Positions 1 to 64,000 of a stretch of 64,000 nt of DNA are shown here, piece after piece (the first letter of the stretch is position 1; each line of letters begins with the position of its first letter). Source of the stretch: Amycolatopsis viridis (GTDB lineage: Bacteria; Actinomycetota; Actinomycetes; Mycobacteriales; Pseudonocardiaceae); the NCBI RefSeq assembly GCF_011758765.1, contig NZ_JAANOU010000001.1, forward strand, positions 1,488,001 through 1,552,000, read 5' to 3'. The notes under the pieces are model-generated. The model worked only from the letters and a program-made list of their open reading frames with translations. It was not told the origin of the DNA and searched no databases. Both the position numbers and the translations under genes were made by a program.

Positions 1-52
1 CGCGAACCTCCACCTCGAGCGGTCCCAGGACTCGGAAGAACACCAACGGCAT
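1..52 (-). CDS. AfsR/SARP-type regulator, N-terminal fragment
   Basis: Only the first 17 codons are inside the window; the gene runs off the left edge. Read leftwards from ATG at 52 the peptide is MPLVFFRVLGPLEVEVR, the usual opening of SARP/AfsR activators (winged-helix DNA-binding domain followed by a BTAD domain), which typically switch on secondary-metabolite clusters. GGAGGTG at 59-53 directly abuts the ATG, so GTG at 43 (spacing 9) or TTG at 46 may be the true start. The AT-rich stretch around 75-110 upstream is the likely promoter. The family call rests on a very short match. Confidence 0.55.
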   Translation of the reverse strand, partial: MPLVFFRVLGPLEVEVR

Positions 53-146
53 CACCTCCGGACGCCCGGCTGGAAAAAAGGAAATATGATAGTAGGCAAG
101 CCTGTCAGGGATTCACCAGTACCGGCGCGGAGCTTTTTCCCGAAGT

Positions 147-590
147 TCAGCCGAAGAACTCGCGTCGATTGTTCACTTGTTCACCAGTTCGCGGGGACGG
201 GTCCCGGGCGACCTCGGCGGCGCGCGGCAGCTTCGGCCCGTGCGGCTCCGCGGCGGCGAGCCGGAGGCACGCCAGCAGGCGCAGGCCCGTCCACTCCCGT
301 TCGCTCCAGGAGGCACTGTCGAGCGGCGGCTGCCAGCCCGTGCGTTCGGCCTCGGTCCACACGTCGTGCGCGTGCCCGGCGAGCAGGACGAGCCTGCTCA
401 CCGGATCCTGGCGCGGGACCACGTCCTGCTCGCACCGCACCGCGTCCGCGACCGCGGCCTCGTGCCGGTTCACCGCACGCGACAACGAGGGGTCCGCGGC
501 CAGCGCTTGCCAGCCCGGGCCCAGCCGGCCGGCGACACCGCGCAGCCACCGCCGCGCGGATCGATCCGCCAGGAAATCGGCCCACCGCAC
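147..590 (-). CDS. Uncharacterised 147-aa protein downstream of tex
   Basis: The frame is open well upstream, but the only credible start after the tex stop is GTG at 590, 28 bp beyond it, preceded by a tight AAGG. The product is soluble, Arg/Ala-rich and mostly helical, with no signal peptide or membrane segment; it opens VRWADFLADRSARRWL and has a central segment RLVLLAGHAHDVWTEAE. Size and layout resemble small unknown proteins such as the DUF6401 group found near natural-product genes in Pseudonocardiaceae, but that is a guess. Same strand and close spacing suggest co-transcription with tex. Confidence 0.5.
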   Translation of the reverse strand: MRWADFLADRSARRWLRGVAGRLGPGWQALAADPSLSRAVNRHEAAVADAVRCEQDVVPRQDPVSRLVLLAGHAHDVWTEAERTGWQPPLDSASWSEREWTGLRLLACLRLAAAEPHGPKLPRAAEVARDPSPRTGEQVNNRREFFG

Positions 591-618
591 CCTTCGATGA
601 TGGACCCCGGACAGCGCT

Positions 619-2988
619 TCAGCGACCGTAGCCGGCCTTCCGGAGTGCCTCGGCCAGCGCGCCACCGCCGCCGGCCGGCTCGCGCCGCTTCGGCTGACCA
701 CCCTTGCGCGGCTGGCCGCCACGGCGCTCACCGCCGCCCTGACCCGCGGGTTTGCCACCCTGACCAGCGGGTTTCGCGCGTCCGCCGGTGACTTCGTCGT
801 CCAGCCGCAGGGTCAGCGAGATCCGCTTGCGCGCGATGTCGACCTCGAGCACCTTCACCTTCACGATGTCACCCGGTTTGACCACCTCGCGCGGGTCCTT
901 GACGAAGTTCTTCGACATCGCCGAGACGTGGACCAGACCGTCCTGGTGCACCCCGATGTCGACGAACGCGCCGAACGCGGCCACGTTGGTGACCACACCC
1001 TCCAGCCGCATGCCGGGCTCGAGGTCGCCGATCTTCTCCACGCCCTCGGCGAACGTCGCGGTCTTGAACGCCGGGCGCGGGTCGCGGCCGGGTTTCTCCA
1101 GTTCGGCCAGGATGTCGGTGACCGTCGGCAGGCCGAACGTGTCGTCGACGAAGTCCTCCGGGCGCAGCGTGCGCAGCACCCGCTCGTTGCCGATCAGCTC
1201 ACGCAGCTCGACACCGGTCCTGGACAGGATCCGCCGCACCACCGGGTACGCCTCCGGGTGCACGCTGGAGGAATCCAGCGGGTCGTCGCCGCCGCGGATG
1301 CGCAGGAAGCCGGCGCACTGCTCGAACGCCTTCGGGCCGAGCCGCGGCACCTCCTTCAGCGCCGAGCGCGACCGGAACGGGCCGTGCGTGTCGCGGTGGC
1401 TGACGATGTTCTCCGCCAGTCCCGCGGTGATGCCGGAAACCCGGGTCAGCAGCGGCGTCGAAGCGGTGTTGACGTCCACGCCGACGGCGTTCACGCAGTC
1501 CTCCACCACCGCGTCCAGCGAGCGGGACAGCGCCACCTCGGACACGTCGTGCTGGTACTGCCCGACACCGATCGACTTTGGGTCGATCTTCACCAGCTCG
1601 GCCAGCGGGTCCTGCAGCCGCCGCGCGATCGAGACCGCGCCGCGCAGCGAGACGTCCAGTTCCGGCAGCTCCTGCGAGGCGAACGCGGACGCCGAGTACA
1701 CCGACGCGCCCGCCTCGGAGACGACGGCCTTGGTCAGCTTCAGCTCGGGGTGCCGCTTGATCAGCTCGATGGCCAGCTTGTCGGTCTCCCGGGACGCGGT
1801 GCCGTTGCCGATCGCGATGAGGTCGACCGAGTGGGCGGCGCACAGCTTCGCCAGCTCGTCGATCGACTGATCCCACCGGTTCTGCGGCTGGTGCGGGTAG
1901 ATCGTGTGGGTGTTGACCACCTTGCCGGTCGCGTCCACGACCGCGACCTTCACCCCGGTGCGGAAGCCCGGGTCCAGGCCCATCGTCGCGCGGGTGCCCG
2001 CAGGCGCGGCCAGCAGCAGGTCACGCAGGTTCGCGGCGAACACGTTCACCGCGTCCTCCTCGGCCTTCTGCCGCAGCCGCATCCGCAGGTCGATGCCCAG
2101 GTGCAGGAGGATCTTGGTGCGCCACGCCCAGCGCACCGTGTCGGCCAGCCACTTGTCGGCGGGCCGGCCGGCGTCGGTGATCCCGAACCGCTGCGCGATC
2201 CGCTGCTCGTAGTCCGACGGGCTGGTCCGCGGCTCCGCAGCGGAGTCCCGCGGCTCCGCGGGCTCCACGGTGAGGTCGAGGACCTCCTCCTTCTCCCCGC
2301 GCAGCATCGCCAGCACCCGGTGTGAGGGCATCTTGGTGAACGGCTCGGCGAAGTCGAAGTAGTCGGCGAACTTCGCGCCCTCGGTCTCCTTGCCCTGGCG
2401 GACCTTCGAGGAGAAGTACCCCTCGCGCCACATCTTCTCGCGCAGCTCGCCGATCAGGTCGGCGTCCTCGGCGAAACGCTCGACGAGGATCGCGCGGGCG
2501 CCGTCGAGGGCGGCCTGGGCGTCCGCGACGCCCTTCTCGGGATCGGCGAACGCGGCCGCGGCCGCGTGCGGGTCGGTGCCCGGGTCGTTCAGCAGGCCCT
2601 CGGCCAGCGGCTCCAGCCCGGCCTCGCGGGCGATCTGCGCCTTGGTGCGCCGCTTCGGCTTGTAGGGAAGGTAGATGTCCTCCAGCCGGGCCTTGGTGTC
2701 CGCGGCGCGGATCGCCTCGGCCAGCTCGTCGGTGAGCTTGCCCTGGCCGTCGATCGACTCGAGGATCGCGGCCCGGCGCTCGTCGAGCTCCCGCAGGTAC
2801 CGCAGCCGGTCCTCCAGCGTCCGCAGCTGGGCGTCGTCGAGCGCGCCGGTCACCTCCTTGCGGTACCGCGCGATGAACGGCACGGTCGCCCCGCCGTCGA
2901 GCAGGTCCACGGCGGCCTTGACCTGCCCTTCGCGGACGCCGAGTTCCTCGGCGATCTTCTGCTCGATCGACTGCACGGCCACTGTCAC
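619..2988 (-). CDS. tex: Tex-like RNA-binding transcriptional accessory protein
   Basis: A 789-aa cytoplasmic nucleic-acid-binding protein of the Tex/YhgF family, close to the usual 720-790 aa. Visible in order: N-terminal helical Tex domain with the hallmark [20 protein letters not shown] (about 105-130); YqgF/RNase-H-like domain starting near [10 protein letters not shown] (about 335); helix-hairpin-helix region (about 505-560); and an S1 domain, [16 protein letters not shown] (about 655-730). It ends in a Gly/Lys/Arg/Gln-rich tail with GGKPAGQGG repeats, probably a disordered RNA-binding extension. Start is GTG at 2988 ([11 protein letters not shown]) with GGGAG about 12 bases upstream; GTG at 3000 is an alternative. 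The open frame continues far upstream but that stretch is not Tex-like. Confidence 0.93.
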
Positions 2989-3154
2989 GATGCTGATCAC
3001 TCCCTGCTCGCGGTTGCGGGGGCCAATTCTGCCTGCGTCACCCCGGTAGGACGCGGAAGGGGTGCCCGCCGTTGCCGAATCGGGAGCAACGGGCGGTAAC
3101 CAACGCGGCCCGGCGGACGACCTCGGGGTACCGGGGTCGAGCGGGCAGGTGTGG

Positions 3155-3412
3155 ATGGGCGGTTCGCGCGGGACGCGCCAGGTACGGGTGGCGGTGCACC
3201 TGAGACGGGTCGAGGTGACGGGGCCGGACGGTGAACCCGTGTCGCTGTCGTACCCGGGGATACTGCTGACCGGGTACGAGGACGGCCGCGAGGTGTGCCG
3301 GCGGTGGGTGCCGCTCGGCCGGGATCCCTCGTTCGCCGACGACGAGCTCCTGATCGAGGCGCTGCACGCGGCGACGCTGTGGCAGAACCACGAATCGGAG
3401 GACTGCTCCTGA
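3155..3412 (+). CDS. Uncharacterised 85-aa protein
   Basis: Start chosen at ATG 3155 with GGCAGG five bases upstream; the open frame reaches back to 3062 but that part looks non-coding. The product has a strand-rich N-terminal half ([19 protein letters not shown]), then [20 protein letters not shown], and a helical acidic C-terminus ending HESEDCS. No recognised domain. It is divergent from tex and lies 95 bp before the hydrolase gene. Codon usage matches the neighbours, so I think it is real. Confidence 0.55.
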
Positions 3413-3507
3413 TCGCTCCGGATCGCCGCAGGACGGCGGCGTGCCGAGGCGGCGGGACTGTGCCAAGCTCGCGAAGGCAGGAGTCGGCGAGGACTTGGAG
3501 GGCGCAC

Positions 3508-4254
3508 ATGGAGCGGGTCGGCACCGGTGGTCACGTGGTGTTCGTGCTGCACGGCTGGTTCGGGTCGTCGGGTGCGTGGGGGGAACTCACCCCGCACCTG
3601 GACGCCGAGCGGTTCAGCTACGTCTTCCCCGACTACCGCGGCTACGGCACGCGCAAGGACGAAGCCGGTGCGCACACGATCGCCGAGGCCGCCGGCGACG
3701 TGCTGCGGCTCGCCGACGAGCTGGGCGCCGACCGGTTCTCCCTCATCGGCCACTCGATGGGCGGCTGCGTCATGCAGTACGTCCTCGCCGAGGCACCCGG
3801 CCGGGTCCGCTCGCTGTTCGGCATCTCGCCGGTCCCCGCGACCGGCGTGCCCATGGACGAGGCCACCTGGGGCCTGTTCAGCAGCGCCGCCGAGGACCCG
3901 TCGAGCCGCCGCGCGATCATCGACTTCACCACCGGCGGCCGCCACCCCGGCGCGTGGCTCGACGGCATGGTCCAGCACTCCCTGGACAACTCCGACAAGA
4001 CCGCGTTCGGTGAGTACCTGCCGTCCTGGGCGAAGGCGGACTTCGCCGACCGGGTCGTCGGCAACCCGGTGCCGGTCAAGGTCGTCATCGGCGAGCACGA
4101 CCCCGCCCTGAACGAGGAGCTCATGCTCGCGACCTTCGGGCAGTGGTACCCGAACCTGGAGATGGAGGTGCTGCCCGACGCCGGGCACTACGCGGCGGAC
4201 GAGATCCCGGTGACGCTGGCCAACACGATCGAAGTCTTCCTCGACGAGCACTGA
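3508..4254 (+). CDS. Alpha/beta-fold hydrolase
   Basis: A 248-aa single-domain hydrolase. The oxyanion motif LHGWFGSS is near residues 14-21, the nucleophile elbow is GHSMGG with Ser83, the acid is probably Asp198 in GEHDPALN, and the base is His227 in DAGHYAADE: a complete catalytic triad. No signal peptide, so cytosolic. The substrate cannot be read from sequence; relatives include esterases, lactonases and cofactor-free haloperoxidases. Its stop overlaps the P450 start by one base (TGATG at 4252-4256), so the two are translationally coupled and may act on the same small molecule. Confidence 0.88.
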
Positions 4255-5489
4255 TGTCCGAAGTGGACGTGTTCGACCCGCGGGTGTTCGCCCGCGGGGT
4301 GCCGCACGACGAGCTGCGCCGGCTGCGGGACACCGAGCCCGTCGCCTGGCAGGACGAGCACGAGGTGCTCGACTGGCCGTCCGGGCCGGGCTACTGGGCG
4401 GTGACCCGCTACGCCGACGTCAAGCACGTGCTGCGCACCCCGGAGACGTTCTCGTCGTGGCTCGGTGCGACCCAGATCCGCGACCCCGAGCCGGACGACC
4501 TCGCGTTCATCCGGCGGATGATCCTCAACATGGACCCGCCGGAGCACAACCGCCTGCGCCGCATCGTGTCCGCGGTCTTCACGCGCCGCCGGCTGGAACG
4601 GTCCGCCGACCAGATCGCCGAGCGGGCCCGCGCCCTGATCGGGGCGGTCGTGCCACGCGGGCGCTGCGACCTGCCGGCCGAGGTGACCGACGACTTCCCG
4701 CTGCTCAACCTCGCCGACCTGATCGGGGTGCCGGCGCGGGACCGCGGGCTGCTGCTGAAGTGGACCAACCGGGTCATCGGCTACCAGGACCCGGAACACG
4801 CCGAGGTCGTGCGCGGCCCGGACGGCAAACCGGTCAACCCGCGATCACCGGCGATGCTGGCCGACATGTTCGGCTACGCGCAGGAACTGGCGGAGGCCAA
4901 ACGGCGCGACCCGGCCGACGACCTGATGACCGCGCTCGTCCAGGCCACAGTGGACGGACGATCGCTGGACGACGCCGAGCTGCGCATGTTCTTCTTCCTC
5001 ATGGTGATCGCCGGGAACGACACCGTGCGCAGCGCACTGCCGGGCGGGGTGCTGGCGCTCGTGCAGCACCCGGCCGAGTACCGGCGGTTGCGGGCGGACC
5101 CGTCGCTGGTGCCGTCGGCGGTGGAGGAGATGCTGCGGTGGCACCCGCCGGTGCTGACGTTCCGCCGCACCGCTGCGCGGGACACGGAGCTCGGCGGGAA
5201 GCGGATCGCGGCCGGGGACAAGGTCGTCGTGTACTTCGCCTCGGCCCACTACGACGACCGGCAGTTCCCCGACCCGTACCGCTTCGACGTGACCCGCTCG
5301 CCGAACGACCACCTGGCTTTCGGTCAAGGGCCGCACCTGTGCCTGGGCGCGCACTTCGGCCGGTTGCAGATGCGCGTGTTCTTCCGCGAGTTCCTGACGG
5401 TGCTGCCCGAGGTGCGGCTGGACGGCGAGGTGCGGCGGCTGACGTCGAACTTCATCAACGGGATCACGCACCTGCCGTTGGCCTGGTGA
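4254..5489 (+). CDS. Cytochrome P450 (CYP125/CYP124/CYP142-like)
   Basis: A 411-aa soluble class I P450 needing separate ferredoxin/reductase, neither of which is nearby. I-helix AGNDT at about 253-257, K-helix EEMLR at about 291-295, heme loop [10 protein letters not shown] with the axial Cys at about 363, all intact. The C-terminal [12 protein letters not shown] is typical of the actinobacterial CYP125/124/142 group, known for terminal hydroxylation of sterol side chains and branched lipids, so such a hydrophobic substrate is my inference. Starts at ATG 4254, overlapping the hydrolase stop. Confidence 0.92.
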
Positions 5490-5507
5490 CCCCGCCGGGC
5501 TGTGCGG

Positions 5508-6269
5508 TCAGCCGGTGAACGCGCGGACCTCCACCCCGGCCTCCACCAGCGCCGCGCGCACGCGCCGCCCGATCTCCACCGCGCCCGGGGTGTCGCCGTG
5601 CAGGCAGATCGACTCCGGCCGCACCTCCACCTCGCTGCCGTCGATCGCCGTCACCACGCCCTCGGTGGCCATCCGCACGCAGCGCCGGACCACCTCGTCC
5701 GCGTCGTGGATCACCGACCCGGGCTCGCGCCGCGACACCAGCGTGCCCGCCGGGGTGTAGGCCCGGTCGGCGAAGGCCTCCCGCACCGGCCGCAGCCCGG
5801 CCGCCTCCGCCTGGCGCAGCCACTCCGATCCGGGCAGACCCAGCACCGGCAGCGCCGGGTCGAACTGGCGCACCGCCTCGACCACCGCCGCGGCCTGGTC
5901 CGCGTGGTGCACGATCGCGTTGTACAGGGCGCCGTGCGGCTTCACGTACGCCACCCGCGTGCCCGCCACGCGGGCGAACGCGTGCAGCGCGCCGATCTGG
6001 TACAGCACGTCGTCGGTCAGGTCCGCCGGCGCGATGTCCAGGAACCGCCGCCCGAACCCGGCCAGGTCCCGGTAGCCCACCTGCGCGCCCACGGCCACCC
6101 CGCGTGCGGCGGCGGCCGCCGTCACGCGGCGCAACACGCTCGGGTCGCCCGCGTGGAAGCCGCACGCCACGTTCGCGCTGGTGACGATCTCCAGCAGCGC
6201 GTCGTCCTCGGTGAGCCGCCAGACCCCGAAGCCCTCGCCGAGATCCGCGTTCAGATCCACCCCGGTCAC
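5508..6269 (-). CDS. pxpA: 5-oxoprolinase subunit A (LamB/YcsF family)
   Basis: A 253-aa LamB/YcsF protein with the family opening [11 protein letters not shown], then [12 protein letters not shown] and [10 protein letters not shown]. PxpA works with PxpB and PxpC in ATP-dependent ring opening of 5-oxoproline to glutamate. Neither partner is in the window. The GTG start at 6269 overlaps the cobN stop by 4 bp (GTGA), so it is translated from the cobN message, an unexpected partner. Whether it serves oxoproline clean-up or something tied to cobalamin cannot be decided here. Confidence 0.92.
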
Positions 6270-9200
6270 TCGCCCTCCAGTTCACCCTCGGTCCGCAGGT
6301 ACACCTCGCGCAACCGCCCCAGCAGCTCCGGATCCGGCTCCGCCCACAGGCCGCGGTCGGCGGCCTCGGTCAGCCGCTCGATGATGCCACGCAGCGCCCA
6401 CGGGTTGGCCTGCGCGAGGAACTCCTGGTTCTGCTGGTCGAGGACGTAGGACTGGGACAGCTTCTCGTACATCCAGTCCTGCACGACCCCGGCGGTGGCG
6501 TCGAAGCCGAACAGGTAGTCCACAGTGGCCGCCAGCTCGAACGCGCCCTTGTAGCCGTGCTTGCGCATCGCCGCGATCCACCGCGGGTTGACCACCCGCG
6601 CCCGGAACACGCGGGCCGTCTCCTCCGACAGCGACCGCGTGCGCACCGAGTCCGGGCTCGTCGAGTCGCCCACGTAGGACGCCGGTGCCTGCCCGGTCAG
6701 CGCGCGGGTGAACGCGATCATGCCGCCGTGGTACTGGAAGTAGTCGTCGGAGTCGGCGATGTCGTGCTCGCGGGTGTCGGTGTTCTTCGCCGCGACCTCG
6801 ATGCGCCGGTAGGCGCTCTCCATGTCCGGCCGCGCCTCGACCCCGTCCAGGTCGCGGCCGTAGGCGTAGCCGCCCCAGGTCGCGTAGACCTCGGCCAGGT
6901 CCGCGTCGTCCCGCCAGTTGCCCGAGTCGAGCAGCGGCAGGATACCGGCGCCGTAGGCCCCCGGCTTCGACCCGAAGATCCGGGTGGTGGCCCGCCGCTC
7001 GTTCCCGTGCGCGGTCAGGTCGGCCTGCACGTGCGCGCGCACGAAGTTGTCCTTCGCCGGTTCGTCCAGCGACGCGACCAGCCGCACCGCGTCGTCGAGC
7101 AGGTCCACCACGTGCGGGAAGGCGTCCCGGAAGAATCCGCTGATCCGCACGGTCACGTCGATGCGCGGCCGGCCCAGCTCGGCGAGCGGGATCGGCTCCA
7201 GCCCGGTCACGCGCCGGGACGCGTCGTCCCACACCGGCTGCACGCCCAGCAGCGCCAGCACCTCCGCCGCGTCGTCACCCGACGTGCGCATCGCCGAGGT
7301 GCCCCACACCGACAGGCCGACCGACCTCGGCCACCCGCCGGTGTCCTCGCGGTAGCGGCGCAGCAACGACTCCGCCAGCGCCTGCCCGGTCTCCCAGGCC
7401 AGCCGGCTCGGGATCGCCTTGGGGTCGACGGTGTAGAAGTTGCGGCCGGTCGGCAGCACGTTGACCAGCCCGCGCAGCGGTGAGCCGCTCGGCCCGGCCG
7501 CGATGTAGCCGCCGTCCAGCGCGTGCAGCACGGCGTCGATCTCCGCCGACGTGCCCGCCAGCCGCGGCACGATCTCGGTGGCCGCAAAAGCCAGCACCCG
7601 CGCCACCTCCGGGCCGGGGGCCACCTCGGCGACGGCGGCGGGCGACCAGTCGCGCTTCTCCATCGCCTCCACCAGCGCGCGGGCGGTGGCCTCGACCGAG
7701 TCCACTTCGGACGTCGGCGCGCCCTCGCGCAGCCCCAGCGCGGACCGCAACCCGGGCACCGCACCCGCCTGGCCGCCCCACATCTGCTGTGCCCGCAGCA
7801 TCGCCAGCACGAGGTTCACCCGGGCCTCGCCGGCCGGCGCGGCGCCCAGGACGTGCAGCCCGTCGCGGATCTGGGCGTCCTTCACCTCGCACAGCCAGCC
7901 GTCGATGTGCAGCAGGAAGTCGTCGAACTCGGCGTCGTGCGGGCGTTCCGACACGCCGAGGTCGTGGTCGAGCTTGGCGGCCTGGATGAGCGTCCAGATC
8001 TGCGCGCGGATCGCGGGCAGCTTCGCCGGGTCCATCGCCGCGATGTTCGCGTGCTCGTCGAGCAGCTGCTCCAGCCGCGCCAGGTCGCCGTAGCTCTCCG
8101 CGCGGGCCATCGGCGGGATCAGGTGGTCGACGATCGTGGCGTGCGCGCGCCGCTTGGCCTGCGCGCCCTCACCCGGGTCGTTGATCAGGAACGGGTAGAT
8201 CAGCGGCAGGTTGCCCAGGACCGCGTCCGGCCCGCAGGACGCCGACAGGCCCGCGTTCTTGCCCGGCAGCCATTCCAGCGACCCGTGCTTGCCCAGGTGG
8301 ACGACCGCGTGCGCGCCGAACTCCTCCTCGATCCAGCGGTAGCAGGCGAGGTAGTGGTGGCTCGGTGGCAGGTCCGGGTTGTGGTAGATCGCCACCGGGT
8401 TCTCGCCGAACCCGCGCGGCGGCTGGATCATCAGCACGACGTTGCCGGCCCGCAGCGACGCCAGCACGATGTCACCGTCCGGATTGGACGACCGGTCGAC
8501 GTAGAGGTCGCCCGGCGGCGGGCCCCAGTGCTCCTCGATGTCCGCCCGCAGATCCTCGGGCAGCGCGGCGAACCACTCGCGGTACCGGGCGGCGGGCACC
8601 CGGATCGGGTTGCCGGACAGCTGCTCCTCCGTCAGCCACTCCGGGTCCTGACCGCCCGCGGCGATCAGGGCGTGGATCAGCGCGTCACCGTCCGGCTGGC
8701 CGGTCCCGGTCGGCTCGACCCCGGGGAACGGCTCGTCGCCCAGGTCGTAGCCCTGCTCACGCATGCGGCGCAGCAGCTCCACCGCGGAGGCCGGGGTGTC
8801 CAGGCCCACCGCGTTGCCGACGCGGGAGTGTTTCGTCGGGTACGCCGACAGCATCAGCACGATCCTGCGCTCCGGCGGCGGGGTGTGGCGCAGGCGGGCG
8901 TGCGCCAGGGCGATCCCCGCGACGCGCGCGGCGCGTTCCGGGTCCGGCACGTAGTGCGGCAGGCCGTCGTCGTCGATCTCCTTGAACGAGAACGGCACCG
9001 TGATCAGGCGGCCGTCGAACTCCGGCACCGCCATCTGGTTGCCGGCGTCCAGCGGGGACAGGCCGTCGTCGTTGTCCGCCCAGGTCGCGCGGTCGCTGGT
9101 CAGGCACAGCGCCTGCAGGGTCGGCACGTCCAGGGCGGCGAGCTCGGCGACGTCCCACGCCTCGTCGTCACCACCCGCCCCGGCCTCCGCCGGCCGGGTG

Positions 9201-9856
9201 CCGCCCGCGGCGAGCACGGTCACCAGCAGCGCGTCCGCCTTGCGCAGCTCGGCCATCATCGCCGGTTCCCGTGACCGCAGCGACGCGCAGTAGATCGGCA
9301 GGGCCTGACCGCCCGCGTCCTCGACCGCCTCGGCCAGCGCCTCGACGAACCGGGTGTTCCCGGACAGGTGGTGCGCGCGGTAGTAGAGGATCGCCACGAC
9401 CGGAGCACCGGAGTCCACCGCGCGGCGTGGGGTGCGCGGCAGCACACCCCACGCCGGCTGCTCGGCCGGCGGTTCGAAACCGTCGCCGGTGAGCAGCAGT
9501 GTGTCGGAGAGGAACCGGTGCAGCTGGGTGAGGTTGGCCGGGCCGCCCTGCGCGAGGTAGGCGTGGGCTTCGGCGGCGATGCCGGCCGGCACGGTGGACA
9601 ACGCCATCAGCTCGGCGTCCGGCGTCTGCTCACCGCCCAGCACCACCACGTGCTTGCCGCTGGCGCGGACGACGTCCAGGCCCTCCTGCCAGGTCCGGGC
9701 CGATCCCAGGATGCGGACCACGACGATCTCGGCCGCGGCCAGCAGCGCGGGCAGCCCGGCCAGGTCCAGCCGGGCCGGGTTGGCCAGCAGGTAACCGGCC
9801 GCACTGGTCCGGGCGCTGAGCAGATCGGTGTCCGAAGTGGACAGCAGCAGGATCAC
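6266..9856 (-). CDS. cobN: Cobaltochelatase large subunit CobN
   Basis: A 1,196-aa CobN/BchH-type chelatase subunit, the usual length, which inserts Co2+ into hydrogenobyrinate a,c-diamide in the oxygen-dependent B12 route with an AAA+/VWA partner (probably the protein at 20588). Recognisable stretches: [35 protein letters not shown] with the conserved histidines, and [19 protein letters not shown] near the C-terminus. Start GTG 9856 ([13 protein letters not shown]) has GGAGGG about 8 bases upstream; the frame stays open to 9922 without coding character. Divergent from cobG across 173 bp; pxpA follows with a 4-bp overlap. Confidence 0.96.
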
Positions 9857-10029
9857 GCGGGTTCCCTCCTCGGTCACCCAACCCTGTCCGGTGAGGCGCC
9901 CCGGAGTCAAGCAGCCGGCCACCCGGCCGGGGCGCGGGTCGCGTGGAGAAGATCACCTCGAGCAGCACCCCCGCATCCGGTATGAGCCAGGTAATACTTC
10001 GGGCTCAGCCCGCCGTTTACAGTGAGCGC
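9857..10029. promoter_or_regulatory. Divergent cobN/cobG promoter region
   Basis: This 173-bp spacer must drive both cobN (leftward) and cobG (rightward). For cobG, TACAGT at 10018-10023 followed by six bases and then ATG 10030 fits an actinobacterial -10 of a leaderless transcript. A hairpin-capable CCGGCC-ACCC-GGCCGG lies at 9915-9930 in the cobN leader, just upstream of its Shine-Dalgarno. I looked for a cobalamin riboswitch on the cobN side and did not find the conserved B12 box. Confidence 0.5.
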
Positions 10030-11076
10030 ATGGCCCCTCCCGCACGCGTCCGCCCCGATGCGTGCCCGGGTGTCTTCGCCACCCACGACGCCGCCGACGG
10101 CGCGCTCGCCCGGATCCGGCTGCCCGGCGGACGCGTCAGCGCCCAGCAGGCCGAGGCGCTGGCCGGCTGCGCGGAAGACCTGGGCGACGGCAGCGTGCAC
10201 CTGACCTCGCGCGGCAACGTCCAGCTGCGCGGCCTGTCCCGGGACACCGGCGAGCTGGCCGCGCGGCTGACCGCGGCCGGTCTGCTGCCCGCGCCCGCGC
10301 ACGAGCGGGTGCGCAACTACCTCGCCTCCCCGCTGAGCGGACTGACCGGCGGGCTGGTCGACGTGCGCGAGACCGTGCTCGAACTGGACCGGGCGGTGTG
10401 CGCACGGCCCTGGCTGGCAGCGTTGCCGGGCCGGTTCCTGTTCGCCCTCGACGACGGCCGCGGTGACGTGTCCGGCGAGGACGCGGACGTGTGCTGGCGG
10501 GCGCTGGACTCGTCGACCGGCGCGGTGCTGCTCGCCGGCCGCGACACCGGGGAACGGGTGCCGCTCGCCGGCGCGGTCGACGCACTCATGCGGAAGGCGG
10601 CGTGGTTCCTGGAGGTGCACGGCAGCGCGTGGCGGGTGCGGGAGCTCGACCTGCCCGCGGGCGAGCGGCTGCCCTCGTCCCCCGGCGTGCCGATCGGCGT
10701 GTTCACCCGCGACGACGGGCGCACCGGCGTGTGCGGCGCACCCGTGCTGGGGCAGCTCGCAGCCGCGGACCTGCGCGCGCTGGGGGAGATCGTGGTGACG
10801 CCGTGGCGTTCGGTCGTCGTGCCGCTCGGCACGGACGCGCCGGGGCTGGTGACCGATCCGGCCGCGCCGGGCCTGGGCATCAGCGCGTGCATCGGACGGC
10901 CCGGCTGCGCCAAGTCCCGCGCCGACGTGCGCGCGGATGCGCGGGCGATCATGCCCCGCGTCCCCGCTGGGGTGCGGATGCACTTCAGCGGATGCGCGCG
11001 GCGCTGCGGCCGGCCGCACGAGCCGCACGTGGACATGCTCGCGGGCAGCGAGGGATACCAGAAGGGAACAGCGTGA
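10030..11076 (+). CDS. cobG: Precorrin-3B synthase CobG
   Basis: A 348-aa sirohaem/4Fe-4S-type oxidoreductase related to nitrite/sulfite reductases. CobG uses O2 to make precorrin-3B from precorrin-3A, the hallmark of the aerobic B12 pathway. The cluster-binding cysteines are in [14 protein letters not shown] and [12 protein letters not shown] near the C-terminus, and [12 protein letters not shown] in the N-terminal half is the usual substrate/sirohaem segment. ATG 10030 has no Shine-Dalgarno and sits six bases after a TACAGT box, suggesting a leaderless message. GTG of cobH overlaps its stop by 4 bp. Confidence 0.95.
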
Positions 11077-11696
11077 TCGACTACATCCGCGACGGGGCGG
11101 AGATCTACCGCCATTCGTTCGCCACGATCCGCGAGGAGGCCGACCTCGCGATCCTGCCGGAGGACCTGGAGCCGGTCGCGGTCCGCATGATCCACTCGTG
11201 CGGCATGGTCGACCTCGTCGACGACCTCGCCTACTCGCTCGACGTCGTCGAGTCGGCCCGGGCCGCGCTGCGCGACGGCGCGCCGGTGCTGTGCGACGCC
11301 CAGATGATCGCCAGCGGCGTGACCCGCCGCCGCCTGCCCGCGGCCAACGAGATCGTGTGCACGCTGTCGGACGAGCGGGTCCCCGCGCTGGCCGAGCGGA
11401 TGGGCACCACCCGCTCCGCGGCGGCGCTGGAGCTGTGGCGGGACGAGCTGGCCGGCTCGGTGGTGGCGATCGGCAACGCGCCGACCGCGTTGTTCCGGCT
11501 GCTGGAGATGCTCGACGAGGGCGCCGGGGTGCCGGCCGCGATCATCGGGGTGCCGGTCGGGTTCGTCGGTGCCGCCGAGTCCAAGGAAGAGCTGGTCAAG
11601 CGGGCACCCGCGCCGTACCTGGTGGTGCACGGACGGCGCGGCGGCAGCGCACTGGCCGTGTCGGCGATCAACGCTCTCGCGAGCGAGGCCGAATGA
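11073..11696 (+). CDS. cobH: Precorrin-8X methylmutase CobH
   Basis: A 207-aa CobH/CbiC enzyme that migrates the C11 methyl to C12, turning precorrin-8X into hydrogenobyrinate. The catalytic His lies in MIHSCGMVD, and [16 protein letters not shown] and [19 protein letters not shown] are family motifs for substrate binding. GTG start at 11073 overlaps cobG by 4 bp and the stop overlaps cobIJ by 4 bp, so cobG-cobH-cobIJ is a tightly coupled operon. Confidence 0.96.
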
Positions 11697-13183
11697 AGAC
11701 GGGCAAGTTGTGGGGCGTCGGGCTCGGCCCGGGCGACCCGGAGCTGATGACGGTCAAGGCCGCGCGGCTGATCGGCGAGGCCGGCGTGATCGCCTACCAC
11801 TGCGCGCGGCACGGGCGCAGCATCGCGCGGTCGGTCGCCGAACCGTACCTGCGCGCGGGGCAGATCGAGGAACGCCTGATGTACCCAGTCACCACCGAGG
11901 GCACCGACCACCCGGGCGGGTACGAGGGCGCCATCGCCGAGTTCTACGAGCTCAGCGCGAAGCGGCTCGCCGAGCACCTGGACGCCGGTCGGGACGTGGT
12001 GCTGCTGTGCGAGGGCGACCCGTTCTTCTTCGGCTCCTACATGTACATGCACGAGCGGCTCGCCGACCGGTACGAGGCCGAGGCGGTGCCCGGCGTGACC
12101 TCGGTGTCGGCCGCTTCGGCGGTGCTCGGCAAACCGCTGGTGCAGCGCGACGAGGTGCTGACGGTGCTGCCCGGCACGCTGCCCGCCCCGGAACTGGCCC
12201 GGCGGCTGGCGGACACCCAGGCCGCAGCGGTGATGAAGCTGGGCCGCACGTTCGGCTCGGTGCGCGAGGCGCTGGCCGAGTCGGGACGGCTGGACGAGGC
12301 GTACTACGTCGAGCGGGCCACCTGGTCCGGCCAGCGGGTCGAACCGTTCGCCGACGTCGATCCGGCGTCGGTGCCGTACTTCTCGCTGGCGCTGGTCCCG
12401 AGCCCGGCCGCCGCGTCCCGCACGGCTCCGGCGGCCGGGACCGCGGCGGCCGCTGCCGAGGGCGGCGAGGTGGTGGTCGTCGGGCTGGGTCCGGCCGGAC
12501 CGGAGTGGCTGACCCCCGAGGCGTCGGAGGCGCTGGCCGCGGCCGAGCACATCGTCGGGTACGGCCCGTACGTGGCGAAGGCGCCGCAGCGGGCCGGGCA
12601 GGTGCGGCACGCGTCGGGCAACCGCGTCGAGGCGGACCGGGCACGGCACGCACTGGAACTGGCCGCCGCCGGAGCCCGCGTGGCGGTGGTGTCCTCCGGT
12701 GATCCTGGAGTGTTCGCCATGGCCTCGGCGGTGCTGGAACAGGCGGCCGAACTGGCCGAACCGGTGCCGGTGCGGGTCGTTCCCGGCGTGACGGCCGCCT
12801 CCGCCGCGGCGGCCCGGGCCGGGGCGCCGCTGGGCCACGACTACTGCGTCCTGTCGCTGTCCGACCGGCTCAAGCCGTGGGAGGTCATCGAGCGGCGGCT
12901 GGACGCGGCCGGGGCCGCCGACCTCGTCGTGGCCATGTACAACCCGGCGTCGAAGACCCGCACCGAGCAGCTGGCGCGGGCCCGCGAGGTGCTGCTCCGG
13001 CACCGCGCCGGGGCCACACCGGTCGTGGTGGCGCGCGACGTCGGCGGCGCCGCGGAGTCGGTCACCGTGACCACGCTGGACGAGTTCGATCCCGGCACGG
13101 TCGACATGCGGTGCCTGGTGATCGTCGGGTCCTCACGCACGCGGGTGACCCACGGGCAGGTGTGGACGCCCCGGTCGTACTGA
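11693..13183 (+). CDS. cobIJ: CobIJ: precorrin-2 C20- / precorrin-3B C17-methyltransferase fusion
   Basis: A 496-aa fusion of two SAM-dependent tetrapyrrole methylases. The CobI half (about 1-240) has [16 protein letters not shown] and the SAM-loop [12 protein letters not shown]; the CobJ half (about 260-496) has [28 protein letters not shown] and [14 protein letters not shown]. An Ala/Ser/Pro linker joins them near 245-258. The same fusion is known in mycobacteria. CobI methylates C20; CobJ methylates C17 with ring contraction after CobG. Ends 41 bp before the oppositely oriented emb gene, with a strong hairpin between. Confidence 0.96.
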
Positions 13184-13187
13184 CCGC

Positions 13188-13221
13188 GGGCGGGCCCGTC
13201 CGTGGCCGGACGGGCCCGCCC
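13188..13221. terminator. Bidirectional hairpin between cobIJ and emb
   Basis: A perfect 15-bp inverted repeat, GGGCGGGCCCGTCCG at 13188-13202 paired with 13207-13221, with loop TGGC. It lies between two converging stop codons and can terminate both transcripts; no T-tract, as is common for actinobacterial terminators. Confidence 0.8.
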
Positions 13222-13224
13222 CGC

Positions 13225-16200
13225 TTAGCGGGTCGGGGTGGAGCCGGTCGGCTGGTGCGGGCCGGGGCCGAGGCTCTGCCAGCCCCACAGCGTCTGCGTC
13301 CCGTGCTCCACCTGCGGGGCGACCCCGTCGGTGTACGGCTCGATCTGCAGCAGCCGTCCCCAGGACCGGCCGGACGTGTCGCCCTTCAGGTAGCTCGGCA
13401 CCTCCGGTTCGTCGGCCAGTTCCTGGAGCCACCCGTTCGGGCCGCCGCCGTATTCGTCCGCCACCCCGGCCTCACCCGCGAGGTCGCCCGCCGTGATCCG
13501 GTACGCCGGGACCTGCGAGATGCCGTCGTGCGAGGCGACCGGGTTCATGCACGGGTAGACGAACGCCGCGGGCCAGTCCATGTACACCGGGGCGCTGCCG
13601 ATGCGCTGGGTCAGTGTGGTGAACGTCGGCACGCGCGGGGCGCTCACCGCGACCCACCCGTCGGTCGTGATGTCGTCGTCCTTGGCCACCACGCGCACCC
13701 GGTTCACGTCCGGCGGCAGATCGCCGATGTCGACCCGCCCGTCCGCCCACCTGGGGTTGGCCGTTGTGGCGCCGGTGCCCACGTTCGGGGCCAGCACGGT
13801 GACCGACCGGACCACCTCGACCCCGGCCGGGGTGTTCCGGCCGAACTCCAGTTCGACGCTCGTCGCCTTGGCGCTCGGCGCCGCGGCCGCGATCGTCACC
13901 TGAGCACCGGCGTGCTGCTCCGGCAGCGCGTACCAGTCGGTGCGCAGGCGTCCGGTCGCCGAAGTCTCGTGGTAGCTGCTCCACATCGGCACGGTCGCGG
14001 TGGTGAAGCCGTGCGGCGGGCTGTTCAGCGGGTCGCCGTCGGCGGTGCTCTCGGTGTGGAAACCGGCCGAGGTCTTGTCGTTGCCGGTGTCCTCCGGCCG
14101 GGGCAGCGCGGTGTTCTGCGCCGGGGGTGCCGCCGCCGGCACGGTCGGCGAGCTGACCGGCTTGAGCATGCTCGACACCGGGTCCTGCTCCACCATCACG
14201 TGGTCGGACAGGTTGCAGCTCTTGCCGAACAGGTGGTCCACGTTCGCCGCGGCGAGGCTGTAGCTGCCCGTGGACAGCTGCTTCTGGATCGACTTCGCCA
14301 TGCTGGCGACCTCGAACACCACGACCGCGCCGCACACCACGACCAGCGACGCCGCGCCGAGCCGCAGCGCGCGGCCGCGACGCTCCCGCACCGGTGGCGG
14401 CGCAGCCGGCCGCTGCATGCGCACGTTCTCGACGAACGCGAACACCGCTGCCACCGCGGCGCCCGCGAGCAGCACGGTGGACAGGTCCCAGCCCTTGAGC
14501 GACGGCGGCTTGTCCCACCACGGGACACCCAGGCTGGACACGAACCAGTAGGCGTTCGGGCCGGTCGCCGCGAGCGCGGCCACCACCAGCAGCCCGGCGG
14601 TGAACGCCGCCCGGTTGCGCCGCGACCGCAGCACCGTCGAACCGGTCGCCAGCGCGGTCAGCGCCGCCATCGCCGCGCCCACACCGGCGAACGCGCCGAA
14701 GTGGTGCGTCCACTTGGTCGGGGTCAGGGCCAGCAGGAGGAAGAACAGCGCCACCGTGCCGATCAGCCGGCGGGCCGGGCCGAGTGCCGCGCCCTGGATG
14801 CGGCCGCGGCGCAGCAGCACCACCAGGCAGGTGCCGGTGCACAGGATCAGCAGCAGCACCGGGAACCGGCGGGACATGGCGCCGTCCGCGTTGTTTTCGA
14901 ACAGCAGCTCGTACCGCGCCAGCTCCTCGTACCACGACTTGTTCGGGCCGACCGTGCCGCGCAACCGGGTCGCCTCCATCACGGTGGCGAAGGTCTGGTC
15001 GACGAACACGACGATCAGCACGATGAACCCGGCCGCCGCGATCGGCGCGAGCACCGCCAGCCACCCGGACTCGCGGGCGCGGCTGCGCAGCAGGTGGAAC
15101 AGCGGTTTCGCGGCGACCAGGAACGGCGCCACCGCGATCAGTGCCGTCGGAGTCGCGGCCAGCGCGAACGCGGCGCCGATCAGGCCCAGGCACAGCGGCA
15201 GCAGGCGCCGCGTGACCAGCGCCCGCTCCACCGCGCACAGCGCGATCAGCGAGCCGAACGCGGCCCACGGCTCGGGCCGGACACCGTTGTTGAACGGCAG
15301 CCACCACACCAGGAACACCACGGCCGCGGCCCAGCCCGCCGCCGGGCTGAGCCGGACCTCCTTGCCCAGCCGCGGCAGCACCTCACGGCTGATCAGCAGC
15401 CAGCTCAGCACGCCCAGCAGGAACGACGGCAGCCGGATCCACGGCGGCACCGTGGACACCACGGCCATCAGCTCGTAGATGTGGTCGTTCCACCCGAACG
15501 GGGCCTCCGCGACGCCGAACCACCGGTGGTAGTTGGTCAGGTAGCCGACCTGGCCGGCGACCCGCGCCATGGTCATGATGTAGCCGTCGTCCGCGGTCAC
15601 CGGCCCGACGAACACCCACGCGCTGAGCACGCCGAACACCAGGACGTCCCGTTTGGTGAGCTTCCACCAGCCGATCGGCGCCCAGCGCGGCGCCCGCCGC
15701 GCGCTGCCCGAATCCAGCCGGTTGACCGCGATCAGGCAGCCGATCAGCGACAGCACGCCGAACACGCCGATGCCGACCTTCAGCCCGGTCGGCGAGGACT
15801 GGTAGCGGGTGTCCGGGGTGATGCCGACGGACAGGCCGCCGATCGGGTCCCGCGCGGAGGAGATGTCGGTGTAGATGCCCAGCACCCGTGGCCGCACGTC
15901 GCCGCCCGAGTCGTAGACCGGCGTGCCGGCCACCGTCAGCGTGGTGTGCGTCGCGCTCGAGCGCAGGTGGACGTCGCAGCCGGAGCCCGGCAGCGGCTGG
16001 CGCGCGACCTGCTGTCCGCGGCTGGTGGCGCTGAGCACGTTGTCGTCGACGGTCAGCTGCATGCCGACGCCGTCGCCCACGCGGGCCTGCGGCACGGTGG
16101 AGAACAGCAGCGCCGCGCCGGCGGCGCGGGCGTCGACCGATTTGATCGTCGCGCACGGCAGGTCGACCTGCATGTCCTGCGCCCAGTAGCCGACGAGCGG

Positions 16201-16440
16201 GGCGTTGACCGGGCGGGTGTCGCTGCCGGCGGGCCACACGATCTTCGCCGTGTCCTGGATGGTCGGCAGCAACGGGAAAGCGATCGCGCAGGCGGCGGCG
16301 AACACGCCCAGCACGATGGCGAGCAGCCGCCACAAGAACGTGTGCGGCCGCGCCGGTGGGGTGCTCTCCGCCGTGCCCGGCTGATCCGGGCCGGTCACCT
16401 CATCCGGTGCGGCAGTAGGTGTCCTGCTGACCATCCACAT
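13225..16440 (-). CDS. Arabinosyltransferase, EmbA/B/C family
   Basis: A 1,071-aa GT-C glycosyltransferase of the mycobacterial EmbA/B/C type, the usual length, acting at the outer membrane face to add arabinose from decaprenyl-phospho-arabinose to arabinogalactan. An N-terminal anchor (about 33-55) precedes a periplasmic domain, then many membrane helices, the acidic GT-C motif TADDGYIMTMAR (about 280), and a soluble C-terminal carbohydrate-binding domain. Only one emb copy is here, so A/B/C assignment is not justified. ATG 16440 lies seven bases after TAACGT (16453-16448), fitting a leaderless start; in-frame ATGs at 16464 and 16434 are alternatives. It sits within the cob locus without apparent functional link. 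Confidence 0.93.
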   Translation of the reverse strand: MWMVSRTPTAAPDEVTGPDQPGTAESTPPARPHTFLWRLLAIVLGVFAAACAIAFPLLPTIQDTAKIVWPAGSDTRPVNAPLVGYWAQDMQVDLPCATIKSVDARAAGAALLFSTVPQARVGDGVGMQLTVDDNVLSATSRGQQVARQPLPGSGCDVHLRSSATHTTLTVAGTPVYDSGGDVRPRVLGIYTDISSARDPIGGLSVGITPDTRYQSSPTGLKVGIGVFGVLSLIGCLIAVNRLDSGSARRAPRWAPIGWWKLTKRDVLVFGVLSAWVFVGPVTADDGYIMTMARVAGQVGYLTNYHRWFGVAEAPFGWNDHIYELMAVVSTVPPWIRLPSFLLGVLSWLLISREVLPRLGKEVRLSPAAGWAAAVVFLVWWLPFNNGVRPEPWAAFGSLIALCAVERALVTRRLLPLCLGLIGAAFALAATPTALIAVAPFLVAAKPLFHLLRSRARESGWLAVLAPIAAAGFIVLIVVFVDQTFATVMEATRLRGTVGPNKSWYEELARYELLFENNADGAMSRRFPVLLLILCTGTCLVVLLRRGRIQGAALGPARRLIGTVALFFLLLALTPTKWTHHFGAFAGVGAAMAALTALATGSTVLRSRRNRAAFTAGLLVVAALAATGPNAYWFVSSLGVPWWDKPPSLKGWDLSTVLLAGAAVAAVFAFVENVRMQRPAAPPPVRERRGRALRLGAASLVVVCGAVVVFEVASMAKSIQKQLSTGSYSLAAANVDHLFGKSCNLSDHVMVEQDPVSSMLKPVSSPTVPAAAPPAQNTALPRPEDTGNDKTSAGFHTESTADGDPLNSPPHGFTTATVPMWSSYHETSATGRLRTDWYALPEQHAGAQVTIAAAAPSAKATSVELEFGRNTPAGVEVVRSVTVLAPNVGTGATTANPRWADGRVDIGDLPPDVNRVRVVAKDDDITTDGWVAVSAPRVPTFTTLTQRIGSAPVYMDWPAAFVYPCMNPVASHDGISQVPAYRITAGDLAGEAGVADEYGGGPNGWLQELADEPEVPSYLKGDTSGRSWGRLLQIEPYTDGVAPQVEHGTQTLWGWQSLGPGPHQPTGSTPTR

Positions 16441-16447
16441 TGGGAGA

Positions 16448-16453
16448 ACGTTA
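16448..16453 (-). promoter_or_regulatory. -10 box of emb (leaderless promoter)
   Basis: TAACGT read on the minus strand, seven bases before ATG 16440, matches TANNNT-N6/7-start. Further upstream a hairpin CGGACCG-TTCG-CGGTCCG (16496-16513) and a smaller one at 16471-16483 lie between cobK and emb; they could end a cobK transcript. Confidence 0.5.
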
Positions 16454-16656
16454 GCGCGGCGCATCGTCGTGCCCGCTTCGGGCCGGGACGTGTGCCGGAC
16501 CGTTCGCGGTCCGCCGCTGCGGACAGGATGCTCTCGATCCTGATCGGGTGAACGTGCCTCGCGTCCGGGTGTTGTCCAGGCGCGCCGCATCCCACGGCTG
16601 GGTGACCCGCGCTCGGGGCGGAGTACGTGGCTCCGAGGACCCGGAGCACTCTTCGG

Positions 16657-17415
16657 TCACGTCCCCAGGATCGCCGACACCCAATCCAGCGCGGCAGCCA
16701 CGTCGGCGACGGTCGGCGCGGGCGGTCCGGGCGGTCGAGGCGGGCGCCGCACGACCACCACCGGTACCCCCTCCTGCCGGGCCGCGACCAGCTTCGCGGT
16801 GGTCATCGCGCCGCCGCTGTCCTTGGTCACCAGCACGTCGATGCGGTGCTCACGCAGCAACGCGGTCTCGCCCTCGACCGTGTAGGGGCCGCGGTCGAGG
16901 AGGACCTCCAGCCGCGGCGGCAGCGGCGGCTCCGGCGGGTCGACGCAGCGGGCCAGGAAGTGCGGCCGGGTGCAGCGGGCGAAGGCGGCCAGGCCCTGGC
17001 GGCCGCTGGTGAGGAAGATCCGGTCGCCGAGCCGCTCGACGAGGGTGGCGGCCTCCTCGAGCGTGTCCACCCAGTGCCAGTCGTCGCCAGGGCCCTGCCG
17101 CCAGCCGGGACGTTGCAGCCGCAGCAGCGGGACCCGCGCCCGGGCCGCCGCGGTCACGGCGGACGCGCCGATGCGCTCGGCGAACGGGTGCGTGGCGTCC
17201 ACCACCGCGGCGGTGCCGTGCTCGGTCAGCCAGCGCGCGAGACCGTCCGGACCGCCGAAACCACCGACGCGGACCGCGCCGGCCGGCAGGCGCGGGCTGG
17301 CGACCCGTCCGGCGAGCGACGAGGTGACCGCGACGCCGCGGGAGACCAGCCCCGCGGCCAGCGCACGGGCCTCACCGGTGCCGCCCAGCACGAGTACTTT
17401 TGTCACGCGAGCCAT
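16657..17415 (-). CDS. cobK: Precorrin-6A reductase CobK
   Basis: A 252-aa CobK/CbiJ NAD(P)H-dependent reductase. N-terminal KVLVLGGTGEARALA is the Rossmann-type motif; VVDATHPFAERIG and LVTKDSGGAMTTAKL are characteristic substrate-site segments. It reduces precorrin-6A to 6B (dihydro). ATG 17415 has AGGAGG four bases upstream (17424-17419); GTG 17406 is a possible second start. It is divergent from cbiD with only 11 bases between the two start codons. Confidence 0.94.
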   Translation of the reverse strand: MARVTKVLVLGGTGEARALAAGLVSRGVAVTSSLAGRVASPRLPAGAVRVGGFGGPDGLARWLTEHGTAAVVDATHPFAERIGASAVTAAARARVPLLRLQRPGWRQGPGDDWHWVDTLEEAATLVERLGDRIFLTSGRQGLAAFARCTRPHFLARCVDPPEPPLPPRLEVLLDRGPYTVEGETALLREHRIDVLVTKDSGGAMTTAKLVAARQEGVPVVVVRRPPRPPGPPAPTVADVAAALDWVSAILGT

Positions 17416-17426
17416 ACTGCCTCCTG

Positions 17427-18476
17427 ATGAGGTACGGGTGGACCACTGGAGCGTGTGCGACCGCGGCCACCACGGCCGCGTACACCGCCCTGCTCACCGG
17501 CGAGTTCCCCGACCCGGTCGAGGTCTGGCTGCCGCAGGGACGGCGCCCGGCGTTCGCGCTGGCCACCGAGCGGCTGGACGCGGAGTCGGCCACCGCCGGG
17601 GTGATCAAGGACGCGGGCGACGACCCGGACGTGACCCACGGCGCGCTGATCCTGTCCACGGTCCGCCGCGGGCAGCCGGGGAGCGGGGTGACGTTCCGGG
17701 CGGGTGCGGGCGTCGGCACGGTGACGCTGCCGGGACTACCGCTGGCAGTGGGGGAGCCGGCGATCAACCCGGTGCCGCGCCGGCTGATGACCGAGGCGGT
17801 GCGGCGGGTCGCCGCGGCGCACCGCGACCCCGGGGACGTGGTGGTCGAGATCTCCGTGCCGGAGGGCGAGGAGCTGGCGCGGCGGACGTGGAACCCGCGG
17901 CTGGGTATCGTCGGCGGCCTGTCGATCCTCGGCACCACCGGGGTGGTGGTGCCGTACTCGTGCTCGGCGTGGATCGACAGCATCCGGCGTGGCGTGGACG
18001 TGGCACGGGCACTGGGGCACCAGCACCTGGCGGGCGCGACCGGCAGCACCTCGGAGCGGGTGGTGGCGCAGCGGTACAGCCTGCCCGAAACGGCGCTGCT
18101 CGACATGGGCGACTTCGCCGGCGCGGTGCTGAAGTACGTCAAGCGGCACCCGGTGCCGCGGCTGACCATCGCCGGCGGGTTCGCGAAGATGTCCAAGCTC
18201 GCGGCCGGGCACCTGGACCTGCACTCGAAACGGTCGCAGGTGGACCTGGAGCTGCTGGCCGGGCTCGCGCCGGAACCCCTGGCCGCGCGGATCCGGGCGG
18301 CGAACACGGCGTTGCACGCGTTGCAGCTGTCCCAGGCGGAGGGGTTCCCGATCGGGGATCTCGTCGCCGCACGGGCCCGCGAATTCGCGGCCTCGGTCCT
18401 GGCCCCGGCGCCGGTCGAGGTGGACGTCCTGGTGATCGACCGCGCCGGGACGGTGGTCGGGGTCAGCGGGGCCTGA
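17427..18476 (+). CDS. cbiD: Cobalt-precorrin-5B (C1)-methyltransferase CbiD
   Basis: A 349-aa CbiD protein: opening RYGWTTGACATAATTAAY (the family TTG-CA-A motif), LGIVGGLSILGTTG and FAKMSKLAAGHLDLHSKRS. CbiD is the C1-methyltransferase of the anaerobic (early-cobalt) pathway, whereas this locus also has CobG of the aerobic route. No CobF or CbiG is in the window. ATG 17427 has no Shine-Dalgarno; a near-consensus TACTGC six bases upstream suggests a leaderless transcript, and TTG 17400 is a less likely start. The 3' end overlaps the convergent cobM by 14 bp. Confidence 0.94.
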   Translation: MRYGWTTGACATAATTAAYTALLTGEFPDPVEVWLPQGRRPAFALATERLDAESATAGVIKDAGDDPDVTHGALILSTVRRGQPGSGVTFRAGAGVGTVTLPGLPLAVGEPAINPVPRRLMTEAVRRVAAAHRDPGDVVVEISVPEGEELARRTWNPRLGIVGGLSILGTTGVVVPYSCSAWIDSIRRGVDVARALGHQHLAGATGSTSERVVAQRYSLPETALLDMGDFAGAVLKYVKRHPVPRLTIAGGFAKMSKLAAGHLDLHSKRSQVDLELLAGLAPEPLAARIRAANTALHALQLSQAEGFPIGDLVAARAREFAASVLAPAPVEVDVLVIDRAGTVVGVSGA

Positions 18477-19224
18477 TCTTCTCCGCCCGGTCCCGAGCCG
18501 CCGAGTACAGGTAGCTGTCCGGGAAGCCGCTCGCCGCCAGGACCCGGCCGACGAAGATCACCGCGGCCGAGCCGATCCCCGCCGCGCGCACTTCCGGCGC
18601 GATGCCCGACAGCGTGCCGCGCAGGATGCGCTGCCCCGGCTGGCTCGCGCGGTGCACCACGGCCACCGGGCAGTCGCCGCCGTAGTGCGGCAGCAGCTCC
18701 GACACGACCTGCTCGATGCGGTTGATCGCCAGGTGCACTGCCAGCGTCGTGCCGCTCGCGGCGAACGTGGCCAGCGTTTCGCCCGGTGGCATGGCGGTCG
18801 AGCGCGCCTGAACCCGCGTGATGACCAGGCTCTGCCCGATCGCCGGCACCGTCAGCTCCCGTCCCAGCTCGGCGGCCGCCGCGGCGAACGCGGGCACCCC
18901 CGGCACCACCTCGTACCGCACACCGGCCGCGTCCAGCCGGCGCATCTGCTCGGCGACCGCGCTGTAGATCGACGGGTCGCCGGAACACAGCCGTGCCACG
19001 TCGTGCCCGGCCCGGTCGGCCGCGACCAGCTCGCCGGTGATCTGGTCCAGCGACAGGTCCGCCGTGTCGATGCGGCGCGCCTCGGCCGGGCAGTGCGCGA
19101 GCAGGTCGGGCGGGGTCAGGCTGCCGGGGTAGAGGCACACGCCGCAGCGCGCCAGCAGATCACGCCCGCGCACGGTGATCAGGTCCGCCGCGCCGGGGCC
19201 GGCGCCGATGAAGAACACGGTCAT
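18463..19224 (-). CDS. cobM: Precorrin-4 C11-methyltransferase CobM
   Basis: A 253-aa class III tetrapyrrole methylase with VFFIGAGPGAADLITVRG at the N-terminus and RLCSGDPSIYSAVAEQM as the SAM-loop; LYPGSLTP and QSLVITRVQARSTAMP are typical of CobM/CbiF. It methylates precorrin-4 at C11. ATG 19224 overlaps the cobL stop by 4 bp (ATGA), so cobL-cobM is coupled; the C-terminus overlaps the cbiD 3' end tail to tail. Confidence 0.95.
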   Translation of the reverse strand: MTVFFIGAGPGAADLITVRGRDLLARCGVCLYPGSLTPPDLLAHCPAEARRIDTADLSLDQITGELVAADRAGHDVARLCSGDPSIYSAVAEQMRRLDAAGVRYEVVPGVPAFAAAAAELGRELTVPAIGQSLVITRVQARSTAMPPGETLATFAASGTTLAVHLAINRIEQVVSELLPHYGGDCPVAVVHRASQPGQRILRGTLSGIAPEVRAAGIGSAAVIFVGRVLAASGFPDSYLYSAARDRAEKIRPR

Positions 19225-20405
19225 TTCACGAAACTCCATTGCGTGACGGTCCGGGCCGGCGTCCAGCCGGTGAATCCTCCGAGCGGCGCGGCGTGCTCGA
19301 CCGCGATGCGCACGAGCTCCCCGCCGTGCTCCCGGTAGGCGCGGGCCAGCGCCTGCTCCGATTCGAGCGTGACCGCGTGCGCGACCAGCCGCCCGCCCGG
19401 CCGCAGCGCCTCGCGGCAGGCGTCCAGCGACGCGAGACCGCCGCCGACGAACACCGCGTCCGGGTCGGGCAGGTCCGTCAGCACCCCGGGCGCCGTACCA
19501 GTCACCACCCGCAACTCGGGCACCCCCAGCCGGTCCGCGTTGCGCCGGATCCGCGCCGCGCGTGACTCGTTGCGCTCCACCGCGACCGCGCGGTTGGCCG
19601 GGTGCGCCCGGGACCACTCGATCCCGACGCTCCCCGCACCCGCGCCCACGTCCCACAGCAGCTCACCGGCCACCGGTGCCAGCCGGGCCAGCGCGGACGC
19701 CCGCAGGTCCCGCTTGGTGATCTGCCCGTCGTGTTCGAAGGCGTCGTCCGGCAGGCCGGGCAGCGTCGGCAGGGTCGGCAGGGCCGGTCCCGCGCACTCG
19801 ATCGCGACGACGTTCAGCGCGTCCCCCGGCGGATGCGGCCAGTCCCGCGCCCGGCCGTCGGTGCGCCGCTCGGCCGGGCCGCCGAGCTGTTCCAGGACCG
19901 TGAGCTTGCTCTCGCCGAAGCCGCGCTGGGTCAGCACCGAGGCCAGCTGCGCGGGCGTCGCACCGTCGGAGCTGAGCACCACCAGCCGCGCGCCCGGCGC
20001 GAGCGCCCGGCTCACCCGGTGCACGCTGCGCCCGACGACGCTGACCACCTCGGTCTCTTCCGCGGACCAGCCCATGCGCGCCCGGGCCAGCGCGACCGAC
20101 GACACCGCGGGCACGATCCGCACGTGCTCCGCGCCGAACCGCCTGACCAGCGTCGTCCCGATGCCGGACAGCATCGGGTCGCCGCTGGCGAGCACGCAGA
20201 TCCGGCGCCCGCGGTGGGCGGCGAACAGACCGTCCAGCGCGGGCAGCAACGGGCTTGGCCAGGGCACCTTCTCGACGTCCGCGGGCACGAGGCCGAGCTG
20301 GCGGTGCCCGCCGAAGACCACCTCGGCGGCCCGGATCTCCGCGCGCGCGGACTCGGCCAGCCCGGCCCACCCGTCGGCCGGGACACCCACAACGACGATC
20401 CTCAC
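19221..20405 (-). CDS. cobL: Precorrin-6Y C5,15-methyltransferase (decarboxylating) CobL
   Basis: A 394-aa two-domain enzyme: CbiE-like tetrapyrrole methylase (about 1-205; VLASGDPMLSGIGTTL) fused to a CbiT-like Rossmann methyltransferase (about 215-394; LLWDVGAGAGSVGIEWSR, AVFVGGGLASLDACREAL). It methylates C5 and C15 and decarboxylates the C12 acetate. A Thr-Leu-Pro repeat forms the linker. GTG 20405 (VRIVVVGVPADG) lies seven bases after TACCGT (20418-20413), fitting a leaderless start; the longer open frame to 20480 runs into the riboswitch region and is rejected. Confidence 0.94.
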   Translation of the reverse strand: MRIVVVGVPADGWAGLAESARAEIRAAEVVFGGHRQLGLVPADVEKVPWPSPLLPALDGLFAAHRGRRICVLASGDPMLSGIGTTLVRRFGAEHVRIVPAVSSVALARARMGWSAEETEVVSVVGRSVHRVSRALAPGARLVVLSSDGATPAQLASVLTQRGFGESKLTVLEQLGGPAERRTDGRARDWPHPPGDALNVVAIECAGPALPTLPTLPGLPDDAFEHDGQITKRDLRASALARLAPVAGELLWDVGAGAGSVGIEWSRAHPANRAVAVERNESRAARIRRNADRLGVPELRVVTGTAPGVLTDLPDPDAVFVGGGLASLDACREALRPGGRLVAHAVTLESEQALARAYREHGGELVRIAVEHAAPLGGFTGWTPARTVTQWSFVK

Positions 20406-20412
20406 GGGGCTG

Positions 20413-20418
20413 ACGGTA
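20413..20418 (-). promoter_or_regulatory. -10 box of cobL
   Basis: TACCGT on the minus strand followed by seven bases and GTG 20405. It shares the short 20406-20430 interval with the rightward promoter that must start the riboswitch RNA, so the two promoters overlap head to head. Confidence 0.45.
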
Positions 20419-20424
20419 TGCGAT

Positions 20425-20535
20425 GATCCGGGGGACGGTCGCGCGAGGAACCCGGTGTGAATCCGGGGCGGTCCCGCCACTGTGACCGGCCCGCGGGCCG
20501 GGAGCCAGAGCTTCGACGGCCGTTACGTGCCCGGC
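20425..20535 (+). ncRNA. Cobalamin riboswitch (AdoCbl-type leader)
   Basis: The conserved core is plain: GAGGAACCCGGTGTGAATCC (20444-20463), the B12 box GCCACTGTGACC (20476-20487) and the closing GGGAGCCAGAGC (20500-20511). After the core comes a GCGGG...CCCGC hairpin (about 20551-20567) just before the Shine-Dalgarno AAGGAG (20577-20582), the likely expression platform that hides the ribosome site when cobalamin binds. It controls the chelatase-cobO-cobB-cobC operon; the other cob operons in the window show no such element. Confidence 0.92.
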
Positions 20536-20587
20536 ACGTGCCCTGTTCAGGCGGGCGAGGACACCCGCGCGTGGCGAAGGAGTTCGC

Positions 20588-22573
20588 TTGAGGCCGTATC
20601 CGTTCACCGCTGTCGTCGGGATGCCGGACCTCCGGCTCGGACTGGTGCTCTCGGCGATTTCCCCGGCCATCGGCGGCGTCCTGGTGCGGGGCGAGAAGGG
20701 CACCGCGAAGTCGACCATGGTGCGCGCGCTGGCCGGTCTGCTGCCCGAGGTCGACGTCGTCGAGGGCTGCCGCTTCTCCTGCGACCCCGCGGCACCGGAC
20801 CCGGACTGCCCGGACGCCCCGCACGCGGCGCGCGCGGTCCGCCGGCCCGCGCGGCTGGTCGAACTCCCGGTCGGGGCGGCCGAGGACCGCGTGATCGGCT
20901 CGCTCAACCTGGAACGCGCCCTCACCGAGGGCGTCACCGACTTCCAGCCCGGGTTGCTCGCCGCCGCGCACCGCGGTCTGCTCTACGTCGACGAGGTCAA
21001 CCTGCTGCACGACCACCTCGTCGACACGCTGCTCGACGCCGCGGCCATGGGCCGCGCGACGGTCGAACGCGAGGGTGTGTCGGTGTCGCACGCGGCGCGG
21101 TTCGTGCTGATCGGCACCATGAACCCGGAGGAGGGCGAGCTGCGGCCGCAGCTGCTCGACCGCTTCGGCCTCACGGTCGAGGTCGCCGCGAGCCGCGACC
21201 CGGAGCAGCGCGCCCAGGTGATCCGCCGCCGGCTGGCCTACGAGGCCGATCCGGATTCCTTCGCCGACGGCTACGCCGACTCCGACGCCCAGCTCGCGGC
21301 CGAGATCGCTGCGGCGCAGAAGCTGCTGCCCGCGGTTGAGCTGACCGACGACGCGCTGCGGCGGATCGCCGAGGTGTGTGCCGCGTTCGAAGTGGACGGG
21401 ATGCGCGCGGACATCGTCACCGCACGCACCGCCGTCGCGCACGCGGCGTGGAGCGGACGCACCGAGGTGACGAGCGAGGACATCCGCGTCGCCGCGCGGC
21501 TGGCGTTGCCGCACCGGCGTCGCCGCAACCCGTTCGACGCGCCCGGCATCGACGAGGAGCAGCTGGAGCAGGCGCTGCGGGACACCGAGCCGCCGGAGGA
21601 CCCGGGCCCGCCGGACGACGACGGTCCCGGCTCCGGCGCGCCGCCCGGGAACGGCGAACACGGTGACGGGAGCGGCGAACACGGTGACGGGAACGGCGAA
21701 CACGGTGACGGGAGCGGCGAACACGGTGGCGGGAGCGGCGAACACGGTGGGGGGCAGCGGACGGTGGGTGCCGGAAAGCCTTATCGCGCGAGGATGTTCA
21801 GCGTCGCCGGGGTGGGGGCCGGCGCGCACGGGAGGCGGTCGCGTGCCCTGACCGACGCCGGACGCACCATCGGTGTCCGGCCGCCGGGAACCCGGCAGGG
21901 ACGGCCGCACCTGGTCGCGACCGTGCGGGCGGCGGCGCCGCACCAGCGCTCCCGCGGCCGCGACGGCGCCGGTCTGGTGCTGCGGCCCGGCGATCTGCGG
22001 TTCGCGCTGCGCGAGGGCCGCGAGGGCAACCTGGTGCTGTTCTGCGTGGACGCATCCGGCTCGATGGGGGCGCGGGCGCGGATGCGCGAGGTCAAGGCCG
22101 CGGTGCTGTCCCTGCTGCTAGACGCCTACCAGCGGCGGGACAAGGTGGGGCTGGTGACGTTCCGCGCCGGTGCCGCGGAGCTGGCGCTGCCGCCGACGAT
22201 CAGCGTCGAGGCGGCCGCCGTGCGGCTCGAAGCGCTGCCGTCCGGCGGCCGGACGCCGCTCGCCGAGGGGCTGCTGGAGGCCGCGCGGGTGCTGCGTGTC
22301 GAGGCCGTCCGCGATCCGCGCCGCCGACCGCTGCTGGTCGTGGTCACCGACGGCCGGGCGACCAGCGGCGCGGACGCCGTGGCGCGTGCGCACGCCGCGG
22401 CGCAGGTGCTGGCCGCGGCCGGGGTGGCGTCGGTGGTGATGGACTGCGAAACCGGCCGCATGCGCCTGGGGCTCGCCGCGGAACTGGCCGCCCACCTCGG
22501 TGGCGAGCACGTGCCGCTGGGCGAGGTCGCCGCGGACGCACTGGCCACCGAGGTCCGCCGGAGGGCTGCCTGA
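20588..22573 (+). CDS. ChlI/ChlD-like AAA+ and VWA chelatase subunit (putative CobN partner)
   Basis: A 661-aa fusion of a ChlI-type AAA+ ATPase and a ChlD-type VWA domain. Walker A is RGEKGTAKST (Lys41), Walker B LLYVDEVNLL (about 136), sensor segment LIGTMNPEEGELRPQL; the MIDAS motif is DASGSMGARARM (about 487). Residues 354-394 are a linker of five GEHGDGS-like heptapeptides encoded by a 21-bp repeat. As no CobS/CobT chelatase subunits are present, it probably powers cobalt insertion by CobN, as proposed for similar actinobacterial genes. Start is TTG 20588, five bases after AAGGAG and downstream of the riboswitch. Its stop overlaps cobO by one base. Confidence 0.92.
   Translation: MRPYPFTAVVGMPDLRLGLVLSAISPAIGGVLVRGEKGTAKSTMVRALAGLLPEVDVVEGCRFSCDPAAPDPDCPDAPHAARAVRRPARLVELPVGAAEDRVIGSLNLERALTEGVTDFQPGLLAAAHRGLLYVDEVNLLHDHLVDTLLDAAAMGRATVEREGVSVSHAARFVLIGTMNPEEGELRPQLLDRFGLTVEVAASRDPEQRAQVIRRRLAYEADPDSFADGYADSDAQLAAEIAAAQKLLPAVELTDDALRRIAEVCAAFEVDGMRADIVTARTAVAHAAWSGRTEVTSEDIRVAARLALPHRRRRNPFDAPGIDEEQLEQALRDTEPPEDPGPPDDDGPGSGAPPGNGEHGDGSGEHGDGNGEHGDGSGEHGGGSGEHGGGQRTVGAGKPYRARMFSVAGVGAGAHGRRSRALTDAGRTIGVRPPGTRQGRPHLVATVRAAAPHQRSRGRDGAGLVLRPGDLRFALREGREGNLVLFCVDASGSMGARARMREVKAAVLSLLLDAYQRRDKVGLVTFRAGAAELALPPTISVEAAAVRLEALPSGGRTPLAEGLLEAARVLRVEAVRDPRRRPLLVVVTDGRATSGADAVARAHAAAQVLAAAGVASVVMDCETGRMRLGLAAELAAHLGGEHVPLGEVAADALATEVRRRAA
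21650..21760 (+). repeat. Five tandem copies of the 21-bp repeat, in coding sequence
   Basis: The core GGCGAACACGG starts at 21653, 21674, 21695, 21716 and 21737, an exact 21-bp period. In frame it encodes GEHGDGS/GEHGDGN/GEHGGGS heptads, a flexible His/Asp/Gly linker between the AAA+ and VWA domains. The same core and period recur at 36845 and 60893 in non-homologous settings. Confidence 0.9.
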
Positions 22574-23187
22574 TGCCACAGGGAAAACCGCTGGTGGTGC
22601 CGGACGACGGGCTCACCACACGGCAGCGCCGCAACCGCCCGCTGCTCGCCGTGCACACCGGTGCGATGAAGGGGAAGTCGACCGCCGCGTTCGGCATGGC
22701 GCTGCGTGCCTGGAACCAGGGCTGGTCGATCGGGGTGTTCCAGTTCGTCAAGTCGGCGAAGTGGAAGGTGGGCGAGGAGAACGCGTTCCGCGCGCTCGGC
22801 GCCCTGCACGAGAGCACCGGCCAGGGCGGGCCGGTGGAGTGGCACAAGATGGGCGAGGGCTGGAGCTGGTCGCGCAAGCCGGGCTCCGACGAGGACCACG
22901 CCGCGAACGCGCGGGAGGGCTGGGCGGAGATCGCCCGGCGCCTCGCCGCCGAACAGCACGACTTCTACGTCCTGGACGAGTTCACCTACCCGCTGCACTG
23001 GGGCTGGATCGGCACCGCCGAGGTCGTCGCCGCGCTCGAGAACCGGCCGGGCCGCCAGCACGTGGTGATCACCGGCCGGAACGCCCCGGCCGAGCTGATC
23101 GAGGCGGCCGACCTCGTCGTGGAGATGACCAAGGTGAAGCACCCGATGGACACCGGGCAAAAGGGCCAGCGCGGGATCGAATGGTGA
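22573..23187 (+). CDS. cobO: Cob(I)yrinic acid a,c-diamide adenosyltransferase CobO
   Basis: A 204-aa BtuR/CobO-type corrinoid adenosyltransferase that transfers adenosyl from ATP to Co(I). The modified P-loop is TGAMKGKSTAAFGMALRAW; FQFVKSAKWKVGEENAF, DFYVLDEFTYPLHWGW and VVITGRNAPAELIEAADLV are family segments. The first about 20 residues are an extended N-terminus that covers the active site in homologues. One-base overlap with the chelatase gene and a 4-bp gap to cobB. Confidence 0.96.
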   Translation: MPQGKPLVVPDDGLTTRQRRNRPLLAVHTGAMKGKSTAAFGMALRAWNQGWSIGVFQFVKSAKWKVGEENAFRALGALHESTGQGGPVEWHKMGEGWSWSRKPGSDEDHAANAREGWAEIARRLAAEQHDFYVLDEFTYPLHWGWIGTAEVVAALENRPGRQHVVITGRNAPAELIEAADLVVEMTKVKHPMDTGQKGQRGIEW

Positions 23188-23191
23188 CGCC

Positions 23192-24526
23192 GTGGTAGCC
23201 CGGCTGATCATCGCCGCGCCCGCGTCGGGGCACGGCAAGACGACGGTCGCCACCGGGCTCATGGCCGCACTGCGCGCCCGGGGGCTCGCCGTCTCCGGGC
23301 ACAAGGTCGGGCCGGACTTCATCGATCCCGGCTACCACGCCCTCGCCACCGGGCGGCCACCGCGCAACCTCGACCCGTTCCTGCAAGGGGAGGACCGGCT
23401 GGTCCCGCTGCTGCGGCACGGGGCCGCGGGTGCGGACATCGCGGTGATCGAGGGCGTGATGGGCCTGTTCGACGGGCAGCTCGGCACCGCGGGGTACGCC
23501 TCGACCGCGCACGTCGCGCGGCTCCTCGGTGCGCCGGTGGTGCTGGTGGTGGACGCGAGCGCGGCGAGCCGGAGCGTCGCCGCGACGGTGCTCGGGTTCG
23601 CCCGCTACGAACCCGGGGTGGAGATCGCCGGCGTGATCCTCAACAAGCTGGGCTCGCCGCGGCACGAGGAGGAGATCCGCGCGGCGCTGGTGCGGACCGG
23701 GATCCCGGTGCTCGGCGCGTTGCGGCGCAGCGACGACATCCACGCGCCGGGCCGTCACCTGGGGCTGGTACCGGCGGCCGAGCGGGACGCCGAGTCGCGG
23801 GAGCTGCTGCCGAAGCTGGCGGCGTGGGTGGCCGACGGGGTGGACCTGGCGGCGGTCGTGCGGGTGGCCCGGTCGGCTCCCGCGCTGACCGCTCCCGCGT
23901 GGGAGCCGGCCGGGTCGTACTCGGGGCCGCGGCGGGTGGTCGCGGCGGCCGCGGGACCGGCGTTCACGTTCCGCTACACCGAGACGGCCGAGCTGCTCGC
24001 CGCGTCCGGAGTCGACGTGGTCGACCTGGACCCGTTGCGCGACAAGGCATTACCCGAGGGTTGTGCCGGGTTGTACTTCGGCGGCGGGTTCCCCGAGGTG
24101 CACGTGGAGGACCTTTCGGCGAACGCGCCGCTGCGCGCGGAACTGGCCGCGGCGATCCGGCGCGGCATGCCGGTGGTGGCCGAATGCGCCGGGCTGCTGT
24201 ACCTGTGCCGGGAACTGGACGGGCTGCCGATGGTGGGGGCGCTGGACGCGTCGGCGGTGATGACGCGGCGCGGCGCGCTCGGCTACCGCACCGCGGTCGC
24301 GCCCGGGCCGAACCTGCTGGCCGAGGCCGGGCACCAGGTCACCGGGCACGAATTCCACCGGACGGAGGTGACGCCGCGGGCCGGTGCGCCGGCGGCGTGG
24401 ACCTGGGACGGGGCCCCGGACGGGTTCGCGTCGCGCACGCTGCACGCGTCTTACCTGCACGTGCACTGGGCCGGGCATCCCGTGCTGGCGCAGCGGTTCG
24501 CGGCGGCGGTGCACGCGCATGGCTGA
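23192..24526 (+). CDS. cobB: Cobyrinate / hydrogenobyrinate a,c-diamide synthase CobB
   Basis: A 444-aa CobB/CbiA ATP- and glutamine-dependent amidase that amidates the a and c acetates of the ring. N-terminal dethiobiotin-synthetase-like domain with P-loop APASGHGKTTVATGL and KVGPDFIDPGYH; C-terminal class I glutamine amidotransferase domain with nucleophile Cys in VVAECAGLLYL and LYFGGGFPEVH. GTG start at 23192. The stop overlaps cobC by 8 bp. Confidence 0.95.
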   Translation: MVARLIIAAPASGHGKTTVATGLMAALRARGLAVSGHKVGPDFIDPGYHALATGRPPRNLDPFLQGEDRLVPLLRHGAAGADIAVIEGVMGLFDGQLGTAGYASTAHVARLLGAPVVLVVDASAASRSVAATVLGFARYEPGVEIAGVILNKLGSPRHEEEIRAALVRTGIPVLGALRRSDDIHAPGRHLGLVPAAERDAESRELLPKLAAWVADGVDLAAVVRVARSAPALTAPAWEPAGSYSGPRRVVAAAAGPAFTFRYTETAELLAASGVDVVDLDPLRDKALPEGCAGLYFGGGFPEVHVEDLSANAPLRAELAAAIRRGMPVVAECAGLLYLCRELDGLPMVGALDASAVMTRRGALGYRTAVAPGPNLLAEAGHQVTGHEFHRTEVTPRAGAPAAWTWDGAPDGFASRTLHASYLHVHWAGHPVLAQRFAAAVHAHG

Positions 24527-25538
24527 CTACGACCTGCACCACCACGGGGATCGGGAGGTGGGGGACGGGCTGACCGACCTGGCGGTGAACGTCCGGTTGC
24601 CCGCGCCGCCGGCCTGGTTGCGCGCGGAACTGGTGGCGGCGCTGGACGAGCTGGCCGCGTACCCCTCGGCGGAGGCGGCCAGGGAGGCGGTCGCCGCGCG
24701 GCACGGCCGCGACACGTCGGACGTGCTGGTGACGGCGGGCGCGGCCGAGGCGTTCACCTTGCTGGCCACGGCGTTGCGGCCGCGGCGCGCGGTGGTGGTG
24801 CACCCGCAGTTCACCGAGCCGGAAGCGGCGTTGCGCGCGGCCGGGCACGAGGTGGAGCGGGTGGTGCTGTCCGCTGCGGATGGTTTCGTGCTGAGACCGG
24901 TGCCCGCGGACGCCGATCTGGTGTTCGTCGGCAATCCCACCAACCCGACTTCCGTGCTTCACCCGGCCGCAGCGCTGCGTGCGCTGGCCCGGCCGGGGCG
25001 GATCCTGGTGGTGGACGAGGCGTTCCTGGACGCGGTGCCCGGTGAGCCGGAAAGCCTGGCGGGGGAACGGTTGCCGGGCGTCGTGGTGATCCGGAGCCTG
25101 ACGAAGACCTGGGGGATCGCCGGGCTGCGCGCGGGATACGTGCTGGCCGAGCCGCCGGTGGTGGCGGCTCTGCGGGCCGTGCAACCGCCGTGGTCGGTGT
25201 CCACGCTCGCCGCGCGCGCCGTGGTGGCGTGCTCCCGGCCCTCGGCACTCGACGAGGCGGACAAGCTGGCCGCGCGCGCCGAGCAGGACCGCGAGTACCT
25301 GGTGGCCGGGCTGCGCGCGCTGGGCGTCGAGGTCGCCGGCGAGCCGCGGGGCCCGTTCGTGCTGGTGCGGATCCCCGGCGCGGCCGCGTTGCGCCTGCGG
25401 TTGCGGGAGGCCGGCTATGCCGTCCGGAGAGGCGACACGTTCCCCGGCCTGGACGGCGACTGGCTGCGCATCGCGGTCCGGGACCGCGAGGTGACGGACG
25501 GCTTCCTGGCGGTCCTGGAGCCTCGGCTGAACGGGTGA
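24519..25538 (+). CDS. cobC: CobC-like PLP aminotransferase-fold enzyme
   Basis: A 339-aa fold-type I PLP enzyme resembling CobC/CobD L-threonine-O-3-phosphate decarboxylase-type proteins (Rv2231c-like), which supply the aminopropanol arm of the nucleotide loop. GNPTNPTSVL, VVDEAFLDAVPGE and the PLP lysine in SLTKTWGIAGLRAGY are visible, with the phosphate-binding Arg near RIAVRDRE at the C-terminus. ATG 24519 overlaps cobB by 8 bp. It ends this operon; the unrelated Crp-cyclase cassette begins 51 bp on. Confidence 0.9.
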   Translation: MADYDLHHHGDREVGDGLTDLAVNVRLPAPPAWLRAELVAALDELAAYPSAEAAREAVAARHGRDTSDVLVTAGAAEAFTLLATALRPRRAVVVHPQFTEPEAALRAAGHEVERVVLSAADGFVLRPVPADADLVFVGNPTNPTSVLHPAAALRALARPGRILVVDEAFLDAVPGEPESLAGERLPGVVVIRSLTKTWGIAGLRAGYVLAEPPVVAALRAVQPPWSVSTLAARAVVACSRPSALDEADKLAARAEQDREYLVAGLRALGVEVAGEPRGPFVLVRIPGAAALRLRLREAGYAVRRGDTFPGLDGDWLRIAVRDREVTDGFLAVLEPRLNG

Positions 25539-25589
25539 ACTCCGGGAATTCGCCGGTGGGGGCGGCAGGTGAGGCAGTAGTCACGAACG

Positions 25590-26255
25590 GTGATCTTGTC
25601 CAACGTTCTACGTGGGTTCCGGGCTCTGATCGGCGAACGCCTGTGGGACGCACTTGTCTCCGAGGGCGCGACGCGCAGCTTCCCGTCCGGATCCTTCCTG
25701 TTGCGGCAGGGCGACCCCGGCGGTTCGGTGCTCGTGCTCCTGCGTGGCCGGGTGCAGGTCACCGGCCACGACCAGCAGGGCGCGGAACTCCTCGTCTCGT
25801 TGCGGGCCGGCGGTGACCTGGTCGGAGAGATCGCGGGTGTGCCGCAGATGACGCGGACGGCGAGCGTGCAGGCGATCGACCACTGCACCGCCCAGGTGCT
25901 CACCGCCGAGAAGTTCCGTGACTTCCTGAAGCGGAACCGGATCGACGGGCACTTCACCGACTACCTCCTCGGGAAGCTGTCCGAGACCGTGCCCTACCAG
26001 ATGCAACTCGTGCACTTCACCGCACGGCGGCGGCTTGCCCGGCTCATGCTGGAGCTGGTCGTGCTCGCCGACCCGGGTCACCCGGACCGCATGCGCGTGC
26101 CGTTTTCGCAGGAGAGCCTCGCCCGTGCGCTGGGGTTGTCACGCAGCACGGTCGCCGAGCAGATCGCGGCGCTGCGCGAGCTGGGAGCACTCACTGCCGG
26201 ACGGCGGCTCGTGGTGGCCGACCTCGACAAGCTGGCCGGCAGCGCCGGCTTGTGA
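25590..26255 (+). CDS. Crp/Fnr-family transcriptional regulator with intact cNMP pocket
   Basis: A 221-aa regulator. The N-terminal cyclic-nucleotide-binding domain contains a good phosphate-binding cassette, GEIAGVPQMTRTASV (Glu80, Arg89, Thr90), matching the GE...RTA pattern of cNMP-binding members; a dimerisation helix follows, then a Crp-type winged helix, FSQESLARALGLSRSTVAEQ. No Fnr cysteines. Start taken as GTG 25590; TTG 25596 is also possible and neither has a clear Shine-Dalgarno. It lies 51 bp after cobC and 108 bp before a cyclase-like gene, and probably senses that enzyme's product or regulates its operon (inference). Confidence 0.9.
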   Translation: MILSNVLRGFRALIGERLWDALVSEGATRSFPSGSFLLRQGDPGGSVLVLLRGRVQVTGHDQQGAELLVSLRAGGDLVGEIAGVPQMTRTASVQAIDHCTAQVLTAEKFRDFLKRNRIDGHFTDYLLGKLSETVPYQMQLVHFTARRRLARLMLELVVLADPGHPDRMRVPFSQESLARALGLSRSTVAEQIAALRELGALTAGRRLVVADLDKLAGSAGL

Positions 26256-26273
26256 TGGTCGTCACCCGTGGAA

Positions 26274-26291
26274 TTGTCCGGTGCCGGACAA
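26274..26291. promoter_or_regulatory. 18-bp palindromic operator candidate
   Basis: TTGTCCGG-TG-CCGGACAA is a perfect inverted repeat with a 2-bp centre, between the Crp-like gene and the cyclase-like gene and 72 bp before the latter's start. Position and symmetry suit a dimeric regulator such as the upstream Crp homologue, although it is not the classical TGTGA-N6-TCACA. No T-tract follows, and 8-bp arms with a 2-base loop make a poor terminator. Confidence 0.55.
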
Positions 26292-26363
26292 CTCCGCGGA
26301 CGCGGTTCGGTGATCGTCGTGATCGCGCCGCACACCCCGGGTGCGGGCGGAAAGGCGATCACG

Positions 26364-27200
26364 ATGACCAAGCACGACCACGTCGAAGCTCTGCCGCCGT
26401 ATCGAGCGCTGCTCGTGGTGGACATCCGGCACTTCAGCGGGCGGCGCGGCCGGTTCCACGCGGAGCTGACCGACGCTGTGCCGCAGATCCTGGCGCAGGC
26501 GTTCCAGCGTGCCGGGCTGGACAGGATGTGGCGGGAGCACAAGTTCGGTGCGACGACCGGTGACGGCTACGTGGCGGGGTTCCCGGCCGAGGAGCTGCCG
26601 TTCCTGCTCAACCCGTTCCTGCCCGCGCTGCAGGAGGAACTGGAGTACCGCAACACCGTGGGCTGGCGTGCGGCCGGCGACGAGCCGTTGCGCATGCGGG
26701 TCAGCGTCAACGTCGGCCCGATGACGGACTCGGGCGGGAAAGCGCTGTCCGAGGGCAGCGGTGCGTCCCGGGTGGAGAACCACCGCCTGCTCGACTCGGA
26801 CCCGGTGCGGGACCTGCTCACCCGCTCGGGAAAACCGACCTGCGTGGCCGCGATCGTGTCCGACCGGGCGTTCGCCGACGCCGTCGCCACCGGCTACACC
26901 GCCGAGGACGAAGACCTGTACGTGCGGGTGCCGGTGGACCAGAAGACCTACCACGGCACGGCTTACCTGCGCGTGCCCCAACCTTCGGGTGACCTGCTGA
27001 ACCGCGGCTTCCGTGCGGAGGCGGACATCGACGACGAGCCGACCACGCAGGAGGCCGCACCGGTCAACTCGACCGTGATCCACCAGGCGAGCGGCCCGGT
27101 GCACACCGGTTCCGGCAACCAATTCCACGGGGACGGGCAGAACATCATGGGCTACAACAGCGGCAGCATCCAGCAGTCCTTCGGAGGGCGTGATCGATGA
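26364..27200 (+). CDS. Class III nucleotide-cyclase-like protein with C-terminal RHIM-like motif
   Basis: A 278-aa protein. Residues 14-180 look like a class III nucleotidyl cyclase domain: LLVVDIRHFSG holds the first metal Asp (Asp20) and GATTGDGYVAGFP the second (Asp67); RVSVNVGPM and GASRVENHRLLDS are in the place of the late cyclase strands, but the usual VNxAxR is degenerate, so product and activity are uncertain. A linker (about 215-240) leads to a Gly/Ser/Gln-rich tail with VHTGSGNQF (246-254), which fits RHIM/amyloid-motif spacing and is shared with the next protein. ATG 26364 has GGAAAGG about 7 bases upstream; stop overlaps the next gene by 4 bp. Confidence 0.72.
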   Translation: MTKHDHVEALPPYRALLVVDIRHFSGRRGRFHAELTDAVPQILAQAFQRAGLDRMWREHKFGATTGDGYVAGFPAEELPFLLNPFLPALQEELEYRNTVGWRAAGDEPLRMRVSVNVGPMTDSGGKALSEGSGASRVENHRLLDSDPVRDLLTRSGKPTCVAAIVSDRAFADAVATGYTAEDEDLYVRVPVDQKTYHGTAYLRVPQPSGDLLNRGFRAEADIDDEPTTQEAAPVNSTVIHQASGPVHTGSGNQFHGDGQNIMGYNSGSIQQSFGGRDR

Positions 27201-29110
27201 CGGCGCCGGTGAACCAGACCGAGATCGCGGACGTGCGCGGTTCGGTGCACAGCGGCAGCGGTGATCAGATCGACAACTCCACCCATTACTACCAGTTCCT
27301 CCGCCTGGTGCGAGACGATCCGGTGCCGGCGGCGCGCCGGCCGATCACCGCCGGCGATCTGCGCTGGCTGCGGATCAGGTTCGAGCCCCCACCCGGGTTC
27401 GACAAGGCGGAGCGGGTGGTGACGGGCGGGGTCGTGGTCCTCAGCGGTCCGACCGGGTCGGGACGGGAGACCGCCGCCCGGATGCTGCTGTGCCCGGAGG
27501 GAGAGGAGGACAACGAGATCCACGAAATCGACATCGAGGCGGGCGCCGCTGCGGCCCTGGGGGACGTCGAAGCCGCAGATCGGCTCCTGGTCAACCTCTC
27601 CGATCTGGACCGGTGGACTTTCCACGGCTACCACCGGGAGTTGCGTTCCCTGGCGGCGGCGGTGGAGCAGAGCGGGGCGCGGCTGGCTGTCGTGATCAAC
27701 CAGGTGCAGGAGGCGTGGCTCACCGACGAACTGCGGCGGCGGGTCGTGCCGCTGGGGCGGCCAGGTGCCGTTCCCGTGGTGCTCACCCATCTCGCCGCCG
27801 CCGGGATCGACCTGCCCCCCGATGGCGTCGATCGGGCGGCCGGAGAAGTCCTCGAGGCGGCCGCGATGAGCGAGCTGGCACGGGTGGCGTACCTGGTCGT
27901 CGCGGAGAGCGAGAACAGGCGCGGCGCGGCGGCGGACTGGCTGGCCGCGGCCGTCGAGGCGATCCGGGGCTATCCGGGGGAACTGGGGCAACTGCTGGAC
28001 CGGCATCGTGACGGCCGGCAGCGGGCTCTGCTGTTCGCCGCGACCGCGTTCGCCGGCGCGCGGCTGGACACCGTGGCTGTCGCGGAGCGGACGCTGCTCG
28101 GGCTGATCGGCTTTCCGGAACCGGAGCAGCACTGGCTCGAACACGACGGGGTCGTGGGGCGGCTCGGGCGGCTCGGCGCCGAGGTGGCCGATCGGCGGGT
28201 GGGGTTCGGGCGCATCGGTTATGCGGACGCGGTTTTTGGCCGGCTGTGGGACGAATACGCCGGCCTGCACGAGGACCTCGAGCGCTGGATCGCGGACACG
28301 GTGGTGACGCCGCCTCTGGCGGACGACGAGCGGCGTCTTGCCGGCGACCGGCTCGGTGACCAGTTGCTGCGCAGCCGCGACGGTCGGTCGGTCGGTCGGG
28401 TCGCGCGGAGCTGGGCCACGCAGCCCCGGAGCGAGGTCCGGGTGCTCGCGTACCGGTTGCTGGCCCGCGCGGCGGTCGATCAGCACGTTGGGCGGGCAAT
28501 GCGGAGACAGCTGTACGAGTGGGCGGAGGATCCCTCGCTGCCCGCCCGGCTCGCCCACATGATCCTCGCGGTGTGCGAGCGGGTGCTGACGCACACCCAC
28601 CCGGACGTCGCGATCGTGCGGCTGCGCCTGCTGACCCTGCATTCCGCACCGGCGGTCAGCGCCGCCGCCCGGGAGGTCCTGGTCCGCCTGGCCGACGACG
28701 CGCGGCTGTCCCGGCGGATCCTCGCCGCCCTCGCGAAGTCGAGCAGGATCGATCACGCACTCTTCGCGGTGCTCGCGGCACCGCACCGGGTCGATCACCA
28801 CCCGTGGACCCGGGCACGGCTGATCGAGTGCTGGCGGGCAGCCCTGAACGACCGTGCTGTGGAGCAATGGTCACCGCTGGTTCAGGCGTGGCTCGCGGAG
28901 GCCGGGACGCGGGCGGATCTTCTCGATGTCCTGGCCGCGGCGGCCGGTGACGACGAGGCCCGGGCAGCGCGGCTGTTCGTGGTGGCCCGGGACTGGGCGC
29001 GCCGGGCCGACGGTGGGGCGGCCGTGTTCGCCGCCCTGCGGGACCGGATCGACCGGCAACAGGGCGTGGCCGAGTGGTGGGACGACGGAAGAACGGAGCT
29101 CTCGCGATGA
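27197..29110 (+). CDS. P-loop-derived helical-repeat protein with N-terminal RHIM-like motif
   Basis: A 637-aa protein of no named family. Residues 10-30 carry VHSGSGDQI (17-25), the counterpart of the tail motif of the preceding protein. Then a NTPase-like core: GPTGSGRET (84-92) in Walker A position, but with Arg for the usual Lys and Glu for Ser/Thr, and a hydrophobic strand ADRLLVNLSDLD resembling Walker B. From about 260 on it is an Ala/Arg/Leu-rich array of helices, HEAT-like in appearance, to the C-terminus. No membrane segment. Read with the upstream cyclase-like gene (4-bp ATGA overlap) and the downstream membrane gene (4-bp overlap), it looks like the adaptor or effector of a signalling cassette (inference). 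Confidence 0.7.
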   Translation: MTAPVNQTEIADVRGSVHSGSGDQIDNSTHYYQFLRLVRDDPVPAARRPITAGDLRWLRIRFEPPPGFDKAERVVTGGVVVLSGPTGSGRETAARMLLCPEGEEDNEIHEIDIEAGAAAALGDVEAADRLLVNLSDLDRWTFHGYHRELRSLAAAVEQSGARLAVVINQVQEAWLTDELRRRVVPLGRPGAVPVVLTHLAAAGIDLPPDGVDRAAGEVLEAAAMSELARVAYLVVAESENRRGAAADWLAAAVEAIRGYPGELGQLLDRHRDGRQRALLFAATAFAGARLDTVAVAERTLLGLIGFPEPEQHWLEHDGVVGRLGRLGAEVADRRVGFGRIGYADAVFGRLWDEYAGLHEDLERWIADTVVTPPLADDERRLAGDRLGDQLLRSRDGRSVGRVARSWATQPRSEVRVLAYRLLARAAVDQHVGRAMRRQLYEWAEDPSLPARLAHMILAVCERVLTHTHPDVAIVRLRLLTLHSAPAVSAAAREVLVRLADDARLSRRILAALAKSSRIDHALFAVLAAPHRVDHHPWTRARLIECWRAALNDRAVEQWSPLVQAWLAEAGTRADLLDVLAAAAGDDEARAARLFVVARDWARRADGGAAVFAALRDRIDRQQGVAEWWDDGRTELSR

Positions 29111-30093
29111 ACAACCGGACGGTGGTCTCGGCAGGACTGGCAGTGGCGGCACTCCTGATCGTGTCCGCGCTACTGGGCGGGTGGGTCGCACTCGTCGTGG
29201 TGATCGTGCTGCTCGGCATCGGCGGTGTCGCGCTGGCTGCGGCCTACTCGCGGCCGCGGATCGCGCCGCCCGCACCGGCGCCGGCGGTGATGAGCGCCGA
29301 GTACGAGATCAGTGCGGAGCCGCTGCAGACGGCCGACCCGGACTACCGCGCCTTCTTCTCGGCTCAGGTGCACTGCCAGTTCACTGCCGGTCCGGGGGCG
29401 CGGGATGCCGCGAGCTGGGCGGTGCGGAGCATCCGTGACCGCGCCGCCGACATCGTGGCTCGCTACCAGCCGGAAGACCTGGCACAGGCCCAGCGCGACC
29501 TCGCGGTCGCGGTGGGGCAGGCGCTGGGGGACAGCGCGTCCCGCTGGGCGTGGGCCACACAAGTGACGCTGACTTTGTCCGACGACGACCGCGAGCTCGT
29601 GCAGCGCCGCATCGAATTGCGCAAGAAGGTCCGGCAATGGGAGGACGAGCGCGCGCTGGAGAAGGCTTTGCGTGCCTACCTCCGCGACGACGCGCTCGCG
29701 ACTCCCAGCGACGCCCTGATCTGGTGGCTGGCACAGAACCAGGACCGGGTCGAGGACGCGGTGCGGATGCGCGGTACGTTCGCGCTGCTGTCGTCCGCGG
29801 TGCACGAGTCCGCGGTCTCCCCGTACTTCGCGGGCCTCGCGGCAGAGGCGGAACCGTCGGACGACCGGCAGCAAGCCGAGGCTGTCCGGGACGACCGGCC
29901 CAGTTCGCCCGCCGATCTCGCCGACCGGTTCGTGCGGGCACTCCACCCGGCGACGGAGGAGAAGCCGGAGCGTGAGCTGCTCCGGGACCGGCTGGCGTCC
30001 TTGATGGTCCGGGCCGGGCGGCCGGACCTCGCCGGTTCGCTGCGGGACCTGGGGGAGGGCGACGTGCCGGACAACGTCACCGCGTTGCGGTGA
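29107..30093 (+). CDS. Membrane-anchored protein of the cyclase cassette
   Basis: A 328-aa protein with two N-terminal transmembrane helices (about 7-24 and 27-46, joined by a Gly-Gly turn), then a cytoplasmic or periplasmic domain: strand-rich about 60-100 (AEYEISAEPLQTADPDYRAFFSAQV), a helical charged region about 160-200 (DDDRELVQRRIELRKKVRQWEDERA, possible coiled coil), and an acidic C-terminal part. The layout faintly recalls SPFH/band-7 or other oligomeric membrane proteins but I recognise no family. ATG 29107 overlaps the preceding stop by 4 bp, so it is part of the cassette and may be its membrane effector (inference). Confidence 0.68.
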   Translation: MNNRTVVSAGLAVAALLIVSALLGGWVALVVVIVLLGIGGVALAAAYSRPRIAPPAPAPAVMSAEYEISAEPLQTADPDYRAFFSAQVHCQFTAGPGARDAASWAVRSIRDRAADIVARYQPEDLAQAQRDLAVAVGQALGDSASRWAWATQVTLTLSDDDRELVQRRIELRKKVRQWEDERALEKALRAYLRDDALATPSDALIWWLAQNQDRVEDAVRMRGTFALLSSAVHESAVSPYFAGLAAEAEPSDDRQQAEAVRDDRPSSPADLADRFVRALHPATEEKPERELLRDRLASLMVRAGRPDLAGSLRDLGEGDVPDNVTALR

Positions 30094-30096
30094 GCC

Positions 30097-30130
30097 GCGG
30101 GGAGGCCGGTCGGGTGAGCGGTCTCCCCGC
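30097..30130. terminator. Hairpin between the cassette and cobS
   Basis: GCGGGGAG at 30097-30104 pairs with CTCCCCGC at 30123-30130 across an 18-base loop that can itself fold. It sits between converging genes and touches the cobS stop codon. Confidence 0.5.
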
Positions 30131-30885
30131 TACGGCGCGAGGGCCAGCCAGGCCGCCGCGGCGGCGAACTCCACGCCGGCGCCGAGGACGTCCCCGGTGA
30201 TGCCGCCCAGCCGGGCGGTGCACCGCCACACCACGACGCCCGCGGCGAGGAAGGCCGCGGCGACCGCGACCGGGCCGCGCCACCACGGTAGGCCGGGGGC
30301 GAGCGTGGCCAGTCCGGCGGCGACGCCGCACGTGAGGATTGTCCACAGGAGACGAACGCTGCCGGCCACGGTCGCGCCCAGGCCCTCCGGCCGCGCCGAG
30401 GGCACGCCGCGGGTGCAGCACAGCGCCAGCACCCACCGGCCGAGCAGCGTGCCCGCGAAGGCGGCGGTGACCCCGTGACCGGCGCCGATCGCGCCCGCTA
30501 GCGCTCCACATTGGACGATCAGCACGAGCACGAGCGTGGCGACGCCGGTGGGGCCCGAATCGCCCCGGCGCATGATGTCCAGTGCCCGGGTGCGGTCGAA
30601 CGAGGCGCCGAGGCCGTCCGCGGTGTCGGCGAGCCCGTCGAGGTGCAGGCCGCGGCTGGCCAGGCCCACCGCGCCGACGGCGAGCCCGGCCACGGCGACC
30701 GCCGGTAACCGCAGGGCGTCTCCGGCGAGGACCACCACCCCGGCGAGCACCGCGAGCGGAACCGCTGCCAGCGGGGCCAGCAGCATGGCTCCGGCGGCGA
30801 CCCGGCGGTCGATGACGCGCGGGGCCGGGGTCGGGAGCGCGGTGAGGGTGCCCACGGCCATCCGCAGCGCGTCGCCGGTCAGCAT
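30130..30885 (-). CDS. cobS: Adenosylcobinamide-GDP ribazoletransferase CobS
   Basis: A 251-aa polytopic membrane enzyme that joins alpha-ribazole to adenosylcobinamide-GDP, the last step of the nucleotide loop. The conserved HLDGLADTADGLG motif with catalytic Asp residues is at about 80-92, followed by MRRGDSGPTGVATL; several hydrophobic helices follow. ATG 30885, 9 bp beyond the cobT stop on the same strand, so cobU-cobT-cobS form one leftward operon. Confidence 0.95.
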   Translation of the reverse strand: MLTGDALRMAVGTLTALPTPAPRVIDRRVAAGAMLLAPLAAVPLAVLAGVVVLAGDALRLPAVAVAGLAVGAVGLASRGLHLDGLADTADGLGASFDRTRALDIMRRGDSGPTGVATLVLVLIVQCGALAGAIGAGHGVTAAFAGTLLGRWVLALCCTRGVPSARPEGLGATVAGSVRLLWTILTCGVAAGLATLAPGLPWWRGPVAVAAAFLAAGVVVWRCTARLGGITGDVLGAGVEFAAAAAWLALAP

Positions 30886-30894
30886 GGCGGCCGG

Positions 30895-31920
30895 TCAGGC
30901 GAGATCGGCCAGCAGGCCCATGTCCGCGATTACGGCACGCGCCGCGCGCAGCGTGGGGACCGCCTGGACCGCGCCGCTGCCCTCGCCGAGCCGCAGACCC
31001 AGGTCCAGGATCGGCGTCAGCCCCAGCGACTTGAGCGCAAACGCTTGCGACGGCTCGGTCGAGCGGTGCCCGGCCAGCCACCACCGCGCCGCGCCGGGCG
31101 CGATCTCCGCCGCCACCACCGCGGCCGCTCCGGAGAACACGCCGTCCAGCAGCACCGGCACCCCGCGCACGGCACCCTGCACCAGGAACCCGGCCGTCGC
31201 GGCCGCGCACGCGCTGCCCAGCGCGGTGAGCAGCTCGAACGGGTCCGCCACCCGCGCACCGGCCCGCTCGACCGCGGCGCGCACCACCGAAACCTTCCGC
31301 GCCCGCCCGGCATCGTCGACACCGGTGCCGGTGCCGACGACGTCCTCCGCCGGCACCCCGAGCGCCGCCGCGACCAGGGCCGCGGCCACGGTCGTGTTGC
31401 CGATGCCCATGTCGCCGGGGATCAGGAGGTCCGCACCGTCGTCGACCTCGGCGTCGGCGACCGCGCGGCCCGCCTCGAACGCCCGCCGCGCCTCGCCCGC
31501 CGCCAGCGCGTCCTCGACGTCGATCGACCCCGACCCGCGCCGGACCTTCCACGCCCGCACCGCTTCCGGCACGTCGGACAGATCCGCGTCGACCGCGATG
31601 TCCAGCACCCGCACACCGGCACCGGCCTCGCGGGCCAGCACGTTCACGCCGCTCTTGCCGGCCAGGAACACCCGCACCATCGCAGCGGTGACCTCGCGCG
31701 GATAGGCCGACAGGCGGCTCACGCCGTGATCACCGGCGAAGACCACCACGCGGGGCCGGGTGATCGGCGGCGGCGGAACCTGACCGGACGCGGCGCACAG
31801 CCACGCGGCGAGCTCCTCCAGCCTGCCCAGCGCGCCCACCGGTTTGACGAGCGCGTCCAGCCGCTCCAGCGCGGCGGCGTGCGCGGCCGCGCTGGGCACC
31901 GGGATGTCGAAACGGGTCAC
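30895..31920 (-). CDS. cobT: Nicotinate-nucleotide--dimethylbenzimidazole phosphoribosyltransferase CobT
   Basis: A 341-aa NaMN:DMB phosphoribosyltransferase that makes alpha-ribazole 5'-phosphate. VVVFAGDHGVSRLSAYP, LIPGDMGIGNTTVAAAL and VLLDGVFSGAAAVVA are family motifs, and the catalytic Glu is expected in RLGEGSGA near the C-terminus. GTG start at 31920 overlaps the cobU stop by 4 bp. Confidence 0.95.
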   Translation of the reverse strand: MTRFDIPVPSAAAHAAALERLDALVKPVGALGRLEELAAWLCAASGQVPPPPITRPRVVVFAGDHGVSRLSAYPREVTAAMVRVFLAGKSGVNVLAREAGAGVRVLDIAVDADLSDVPEAVRAWKVRRGSGSIDVEDALAAGEARRAFEAGRAVADAEVDDGADLLIPGDMGIGNTTVAAALVAAALGVPAEDVVGTGTGVDDAGRARKVSVVRAAVERAGARVADPFELLTALGSACAAATAGFLVQGAVRGVPVLLDGVFSGAAAVVAAEIAPGAARWWLAGHRSTEPSQAFALKSLGLTPILDLGLRLGEGSGAVQAVPTLRAARAVIADMGLLADLA

Positions 31921-32537
31921 AGCAGAGCCCTTTCGTCGAGGTGCAGGATCCGTCCGGCCACCACCAGCTGCACGCTGTCGGCCTGCGCCGCGACGCGATC
32001 GTTGAGCGCCCCCAGCACATCACGGAACAGCCGCCCGGAGGTTGTCGCGGGCACCACACCCATGCCGACCTCGTTGGTCACCGCGACGATCGGCACGTGC
32101 GCGACCTGCCAGGCGTCGAGGAACTCCTCCAGCCGTTCGTCCAGCCGCAGCTCCCAGTCCCGTGCGCCCTCCCACGCGCCGACGTCACCGAGCACCCGCG
32201 TGACCCAGGTGCCCAGGCAGTCGATCAGCAGCGGGCGGGACGCCTTGCGGACGGTCGTGGCGAGGTCGCCGGTCTCCACCGTGTGCCAGTTCGCCGGTCT
32301 GCGGGCGCGGTGCAACGCGATCCGCGCCGCCCAGTCGGGGTCGTCGCCGGTGGGCACCGGGCCGGGCGCGACGTAGACGACTTCGGGATGGCGGGCCATC
32401 AGACGCTCGGCGTGGCGCGACTTGCCCGAGCGGACCCCGCCCAGGACCAGCACCTTCGCCTCGTCGTCCCCGTACCGGCGGAGCAGCCGGGCGGCGGCCT
32501 CCAGTGAGGCGGCCAGCCGCTGGGTCAGCTTGGTCAT
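31917..32537 (-). CDS. cobU: Adenosylcobinamide kinase / adenosylcobinamide-phosphate guanylyltransferase CobU
   Basis: A 206-aa bifunctional enzyme (CobU in Salmonella naming, CobP in Pseudomonas naming). P-loop LVLGGVRSGKSRHAE, then LLIDCLGTWVTRVL and VTNEVGMGVVPATTSGRLFRD, all diagnostic. It phosphorylates adenosylcobinamide and transfers GMP. ATG 32537 (MTKLTQRL) is chosen; ATG 32546 is three codons longer, and neither has a good Shine-Dalgarno. It is divergent from cobD with 36 bp between starts. Confidence 0.94.
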   Translation of the reverse strand: MTKLTQRLAASLEAAARLLRRYGDDEAKVLVLGGVRSGKSRHAERLMARHPEVVYVAPGPVPTGDDPDWAARIALHRARRPANWHTVETGDLATTVRKASRPLLIDCLGTWVTRVLGDVGAWEGARDWELRLDERLEEFLDAWQVAHVPIVAVTNEVGMGVVPATTSGRLFRDVLGALNDRVAAQADSVQLVVAGRILHLDERALL

Positions 32538-32560
32538 ACCCGGCATTGTCGTGCACGGGC

Positions 32561-32566
32561 TACCGT
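32561..32566 (+). promoter_or_regulatory. -10 box of cobD
   Basis: TACCGT followed by seven bases and GTG 32574 fits the leaderless pattern seen at several other genes here, and argues for GTG 32574 as the cobD start over GTG 32565. Confidence 0.4.
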
Positions 32567-32573
32567 GCCGTGT

Positions 32574-33506
32574 GTGGTGTATGCAAGATCGTTGACCGCG
32601 CTCGGTCTCGTGGCGGGATACGCGCTGGACGCGGCCCTCGGCGACCCGCGGCGCGGTCATCCGGTGGCGCTGTTCGGGCGGGCGGCGCACGCCCTGGAGC
32701 GCCGTGTCTGGGCCGACTCGCGCGCCCGCGGAGCCGCGTACGCCGCGACCTGCGTCGGCGCCGCCGCCGGGTTGGGGGCGCTCGCCCAGGCCGCGACGCG
32801 CCACCGCCCGGCCGGCCGGGTCGTGGTGACCGCGCTGGCAACGTGGACCGTCCTCGGTGGCCGGGGCCTGGCCGCCGAGGGGGAGGCGATGGCGGTGCGG
32901 CTCGAGGCCGGGGACGTGCCCGCGGCGCGGCAGCGGCTGGGGCACCTGTGCGGGCGCGACGCTTCCGGGCTGGACGAGAAGGGCCTGGCCAGGGCCGCCA
33001 CCGAGTCGATCGCGGAGAACACCAGCGACGCCGTCGTCGCGCCGCTGCTGTGGGGCGCGGTCGCCGGGCTGCCCGGGCTGTTCGGGTACCGGGCGCTGAA
33101 CACGCTCGACGCGATGGTGGGCCACCGCACGCCGCGGTTCGCGCGGTTCGGCTGGGCCGCCGCCCGCGGCGACGACCTCGCCAACCTGCTGCCCGCTCGT
33201 GCCGGAGCGCTGGCCACCGCGCTGTGCGCCCGCGTTGTCGGGGGCCGGCCGGGACGCTCGGTGCGCGTGTGGCGCCGGGACGCCCGCCGGCACCCCAGCC
33301 CGAACGCCGGGCAGATCGAGGCGGCGTTCGCCGGCGCGCTGGACGTGCGGCTGGGCGGGGTGAACAGCTACGGCGGCCGCGTCGAGGACCGCGGCACCCT
33401 GGGCGACGGCCCCGCCCCGGACGCCACCGACGTGCGCCGCGCCGTCCGGTTGTCGCGAGCGGTCGGGCTGGCCGCGCTCGTCCTCGCCGCGGGGCTGGCC
33501 CGATGA
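32574..33506 (+). CDS. cobD: Adenosylcobinamide-phosphate synthase CobD/CbiB
   Basis: A 310-aa integral membrane protein that attaches the aminopropanol arm to adenosylcobyric acid. GYALDAALGDPRRGHPVALFG near the start, ATESIAENTSDAVVAPLLWG and GYRALNTLDAMVGHR in the middle, and SPNAGQIEAAFAGALDVRLGG are characteristic. Start GTG 32574 is preferred because of the TACCGT box seven bases upstream; GTG 32565 and 32577 are in frame. The stop overlaps cobQ by 4 bp. Confidence 0.93.
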   Translation: MVYARSLTALGLVAGYALDAALGDPRRGHPVALFGRAAHALERRVWADSRARGAAYAATCVGAAAGLGALAQAATRHRPAGRVVVTALATWTVLGGRGLAAEGEAMAVRLEAGDVPAARQRLGHLCGRDASGLDEKGLARAATESIAENTSDAVVAPLLWGAVAGLPGLFGYRALNTLDAMVGHRTPRFARFGWAAARGDDLANLLPARAGALATALCARVVGGRPGRSVRVWRRDARRHPSPNAGQIEAAFAGALDVRLGGVNSYGGRVEDRGTLGDGPAPDATDVRRAVRLSRAVGLAALVLAAGLAR

Positions 33507-34981
33507 GGGGGCTGCTGGTCGCCGGTACCACCTCGGACGCCGGGAAGAGCCTGGTCACCGCGGGCATCTGCCGCTGGCTCGCCCGCCGCGGGTTCCGGGT
33601 CGCGCCGTTCAAGGCGCAGAACATGTCCAACAACTCGATGGTGTGTGCCGACGGCGCGGAAATCGGCCGCGCCCAGTGGCTGCAGGCGATCGCCGCGGGC
33701 GCCGAACCGGAGGCCGCGATGAACCCGGTGCTGCTCAAGCCGGGCAGCGACCGGCGCAGCCACGTCATCGCCCTCGGCAAACCGTTCGGCACGCTGGAAG
33801 CGGGCGAGTTCGCCACCGGCCGCGGGGAGCTGGCGCGCATCGCCTTCGCCGCGTTCGAGGACCTGCGCGGCCGGTTCGACGTCGTGGTGTGCGAGGGCGC
33901 GGGCAGCCCGGCCGAGATCAACCTGCGCCAGGGCGACTACGTCAACCTGGGGCTGGCGCGCCGGTTCGGGCTGCCGGTGGTCGTGGTCGGCGACATCGAC
34001 CGCGGCGGTGTCCTGGCCGCCATGTACGGCACGGTCGCGCTGCTCGGTCCCGAGGACCAGGCGCTGCTGGCCGGCTGGGTGGTGAACAAGTTCCGCGGCG
34101 ACGAGACCCTGCTGCGTCCCGGGCTGGACCGCATCGCCGAGCTCACCCACCGGCCGGTGCTCGGGGTCCTGCCCTGGCTGGACGGGGTGTGGATCGACTC
34201 CGAGGACGCGCTGGCCGCCGCCGGATGGCGGCACGAGCAGCAGCCGGCGGGCGGACTGCGGGTCGCGGTGGTGCGGTTCCCGCGGGCCTCGAACGCGACC
34301 GACGTGGACGCCCTCGCCGCCGAACCGGGTGTAACCGTCACGCTGACCGCCGATCCGGACACCGTGCGCAGCGCGGACCTGGTGGTGCTGCCCGGAACCC
34401 GGGCCACCGTGGACGACCTGCGGTGGTTGCGCGAGCGCGGGCTCGACGACGCGCTGGCCGCCCGTGCTGCGGCAGGCCGTCCGGTGCTGGGCATCTGCGG
34501 TGGTCACCAGATGCTGGCACAGACCATTGTGGACGATGTGGAGTCCGGCGCCGGGACGGTGACCGGGCTCGGTTTGCTGCCCACCACGGTGACGTTCCGC
34601 GAGGAGAAGGTGCTCGGACGGCCGGTCGCGCGGTGGCGCGGGCACCACGTCGCGGCCTACGAGATCCACCACGGCAACGTCTCCCTGGCCGCGGAGGACG
34701 GCGTCGAACCGTTCCTCGACGGCTGGCGCCGCGGCGCGGTGTGGGGCACCACCTGGCACGGCACGTTCGACAACGACGGCTTCCGGCGGGCATGGCTGGC
34801 GGAGGTGGCGGCGCAGGCCGGTGTGTCCTGGTCACCGGTGCCGGGGGCGCCCGGGTTCGCGGCCCTGCGGGAGTCCATGCTCGACCGGCTCGCCGACGCC
34901 GTCGAGGCGTGTCTGGACACCGGTGCGCTGCTGCGGCTGATCGAGCAGGGCGCGCCGCCCGGCCTGCCGCTCGTGCCGTGA
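33503..34981 (+). CDS. cobQ: Cobyric acid synthase CobQ
   Basis: A 492-aa ATP/glutamine-dependent amidase that amidates the b, d, e and g side chains of adenosylcobyrinate a,c-diamide. N-terminal P-loop domain LVAGTTSDAGKSLVTAG with FKAQNMSNNSMV, and C-terminal amidotransferase domain with Cys in LGICGGHQMLAQ and His in YEIHHGNVS. Overlaps cobD by 4 bp. It is the last cob gene here; a DeoR gene converges 15 bp away. Confidence 0.96.
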   Translation: MRGLLVAGTTSDAGKSLVTAGICRWLARRGFRVAPFKAQNMSNNSMVCADGAEIGRAQWLQAIAAGAEPEAAMNPVLLKPGSDRRSHVIALGKPFGTLEAGEFATGRGELARIAFAAFEDLRGRFDVVVCEGAGSPAEINLRQGDYVNLGLARRFGLPVVVVGDIDRGGVLAAMYGTVALLGPEDQALLAGWVVNKFRGDETLLRPGLDRIAELTHRPVLGVLPWLDGVWIDSEDALAAAGWRHEQQPAGGLRVAVVRFPRASNATDVDALAAEPGVTVTLTADPDTVRSADLVVLPGTRATVDDLRWLRERGLDDALAARAAAGRPVLGICGGHQMLAQTIVDDVESGAGTVTGLGLLPTTVTFREEKVLGRPVARWRGHHVAAYEIHHGNVSLAAEDGVEPFLDGWRRGAVWGTTWHGTFDNDGFRRAWLAEVAAQAGVSWSPVPGAPGFAALRESMLDRLADAVEACLDTGALLRLIEQGAPPGLPLVP

Positions 34982-34996
34982 CCCGGGGCCTGCGGA

Positions 34997-35782
34997 TCAG
35001 GCCAGTGTCACCCGCACGCCCTCCAGCTCGAAGGCCGATACCAGGTCCGGTTCGGCACCCGAGTCGGTGATCAGCAGGTCGATGTCGAGGGTCGAGCAGA
35101 TGCGCGCGAACGCGTAGCCACCGAGCTTCGAGCTGTCGGCCACCACCACGACCCTCTTGGCGCGGTGCGCGAGCAGCTTGTCGATCGCCGCCTCGGCCTC
35201 GTGGTGGGCGTAGGCCCCGCGCAGCGGGTCGACCGCGTCGACCCCGAGGAACGCCAGGTCGAGGCTGACCTCCTCAAGCACCATCCCGGCGAGGTGCCCG
35301 GTCAGCTCGAACGACTGCGGCCGCGCGACGCCTCCGGTGCTGACCAGCCGGATGCTCTGCCGCACGGCCAGTTCGTGCGCGATGTTCACCGCGTTCGTCA
35401 CCACGGTCAGCACCGGGGAACTGCCGCGGTCGTTGAATTCCGGCCGGGCCGCGATGGCGCGGCTCACCTCGGTGGTGGTGGTTCCGCCGTTGAAGCCGAG
35501 CACCATTCCGCGGTTGACGAGCCGGGCGGCGGCTTCGGCGATCCGCCGGTTTTCCCCGGTGTGCCGCGCACCGCGACGACGGCCGGGCAGGTTGTAGGCG
35601 ACATTCCCGGCGACCGCACCGCCGCGCGTTCTGGTGAGCAACTGGCGACTCGCCAAATGGTCCAGGTCCCGGCGAACGGTCGCGGGGGAGACGTTCAGCT
35701 TCTCCGCCGCCTGCTCGACCTCGATCCGGCCCTGCTGCCCGATGATCTCCAGCAGGGTGTCGAGCCGCTCATGCCGGTCCAC
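34997..35782 (-). CDS. DeoR/GlpR-family transcriptional regulator
   Basis: A 261-aa repressor of sugar or polyol metabolism type. N-terminal helix-turn-helix IEVEQAAEKLNVSPATVRRDLDHL, then a DeoR C-terminal sensor domain with LGFNGGTTTTEVSRA (effector-phosphate-binding type) and AFLGVDAVDPLRGAYAH. No metabolic target gene lies next to it, so its ligand is unknown. GTG 35782 is preceded by TATTAC at six bases, a near-consensus leaderless -10. The upstream 120 bp contains GTAT-N5-ATAC, a possible autoregulatory site. Confidence 0.9.
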   Translation of the reverse strand: MDRHERLDTLLEIIGQQGRIEVEQAAEKLNVSPATVRRDLDHLASRQLLTRTRGGAVAGNVAYNLPGRRRGARHTGENRRIAEAAARLVNRGMVLGFNGGTTTTEVSRAIAARPEFNDRGSSPVLTVVTNAVNIAHELAVRQSIRLVSTGGVARPQSFELTGHLAGMVLEEVSLDLAFLGVDAVDPLRGAYAHHEAEAAIDKLLAHRAKRVVVVADSSKLGGYAFARICSTLDIDLLITDSGAEPDLVSAFELEGVRVTLA

Positions 35783-35902
35783 GTATCAGTAATACTCGCT
35801 CGCGCGCGGCTTGTGAACACTGATCAGCGCCCTGGCCGCCACGTGGAAAACGCGGATGCGGTCGGAAAAACACCCACAGCCCGGCGGGGGCGACGCGGGA
35901 AG

Positions 35903-36778
35903 TCAGCCGTCCACAATGTCCTGTCGCGGGGCGAACAAGTCCTCGGCGTTGTCCAGCCGTGCGCGCAGCCGCGCCAGGCCGGCCTCGGTCCACGTGACCT
36001 CCGGGTCGGGTTCGAGGTAGGTGAGCGTGATCGCGGCCAGGCCCAGGGCCGGCAGCGACCAGTCACCGCTCGCCCCGCCGATCGAGGCCGGCACGCGCTG
36101 CTCCGCGAGTTCCGGTGTCGCGGTCGCTTTGGTGATCAGCCCGCGCACCAGCGCGTTGCCGAGGTGGGCAATCGTCTCGAACGACACCCCGGGGTGGGCG
36201 GGCCGGAGGCCGAGCAGGTCGGCGACCACTCGGTGGCTGTGCGCGATCCGGCCGGTGAAGGTCCGTTCCGATGCCGCGAGGGCGGCGGTCACCTCGTGGC
36301 GCAGATCGCCCTCGGGCAGCCCGGCCACCGTCACGGTCAGGGCCAGGTAGGTCCGCCACTGCGGGGAGCCGAGGATGTGCTGGAAATCGAGCAGCGTGGT
36401 CTCCCGGATCAGCTCGGCGGCCGCGGCGCGGCGGCCATCCGGAGTGGTGAGCGTGTCCAGCCGCTCGGAGAGGATCCGCCGGACCAGTGCGCTCGCCGCA
36501 TCGCTGCCGGTGGCGGCGAGCGGGGCCTCGCCGGCGGCGAGTTCCAGCAGGAGGTCGCCGAGGAACGCCTCCTTGTTCGGCCACCTGCGGTAGACCGCGC
36601 TGCGCGCGACCCCGGCCTGCCGGATGAGCTCCTCGAGCTGGATGTGGTCCAGGCCCACCCGGAGCCCGTCGCGGGCGACCGCGGCCGCCGCGGTGGTCAG
36701 CAGTAGCCGCTCGGTCTCGCGGTCGGACAGCCTGGGCCGCCGCTTCCGGCCGAACGCCGCTGTGGGATCAGGTTGCAC
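35903..36778 (-). CDS. TetR-family regulator (long C-terminal domain)
   Basis: A 291-aa TetR protein, longer than the usual 190-220. HTH segment IQLEELIRQAGVARSAVYRRWPNKEAFLGDLL at about 45-75, after a basic N-terminal arm (FGRKRRPRLSDRE). The C-terminal domain is helical, with a final extension ending RLDNAEDLFAPRQDIVDG. GTG 36778 has GGAGG (36789-36785) seven bases upstream and is preferred over an ATG five codons earlier. A palindrome at 36798-36816 in the divergent promoter is its likely operator; target would be the membrane protein at 36962. Confidence 0.88.
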   Translation of the reverse strand: MQPDPTAAFGRKRRPRLSDRETERLLLTTAAAAVARDGLRVGLDHIQLEELIRQAGVARSAVYRRWPNKEAFLGDLLLELAAGEAPLAATGSDAASALVRRILSERLDTLTTPDGRRAAAAELIRETTLLDFQHILGSPQWRTYLALTVTVAGLPEGDLRHEVTAALAASERTFTGRIAHSHRVVADLLGLRPAHPGVSFETIAHLGNALVRGLITKATATPELAEQRVPASIGGASGDWSLPALGLAAITLTYLEPDPEVTWTEAGLARLRARLDNAEDLFAPRQDIVDG

Positions 36779-36797
36779 CGGACACCTCCATTGAGAC

Positions 36798-36816
36798 ATG
36801 ATATCCCAAGTATCAT
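36798..36816. promoter_or_regulatory. TetR operator candidate
   Basis: ATGATA-TCCCAAG-TATCAT, perfect 6-bp arms around a 7-bp centre, in the AT-rich gap between the TetR gene and the rightward repeat/membrane-protein transcript. TATCAT is a good -10 for either direction, so binding would block both promoters. Confidence 0.6.
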
Positions 36817-36839
36817 CAACCACAGGCAAGGGGAACATC

Positions 36840-36956
36840 ATGACGCGAGCGGCCAACACAGCGCCGCAACCGGCCAACACAGCGCGACGAACGGCAAACA
36901 CGGCGCGCCGACGGGCAAACACGGCGCCGCGGCGTGTTTGCCGGGCGGGAAGGTGA
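36840..36956 (+). CDS. Possible 38-aa leader ORF made of the 21-bp repeat
   Basis: ATG 36840 is preceded by AAGGGG at good spacing and the frame runs 38 codons to TGA 36954-36956, five bases before the next gene. It reads MTRAANTAPQPANTARR and continues with RTANTARRRANTAP, so the repeat appears as a PANTA-like heptad. Start signals look real but composition is entirely repeat-driven; it may be a translated leader, or an accident of a repeat that keeps frames open. Confidence 0.3.
   Translation: MTRAANTAPQPANTARRTANTARRRANTAPRRVCRAGR
36845..36945. repeat. 21-bp repeat cluster ending in a hairpin
   Basis: Core GGC(C/A)AACAC starts at 36851, 36872, 36893 and 36914: four direct copies, exact 21-bp period. 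The last copy, GGCAAACACG (36914-36923), pairs perfectly with an inverted copy CGTGTTTGCC (36933-36942) over a 9-base loop. Same architecture as the cluster at 60893. Confidence 0.9.
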
Positions 36957-36961
36957 GGGGC

Positions 36962-37411
36962 GTGTCCGAGACGGTGAACCGGCTGAACGGCGGCAGGCGG
37001 ACGAGCCGGGCCGCGGTCGCGATCGGCGCGGGGCTGGTCCTGCAGCTGCTGACGATCGCGGCGGTCCTCCTCGCGACGGGGGCGATCGAGGAACACCTGC
37101 GTGGCGTCTACGCGCAGTACCGGCCGGACCAGGCGGAGCGGGCCGGCGGGATCGTGGTCACGTACCTGCTGGTGGTGGGCGTCCTGGGCGCGGCAGGGTG
37201 GCTGCTGACGGCGTGGGCGCACCGGCGACGCACTCGCTGGACGCGGGTGCTCGCGTGGACGTTCCTGGTGCTGGGCACGCTCCTGGCGGTGACGAACCTG
37301 GCGATCACGGAGTACGGCTCGCGGCTCGTCCCGCTCTGGCTCGGTGTGGCCGGCCTGGTGCCCTCACTCGCCGGGCTCGCGGCGGTCACGCTGCTCCATC
37401 GGGAGCGCTAG
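36962..37411 (+). CDS. Small four-helix membrane protein
   Basis: A 149-aa protein with four predicted transmembrane helices (about 19-42, 65-87, 96-116, 121-143), a short basic N-terminus (NGGRRTSRAAV) and Arg-rich loops. No recognised family. GTG 36962 follows GAAGG and GAGGGG; the frame is open upstream through the repeat cluster, but that part is not part of the protein in my reading. Divergent from a TetR gene with an operator-like palindrome between, so it may be the regulated target, for example in efflux or envelope function (inference). Confidence 0.7.
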   Translation: MSETVNRLNGGRRTSRAAVAIGAGLVLQLLTIAAVLLATGAIEEHLRGVYAQYRPDQAERAGGIVVTYLLVVGVLGAAGWLLTAWAHRRRTRWTRVLAWTFLVLGTLLAVTNLAITEYGSRLVPLWLGVAGLVPSLAGLAAVTLLHRER

Positions 37412-37420
37412 GGCTGGGCA

Positions 37421-37464
37421 CGGGGCGGGCCGGCGCGACTGCGTTGTCGCGCCGGCCCGCCCCG
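37421..37464. terminator. Bidirectional terminator, membrane protein / gltD
   Basis: A perfect 19-bp inverted repeat (37421-37439 with 37446-37464) around the loop TGCGTT, between two converging stop codons. The longest perfect stem in the window. Confidence 0.85.
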
Positions 37465-37469
37465 GGGTC

Positions 37470-38913
37470 CTAGGCGATCGGCCGGTCCGTCGGCGCGATC
37501 GGGGCCGGCAGGACGTCCCGGCCCGTCAGGTAGGCGTCCACCCCGGCGGCCGCGGACCGGCCCTCGGCGATCGCCCACACGATCAGCGACTGCCCGCGGC
37601 CCATGTCGCCGGCCACGAACACGTTGTCCACACTGGTGCGGAAGTTCTCGTCCCGGGCCACGTTGCCGCGGGCGTCCAGCTCCACGCCGAGCTGCTCCAG
37701 CAGGCCCTCGCGCTGCGGGCCGACGAAACCCATCGCCAGCAGCACCAGCTGCGCGGGCAGCTCCCGCTGGGTGCCTTCGACCTCGACGAACTTCCCGCCC
37801 TCGTTGCGCACCTCGACCAGCCGCAGCGCCCGCAGGTTGCCCTCGTCGTCGGCGAGGAACTCCTGCGTGCTCACCGAGTACAGGCGCTCGCCGCCCTCTT
37901 CGTGCGCGGAGGACACCCGGTAGATCATCGGGTACGTCGGCCACGGGTGGGCCTCCGACCGCGACTCGGGCGGGCGGGGCATGATCTCCAGCTGGGTCAC
38001 CGACAGCGCACCCTGCCGGTGCGCGGTGCCGACGCAGTCCGCACCGGTGTCACCACCGCCGATGACCACGACGTGCTTGCCCTCGGCGGAGATCGGCGAC
38101 GACTCCAGCGCCCCGGCGGCGACCCGGTTCGCCAGCGGCAGGTACTCCATCGCCTGGTACACCCCGGGCGTCTCGCGGCCCGGCGCGGGCAGGTCCCGCC
38201 ACGCGGTCGCACCCCCGGCGAGCACGACGGCGTCGTAGGACGACCGCAGCTCGTCGGCGGTGATGTCCACGCCGACGTCGACACCGGTGCGGAACTCGGT
38301 GCCCTCGGCGCGCATCTGGTCCAGGCGCCGGTCCAGCCGCCGCTTCTCCATCTTGAACTCGGGGATGCCGTACCGCAGCAGGCCGCCGATGGCGTCGGCC
38401 CGCTCGAACACGACCACCTCGTGCCCGGCGCGGGTCAGCTGCTGGGCGGCGGCCAGGCCGGACGGGCCGGACCCGACGACGGCGACCTTCTTGCCGGTGC
38501 GCGTCACCGGGGGCTGCGGCGTGATCCAGCCCTCCTCCCAGGCGCGGTCCACGATGGAGATCTCGACCCGCTTGATCGTCACCGGGTCGTCGTTGATCCC
38601 CAGCACGCAGGCGGTCTCGCACGGCGCCGGGCACAGCGTCCCGGTGAACTCCGGGAAGTTGTTCGTGGCGTGCAGCCGCTCGATCGCGTCGCGCCAGTCG
38701 TCGCTCCAGACCAGCGTGTTCCACTCCGGGATCAGGTTGCCCAGCGGGCAGCCCTGGTGGCAGAACGGGATGCCGCAGTCCATGCAGCGGCCGGCCTGCT
38801 TCTCCAGCTTGCTGGTGGCGAAGTCCTCGTACACCTCACGCCAGTCGAGCAGCCGCAGCGGCACCGGCCGGGTCTTCGGCGTCTCGCGGGGCGTCGTGAG
38901 AAAACCCTTGGGG

Positions 38914-38921
<8 letters not shown>
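37470..38921 (-). CDS. gltD: Glutamate synthase small subunit GltD
   Basis: A 483-aa NADPH-oxidising flavoprotein of the GOGAT complex that passes electrons to GltB. N-terminal 4Fe-4S cysteines [17 protein letters not shown] and [16 protein letters not shown] motif [22 protein letters not shown] motif [15 protein letters not shown]-terminal [15 protein letters not shown] 38921 overlaps the gltB stop by 8 bp, giving coupled gltB-gltD. Confidence 0.97.
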
Positions 38922-43443
<4,522 letters not shown>

Positions 43444-43741
43444 GGCTGGCCGTCTCCTCACACGTGGGCGCGGCGCGGGCGCTGCTAACACAGCGGCCCT
43501 CCTGCGCGATGGTCAGTCGGGAGCAGAGGTAGGAGTCGCCCGAACGAGGGCAGGACTCACCTACACCGGCCACACGTCATCGGGTGGCCGCGGTCGGCAC
43601 GTCGTCGGGCCGCTGGCGCGCATCAGCGTGTCCCGGGTCGTGGTGGGCGGGTCCCCGCGGCGCGCCAGTTACCCCCGGGTTCGCCGGGTCTTATGACAGT
43701 AATGTGAATTCGCCGTGATCGATATACGCCGACCGGACTCG

Positions 43742-43753
43742 TGGCATATGCCA
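43742..43753. promoter_or_regulatory. 12-bp palindrome upstream of gltB
   Basis: TGGCATATGCCA is a perfect palindrome about 300 bp upstream of the gltB start, just beyond the probable promoter. It could be a regulator site for nitrogen or carbon control, but it matches no motif I can name with confidence. Confidence 0.35.
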
Positions 43754-43835
43754 TAGGGGCGTTGACGGCGCAGCCCCCGGTGTGGAAGTGCCTCCCGCCC
43801 CGCCGTTGACCTGCGCGAACACCGATCCGGTCGGG

Positions 43836-43854
43836 CCGGTGATCGATTCACCGG
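43836..43854. terminator. Hairpin downstream of the decarboxylase gene
   Basis: 7-bp perfect arms CCGGTGA/TCACCGG with loop TCGAT, 70 bp beyond the 43925 stop in the direction of transcription. Plausible terminator; weak. Confidence 0.4.
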
Positions 43855-43924
43855 ATCGGGTGGCGAGCCGATCAAGTAATCAAGGTGTTACGAACGGGTG
43901 CCGACCGCGTCCCGGGCCGGGCGC

Positions 43925-44698
43925 TCAGCCGGATACCGTCACCGACCCGAGATCGGTGAAGTGCGCCGCGATGCGCGAGCCCGCCTCGACGGGGACGGCC
44001 TCCGTCAGCCCGCCGGTCAGCACGATCCACCCGGCCTCCAGCGCCAGCCCCCGTTCCGCCAGCGTGTTCGCCGCCAGCGCCAGCGCTTCACCCGGATGGC
44101 CGAGCACCGCCGCCCCGGTGGCGCTGTCCACGATCGCCCCGTCGACCTCCAGCAGGCACGCCTGGAGGGACAGATCCAGCCCGGACGGCGCGACCCCGAC
44201 CGGACCGACGCGGAACACGCTCGACGACGCGTTGTCCGCGATGGTGTCCGGTGCGGCGAACCGGAAGTCCTGGTAACGCGAGTCGATGACCTCGATCCCG
44301 CCGTGGATCCGGTCCACCGCGCCCATCGCCACCGCCGCGGTGACACCGGGCCCGGCGAGGCGTTCACCCAGCACGAACACGATCTCCGGCTCGGCGCGCG
44401 GGTGGATCAGCCGCGGCAGCGGGTCCGCGGCAGGCAGCACCATGGCGTCGGTGAGCCAGGCCAGCACGGGACGGTCCACGCCCATGCGCTCCTGCTGCGG
44501 CCGGGACGTCAACCCCAGTTTGATCCCGATCAGCTTCTCGCCGCGGGCCAGCCGCAACCGCAGCGCCTCGTCCTGGACGGCGTATGCGGTGCGCACGTCC
44601 AGCCCCGGCCATTCCGCGGTGATCGGCCCGCGCGCCGCGCCCGCGTCCTCCGCCGCCAGCAGCACCCGTGCCGCCTCGGCGATGCTCCACCCGGTCAT
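43925..44698 (-). CDS. 4-oxalocrotonate decarboxylase-like enzyme (DmpH/XylI type)
   Basis: A 257-aa member of the FAH-like decarboxylase/hydratase family. IGIKLGLTSRPQQERMGVDRP, HPRAEPEIVFVLGERL (metal-binding acidic residues), GIEVIDSRYQDFRF and PDTIADNASSS match the decarboxylase side of the family, which converts 4-oxalocrotonate to 2-hydroxypenta-2,4-dienoate in catechol meta-cleavage. In known systems decarboxylase and hydratase form a complex; here the hydratase-like gene is directly upstream with a 4-bp overlap. Other meta-pathway genes are not in the window. Confidence 0.85.
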   Translation of the reverse strand: MTGWSIAEAARVLLAAEDAGAARGPITAEWPGLDVRTAYAVQDEALRLRLARGEKLIGIKLGLTSRPQQERMGVDRPVLAWLTDAMVLPAADPLPRLIHPRAEPEIVFVLGERLAGPGVTAAVAMGAVDRIHGGIEVIDSRYQDFRFAAPDTIADNASSSVFRVGPVGVAPSGLDLSLQACLLEVDGAIVDSATGAAVLGHPGEALALAANTLAERGLALEAGWIVLTGGLTEAVPVEAGSRIAAHFTDLGSVTVSG

Positions 44699-45492
44699 GC
44701 GTCCTCCCCGCCCGCGAACACCGCGGTCACACTGCCCAGCCCGGCCACCGTGGCCACCACCGTGTCCCCGGCCCGCACCGGGATCGCCCTGGTCATCGAA
44801 CCGGGCAGCACGACGTGGCCCGGCTCCAGGTCGACGCCCAGCGGGCCGACCGTGTTCGCCAGCCACACCAGCGCGTTCAGCGGTGATCCGAGCACCGCGC
44901 CGCCCGCCCCGGTGGCGGCGAGCTCCCCGTTGGCGTGCAGGGTGCACCCGGCGAGCCGAAGGTCCACCGACGACAGTGCGGTCGGCCGGCTGCCCAGCAC
45001 CACTCCGCCGGAGGAGGCGTTGTCGGCGATGGTGTCCACGATCGAGATGCGCCAGTCCGCGATCCGGGAGTCGACGATCTCCAGCGCCGGGAGCACGAAG
45101 TCGACCGCGCGCACGGCGTCGGCCACGGTCACGCCCGGTCCGGACAGCTTCCGCCCCAGCACGAACGCGATCTCGGGTTCGATCCGCGGCTGGAGGAAGC
45201 CGCCGGCCGGGATCGGCTGGTGCTCGAGGTGGAACATGCCGCCGGTGAGGTGCCCGTAGTCCGGCTGGTCCACGCCCATCTGCCGCTGCATCGCCGCCGA
45301 GGCCAGGCCCACCTTGTGGCCCTTGACCTCCGCGCCGCCCTCGGTCCACACGCGCACCTGGTCGAGCTGGATCCGGTAGGCGTCCTCGACCGTCGCCTCC
45401 GGGTAGGTCTCGATCAGGGGACCGATCGGCTTGCCCGCCGCGTAGGCCTGCAGCAGGAGGTCGGCCGCCTCGCGTACCGCTGTCGCATCCAT
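44695..45492 (-). CDS. 2-hydroxypenta-2,4-dienoate (2-keto-4-pentenoate) hydratase-like enzyme
   Basis: A 265-aa paralogue of its neighbour, closer to the hydratases: YPEATVEDAYRIQLDQVR, GHKVGLASAAMQRQMGVDQP, PRIEPEIAFVLGRKLSGPG, LEIVDSRIADWRIS and DTIADNASSGGVVLG. It would add water to 2-hydroxypentadienoate to give 4-hydroxy-2-oxovalerate. ATG 45492 starts the protein; the open frame further up is rejected. It lies 64 bp after a TetR gene on the same strand, its probable regulator. Confidence 0.86.
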   Translation of the reverse strand: MDATAVREAADLLLQAYAAGKPIGPLIETYPEATVEDAYRIQLDQVRVWTEGGAEVKGHKVGLASAAMQRQMGVDQPDYGHLTGGMFHLEHQPIPAGGFLQPRIEPEIAFVLGRKLSGPGVTVADAVRAVDFVLPALEIVDSRIADWRISIVDTIADNASSGGVVLGSRPTALSSVDLRLAGCTLHANGELAATGAGGAVLGSPLNALVWLANTVGPLGVDLEPGHVVLPGSMTRAIPVRAGDTVVATVAGLGSVTAVFAGGEDA

Positions 45493-45556
45493 GGCCCGAA
45501 CTCTCGTGGCCGGGCCCGCGGACCGCAAGCACCGCGTTCCGCTCCGCGGCACACCG

Positions 45557-46099
45557 CTAGACGTGCGTGTGCTGGTCGGCGGCGACGATCTCCGCCGCCG
45601 ACGGTGCGTGCGCGGGGTCGGTCAGCCACTGCAGGGCGACGCCGACGAGCAGCGAGTAGTAGTGCGAGCCCACGATCCGGACCCGTTCCGGGTCGGCATC
45701 CGGGCCTAGACCGCCGAAGGCCCTGGCCAGTGCCGTGCGGGCCGCCTGCTGCGCCTGCGCGGTCATCTCCCGGATCTTCGCGTCGTGCTGGAGGTAGGCG
45801 ACCCCCTCGAAGTTGACGAACCACAGCTGCCGGTTGCCGCGGACCGACTCGATGATCCGCTCCCACAGCGCCTCGTGGGTGTCGCCGTCGCCGAGCGCCT
45901 GGAAGAGCAGTTCACCCCATTCGGTGTTCAGTTCGTGCAGCGCGCGTGTGAGCAGCTCGTCCTTGGACCCGAAGTGGTAGTTGATCGACGCCAGGTTCGC
46001 ACCTGACGCGGCTGCCAGGTCCCGTGCGGTCGTGCGCGCGTACCCGACGCGAAGGAGGCATCCGCGGGCCGCTGTCAGCAAATTCTCTCGATGTCCCAC
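45557..46099 (-). CDS. TetR-family regulator
   Basis: A 180-aa TetR protein with HTH TTARDLAAASGANLASINYHFGSKDELLTRAL (about 23-55) and a helical ligand domain. GTG 46099 lies seven bases after TACGTT (46112-46107), a leaderless promoter. It is divergent from the ABC transporter at 46168, with a 21-bp near-palindrome between; the two meta-pathway genes lie downstream on its own strand. It may control both sides. Confidence 0.9.
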   Translation of the reverse strand: MGHRENLLTAARGCLLRVGYARTTARDLAAASGANLASINYHFGSKDELLTRALHELNTEWGELLFQALGDGDTHEALWERIIESVRGNRQLWFVNFEGVAYLQHDAKIREMTAQAQQAARTALARAFGGLGPDADPERVRIVGSHYYSLLVGVALQWLTDPAHAPSAAEIVAADQHTHV

Positions 46100-46106
46100 G
46101 TCTGCT

Positions 46107-46112
46107 AACGTA
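46107..46112 (-). promoter_or_regulatory. -10 box of the TetR gene
   Basis: TACGTT on the minus strand, seven bases before GTG 46099, consistent with a leaderless message. It lies next to the operator at 46121, so autoregulation is likely. Confidence 0.5.
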
Positions 46113-46120
46113 TCATGTGT

Positions 46121-46141
46121 ACGTTCGTTTAAAACGACCGT
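46121..46141. promoter_or_regulatory. TetR operator candidate, 21-bp near-palindrome
   Basis: ACGTTCGTTT-A-AAACGACCGT: 10-bp arms around one central base with a single mismatch, in the divergent promoter between the TetR gene and the ABC transporter. Typical size and placement for a TetR dimer site. Confidence 0.7.
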
Positions 46142-46167
46142 TCATCACATCGAAGGGGATCATCACC

Positions 46168-46923
46168 ATGGGCACTCCAGCCGTGCGCATCAGGGGGCTG
46201 CGCTGCAGGTTCGAGGGAGAGGCGGGGCCGGTCGACGCCCTGCGCGGCGTCGATCTCGACGCCGAACGAGGATCGTTCCTGGCGATCATGGGACCGTCCG
46301 GATCGGGCAAGACGACGCTGCTGCACAGCGCGGCCGGGCTGCGCACCCCGACCGCGGGCAGCGTCGAGCTCAACGGCGAGAGCCTGGCCGGGCTCGGCGA
46401 GACCAAGCTGGCGGAGTTGCGCCGCCGGCGCATCGGGTTCGTGTTCCAGGCGTTCAACCTGCTCCCGGCGCTGACCGCCAGGGAGAACGTGGAACTGCCG
46501 CTGCGGCTGGACGGTCGCCGTCCGGATCCGAAGCGGACCGAGGCGATGCTCGCCGGCGTCGGCCTCGCGCAGCGCGGCGGGCACCGGCCGGACCAGCTCT
46601 CCGGCGGGCAGAAGCAACGCGTCGCGGTGGCGCGGGCGCTGATCACCGACCCGGAGGTCGTCTTCGCAGACGAGCCCACCGGGGCGCTGGACATCCGCAG
46701 CGCCCGCGAGGTCCTCAGCCTGCTGCGCGGGCTCGCCGACCGGGGCCAGACGATCATCATGGTCACCCACGACCCGGTCGCCGCGTCGTTCTCCGACCGG
46801 GTGCTGTTCCTCGCCGACGGCCTGATCGTCGACCGCCTCGACCGGCCGTCCGCGGCGGCGGTGGCGAGCCGGATGGCGACGCTGGTCGAGTCCGCCGAGC
46901 GCGCCGCGATGGGGGTGAGCTGA
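46168..46923 (+). CDS. ABC transporter ATP-binding protein (LolD/MacB type)
   Basis: A 251-aa ABC ATPase: Walker A MGPSGSGKTTLLHSA, Q-loop FVFQAFNLLPALTAREN, signature LSGGQKQRVAVARAL, Walker B VVFADEPTGALD, H-loop VTHDPVAA. It pairs with the FtsX/MacB-type permease that starts one base after its stop. ATG 46168 has GAAGGGGA at about 9 bases. Systems of this kind next to TetR genes usually export drugs, peptides or lipids; the substrate here is unknown. Confidence 0.94.
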   Translation: MGTPAVRIRGLRCRFEGEAGPVDALRGVDLDAERGSFLAIMGPSGSGKTTLLHSAAGLRTPTAGSVELNGESLAGLGETKLAELRRRRIGFVFQAFNLLPALTARENVELPLRLDGRRPDPKRTEAMLAGVGLAQRGGHRPDQLSGGQKQRVAVARALITDPEVVFADEPTGALDIRSAREVLSLLRGLADRGQTIIMVTHDPVAASFSDRVLFLADGLIVDRLDRPSAAAVASRMATLVESAERAAMGVS

Positions 46924-46924
46924 C

Positions 46925-48250
46925 GTGGTGGGTCTCGCACTGCGGCTGTTCCGCCACCACCGGGGCGCGGCCATCGCCACCGGCCTGGTGGCGCTGATCG
47001 GGATGGGGCTGGTCACCGCGATGACCGCGCTCCTGGGCACCGGGCTCGCGGACACCACCGCGGCCGCCGACCGGCCGTTCCTCACCGAGTTCCCGGTGAT
47101 CATGGGCGGCTGGGTGGTGGCGATCGTGCTGTTCGCGATGGTCTCCACGGTCAGCGTGACCCTGAGCGGACGGACCGGTGAGATCGGCGGCCTGCGGTTG
47201 ATCGGGGCGACACCCCGCCAGGTGCAGGTGATGGTCTCGGCCGAGACCTTCGCCGTCTCCGCGGTGGCGTTGCTGCCCGGCCTGGGCGCGGGCTACCTGC
47301 TCGGCTGGATCGTGCTGACCGCGGTGCGGTCCTCCGGGCTGATCGATCCGGCCTCGGTGTACTCGCCGGGGCTCGGGCTGCCCCTGCTCGGCGTCCTGGT
47401 CGTGCTGGTTGCGACCGTGGTGGCGGCCTGGATCGGCAGCCGCAGCACAGCCGGGCGCAGTCCGGTCGAGAGCGCGGGCCCGGCGCGGGGCAAGCGGTCC
47501 GGCCGGTCTCCGCGGCGGATCATCGCGGTGGTGGTGCTCGTCGCGGGTGTCGGTTCGGCGTCGGCGGTGCTCGGCCTGGACGCGGACAACATCGCCACGA
47601 CCGCGATGACCGGGCCGGCCACGGTGCTCACCGCGATCGGGCTGGCGGTGCTCGCGCCGGAACTCGTCGGCGTGGCGAACCGGGTGCTGCGTGCTCTGTC
47701 CGCGTTGCCGCGCGGCGCGGCGGGCCACCTCGCGGCGATCAACCTCGCCGCGGCACCGGAGCGGGTGCGGCCCGCGGTCACGTTCCTCACGCTGCTCGTC
47801 GGGGTGTCCGCCGGCACGCTCAGCATGCAGGGCATCGAGAACCAGCACTCGGTCGCGGGCAGCACGGCGCAGGTGCTGGCGTCGATCAACTACCTCGTGG
47901 TGGTCCTGATCGCGGTGTTCATGGCGATCGCGCTCACCAACAACCTGGTGGCCGCGCTCGGCCGGCGGAGCGAGGAGTTCGGCGCGATGTCGCTGATCGG
48001 GTCCACGGCGGGACAGACCCGCGGAATGCTGCTGCGGGAGATCGTCGCGGCGACGCTCGTCAGCGTCATCGCCGCGGTGGTGGGCGCGGTCGTGTGCGTC
48101 ATCCCGTTCTCGATCGTCAAGACCGGCGGTGTGGCCGCCGCGTTCGCGGCCGGCCCGTACCTGCTGAGCGTCGTGCTCGGCGTGGTGATCGCGGTCGGCG
48201 TCACGACCGCCGCCGGTGGCCGCGTGGTGCGCGCGGCCATGGTCCACTGA
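46925..48250 (+). CDS. FtsX/MacB-family ABC permease
   Basis: A 441-aa membrane protein with about eight transmembrane helices in two FtsX-like halves: LVALIGMGLVTAMTALLG, then VVAIVLFAMVSTVSVTLSGRTGEIGGLRLIGAT (the usual E-x-G-x-x-R-x-x-G-A/S coupling segment), repeated later as RRSEEFGAMSLIGSTAGQ. It has no large extracytoplasmic MacB domain, so it is a short-type permease. GTG 46925 is one base after the ATPase stop. Confidence 0.9.
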   Translation: MVGLALRLFRHHRGAAIATGLVALIGMGLVTAMTALLGTGLADTTAAADRPFLTEFPVIMGGWVVAIVLFAMVSTVSVTLSGRTGEIGGLRLIGATPRQVQVMVSAETFAVSAVALLPGLGAGYLLGWIVLTAVRSSGLIDPASVYSPGLGLPLLGVLVVLVATVVAAWIGSRSTAGRSPVESAGPARGKRSGRSPRRIIAVVVLVAGVGSASAVLGLDADNIATTAMTGPATVLTAIGLAVLAPELVGVANRVLRALSALPRGAAGHLAAINLAAAPERVRPAVTFLTLLVGVSAGTLSMQGIENQHSVAGSTAQVLASINYLVVVLIAVFMAIALTNNLVAALGRRSEEFGAMSLIGSTAGQTRGMLLREIVAATLVSVIAAVVGAVVCVIPFSIVKTGGVAAAFAAGPYLLSVVLGVVIAVGVTTAAGGRVVRAAMVH

Positions 48251-48251
48251 G

Positions 48252-48287
48252 GACCCGGCCGGGCCGTCACGACGGCCCGGCCGGGTT
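48252..48287. terminator. Bidirectional terminator, permease / livK
   Basis: A perfect 16-bp stem, ACCCGGCCGGGCCGTC (48253-48268) with its complement at 48271-48286, plus a G-U pair at the base; effective loop CACG. It separates two converging genes. Confidence 0.85.
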
Positions 48288-48290
48288 CGC

Positions 48291-49541
48291 TCACTTCTGG
48301 TGCGGCGCCACGTAGTCCTTGGCGTCCGCGGCTTCGAACAGCGGCTTCACGTACTTGATGCCGCCCACCGAACTCCCGTCCGGCTGCGCCACGTAGACCT
48401 CGCGGGTCGGCGGTGCGCCCGGCTTGGAGAAGTCCAGCGGGGCCACCAGGTTGCCGGTGTCGGCCGAAGTGGTCTGCTGCAACGCCCGCAGGATGCCGTC
48501 GCGGGTCAGGTCCTTGTTGTCGCAGGCCTTCTTCAGCACCGTGCCCCACACCTCGGCCACCGCGTAGCCGTAGGGCACGCCGGCGTTCGGCGGCTCCGGG
48601 AACTTGGCCGCCTGGTACTTCCCGAGCACCTCCTTCGCCTTCGGGATGTCGGCGGCGACCGGCACGCTGCTGGCCACCACGTACAGCCGGTCCAGCGCGT
48701 TCGCGGCCGGGCTGTTCAGCAGCACCGGGTCGAACGTGGGGTTGTTGCCCAGCACCGGGACGTTCAGCCCGAGCGCCTTGTTCGCCGCGGCCACCGAACC
48801 GGTCTGCGCCGGGGTGGTGGTCAGCAGGATCGCCTTGACACCCTCGCCGCGCAGGCCGGTGACGATGTTGGTCAGGTCGTTGTCCGACGAGGTGATCTTG
48901 ACCTCGCGCAGGTTCAGGCCGTGCTTCTGCGCGTAGTACTGCGACCCGCGCAGGCCGTTCGCGCCGTACTCGCCGTCGATGTAGATGTGCGCGACGGTGT
49001 CGCCGTCCTTGATCATCCCCTGTTCATGCAGGTAGGACAAGCCGTCGATCATCTCCACGTCGTAGGTCGTGCCGACGATCATCACGTACGGGTTGTCCAG
49101 CAGCTCCGAGGACCAGGACGCCGGAGTGGTGGTCACCTTGTCGGACTTGATGTTCTGCTTGAGCGCCGCCATGATCGGCGACCCGACCACCTGGACGAAC
49201 CCGAGCACCTTGGGCTCCAGCTGCGGGTACAGGGTCTTCGCCTGGTCGGCCTTGTAGCCGTGGTCCACGACCTCCAGCCGGACCTGCCGGCCGCACACAC
49301 CACCGGCGGCGTTGAAGTCGTTGGCCCACAACTGGTTGCCGTGCGTGATGCCGATGGACAGGTTCTTGAACGGACCGGTCAGGTCGCTCATCACGCCGAG
49401 GGTGATCTCGTTCGCGGTGACCCCGAGGTCGGTCTTGACGCCGGAGGCGTCCGAGCCGGACGATCCCTGATCGCCCGCCTTCGTGCCGCACGCGGCGACG
49501 ACCAGCATCGCCGCGAGGACCAGGGAAAGCCGTCGCTTCAT
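48291..49541 (-). CDS. livK: Branched-chain amino acid-type ABC transporter substrate-binding lipoprotein
   Basis: A 416-aa periplasmic-binding-type lipoprotein. Signal peptide with lipobox VVAAC (lipidated Cys18), then the Leu/Ile/Val-binding (type I) fold: ITLGVMSDLTGPFKNLSIG, NDFNAAGGVCGRQVRLEVVDHGY, VGSPIMAALKQN. The family binds branched-chain amino acids, amides, urea or aromatic acids, so the ligand is not certain. ATG 49541 has AAGGAAGGAA upstream and overlaps the livM stop by 4 bp; it is the last gene of a five-gene leftward operon. Confidence 0.9.
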   Translation of the reverse strand: MKRRLSLVLAAMLVVAACGTKAGDQGSSGSDASGVKTDLGVTANEITLGVMSDLTGPFKNLSIGITHGNQLWANDFNAAGGVCGRQVRLEVVDHGYKADQAKTLYPQLEPKVLGFVQVVGSPIMAALKQNIKSDKVTTTPASWSSELLDNPYVMIVGTTYDVEMIDGLSYLHEQGMIKDGDTVAHIYIDGEYGANGLRGSQYYAQKHGLNLREVKITSSDNDLTNIVTGLRGEGVKAILLTTTPAQTGSVAAANKALGLNVPVLGNNPTFDPVLLNSPAANALDRLYVVASSVPVAADIPKAKEVLGKYQAAKFPEPPNAGVPYGYAVAEVWGTVLKKACDNKDLTRDGILRALQQTTSADTGNLVAPLDFSKPGAPPTREVYVAQPDGSSVGGIKYVKPLFEAADAKDYVAPHQK

Positions 49542-50692
49542 CGGGACGTTCCTTCCTTCTTGCGTTGCGCGTGCAGGCCGCCGGTGATCCGGCGCCCGAT
49601 CGCCGCGAGCCCGCCCGGCTCGAAGAGCACGACCAGGATGATCGCGGCGCCGTAGACGAAGGTGCTGACGAGGATCGGGGTGACCGCGCCCGCGCCGCTC
49701 CCGGTGAAGATCCCCAGCTGGTTCGAGTACAGCGAGAGCACCTGCGGCAGCCCGAACACGATGAGCGCGCCGACCAGGGCGCCCCCGATCGAGCCGAGGC
49801 CGCCGATGATCACCATCGCCAGGTAGGCGATCGAGACGTTGATGCCGTAGGTACCGAACTCGTTCTCGTCCGGCTTGAGGATGTCGAACCACAGCACCGT
49901 CATCACGCCGGCCAGCCCGGCGTAGGCGGAGGACACCGCGAACGCGCCGGCCTTGGCCCACGCCACGTTGACGCCCATCGCCGCGGCCGACGCCTCGTGG
50001 TCACGTACCGCCCGCCAGGACCGCCCGACCCGGCTCCGTACCGCACCGCGTGCCAGCACGAACGCGATCACCGTCAGGGCCAGGTACAGGTACCACAGGC
50101 GTTCGGCCTGCCGCAGCGGCACACCGAGCACCACCAGGCTGCCCGAGTTGTCGAAGGTGAATCCGAACAGCGCGAACGGCGCCGGGGTGCGGCCGGTGGA
50201 GGTACCGCCGGTCAGCCGGTCCGCGGACTGTCCGAAGTAGAGGCCGATGAACACCAGCGACAGCGACGCCACGCCCAGGTAGATGCCGCGCAGCCGCCCG
50301 GACACGGGCGCGAACGCCAGGCCCAGCAGCGCGGTGACCGCCACCGCGGCGAGCAGCGCCAGCAGCGGGTCCACGCCGAACCCGACCACCCTGCCGTCTT
50401 CCGTTCCGCTCGCCAGCACGGTGTAGGTGGTGCCGCCGGCGAGCAGGAAGAACGCGTGCGCCAGGGACAGCTGACCGGCCTGGCCCACCAGCATGGTCAG
50501 CCCGATCGCGCCGACCGCGCCGGTCATCATCCACTGCCCGGCCTTGAGCCACTCGGAGCCCACGTACAGCGGCAGCGCCAGCAGCACCACCAGCAGGACC
50601 AGCCACGCGGACCACCGCAGCCAGCGGAGCGGTTTCGCCGGGGCGTTCGCGGTCGCGCCGGCGACCGTCGCCCGCATCGCGAGGTCAGACAC
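49538..50692 (-). CDS. livM: Branched-chain amino acid-type ABC permease LivM
   Basis: A 384-aa permease with about nine to ten membrane helices; GQAGQLSLAHAFFLLAGG, the cytoplasmic coupling segment GRSWRAVRDHEASAAAMGVNVAWAK and VIIGGLGSIGGALVGALI are diagnostic of LivM. The N-terminus has an extra about 30-residue cytoplasmic stretch. GTG 50692 overlaps livH by 8 bp. Confidence 0.93.
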   Translation of the reverse strand: MSDLAMRATVAGATANAPAKPLRWLRWSAWLVLLVVLLALPLYVGSEWLKAGQWMMTGAVGAIGLTMLVGQAGQLSLAHAFFLLAGGTTYTVLASGTEDGRVVGFGVDPLLALLAAVAVTALLGLAFAPVSGRLRGIYLGVASLSLVFIGLYFGQSADRLTGGTSTGRTPAPFALFGFTFDNSGSLVVLGVPLRQAERLWYLYLALTVIAFVLARGAVRSRVGRSWRAVRDHEASAAAMGVNVAWAKAGAFAVSSAYAGLAGVMTVLWFDILKPDENEFGTYGINVSIAYLAMVIIGGLGSIGGALVGALIVFGLPQVLSLYSNQLGIFTGSGAGAVTPILVSTFVYGAAIILVVLFEPGGLAAIGRRITGGLHAQRKKEGTSR

Positions 50693-51566
50693 GGGTGCTC
50701 TCCCTCGTTCCGAACAGGCCGGACGGCCGGACCACCAGCACCAGGAGCATGACCAGGAACACCGCGCTCTTGGAGAAGTCGAACGAGATGTACTGCGCGG
50801 ACAGTGCCTCGACCAGGCCGACGATCAGGCCGCCGACGATCGCGCCCACGGTCGAGTCGAGTCCGCCCAGGATGGCGGCCGGGAACGCGGCCAGCGCGAT
50901 CGAATGCGTGCCACGGGACAGGCCGGCGCCGGAGAAGTCCTGCGTGGCCAGGAACAGCACGGCGACCCCGGCCAGCAGTCCCGCGACGAGCCACGCGGTC
51001 ATCGTCACCTGCCGGCTGCGGATGCCCATCAGCGCGGCGGCCTCCCGGTTCTCCGCCTGCGCGCGCATCGCGACCCCCCAGTTGGAGAACTTGAACGCCA
51101 GGTAGAAGGCGGTGATCAGCACCGCGGCCACGGCCATCGCGACCAGGTGCGTGCGGAACAACGTGATGCCACCGACCTGGATCGGCTTGGCGTCCCACGC
51201 CTCGCCGAGGAACGGCACGCCGACGCCGAGCCGCCGCACGATCTCCTCGGCCACGATCACGTCCACGCCGATCGTGAGCAGCGCCAGGCTGTTCGGGTCG
51301 GCCAGCTTGGTGCGGGACAGCAGCAGCCGTTCCACCACCACCGCGAGCAGTCCGGCGCCGGCGACGCCGACCAGCGAGGCGCCGAGCCAGCCCAGCGACT
51401 CGCGGGTCACCACCACCAGGTAGCCGCCGAAGAGCACCAGCGAGCCGTGCGCGAAGTTGATCACCTCGGTGGCCTTGAAGATGATCACGAATCCCAGTGC
51501 GAGCAGCGCGTAGACCGCGCCCTTGCCGAGGCCGTTCACCGCCAGCTGCAGGAACGTGTGCATCAC
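50685..51566 (-). CDS. livH: Branched-chain amino acid-type ABC permease LivH
   Basis: A 293-aa permease, seven to eight helices. GLGKGAVYALLALGFVIIFKATEVINFAHGSLVLFGGY is the classic LivH start, with FSNWGVAMRAQAENREAAALMGI as the coupling loop and AILGGLDSTVGAIVGGLIVGL near the end. GTG 51566 (ATG three bases on) overlaps the livG stop by 4 bp. Confidence 0.94.
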   Translation of the reverse strand: MMHTFLQLAVNGLGKGAVYALLALGFVIIFKATEVINFAHGSLVLFGGYLVVVTRESLGWLGASLVGVAGAGLLAVVVERLLLSRTKLADPNSLALLTIGVDVIVAEEIVRRLGVGVPFLGEAWDAKPIQVGGITLFRTHLVAMAVAAVLITAFYLAFKFSNWGVAMRAQAENREAAALMGIRSRQVTMTAWLVAGLLAGVAVLFLATQDFSGAGLSRGTHSIALAAFPAAILGGLDSTVGAIVGGLIVGLVEALSAQYISFDFSKSAVFLVMLLVLVVRPSGLFGTRESTRV

Positions 51567-52333
51567 GCGGCCTCCGTTCCCAGGTACGCCCGGACCACTT
51601 CCGGATCCCGCTGCACCTCATCGGGCGGGCCGTCGGCGATGCGGCGGCCGAAGTCGAGCACCGTGACCCGGTCGGCGATACCCATCACCAGGCCCATGTC
51701 GTGCTCCACCAGCAGGATCGAGATGCCCAGCTCGTCGCGCACCGCCCGGACCGTCTCGGCCAGATCGGCCGTCTCCGCCGCGGTCATGCCCGCGGCCGGC
51801 TCGTCCAGCATCAGCAGGACCGGTTCCACGGCCAGCGCGCGGGCGATGTCGACCCGTTTGACCTGGCCGTAGGGCAGCGCGGCCACCGGGGTGTGCAGCA
51901 GGTGCCCGATGCCGAGGAACTCGCAGATCTCCGTGGCCCGCCGGGTGTGCCTGCGTTCGGCCCGCACGATCCACGGGGCGCGCAGCGCGCATTCCAGGAA
52001 ACCGCCGCGGGTGAGGGCGTGCCGGCCGAGCATCACGTTGTCCAGCACGCTCGACCCGGGCGAGAGGGCCGCGTTCTGGAAGGCGCGGCCGACGCCGAGC
52101 GCGGCCATCCGGTGCGGGCGCAGGCCGGTCAGCTCGGTGTCACCCAGCCGGACCCGGCCCTCCGTGGCCCGGTAGAGGCCGCCGATCACGTTGAAACAAC
52201 TGGACTTCCCGGCGCCGTTCGGGCCGATCAGGGCGTGCAGCGAACCCGGCCGCACGGTGAACGAGACGTCCTCCAGCGCGGTCAGGCCACCGAAGCGGAG
52301 CGTGAGGTGCTCGACGCGCAGTTCCGGGATCAT
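51563..52333 (-). CDS. livG: Branched-chain amino acid-type ABC ATPase LivG
   Basis: A 256-aa ATPase: Walker A LIGPNGAGKSSCFNVIGG, Q-loop GRAFQNAALSPGSSVLDNV, Walker B PVLLMLDEPAAGM, H-loop LVEHDMGLVM. The ABC signature is the unusual ALPYGQVKRVDIARAL (Liv-type YGQ in place of SGGQ). ATG 52333 overlaps the livF stop by 4 bp and is preferred over GTG 52342. Confidence 0.94.
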   Translation of the reverse strand: MIPELRVEHLTLRFGGLTALEDVSFTVRPGSLHALIGPNGAGKSSCFNVIGGLYRATEGRVRLGDTELTGLRPHRMAALGVGRAFQNAALSPGSSVLDNVMLGRHALTRGGFLECALRAPWIVRAERRHTRRATEICEFLGIGHLLHTPVAALPYGQVKRVDIARALAVEPVLLMLDEPAAGMTAAETADLAETVRAVRDELGISILLVEHDMGLVMGIADRVTVLDFGRRIADGPPDEVQRDPEVVRAYLGTEAA

Positions 52334-53118
52334 CCGCCCCACCTCGACAGGACGTGCTTGCGTGGCTCGGCTGCCGCCTCGGATCGCGCGTGCCCGCCCA
52401 GGTACAGGCGCCGCACGTCCTCGCTGCGGGACAGCTCGTCGGACCGGCCGGCCAGCGCGACCCGGCCCACCTCGAGCACCGCCGCGTGGTCGGCGACGCT
52501 CAGCGCCATCACGGCGTTCTGCTCGACCAGCACGACCGCGGTGCCCTGCGCGTGGATCTCCCGGATGATGGCGCTGATCTGGGTCACCACCTTGGGCGCG
52601 AGTCCCAGTGAAGGCTCGTCCAGCAGCAGCACGCGCGGTGCGGACATCAGCGCCCGGCCGATCGCGAGCATCTGCTGCTCGCCGCCGGAGAGCAGCCCGG
52701 CGCGCTGCCGGGCGCGCTCGGCCAGCACCGGGAACAGCTCGTGCACGCGCTCGCGGGCCTTGACCCGCTGCTCCGCGGACGCCGAGATTCCGCCCGCGCG
52801 CAGGTTCTCCTCGACGGACATGCGCGTGAAGATCTGGCGCCCTTCGGGCACGCCGACCACGCCGAGCCGGACGATCGCGGCCGGGTCGAGCCGGTCGATC
52901 CGGGTGTCGCCGAGCCGGACCTCACCGCGGGTGACCACGCCGCGGTGCAGTTTGAGCGTCCCGGAAATGGTGCGCAGCAGCGTGGACTTGCCGGCGCCGT
53001 TGCCGCCGAGGACGGCGAGGACCCCGTCCTCGGGCACGGTCAGGTCGACGCCGTGCAGGGCGGCGACCGAGCGGCCGTAGCGGACGTGCAGGTCTCGGAC
53101 GTTCAACACGGTGGGCAC
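52330..53118 (-). CDS. livF: Branched-chain amino acid-type ABC ATPase LivF
   Basis: A 262-aa ATPase: Walker A VLGGNGAGKSTLLRTISG, GVVGVPEGRQIFTRMSVEENL, signature LLSGGEQQMLAIGRAL, Walker B RVLLLDEPSLGLAP, H-loop LVEQNAVMAL. First gene of livFGHMK, the reverse of the more common order. GTG 53118 has GGAGGAGG just upstream. The operon is divergent from a two-component system that may regulate it. Confidence 0.94.
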   Translation of the reverse strand: MPTVLNVRDLHVRYGRSVAALHGVDLTVPEDGVLAVLGGNGAGKSTLLRTISGTLKLHRGVVTRGEVRLGDTRIDRLDPAAIVRLGVVGVPEGRQIFTRMSVEENLRAGGISASAEQRVKARERVHELFPVLAERARQRAGLLSGGEQQMLAIGRALMSAPRVLLLDEPSLGLAPKVVTQISAIIREIHAQGTAVVLVEQNAVMALSVADHAAVLEVGRVALAGRSDELSRSEDVRRLYLGGHARSEAAAEPRKHVLSRWGG

Positions 53119-53198
53119 CCGCCTCCTCCGATCGTGTGACCGGTGTCACTCTCGGTGGCGGCAATCGTTGATCGGCCCCCGCCCGTCCGGCACCCCCA

Positions 53199-53244
53199 CC
53201 TGGAGAGGTTTGCCGGACCTTTGCGCAACCGTGCCCTCTCCAGG
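53199..53244. promoter_or_regulatory. Inverted repeat covering the histidine-kinase ribosome site
   Basis: CCTGGAGAGG (53199-53208) and CCTCTCCAGG (53235-53244) are perfect 10-bp arms 26 bases apart, in the 131-bp gap between livF and the kinase gene. The right arm runs into the kinase Shine-Dalgarno AGGAGGGG (53242-53249). It can be a two-component operator, or an RNA hairpin masking the ribosome site. Confidence 0.5.
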
Positions 53245-53249
53245 AGGGG

Positions 53250-54452
53250 ATGTCCGCACGCCGCCGGGTGTGCGATCGTGGGCAGGTGACCGCAGAGCAG
53301 CGTGTCGCCGCGGACCGTGCCGTCGAGCACAGCGACGTGCTCGACGAGCTGTTGCGCGAACGCGAGGGACTACTCGGCACCCTCGACCGGGTGATGGCGC
53401 TGCAGGGCACCGCGCACCTGATCCGCGAAGCGCTGGGCGTGCACGCCGCGTTCGTGGGCGAGCTGGAACGCCCGGGCACGGCGGTGATCCGGTGGATGGC
53501 CGGGAACAAGACCGACGCGCTCCAGAACCTCGTGGTGCCCACCGGGCAAGGGGTCGGCGGCCGGGTCCTGGCCTCCGGCCGGCCGGTGCGGGTGTCGGAC
53601 TACCTGAGCGCGCCGACCATCACGCACCAGTTCGACGCGCAGGTCGCCGGTGAGGGGCTCGCCGCGCTGCTCACCGTGCCGATCATCGGCCGTGCCGGGG
53701 GCGAGGCGGAAACCCTGGCGATCGCCTACGCCGCCATGCGCGAACCGGCCGACTTCGGCGACGACGCGGTGCGCCGCCTCGAAGGCATCGCCGAGCAGGC
53801 CGCGTCCGCGCTCAAGCTGGCGGGCATCGCCGAGTCCGGCCGGGCCGACGCGATCTCCGCGGAGCGGCGGCGGATGCAGAGCGCGCTGCACGATTCGGTC
53901 GGCGCGCTGTTGTTCTCGATCGGCGTGCAGGTGCGCAACCTGCACCAGGACGTGGCCGGTGACCCGGTGCTGGAAGGCCGGTTGTGCCGGCTCGAGGGTG
54001 ACGTCTCGGCGGCGTCACGGGCGCTGCGCGAGTCGTTGCTGTCGTTGTCGGAGTCCACTCCGGAGCGGGCGCTGCCGGTGGAACTGGCCGAGCACTGCCG
54101 CTCGTTCGAGTCGCGCTGCGGGCTGCCGGCACGCTTCGTGCAGCTCGCGCCGGTGCGGCCACTGGACGGCGAGCGCACCGCGTTGCTGGTGTGCGCGGTG
54201 CGGGAAGGGCTGCTCAACGTCGAAAAGCACGCGCACGCGTGCTCGGTCGTGGTCAGCCTCGGGCCGAGTGCGGGCGGCGTGCAGGTGGTCGTTGCCGATG
54301 ACGGCACCGGTTCCGGTGACTCCGCCTCCGGAACCGGGGTGGGGCTGCGTTCCCTGGCCGAACGGGCGGCGCGGATGGGCGGGCGGGTGAGCCTGGTCCG
54401 GGACGAGGACGGCGGCTGCACGCTGCGGGCCTGGGTGCCCGAGGTGCCATGA
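53250..54452 (+). CDS. GAF-domain histidine kinase (HisKA_3/NarL type)
   Basis: A 400-aa cytosolic kinase without membrane helices. N-terminal coiled helix, then a GAF domain (about 45-195; NLVVPTGQGVGGRVLASGRPVRVSDY), a HisKA_3 dimerisation helix with phospho-acceptor His214 in QSALHDSVGALLFSIG, and a HATPase domain (N box NVEKHAHA, G box GTGVGLRSLAERA). ATG 53250 sits two bases after AGGAGGGG, rather close; GTG 53286 (VTAEQRVAADRA) is a serious alternative. It overlaps its response regulator by 4 bp and faces away from the liv operon. Confidence 0.9.
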   Translation: MSARRRVCDRGQVTAEQRVAADRAVEHSDVLDELLREREGLLGTLDRVMALQGTAHLIREALGVHAAFVGELERPGTAVIRWMAGNKTDALQNLVVPTGQGVGGRVLASGRPVRVSDYLSAPTITHQFDAQVAGEGLAALLTVPIIGRAGGEAETLAIAYAAMREPADFGDDAVRRLEGIAEQAASALKLAGIAESGRADAISAERRRMQSALHDSVGALLFSIGVQVRNLHQDVAGDPVLEGRLCRLEGDVSAASRALRESLLSLSESTPERALPVELAEHCRSFESRCGLPARFVQLAPVRPLDGERTALLVCAVREGLLNVEKHAHACSVVVSLGPSAGGVQVVVADDGTGSGDSASGTGVGLRSLAERAARMGGRVSLVRDEDGGCTLRAWVPEVP

Positions 54453-55069
54453 CCGCGACGGTCCTGGTGGTCGACGACCACCCCGTGGTCCGCGACGGGG
54501 TCACCCTGTTGCTGCGGGCCGAGCCGTCGCTGGAGCTGATCGGCAGCGCGGAGTCCGGCCGGGGTGCGCTCGCCCAGGTCGGACTGCTGCGGCCGGATCT
54601 CATCCTGCTCGACCTCCGCTTGCCGGACATGCTCGCGCCCGAGGTCATCGCCGGGCTGCGGCAGGTCCACCCGTCCGGGCGGATCGTGGTGTTCACCGCG
54701 CACGGTGATCACCAGGGGTTGCTGGCGGCGCTGGACGCGGGGGCGCACGGGTGCCTGCTCAAGGACGTGACCGGCACCGACCTGGTGTCGGCGCTGCGGC
54801 GGGTGCTGCGCGGGGAGCGGGTGGTGGACCCGCGGATCATGCCCGACCACCCGTCGCGGTCCGATGCGCTGGCGCGCAGCGGCCTGACCCGGCGGGAGTA
54901 CGAGGTGCTGCGGCTGGCCGCCCAGGGGCAGACCAACCCGGAGATCGCGGACACCACCGGCCTGACCCGGAACACGGTGAAGACCTACCTCCAGTCGGCA
55001 CTGCACAAACTGGGGGCGCGCAACCGGGTGGAGGCGATCGGGAAGGCGTCGGAGGCCGGGTTGCTGTGA
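54449..55069 (+). CDS. NarL/LuxR-family response regulator
   Basis: A 206-aa regulator. Receiver domain with VVDDHPVVRDG (Asp9, Asp10), phospho-acceptor Asp55 in LILLDLRLPD and Lys in CLLKDVTG; LuxR-type HTH LTRREYEVLRLAAQGQTNPEIADTTGLTRNTVKTYL at about 145-190. Translationally coupled to the kinase. The divergent liv operon is the natural candidate target. Confidence 0.94.
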   Translation: MTATVLVVDDHPVVRDGVTLLLRAEPSLELIGSAESGRGALAQVGLLRPDLILLDLRLPDMLAPEVIAGLRQVHPSGRIVVFTAHGDHQGLLAALDAGAHGCLLKDVTGTDLVSALRRVLRGERVVDPRIMPDHPSRSDALARSGLTRREYEVLRLAAQGQTNPEIADTTGLTRNTVKTYLQSALHKLGARNRVEAIGKASEAGLL

Positions 55070-55124
55070 TTCCGGGGCGGCGTTTCACCCGGTGCGACGG
55101 CTTCGGCACGAGGAAACCCCGTGA

Positions 55125-55643
55125 TCAGCAGTGGATCCGCAGCCGCACGACCATCGTTTCCGGGGCCAGCTCGTCGAGGTAGGAGTTGGCGAACTCGACG
55201 TACCCCATCCCGGCCCGGGGCACCTGGTCGTCGTGGTAGATCCACGTACCGTCCAGGGTCAGCAGGTTCTCCGTGGCGACCACCCGCTTCGGGGTTCGCT
55301 GGTTGAACGGGATGCCGAACTGCGACGCCAGCCGCGCGGCGCGGGTGCGCATACCCGCGAAGTCGAGCAGTCCCCGCGGGCCCCCGTCGCACGTCCCGGG
55401 AACCCACTCGCGCGGCTCGCCGAAGGAGTCCACCAGCGCCCGGACCAGGCGCGGATCGTCCTCGTGACCGGGGTGCACGTCGAACACGTCGCCGGACCGG
55501 CCGATCCACCAGTGGTCCCACTCGCCCTCGCGCGGGGCCGGGTCACCGTTCATGTCGAACGGGGCCATCGCCTCCTCGAGCGCGGCCCGCAGGTCCCGGT
55601 GCGCGTCGGGCGGCAGGCAGACGGTGACCAGCTCGTGCGCCAT
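55125..55643 (-). CDS. Uncharacterised 172-aa protein
   Basis: No recognised family. It opens MAHELVTVCLPPDAHRDLRAALEEAM, continues with EWDHWWIGRSGDVFDVHPGHEDDPR, and ends YLDELAPETMVVRLRIHC. It is soluble with no signal peptide and a mixed alpha/beta look; the N-terminal strand-helix pattern and the WWIGR segment suggest a small ligand-binding or colicin-immunity-like fold, a guess only. ATG 55643 is preferred over longer frames because TAAGGT lies eight bases upstream. Confidence 0.6.
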   Translation of the reverse strand: MAHELVTVCLPPDAHRDLRAALEEAMAPFDMNGDPAPREGEWDHWWIGRSGDVFDVHPGHEDDPRLVRALVDSFGEPREWVPGTCDGGPRGLLDFAGMRTRAARLASQFGIPFNQRTPKRVVATENLLTLDGTWIYHDDQVPRAGMGYVEFANSYLDELAPETMVVRLRIHC

Positions 55644-55701
55644 GTGGTCGAACCTTACCGTGGCGGCCACCGGGTTCCCGGCAGCCGCCACGGCGGTCCC
55701 G

Positions 55702-57633
55702 CTACGGCAGGAGCAGGAACGCGAGCCCGTTCGGCACCCCCAGCCCGGTCACGTCGTCGTACCCGGGCGTGGTGTGGATCGACAGGTCCGGCCAGTCGAG
55801 ATCACGCGCCGAGGTGACCAGGCCACCCGAGGCGTCCACCGAGTTGACGTAGTCGACCCGCATCACCGCCGCGTCGACGTGCTGCACGTCCCGCACCGCC
55901 GGGGTGCGCGCGGCCACCTGGTAGAGCACCGGGTTGACGAACCCGTGGTGGAACCCGGTCAGGCTGTCCGACACGGCCATGATCCCGGCGAGCACCGGCG
56001 ACGCAAGGCTCGTGCCGCCGATGCGGTACTGGTCGTAGTGGACGCCGTCGGGGAAGGTCTGCGTCTGCCCGATCAGGAAACCGGTGTTCGGGTCGCCGAC
56101 CGCGGAGATGTCCGGCACCACCCGGCCGCGCGCCTTGCCGTGCTGGTTCTGCGCCGCGAGCGCGTCCGGCACGACACCCTTCTGGTAGAACGGCTCGTCG
56201 AACAGCACGCTCGTGCCGCCGCCGGAACCGGAGGTGTAGGCACCCGGGTAGGGCGGGGTGTACGCGCCGCCCGTGAGCGTGCTCTTGCCGGTCTCCCAGC
56301 CGGTTTCGAACACCGTCCGGCCGTCCTTGCCGATCGCGAGGCTCGTCCCGCCGACCGCGGTCACCCACGAGTCCGACGCCGGGAAGTCCGCCGACGGCGC
56401 GCCGAGCCGCGCGGCCTCGTCGCCGTTGTCGCCGGACGAGAAGTACACGCCGATGCCCTCAAGCGCCGCCTGTTGTGCGATCTGCGTCCACACCCGCACT
56501 TCGGCGGCCGGGATGTCCTCACCCGCGTCGCCGTAGGAGTTGGAGATGATGTCCGCGCGGTGCCCGGCGACGATCCAGTTCAGGGCCTCGTCGAGCGACG
56601 CGTCCTGGCAGTCGGATCCGCCGACGTAGAGGATCTTCGCCCCCGGCGCCATCGCGTGCACCGCCTCGACGTCCAGCGTCTGCTCGCCGTACCAGCCCGC
56701 CGCGTCGCACTGGTCCGGCGGCTCCTGGTCGACGTTGGCCGGGAAGACCTGCTGCGCGAACTGCGACGGCCGCAGCGGGTGCCCCGGGTCGTTGCGGCGC
56801 GCGTACTCTGCTGCGTCCGCGTACAGCGTCGGTGAAGCGAACGCGTCCACGATCGCCACCGTCGTGCCGGTGCCGTCCGCGCGCACCCCGTCCACCCCGT
56901 AGGCCGACCGCAGCTGGGCGGGCGTGTAGCCGCACGGCGCGTAGGGCCGCTGCAGGCCGTGGTACGCCGGGTCGGTTGTGTCGATCTTCTCGCCGTAGTA
57001 GGCGCTGCACGGCCGGGCGTTGCGGAAGCCCGCCGGCGGCGGCACGTCGGACGGCGAACCGTCCGTGATGGCCGGCTTCATCAGCGCTGTGGCCTGGTCG
57101 ACGCCGATCACACCGAGCACGTCGGCGGACAGCGCGGCGGGCACCGACAACTCCCGGTCCGCGGCGCGCAGCACCTGGCCCTCGACGCGGTAGCGCGCCA
57201 GATCCACGCCGAACGCCTGCTCCACCTGGCCGGTGGTGCCGGTGGCTTCGACGTAGGCCCGGTTCGGCGGGATGTCGCCGATCGCGAACCCGCTGCCGGA
57301 CAACCAGTCCCGCACCGCACCGAGCGTGGCGTCGCTCGCCGCGAACCGGTCGCGCACCTGGTCCGGTGACAGGTACTGACGGAAGGACGGACCGGACGGA
57401 TCGGACACCGCGCGGGCGGCCGCGTCCGCGCCGGCCTGGTCGCGCGTCGTCAGGTAGACCCGGAAGCTCAGCTTCGCGGACGGCGCCGAATCGGCGACCT
57501 TGGCCTGCGGGGTTGCCCAGCCCGGGTGGGACGCCGGGATCACCGCGCGTTCCTGCGCCGAAGCGGTCACGGGGAGGGCGAGCACGCCACCAGCCAGCGC
57601 GAGCGACGCGACAACGGTCATAGCTCTTCGCAT
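55702..57633 (-). CDS. Secreted S53 (sedolisin/kumamolisin-type) serine-carboxyl protease
   Basis: A 643-aa exported endopeptidase active at acid pH in known relatives. Sec signal peptide (about 1-26, cut after TASA), pro-domain (about 30-195; FRQYLSPDQVRDRFA, VEQAFGVDLARYR), then the catalytic domain: Glu and Asp in YGEQTLDVEAVH, oxyanion Asp in SNSYGD, and the nucleophile in IGGTSLASP. Calcium-site segment PGYDDVTGLGVPNG closes it. ATG 57633 sits seven bases after TACTGT, a leaderless start. Confidence 0.95.
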   Translation of the reverse strand: MRRAMTVVASLALAGGVLALPVTASAQERAVIPASHPGWATPQAKVADSAPSAKLSFRVYLTTRDQAGADAAARAVSDPSGPSFRQYLSPDQVRDRFAASDATLGAVRDWLSGSGFAIGDIPPNRAYVEATGTTGQVEQAFGVDLARYRVEGQVLRAADRELSVPAALSADVLGVIGVDQATALMKPAITDGSPSDVPPPAGFRNARPCSAYYGEKIDTTDPAYHGLQRPYAPCGYTPAQLRSAYGVDGVRADGTGTTVAIVDAFASPTLYADAAEYARRNDPGHPLRPSQFAQQVFPANVDQEPPDQCDAAGWYGEQTLDVEAVHAMAPGAKILYVGGSDCQDASLDEALNWIVAGHRADIISNSYGDAGEDIPAAEVRVWTQIAQQAALEGIGVYFSSGDNGDEAARLGAPSADFPASDSWVTAVGGTSLAIGKDGRTVFETGWETGKSTLTGGAYTPPYPGAYTSGSGGGTSVLFDEPFYQKGVVPDALAAQNQHGKARGRVVPDISAVGDPNTGFLIGQTQTFPDGVHYDQYRIGGTSLASPVLAGIMAVSDSLTGFHHGFVNPVLYQVAARTPAVRDVQHVDAAVMRVDYVNSVDASGGLVTSARDLDWPDLSIHTTPGYDDVTGLGVPNGLAFLLLP

Positions 57634-57640
57634 TGGGCCG

Positions 57641-57646
57641 ACAGTA
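57641..57646 (-). promoter_or_regulatory. -10 box of the S53 protease gene
   Basis: TACTGT on the minus strand, then seven bases and ATG 57633: leaderless promoter pattern. Confidence 0.5.
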
Positions 57647-57728
57647 GATCGGTGTCCGGAAAAAGCCAGACCGGCGGCGAATTCGTTATCTGTTTACCGA
57701 AGAAAGTCGGAAATCCGGCAAATGGGGT

Positions 57729-58721
57729 TCACCGCCCCAGCGGGCCCTTTTCGGTGACCACGGCGGTGACGAGGTCGGCCGGGGTCACGTCGAAGGCCGG
57801 GTTGAACACGGGTGTTCCGGGCGGTGCGACCGGAATGCCGGAAAACGTCGTGAGTTCCTCCGCGGCTCGTTCCTCGATCACGATCGACTCCCCGGACGGC
57901 AATTCCGGGTCCACCGTGGAGGACGGCGCGACCACCACGAACGGCAGCTCGTGCCGCGCGGCGGCCAGCGCGAGCCCGTAGGTGCCGATCTTGTTCGCCA
58001 CGTCGCCGTTGACCGCGATCCGGTCGGCGCCGACGACGACGCAGTCGACCATGCCGCGCGCCATCGCCGCGGCCGCGGCGGAGTCGGGCAGCACCCGGTG
58101 CGGGACACCGGCCGCGGCGAGCTCCCACGCGGTCAGCCGCGCGCCCTGCAACAGGGGCCGGGTCTCGTCGGCGAGCACGTACTCCACGTGCCCGGCGGCG
58201 TGCAGGTGCCAGACCACCCCGAGCGCGGTGCCCCAGCCGACCGTGGCCAGCCGCCCGGCGTTGCAGTGCGTGAGCAGCCGCAGCGGCCGGCGCGCGCAGA
58301 TGCCGAGGATCAGCTCGGCGGCGCGGGCGGAGGCGTCGTGGTTGAGCCGCTCGTCCTCGTCCAGCAGTGCGAGCGCCTCGGCGAGGACCGCGTCGGGACC
58401 CTCGCCGAGGCGCGCCAGCGCACGGGCGACGCCCCAGCTCAGGTTGACCGCCGTCGGCCGGGCGTCCGCCAGGCGCGCCGCGTCGGCGCGCACCGCGTCC
58501 GGGTCGTCGTGGGCGAACGCGGCCAGCGCGGTACCCAGCGCCCCGGCCCCGCCGAGCGCGGGCGCGCCCCGGACCGCGAGCCGACGGATCGCGTCGATCA
58601 GCTCGTCGACGCTCGCGAGCCGCAGCGTCCGGTACTCACCCGGCAGGGCGACCTGGTCGATGATCTCGACCGCCCCGTCCACCCAGTCGATCGTTCTGCG
58701 CACGCCTCCATTCAACGCCAT
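57729..58721 (-). CDS. mtnA: Methylthioribose-1-phosphate isomerase MtnA
   Basis: A 330-aa enzyme of the methionine salvage pathway, related to eIF2[17 protein letters not shown] start, [18 protein letters not shown] phosphate loop, catalytic Cys in [14 protein letters not shown] and Asp in [18 protein letters not shown]. No other salvage genes are in the window. ATG 58721 taken; GTG 58703 (VRRTIDW) is possible but its GGAGGC would be too close. Confidence 0.95.
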
Positions 58722-58783
58722 CTGGACGGCGGTGCCGACCAGGCATAACTTGGGGAAACCGCGCGAGGGGAAGGGGTACGCCC

Positions 58784-60136
58784 ATGACCGGCCGGACGAA
58801 ATACCTGCTCGACGAGTCGGACCTGCCGACCACCTGGTACAACGTGGTCCCCGACCTCCCGGAGCCGCCGCCTCCGCCGCTGCACCCGGGCACCCGGGAA
58901 CCGGTCGGCCCGGACGACCTCGCCCCGCTGTTCCCCCAGGCGCTCATCGCGCAGGAGGTCACCGGTGAGCGGTTCGTCGACATCCCCGGGGAGGTGCTGG
59001 ACGTCTACCGGCTCTGGCGGCCGTCGCCGCTGTACCGCGCGCGGCGGCTGGAGAAGGCGCTCGGCACCCCGGCCCGCCTCTACTACAAGTACGAGGGGGT
59101 CAGCCCGGTCGGTTCGCACAAACCGAACACCGCGGTTCCGCAGGCGTTCTACAACGCCGCCGAAGGGATCCGGCGGCTGACCACGGAGACCGGCGCCGGG
59201 CAGTGGGGCAGCGCGCTGGCGTTCGCGTGCGCCACGTTCGGGCTGGAGTGCGAGGTGTGGCAGGTGCGCGCCTCCTACGACCAGAAGCCCTACCGCAAGA
59301 TCATGATGGAGACGTTCGGGGCGACCGTGCACCCGAGCCCGTCCAAGGAGACCGCGGCCGGCCGCGCCGTGCTGGAGAAGGACCCGGATTCCACCGGCAG
59401 CCTGGGCATCGCGATCAGCGAGGCCGTCGAGCAGGCGGCCGCCGACCCGGACACCCGGTACGCGCTGGGCAGCGTGCTCAACCACGTGCTGCTGCACCAG
59501 ACCGTGATCGGGGAGGAGGCGCTGCTGCAGTTCGAGCAGGCCGGTGACACACCGGACGTGATCGTGGGTTGCACCGGTGGCGGGTCCAACTTCGGCGGGC
59601 TGGTGTTCCCGTTCCTGCGGGAGAAGCTGGCCGGGAAGATCGCGCCGGTGATCCGGGCCGTCGAGCCGGCCGCGTGCCCGTCGCTGACCCGCGGCCGCTA
59701 CGCCTACGACTTCGGTGACACCGCGGGGCTGACCCCGCTGCTGAAGATGCACACGCTCGGGCACGACTTCGTCCCGGACCCGATCCACGCCGGCGGTCTG
59801 CGCTACCACGGCATGTCGCCGCTGCTGTCGCACATCCACGAGCTGGGCCTGATCGAGGCGATGGCGGTCGGGCAGCAGGAGTGCTTCGCGGCCGGGGTGG
59901 CCTTCGCGCGGTCGGAAGGCATCATCCCGGCACCGGAGCCGACGCACGCGCTGGCGGCGTGCATGCAGGAGGCGTTGCGCTGCAAGGAGACCGGCGAGGA
60001 GAAGGTCATCCTGACGGCGTTGTGCGGGCATGCGCACCTCGACCTGCCCGCGTACGCGGCGTACCTGGCCGGGCGGATGATCGACAACGAGCTGCCCGAG
60101 TCCGTGCTGGCCGAGTCGCTGGCGGGGCTGCCGTGA
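58784..60136 (+). CDS. TrpB2-like tryptophan synthase beta-type PLP enzyme
   Basis: A 450-aa protein of the TrpB2 class, longer than TrpB1 by an N-terminal extension. PLP Lys113 in [21 protein letters not shown], phosphate-binding loop [16 protein letters not shown], and [20 protein letters not shown] (catalytic Glu). TrpB2 joins indole and serine without TrpA, although some members act on other substrates such as phosphoserine. ATG 58784 has AGGGGAAGGGG upstream and a TAACTT box at 58746. Its stop overlaps the tryptophan dioxygenase start by 4 bp, an odd partner. Confidence 0.93.
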
Positions 60137-60879
60137 CCGACGAGCACGCGTCCCTGACCTACACCTCCTACCTGGCGCTGGACGAGGTGCTGGGCGCCCA
60201 GCGCCCCCGTTCCGCCGAGCACGACGAGATGCTGTTCATCGTCATCCACCAGGTGTACGAGCTGTGGTTCAAGCAGATGCTGCACGAACTGGCGTACCTG
60301 CAGGACAAGCTCGCCGCCGGGGACACGCCGCACGCGACCCGCACGCTTCGCCGCGTGCTGACGATCCTGAAGGTCGTGGTCGCGCAGATCGACGTGCTGG
60401 AAACCATGACGCCGACCCAGTTCACCAGTTTCCGCACCCGGCTGGACGCGGCGAGCGGTTTTCAGTCGGCGCAGTTCCGCGAGCTGGAGGCACTGCTGGG
60501 CCGGCGCGACCCCGGCGCGTTCGAGCACTACCCGGAGGGCAGCGCGGCGCGGGAGCGGATCGCCGCGGCGATGGCCCGCCCGTCGCTGTACGACTCGTTC
60601 CTGGCCTACCTGTCCGCCCACGGCTACGACGTGACGGGTGACCAGCGGAAGCTGCTGCTGAGCGTGTACGCCGACGACGCCGGCCCGGCGACCGTCGCCG
60701 AGCACCTGGTCGACCTGGACGAGGGCGTGCAGGAGTGGCGGTACCGGCACGTGAAGATGGTCGAACGGACCATCGGCGACAAGACCGGCACGGGCGGCTC
60801 CTCGGGCGCGAAGTACCTGCGGGGCACCCTGTTCCAGCCGCTGTTCCCCGAGCTGTGGGCGGTCCGCGCGGACCTGTAA
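60133..60879 (+). CDS. kynA: Tryptophan 2,3-dioxygenase
   Basis: A 248-aa haem dioxygenase, short like other actinobacterial forms, that opens the indole ring of tryptophan to N-formylkynurenine. Substrate-pocket segment [42 protein letters not shown], and haem-ligand His206 in [14 protein letters not shown] with the flexible loop [11 protein letters not shown]. No kynureninase or formamidase is nearby. GTG 60133 overlaps the TrpB2-like gene. A repeat cluster with a strong hairpin follows. Confidence 0.95.
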
Positions 60880-60892
60880 CCGCGCCCGGGAG

Positions 60893-61056
60893 CGGCCAAC
60901 ACGCCGCCCGGACCGGCCAACACGCCGCCGGGAGCGGCCAACACGCCGCCGGGAGCGGCAAACACGCCGGCGGGCGGCGTGTTTGCTCCTTGGGGCGGCG
61001 TGTTTGCTATTGCGGGCGGTGGGTTGGCTGCTGCGGGCGGTGGGTTGGCTGGTTCG
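60893..61056. repeat. 21-bp repeat cluster with central hairpin and inverted copies
   Basis: Direct cores GGC(C/A)AACACG start at 60894, 60915, 60936 and 60957 (exact 21-bp period). GCAAACACGCCG (60958-60969) then pairs perfectly with CGGCGTGTTTGC (60975-60986), loop GCGGG. A second inverted core begins at 60999, 21 bp after the first at 60978, and two decayed inverted units (GGTGGGTTGGC) follow with the same period. It fills the gap between converging kynA and a hydrolase gene and may also terminate transcription. Confidence 0.92.
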
Positions 61057-61077
61057 GCGCGCGCGGGGTGGTCGGCG

Positions 61078-61794
61078 TCAGGCGTTCCGGAGGCGCGCGA
61101 GCAGCGGGTCGAGGGCGGCGGGGTCCTCGACGTGGGCGTTGTGCCCGAGCCCGGGCAGGATCACCGCGTCGTCCGACAGGTGCGCGGCCGGGCACATCGG
61201 GTCGTGTTCACCCGCCGCGAGCACCACCGGGGCCCGCGCCGCCGCGAGCAGTCCCGGCAGGTCCGGCGCGCCGACGCCGAACGCCGCCTGGTCCAGCGCC
61301 AGCCGCCACCCCTCGGTGAGGCCGCTGTCGACGATCGGCGAGTCCGCGGCGACCAGCCCGTGCAGCCCGGACAGCTTGAGCCACCGGGCGGCCGCCTCCT
61401 CCCGCGAGGCGAACACCTTCGGCGGCCGGGCGGCCTGCTCGGCCGCCCGGGCGAGTTCCTCGTCGGTCCAGCGCACCTTGATGCCGAGTCCGCAAGCCCC
61501 GCTCACCCGCACGCCGAACCAACCGCTCGCCAGGGTGAGTGCCACCACCCCGCCGAGGGAGTGCCCGAGCACCGCGACCGGTGCCCCGGACGGCACCAGC
61601 GGCGCCACCGCGGCGGCCAGCGCACCGAACGAGTACCGGGGGAGCGGTTCGGACCAGCCGTGCCCGGGCAGATCCGGGGCGATCCACCGGCCCGGCCACC
61701 GCGTGACCACCTCGTCCCACACCGCGCCGGTCGCGCCCAGGCCGTGCAGGACGAGCAGCACCGGTCCCGCCGACCCTCCGGAACGCACGTACAT
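61078..61794 (-). CDS. Alpha/beta-fold hydrolase
   Basis: A 238-aa single-domain hydrolase. HGLGATGAVWDEV (oxyanion), nucleophile elbow LGHSLGGVVAL, acid Asp probably in AAGEHDPMCPA, and base His in LPGLGHNAHVEDP. No signal peptide. ATG 61794 (MYVRSGGSAGP) is used; frames further upstream run into the valine dehydrogenase promoter. Substrate unknown. Confidence 0.9.
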   Translation of the reverse strand: MYVRSGGSAGPVLLVLHGLGATGAVWDEVVTRWPGRWIAPDLPGHGWSEPLPRYSFGALAAAVAPLVPSGAPVAVLGHSLGGVVALTLASGWFGVRVSGACGLGIKVRWTDEELARAAEQAARPPKVFASREEAAARWLKLSGLHGLVAADSPIVDSGLTEGWRLALDQAAFGVGAPDLPGLLAAARAPVVLAAGEHDPMCPAAHLSDDAVILPGLGHNAHVEDPAALDPLLARLRNA

Positions 61795-61954
61795 CGCTCG
61801 ATCTTGCCATGGCCTTTCCGGCGGCGGGACCGCTAAGTTCTCCCCATGGAGCGAACGGGGACGACCTTCCCGGATGCTTCCGCCCCACAACCGGAGTACC
61901 CCTCCGCGGCGCCACGAACGTCGTCGGGTGGGTCGCAGATGAGGAGTCACCACC

Positions 61955-63028
61955 GTGACGGATGGAGTGTTCGGCCGCGAAACCGGCCATGAGCAGGTCG
62001 TGTTCTGCCAGGACCAGGCGAGCGGCCTGAAGGCGATCATCGCCGTCTACTCGACCGCACTGGGCCCCGCGCTCGGCGGCACCCGGTTCTACCCCTACGC
62101 CAGCGAACACGACGCGCTCGACGACGTCCTGGCGCTGTCCAAGGGCATGGCCTACAAGAACGCGCTCGCCGGGCTCGACCTCGGCGGTGGCAAGGCCGTC
62201 ATCATCGGTGACCCGGCGACCATGAAGACCGAGGCGCTGCTGCGTGCCTACGGCCGGTTCGTGCAGTCGCTCGGCGGCCGCTACTACACCGCCTGCGACG
62301 TGGGCACCTACGTCGCCGACATGGACGTCATCGCCCGCGAGTCCCGGTTCGTGACCGGCCGCTCCCGTGACGACGGCGGCGCGGGCGACTCCTCCGTGCT
62401 GACCGCGTTCGGCGTCTTCCAGGGCATGCGCGCCGCCGCCGAGTTCCGCTGGGGCAGTGCCGACCTGGCCGGCCGGCACGTCGGTGTCTCCGGGGTCGGC
62501 AAGGTGGGGCACATCCTCGTCGGGCACCTGGTCGAGGCCGGCGCGCGGGTGTCGATCACCGACGTTTCGAGCGCGGCCATCGAGCGCACCAAGGCCGCGT
62601 ACCCGGCGGTGGAGGTCGTGGCGGACAACGACACGCTGCTGCGGGCGCCCCTGGACGTGTTCGCGCCGTGCGCGCTCGGCGGCGCGCTCAACGAAGCCAC
62701 GGTGCCCGTGCTCGGTGCCGAGGTCGTCTGCGGCGCGGCGAACAACCAGCTCGCTCACCCGGGCATCGAGAAGTCGCTGGAGGACCGCGGCGTGTTGTAC
62801 GCGCCGGACTACCTGGTCAACGCCGGCGGGGTGATCCAGGTCAGCGACGAGCTGCACGGCTTCGACTTCGACCGGGCCCAGCGCAAGGCGGCCGGCATCT
62901 TCGAGACGACGAAGGCGGTGTTCGAGCTGGCCGACGCCGAGGGCGTGCCGCCGGCGACCGCCGCGGACCGCCTCGCGGAGCGCCGGATGTCCGAGGTCGG
63001 GCGGCTGCGGTCCATCTTCGCCGGGTGA
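61955..63028 (+). CDS. vdh: Valine (leucine/phenylalanine-type) dehydrogenase
   Basis: A 357-aa NAD+-dependent amino-acid dehydrogenase of the Glu/Leu/Phe/Val family, very like Streptomyces valine dehydrogenase: [36 protein letters not shown], catalytic Lys residues in [20 protein letters not shown], and the Rossmann motif [17 protein letters not shown]. It interconverts branched-chain amino acids and 2-oxo acids, supplying acyl-CoA starters for fatty acids and polyketides. GTG 61955 has GAGGAG about 10 bases upstream. Confidence 0.94.
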
Positions 63029-63049
63029 TCTTCGCTCATCGGGGGCGGT

Positions 63050-63080
63050 GGCGTGGGTGGCCGGGCAGGCCACCCACGCC
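63050..63080. terminator. Bidirectional terminator, vdh / DUF5302 gene
   Basis: Perfect 13-bp stem GGCGTGGGTGGCC (63050-63062) with 63068-63080, loop GGGCA, between converging genes. Confidence 0.8.
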
Positions 63081-63085
63081 GCGGG

Positions 63086-63274
63086 TCAGCCGCTCTTGCG
63101 ACGGAAGGTGCGCTTGCTGGCCGCGGGGCCGTGACCGTGCACGTGGCCGCCCTTGCCGCCGCCGCCCTCGTGCCGGCCGGACGCCTGGGCGCTCGCCTGC
63201 TTGCGGTCGAGGGCCTCGCGGAACTTGCGCTTGACGTCGTCCTCCGATTCGCCCGGTGACGTGTTCTCGGACAT
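63086..63274 (-). CDS. DUF5302 family protein
   Basis: A 62-aa highly charged, probably disordered protein. VKRKFREALDRKQA in the middle and the C-terminal GPAASKRTFRRKSG match the actinobacterial DUF5302 family; a Gly/His-rich stretch GGGGKGGHVHGHG lies between. Function unknown. ATG 63274 has AGGAGG four bases upstream. Confidence 0.9.
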   Translation of the reverse strand: MSENTSPGESEDDVKRKFREALDRKQASAQASGRHEGGGGKGGHVHGHGPAASKRTFRRKSG

Positions 63275-63357
63275 CCGACCTCCTGGTGTTGCCGCTTGCC
63301 TGTCCAGCCTTCCAGGTGCCCGTCTCGTTGGCGAGCTGTTTTCGTCGCGATTGTCGG

Positions 63358-63383
63358 CGGTGTTGACTGGCGTGCCAACACCG
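63358..63383. promoter_or_regulatory. Autoregulatory TetR operator candidate
   Basis: CGGTGTTG-N10-CAACACCG, perfect 8-bp arms 10 bp apart, ending 18 bp before the TetR start codon and just upstream of its -10 box TACTGT (63390-63395). Placement strongly suggests autorepression. Confidence 0.65.
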
Positions 63384-63389
63384 GGGAGT

Positions 63390-63395
63390 TACTGT
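63390..63395 (+). promoter_or_regulatory. -10 box of the right-edge TetR gene
   Basis: TACTGT, then six bases and ATG 63402: leaderless promoter pattern. There is no Shine-Dalgarno. Confidence 0.5.
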
Positions 63396-63401
63396 TACGG
63401 C

Positions 63402-64000
63402 ATGGCGAAGTCTGCTCCCGTGCCCGGCCGTCCGCGTTCGCGTGACGCGGCGGGGCTGCCCGCGGTCACCCCGGATCGCATCATCGATGCGGCGCTCGAG
63501 CTGACGGCCCGGCACGGGGTCGAGTCGTGGACGTTGCGCCAGCTAGCAGGTGCGGTGGACGCCTACCCCGCGGTGATCTACCACCACGTGGGCGACCGGG
63601 ACACGGTGGTGACCGCGGTGGTCGACCGCGTCATCGCCATGTACGAGCTGCCCCCGGCCGAACTGGAGTGGCGCGACTGGTGGCGCCGGTTCCTCAAGAA
63701 CCTGCGGTCCGTGTTCATGCGGTACCCCGGTGTAGCGCGCCGGGTGGCGCTCCTCGGCCCGTCGGTGAAGGCTGCGGCGCCCACTGTGGACCGTGCGATG
63801 AGGACACTCCTGCGGGCCGGCTTCGAGCACGACGAGGCGTCGATGGTGTGCCGTCTGCTGGTGAGCCAGGCGTGTCTGTTCATCTCGCTGGAGGACGACC
63901 AGCGCAAGGCGGCCGAGGTGAGGACCCAGATCTCCGACGTGTGGGGCGCCCCGCCGCCGGGCCCGGACCTGCCCGGGCTGGCCACCCTGAACGAGTCGGT
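63402..64000 (+). CDS. TetR-family regulator, cut by window end
   Basis: 199 codons are visible with no stop before the window edge. After a short basic/Pro arm (APVPGRPRSRDAAG) comes the HTH, SWTLRQLAGAVDAYPAVIYHHVGDRDTVVTAVV (about 47-80), then a helical ligand domain with WRDWWRRFLKNLRSVFMRYPG, reminiscent of the TetR_C class. ATG 63402 lies six bases after TACTGT and 18 bases after a palindrome. Its target is presumably beyond the window or itself. Confidence 0.88.
   Translation, partial: MAKSAPVPGRPRSRDAAGLPAVTPDRIIDAALELTARHGVESWTLRQLAGAVDAYPAVIYHHVGDRDTVVTAVVDRVIAMYELPPAELEWRDWWRRFLKNLRSVFMRYPGVARRVALLGPSVKAAAPTVDRAMRTLLRAGFEHDEASMVCRLLVSQACLFISLEDDQRKAAEVRTQISDVWGAPPPGPDLPGLATLNES

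Follow-up and report, generated by a model that had tools for sequence, protein, structure and literature searches.

A four-gene cassette of Amycolatopsis viridis appears to form an inducible NLR-to-cyclase signaling module. In this reading, which we consider reasonably probable, a STAND protein would activate a cyclase by homotypic motif assembly, and the resulting cyclic mononucleotide would act on a Crp regulator and on a membrane effector. The cassette was studied in a window of 64,000 nucleotides, the whole stretch of DNA analyzed. A first-pass annotation had taken it for a nucleotide-signaling or conflict module, and this is supported by the cyclase fold, the STAND/NLR-like protein, the exchange of the cyclase for a TIR effector, and the PycTM neighbors of related loci. 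The matched tail/head motif, the operator, and the TIR exchange are new beyond that annotation.

Cassette layout and distribution

The arrangement of four open reading frames described in the first-pass annotation was confirmed in full, including the ATGA overlaps of 4 bp at 27197-27200 (genes 2 and 3) and 29107-29110 (genes 3 and 4) and the 108 bp that separate crp from the cyclase ATG (Table 1). That annotation placed the cyclase start at ATG 26364, whereas the mechanical list of ORFs has GTG 26268. The ATG is the likely start because homologs begin near it and because the conserved operator occupies 26274-26291.

Table 1. Features of the cassette and its flanks (window coordinates)
Feature	Position	Strand	Remarks
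cobC (name from first-pass annotation)	24519-25538	+	flanking gene, outside cassette
crp	25590-26255	+	gene 1, Crp/Fnr regulator; Pfam cNMP_binding 3.3e-17, HTH_Crp_2 6.7e-13, both above cut-off
operator-like palindrome TTGTCCGGTGCCGGACAA	26274-26291	none	core TGTCC-N6-GGACA, between crp and cyclase
cyclase-like gene	26364-27200	+	gene 2; folded core ~residues 11-215, disordered tail ~residues 225-278
cyclase C-terminal motif VNSTVIHQASGPVHTGSGNQ..	27063-27128	+	matches head of next protein; pLDDT ~50
STAND/NLR-like (P-loop) gene	27197-29110	+	gene 3; P-loop NTPase part, then winged-helix-like part, helical repeats
STAND N-terminal motif VNQTEIADVRGSVHSGSGDQ	27209-27268	+	partner of cyclase tail; pLDDT ~47 in residues 1-20
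degenerate Walker A GPTGSGRET	27446-27472	+	Arg where Lys is usual
fourth gene	29107-30093	+	gene 4, membrane protein in window
cobS (name from first-pass annotation)	30130-30885	-	flanking gene, outside cassette; in 19/19 same-genus genomes

The first-pass annotation made its reading depend on the gene order being conserved outside this strain. The order was kept in 14 of 20 fetched neighborhoods, across Actinomycetes, so the reading stands on this point; the other six lacked the full four-gene order. The cassette is thus more than a chance arrangement. The insert between cobC and cobS is real as well. Among 19 genomes of the same genus, the cassette was found at this site in three, and in three others cobC and cobS abut and the cassette is absent. 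Homologs of both cobalamin genes occurred in only two of the 20 neighborhoods, both from the same genus. A cobalamin-linked function was rejected, given that the 18 neighborhoods outside the genus lacked homologs of the flanking genes; the presence of the cassette at the site in so few same-genus genomes also argues against it. A scan of genome contigs yielded one locus, in Amycolatopsis tucumanensis, and plasmid relatives were present in five records, from Streptomyces and Embleya. The cyclase had no match in phage records. The host of the cassette is a soil bacterium.

The cyclase-like and STAND/NLR-like proteins

Structure prediction gave the gene 2 product a class III cyclase catalytic-domain fold, as the first-pass annotation had proposed. 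The AF2 model had a mean pLDDT of 86.1, all 50 VIA matches listed were nucleotide cyclases, and the listed Foldseek matches were likewise cyclases, the PycC structures 8jsz and 8jsf among them. Both metal-binding aspartates noted earlier are present and were conserved across distinct cyclase cores (D20 in 114/114, D67 in 112/114), as were R141 (112/114) and K194 (113/114). The base-selecting position, a lysine in Ma1120, was variable across the 114 cores when located by sequence alignment. In the proposed reading, the protein would synthesize a cyclic mononucleotide. When the cyclase profile was compared with the three class III cyclases of ordinary type encoded in the same genome, no significant match resulted, and these were rejected as templates. 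PADLOC models did not match genes 2 to 4, and the cyclase had no PycC match at an E value of 1. One of 20 cyclase relatives carried EAD2.

The gene 3 product is STAND/NLR-like: a P-loop NTPase, a winged helix, and superhelical repeats follow one another in this order, and the Walker A lysine is absent. The degenerate P-loop reported previously was borne out, since the window protein has arginine in place of the lysine, as do 41 of 58 aligned STAND sequences; one row (L112) shows lysine. At an E value of 0.1, nSTAND3 was found in 9 of 15 family members, the window protein being below Pfam's cut-off. The AF2 model (mean pLDDT, 90.6) gave weak Foldseek matches that include 8bob (rank 1), Dark, NLRC4, and Avs4. 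Its VIA list was headed by AAA+ proteins, with mainly the NTPase part covered, and contained 9nc9 (AVAST5 filament), which we take to be a STAND-type defense entry.

A matched motif at the cyclase tail and the STAND head

The disordered C terminus of the cyclase and the disordered N terminus of the STAND protein carry Gly/Asn/Thr/Gln-rich segments whose sequence varies between loci but matches within each locus. For 85 representative tail-head pairs, the mean local alignment score was 74.4, compared with 33.9 after permutation (standard deviation, 1.18; maximum, 39.6; 10,000 permutations). The true partner ranked first in 39 pairs and among the top three in 59; the window pair scored 65, with rank 2 of 85. 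Control alignments of core or body were flat. In 70 loci, 737 of 1,217 identical residues of the motif pairs used the same codon, against 636.5 expected. This excess is slight and therefore points to matching at the protein level rather than mainly to recent DNA copying; recent duplication at the DNA level was rejected as the sole cause.

The segments of these 70 pairs had a median length of 29 amino acids and contained 20% Gly, 10% Asn, 9% Thr, and 1.5% Leu. No Pfam model of the sigma, RHIM, or other amyloid types matched 10 tail and head pieces, so the assignment to the amyloid type follows from layout and composition; assembly of the motifs would probably be amyloid-like. A RHIM-like core, [VI]Q-x-G, was present in 30/85 tails but only 3/85 heads. 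It is therefore not a shared element in most pairs and was rejected as the pairing motif.

Exchange of the effector together with its regulator

At other loci, the gene ahead of the same STAND and fourth genes encodes a TIR protein whose tail is matched, and these loci lack Crp. TIR_2 was above the cut-off in all three TIR proteins tested. When the effector type was placed on the STAND tree (65 rows), three changes were needed, two of which were forced by starred branches. The regulator changed along with the effector. Of 72 cyclase loci, 67 had Crp in the same orientation and four of the other five had it divergently oriented, whereas none of 17 TIR loci had Crp. An XRE-type signature was found in 11 of these TIR loci and in none of the cyclase loci. 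On the same chassis, cyclase and Crp thus give way to TIR, which often comes with a regulator of XRE type, and this places the cyclase in the effector slot.

The Crp regulator and its putative operator

The window Crp combines a Crp-type winged HTH with an intact cyclic-nucleotide phosphate cassette, and its best PDB matches were Crp/Fnr-family regulators. The glutamate and arginine of the phosphate cassette (E80 and R89), claimed in the first-pass annotation, are present, align with those of the PDB Crp/Fnr chains, and were conserved in 82/82 and 81/82 Crp proteins beside a cyclase, respectively. At the base-contact position, as located by sequence alignment, the window protein has valine (Val134), as do 49 of the 82, and the aligned PDB chains have asparagine. 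Given this valine, the ligand may be other than cAMP. The window Crp also has serine at a helix position that is occupied by glutamate in CRP.

CRP operators have a 5-6-5 geometry. Between crp and the cyclase, 45 of 80 distinct intergenic regions carried the exact TGTCC-N6-GGACA sequence, while the top dyad of 20 shuffles reached at most 2; the remaining 35 regions lacked the exact operator, and it was found in none of the 17 TIR loci. The A. viridis genome holds nine exact sites, of which that of the cassette alone lies outside a called gene. With eight of nine sites inside called genes, a genome-wide Crp regulon was rejected. An operator upstream of crp was also rejected (best dyad of 5, against up to 4 in shuffles).

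The fourth gene and PycTM-like neighbors

Visual inspection and a simple hydropathy count, run over the family, gave the gene 4 product of the window two N-terminal hydrophobic helices, beside which it has a conserved soluble part. Members of its family occur behind the STAND gene with a varying number of hydrophobic helices. The earlier description as a two-helix membrane protein therefore holds for the window but not for the family: beside cyclases, it fits only 26 of 59 fourth genes, and with 32 of the 59 lacking such helices, a constant two-helix membrane effector was rejected. Among 126 cyclase rows, a count that includes repeats, 20 distinct loci had a PycTM-like gene at a distance of up to ~3.3 kb; among 34 TIR-type rows, none did. 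Near three cyclase relatives, PycTM exceeded Pfam's cut-off. Pfam detected no PycTM in genes 1 to 4 of the window, where the only cNMP-binding domain found is that of the Crp regulator.

Proposed mechanism and alternative explanations

In the proposed module, the STAND protein would sense a trigger through its repeats and oligomerize. Its exposed N-terminal motifs would nucleate a homotypic assembly, probably amyloid-like with a beta-arch, and recruit the cyclase tails. Crowded cyclases would then form active dimers and produce a cyclic mononucleotide. This could bind Crp and, through the presumed operator just upstream of the cyclase-STAND-fourth-gene operon, feed back on that operon. It might also bind PycTM, in some loci, or the fourth, often membrane-anchored protein, leading to growth arrest or cell death. 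The cassette would thereby serve in anti-phage defense.

A more far-reaching version is put forward tentatively. Here, prion-like templating would switch on the synthase of a noncanonical cNMP that both membrane effectors and a dedicated Crp autoregulator would read, making the module an amyloid/Pycsar hybrid that amplifies its signal. Effector and transcription factor would be exchanged together (cyclase and Crp for TIR, often with XRE), with the STAND sensor and its variable pairing motif staying in place.

The same wiring could operate through an ordinary short homotypic adaptor, such as a beta-strand zipper or beta-arch dimer, without self-templating amyloid. The cassette would then resemble the EAD-coupled systems (Kaur et al. 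2020), except that a peptide motif would take the role of the EAD. In its favor, PMC7159879 describes EADs as adaptors that work in pairs and couple signal-making domains to core proteins, one of the 20 cyclase relatives carries EAD2, and the tails match no Pfam amyloid model. However, disordered, Leu-poor segments of this length and composition, and their layout at the C and N termini of neighboring proteins, are as in the bacterial amyloid signaling sequences outlined in PMC7889193 and PMC8086366, and we regard an ordinary adaptor as somewhat unlikely. Less likely still is a catalytically dead cyclase-fold protein, serving as a nucleotide-binding or scaffold subunit of a regulatory module whose Crp senses a cNMP made elsewhere. 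The genome does encode three ordinary class III cyclases, the base-selecting position is variable, and several vWA-fused cyclase domains are given as catalytically inactive by Kaur et al. (PMC7159879). Against this, the metal aspartates, R141, and K194 are each retained in at least 112 of 114 distinct sequences, a cassette-intact Crp accompanies the cyclase but not TIR, and Pycsar effectors lie near related loci.

Those effectors, with PycTM over Pfam's cut-off near three cyclase relatives and PycTM-like genes near 20 distinct loci, together with the PycC structures among the Foldseek matches, would also suit a strictly defined Pycsar system (PycC with a cNMP-gated PycTM or PycTIR). Such a system is improbable here, as PADLOC yielded no PycC match, the only cNMP-binding domain found in the window belongs to a DNA-binding regulator, and neither a STAND partner nor a matched motif is part of Pycsar as PMC11224242 presents it. 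The idea of a cobalamin-linked regulatory operon that owes its place between cobC and cobS to its function draws on position only; with cobalamin homologs in 2/20 neighborhoods, both of the same genus, and the cassette at the site in 3/19 same-genus genomes, it deserves next to no credence.

If the NLR-to-cyclase reading is true, the cassette joins two immune logics known apart, amyloid-type NLR signaling and cyclic-mononucleotide signaling, and amyloid signaling gains a catalytic amplifier and a transcriptional readout. With the per-locus motifs, nature provides as many as 85 pairing tags, some of them alike, on which specificity in templated signaling could be tested. The role of bacterial NLR-like signalosomes has been called a major blind spot for microbial NLR cascades (2021 review, PMC7889193). 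Since TIR and cyclase are exchanged on a single chassis and the regulator follows suit, swaps would make this role directly testable. In the literature searched, we found no description of a cyclase in amyloid-signaling NLR-effector pairs; Dyrka et al. 2020, the founding paper on such pairs, may mention one.

Comparison with known systems

Like the CRP/GlxR regulators, the window Crp has cNMP_binding and HTH_Crp_2 domains, a phosphate cassette, and a presumed 5-6-5 operator. It differs from them in the half-site TGTCC, the valine at the base contact, and a single intergenic target in its own genome.

The first-pass comparison with Pycsar holds in part. The cassette shares a class III-fold cyclase and a nearby cNMP-binding fold with Pycsar, and the 20 related loci with PycTM-like genes extend the likeness. 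It fails for the window itself, which has no PADLOC PycC match, no PycTM, and no cNMP-binding effector gene; here the cNMP-binding domain is on Crp, and a STAND protein and matched motif are added.

The EAD-coupled VMAP/iSTAND systems, as described by Kaur et al. (2020, 2021), likewise use cNMP cyclases or TIR as alternative signal makers and paired adaptors to a STAND or VMAP core, sometimes with linked CRP-like regulators. The adaptor of the cassette is a variable short motif instead of a globular EAD.

Bacterial amyloid signaling (BASS) pairs of NLR and effector genes (Dyrka et al. 2020), as outlined in PMC7889193 and PMC8086366, are common in actinobacteria, have adjacent or overlapping genes, and share a short motif between the effector C terminus and the N terminus of the adjacent NLR, TIR being one known effector. 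The cassette has the same gene overlap and motif placement. In contrast, its window motif matches no Pfam model, and its STAND protein is nSTAND3-like with a degenerate Walker A. No cyclase is named for BASS in the portions of these two sources that treat it, whereas the cassette has a cyclase as its effector, accompanied by a cNMP-type regulator and an operator of its own.

Gene content of the cassette

All four ORFs were found in the window as in the first-pass annotation, with the same overlaps and with 108 bp between crp and the cyclase. For gene 2, a mechanical ORF list placed the start at a GTG; the previously chosen ATG is favored by nearby homologue starts and by a conserved operator. 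Gene 1 was, as proposed, a Crp/Fnr regulator, with cNMP_binding and HTH_Crp_2 both above the Pfam cut-off. Gene 2, which has the fold and residues of a cyclase, gave no Pfam or PADLOC match, the nSTAND3 match of gene 3 was sub-threshold, and no family model exceeded its cut-off for gene 4.

Coordinates of features in the window and in loci of relatives from other genomes (L handles)
Feature	Location	Coordinates	Strand
cobC	window	24519-25538	+
crp (gene 1)	window	25590-26255	+
GTG, alternative gene 2 start	window	26268	+
Conserved operator	window	26274-26291	
Cyclase (gene 2), ATG 26364	window	26364-27200	+
STAND (gene 3)	window	27197-29110	+
Fourth, membrane (gene 4)	window	29107-30093	+
cobS	window	30130-30885	-
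NB-ARC/TPR protein and cyclase	L043	4488-8435 and 8466-9356	
Cyclase and 476-aa protein	L049	6891-9612	
Putative EAD2-bearing relative	L050	6818-7849	
STAND gene, apparently split by a transposase gene	L223	5768-9268	

Effector tails match STAND heads

On reading the window ORFs, we noticed two similar stretches: GPVHTGSGNQ at the cyclase end, in the disordered effector C-terminus (tail), and GSVHSGSGDQ at the STAND protein start, in the disordered N-terminus (head). Effector-STAND pairs were collected (126, many loci being present twice), comprising 92 cyclase rows and 34 TIR rows, the TIR label denoting an N-terminal signature that was Pfam-tested in three. One pair lacking a usable head was removed, 96 were left once exact duplicates were removed, and 85 representatives below 75% STAND identity (69 cyclase, 16 TIR) were retained. 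Tail-head local alignment scores averaged 74.4 within loci versus 33.9 for permuted partners (standard deviation, 1.18; maximum of 10,000, 39.6), a difference whose z-score is not a strict probability because some pairs are more closely related than others. The true partner ranked first for 39 of the 85 pairs and among the top three for 59; the window pair scored 65 and ranked second. Restricting the comparison to the 16 TIR pairs narrowed the gap (65.4 versus 43.1 permuted; permuted maximum, 57.6). Effector core/head, tail/STAND body, and core/body controls all lay at permuted means, and shuffled tails scored 28.

Relatives L038 (GPVNTGTQGNVQTGSGQQ with GPVNTGSQGNVQTGSGQQ) and L042 (DVGGTVITAPDGPVQTGDGQQI with DVGGTVITAPSGPTQTGDGQQI) exemplify the match. 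Across 70 pairs, motif segments had a median length of 29 aa and contained 20% Gly, 10% Asn, and 9% Thr, with Leu at 1.5% compared to 11% in the core. By eye, GSGNQF...GQNI of the window resembles the GSGDQF...TQNI pattern of a fungal sigma-motif peptide (Table 2 of PMC8086366). Amyloid-type Pfam models matched none of ten tails and heads.

A second, RHIM-like element was observed in effector tails of 30/85 pairs and rarely in heads (3/85); it possibly serves a second interaction partner.

The STAND protein

The AlphaFold2 model (58 sequences) had a mean pLDDT of 90.6. Its secondary structure suggests that a disordered head (residues 1 to 25) is followed by a P-loop part of alpha/beta type, then by a winged-helix-like part at about 245 to 340, and lastly by helical repeats up to about residue 625. 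The first Foldseek row was 8bob, a maltose regulator complex whose chain C we take to be the STAND protein MalT; Dark, NLRC4, and the phage sensor Avs4 were within the top 14, and RuvB, RFC, and HEAT-repeat proteins shared the list, all with weak E-values. nSTAND3 matched 9 of 15 family members. The P-loop, earlier described as degenerate, carried Arg in Walker A in 41/58 rows and Lys in one, and the Walker B Asp was retained in 52/58.

Exchange of effector and regulator

In other families of the class, a TIR protein replaces the cyclase ahead of the same STAND and fourth genes. TIR_2 was above cut-off in all three TIR effectors tested, with an HTH_31 regulator ahead of the TIR protein in the one case tested. 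On a quick-method STAND tree of 65 rows, the effector label required three changes, two of them forced by starred branches. Upstream sequence sufficed for 72 cyclase loci: Crp lay on the same strand in 67 and was divergent in four more (L120, L123, L130, and L139), L170 alone having none; at TIR loci it was absent (0/17). An XRE-type signature occurred at 11/17 TIR loci versus 0/72 cyclase loci. Crp thus goes with the cyclase and the XRE type often with TIR, the regulator changing together with the enzyme.

The cNMP phosphate cassette first read in the window Crp is general among Crp proteins beside cyclases (Glu80 in 82/82, Arg89 in 81/82). Base-reading residues are Ser128 in E. coli CRP and Asn143 in PycTIR, according to PMC11224242. 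At that position, placed from a PDB alignment, Val was found in the window and in 49/82 proteins versus Asn in the PDB regulators. The recognition helix carried Ser in 71/82, at a position that is Glu in CRP.

Between crp and cyclase, 45 of 80 distinct intergenic regions held the exact dyad TGTCC-N6-GGACA; these loci include relatives and are not independent, and the top dyad of shuffles reached 2. It most often lay 21 nt past the crp stop, and the shorter GTCC-N6-GGAC occurred in 13 of the remaining 35. The full dyad was absent upstream of 17/17 TIR effectors. In the genome of the window there were nine exact sites versus none for a reversed-pattern control, and only that of the cassette fell outside called genes. 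Its spacing is the one of the CRP site, TGTGA-N6-TCACA. Crp would act locally, as activator or repressor, and would be dedicated to this operon.

Distribution and insertion site

The window cyclase had matches in 26/100 related genomes (E 1e-3) and, within the family, in 117/390 genomes and 24/46 genera (E 1e-15); the STAND profile matched 49/394 genomes and 18/138 genera of the class (E 1e-15). The gene order extends beyond this strain: crp, cyclase, STAND, and fourth gene shared one strand in 14 of 20 neighborhoods around the best cyclase matches. The cassette is an accessory insert. One carrier from the genus is Amycolatopsis tucumanensis. Among 19 same-genus genomes, the cassette lay between both cobalamin genes in three, these genes abutted in three, and some others held a different gene there. 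Homologues of both were absent from 18/18 neighborhoods outside the genus.

The different gene at the junction in same-genus loci L193, L194, and L199, a candidate membrane transporter by its start, makes this a recurrent insertion site. L128 and L129 carry a second cyclase copy ahead of crp, the fourth gene is duplicated in L042, L128, and L129, and L165 has cyclase and fourth gene without a STAND match.

Divergent relatives and PycTM genes

Cyclase relatives without an adjoining STAND match (L140-L146, L150-L154, L158, L159, L163, and L166) mostly ended, where read, in a RHIM-like tail such as GTAIQVGHLHGG, with L158 the exception and L146 outside the reading. An opposite-strand neighbor in L143 starts with a similar GVVLQAG head. 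In L043, the gene two positions ahead of a cyclase with tail GTAIQVGHLHGG encodes an NB-ARC/TPR protein whose head is GPVIQAGTINGD, and an opposite-strand TIR plus NPCBM gene adjoins both. The cyclase tail GGRTFSTQTGDLNLSG of L049 resembles the head GGTAISTQTGDVNISF of a 476-aa protein, followed by a PycTM gene; this protein, without a convincing Pfam domain, is perhaps another sensor type. On the Streptomyces plasmid of L223, an IS701-family transposase gene apparently splits the STAND gene, and tail and head remain matched. EAD2 matched 1/20 cyclase relatives (2.9e-19), taken to be L050 from its long C-terminal extension; the EAD would then occupy the place of the short motif of the others.

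On a plasmid of Streptomyces sp. NBC_00055, a relative follows a Crp gene and another whose annotation reads "Pycsar system effector family protein". Pfam PycTM was above cut-off there and near the L048 and L049 cyclases, slightly below for L130 (26.3 versus 27.2), and without a match for the L139 candidate. A home-made model from these five genes, run over 126 cyclase rows that include repeats, gave 20 distinct loci with PycTM-like genes (by row set, 15/52, 1/31, and 5/43, the last including one repeat of L037), a count limited by many locus stretches being too short for such a gene to show and including four training-set loci. They were mostly <1 kb from the cyclase and divergent from crp, with two at 1.6 and 3.2 kb. 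The model found none at TIR-type rows (0/34), and the window had none.

Comparison with known systems

We propose that the matched ends undergo templated assembly and that the cyclase becomes activated, its product probably being sensed by Crp and the membrane effector; the cassette would have a defense role. Its closest known kinds are BASS pairs, EAD-coupled systems (Kaur et al.), and Pycsar (PMC11224242). We file it as working like a BASS-type signalosome whose effector is the cyclase; we do not file it as Pycsar, because the window yielded neither a PycC match nor a cNMP-binding effector. In EAD-coupled systems, according to PMC7159879 and PMC8195603, linkage of cyclases to iSTAND2 cores is infrequent, and either a cNMP cyclase or TIR makes the signal, just as the two are alternatives in the cassette family.
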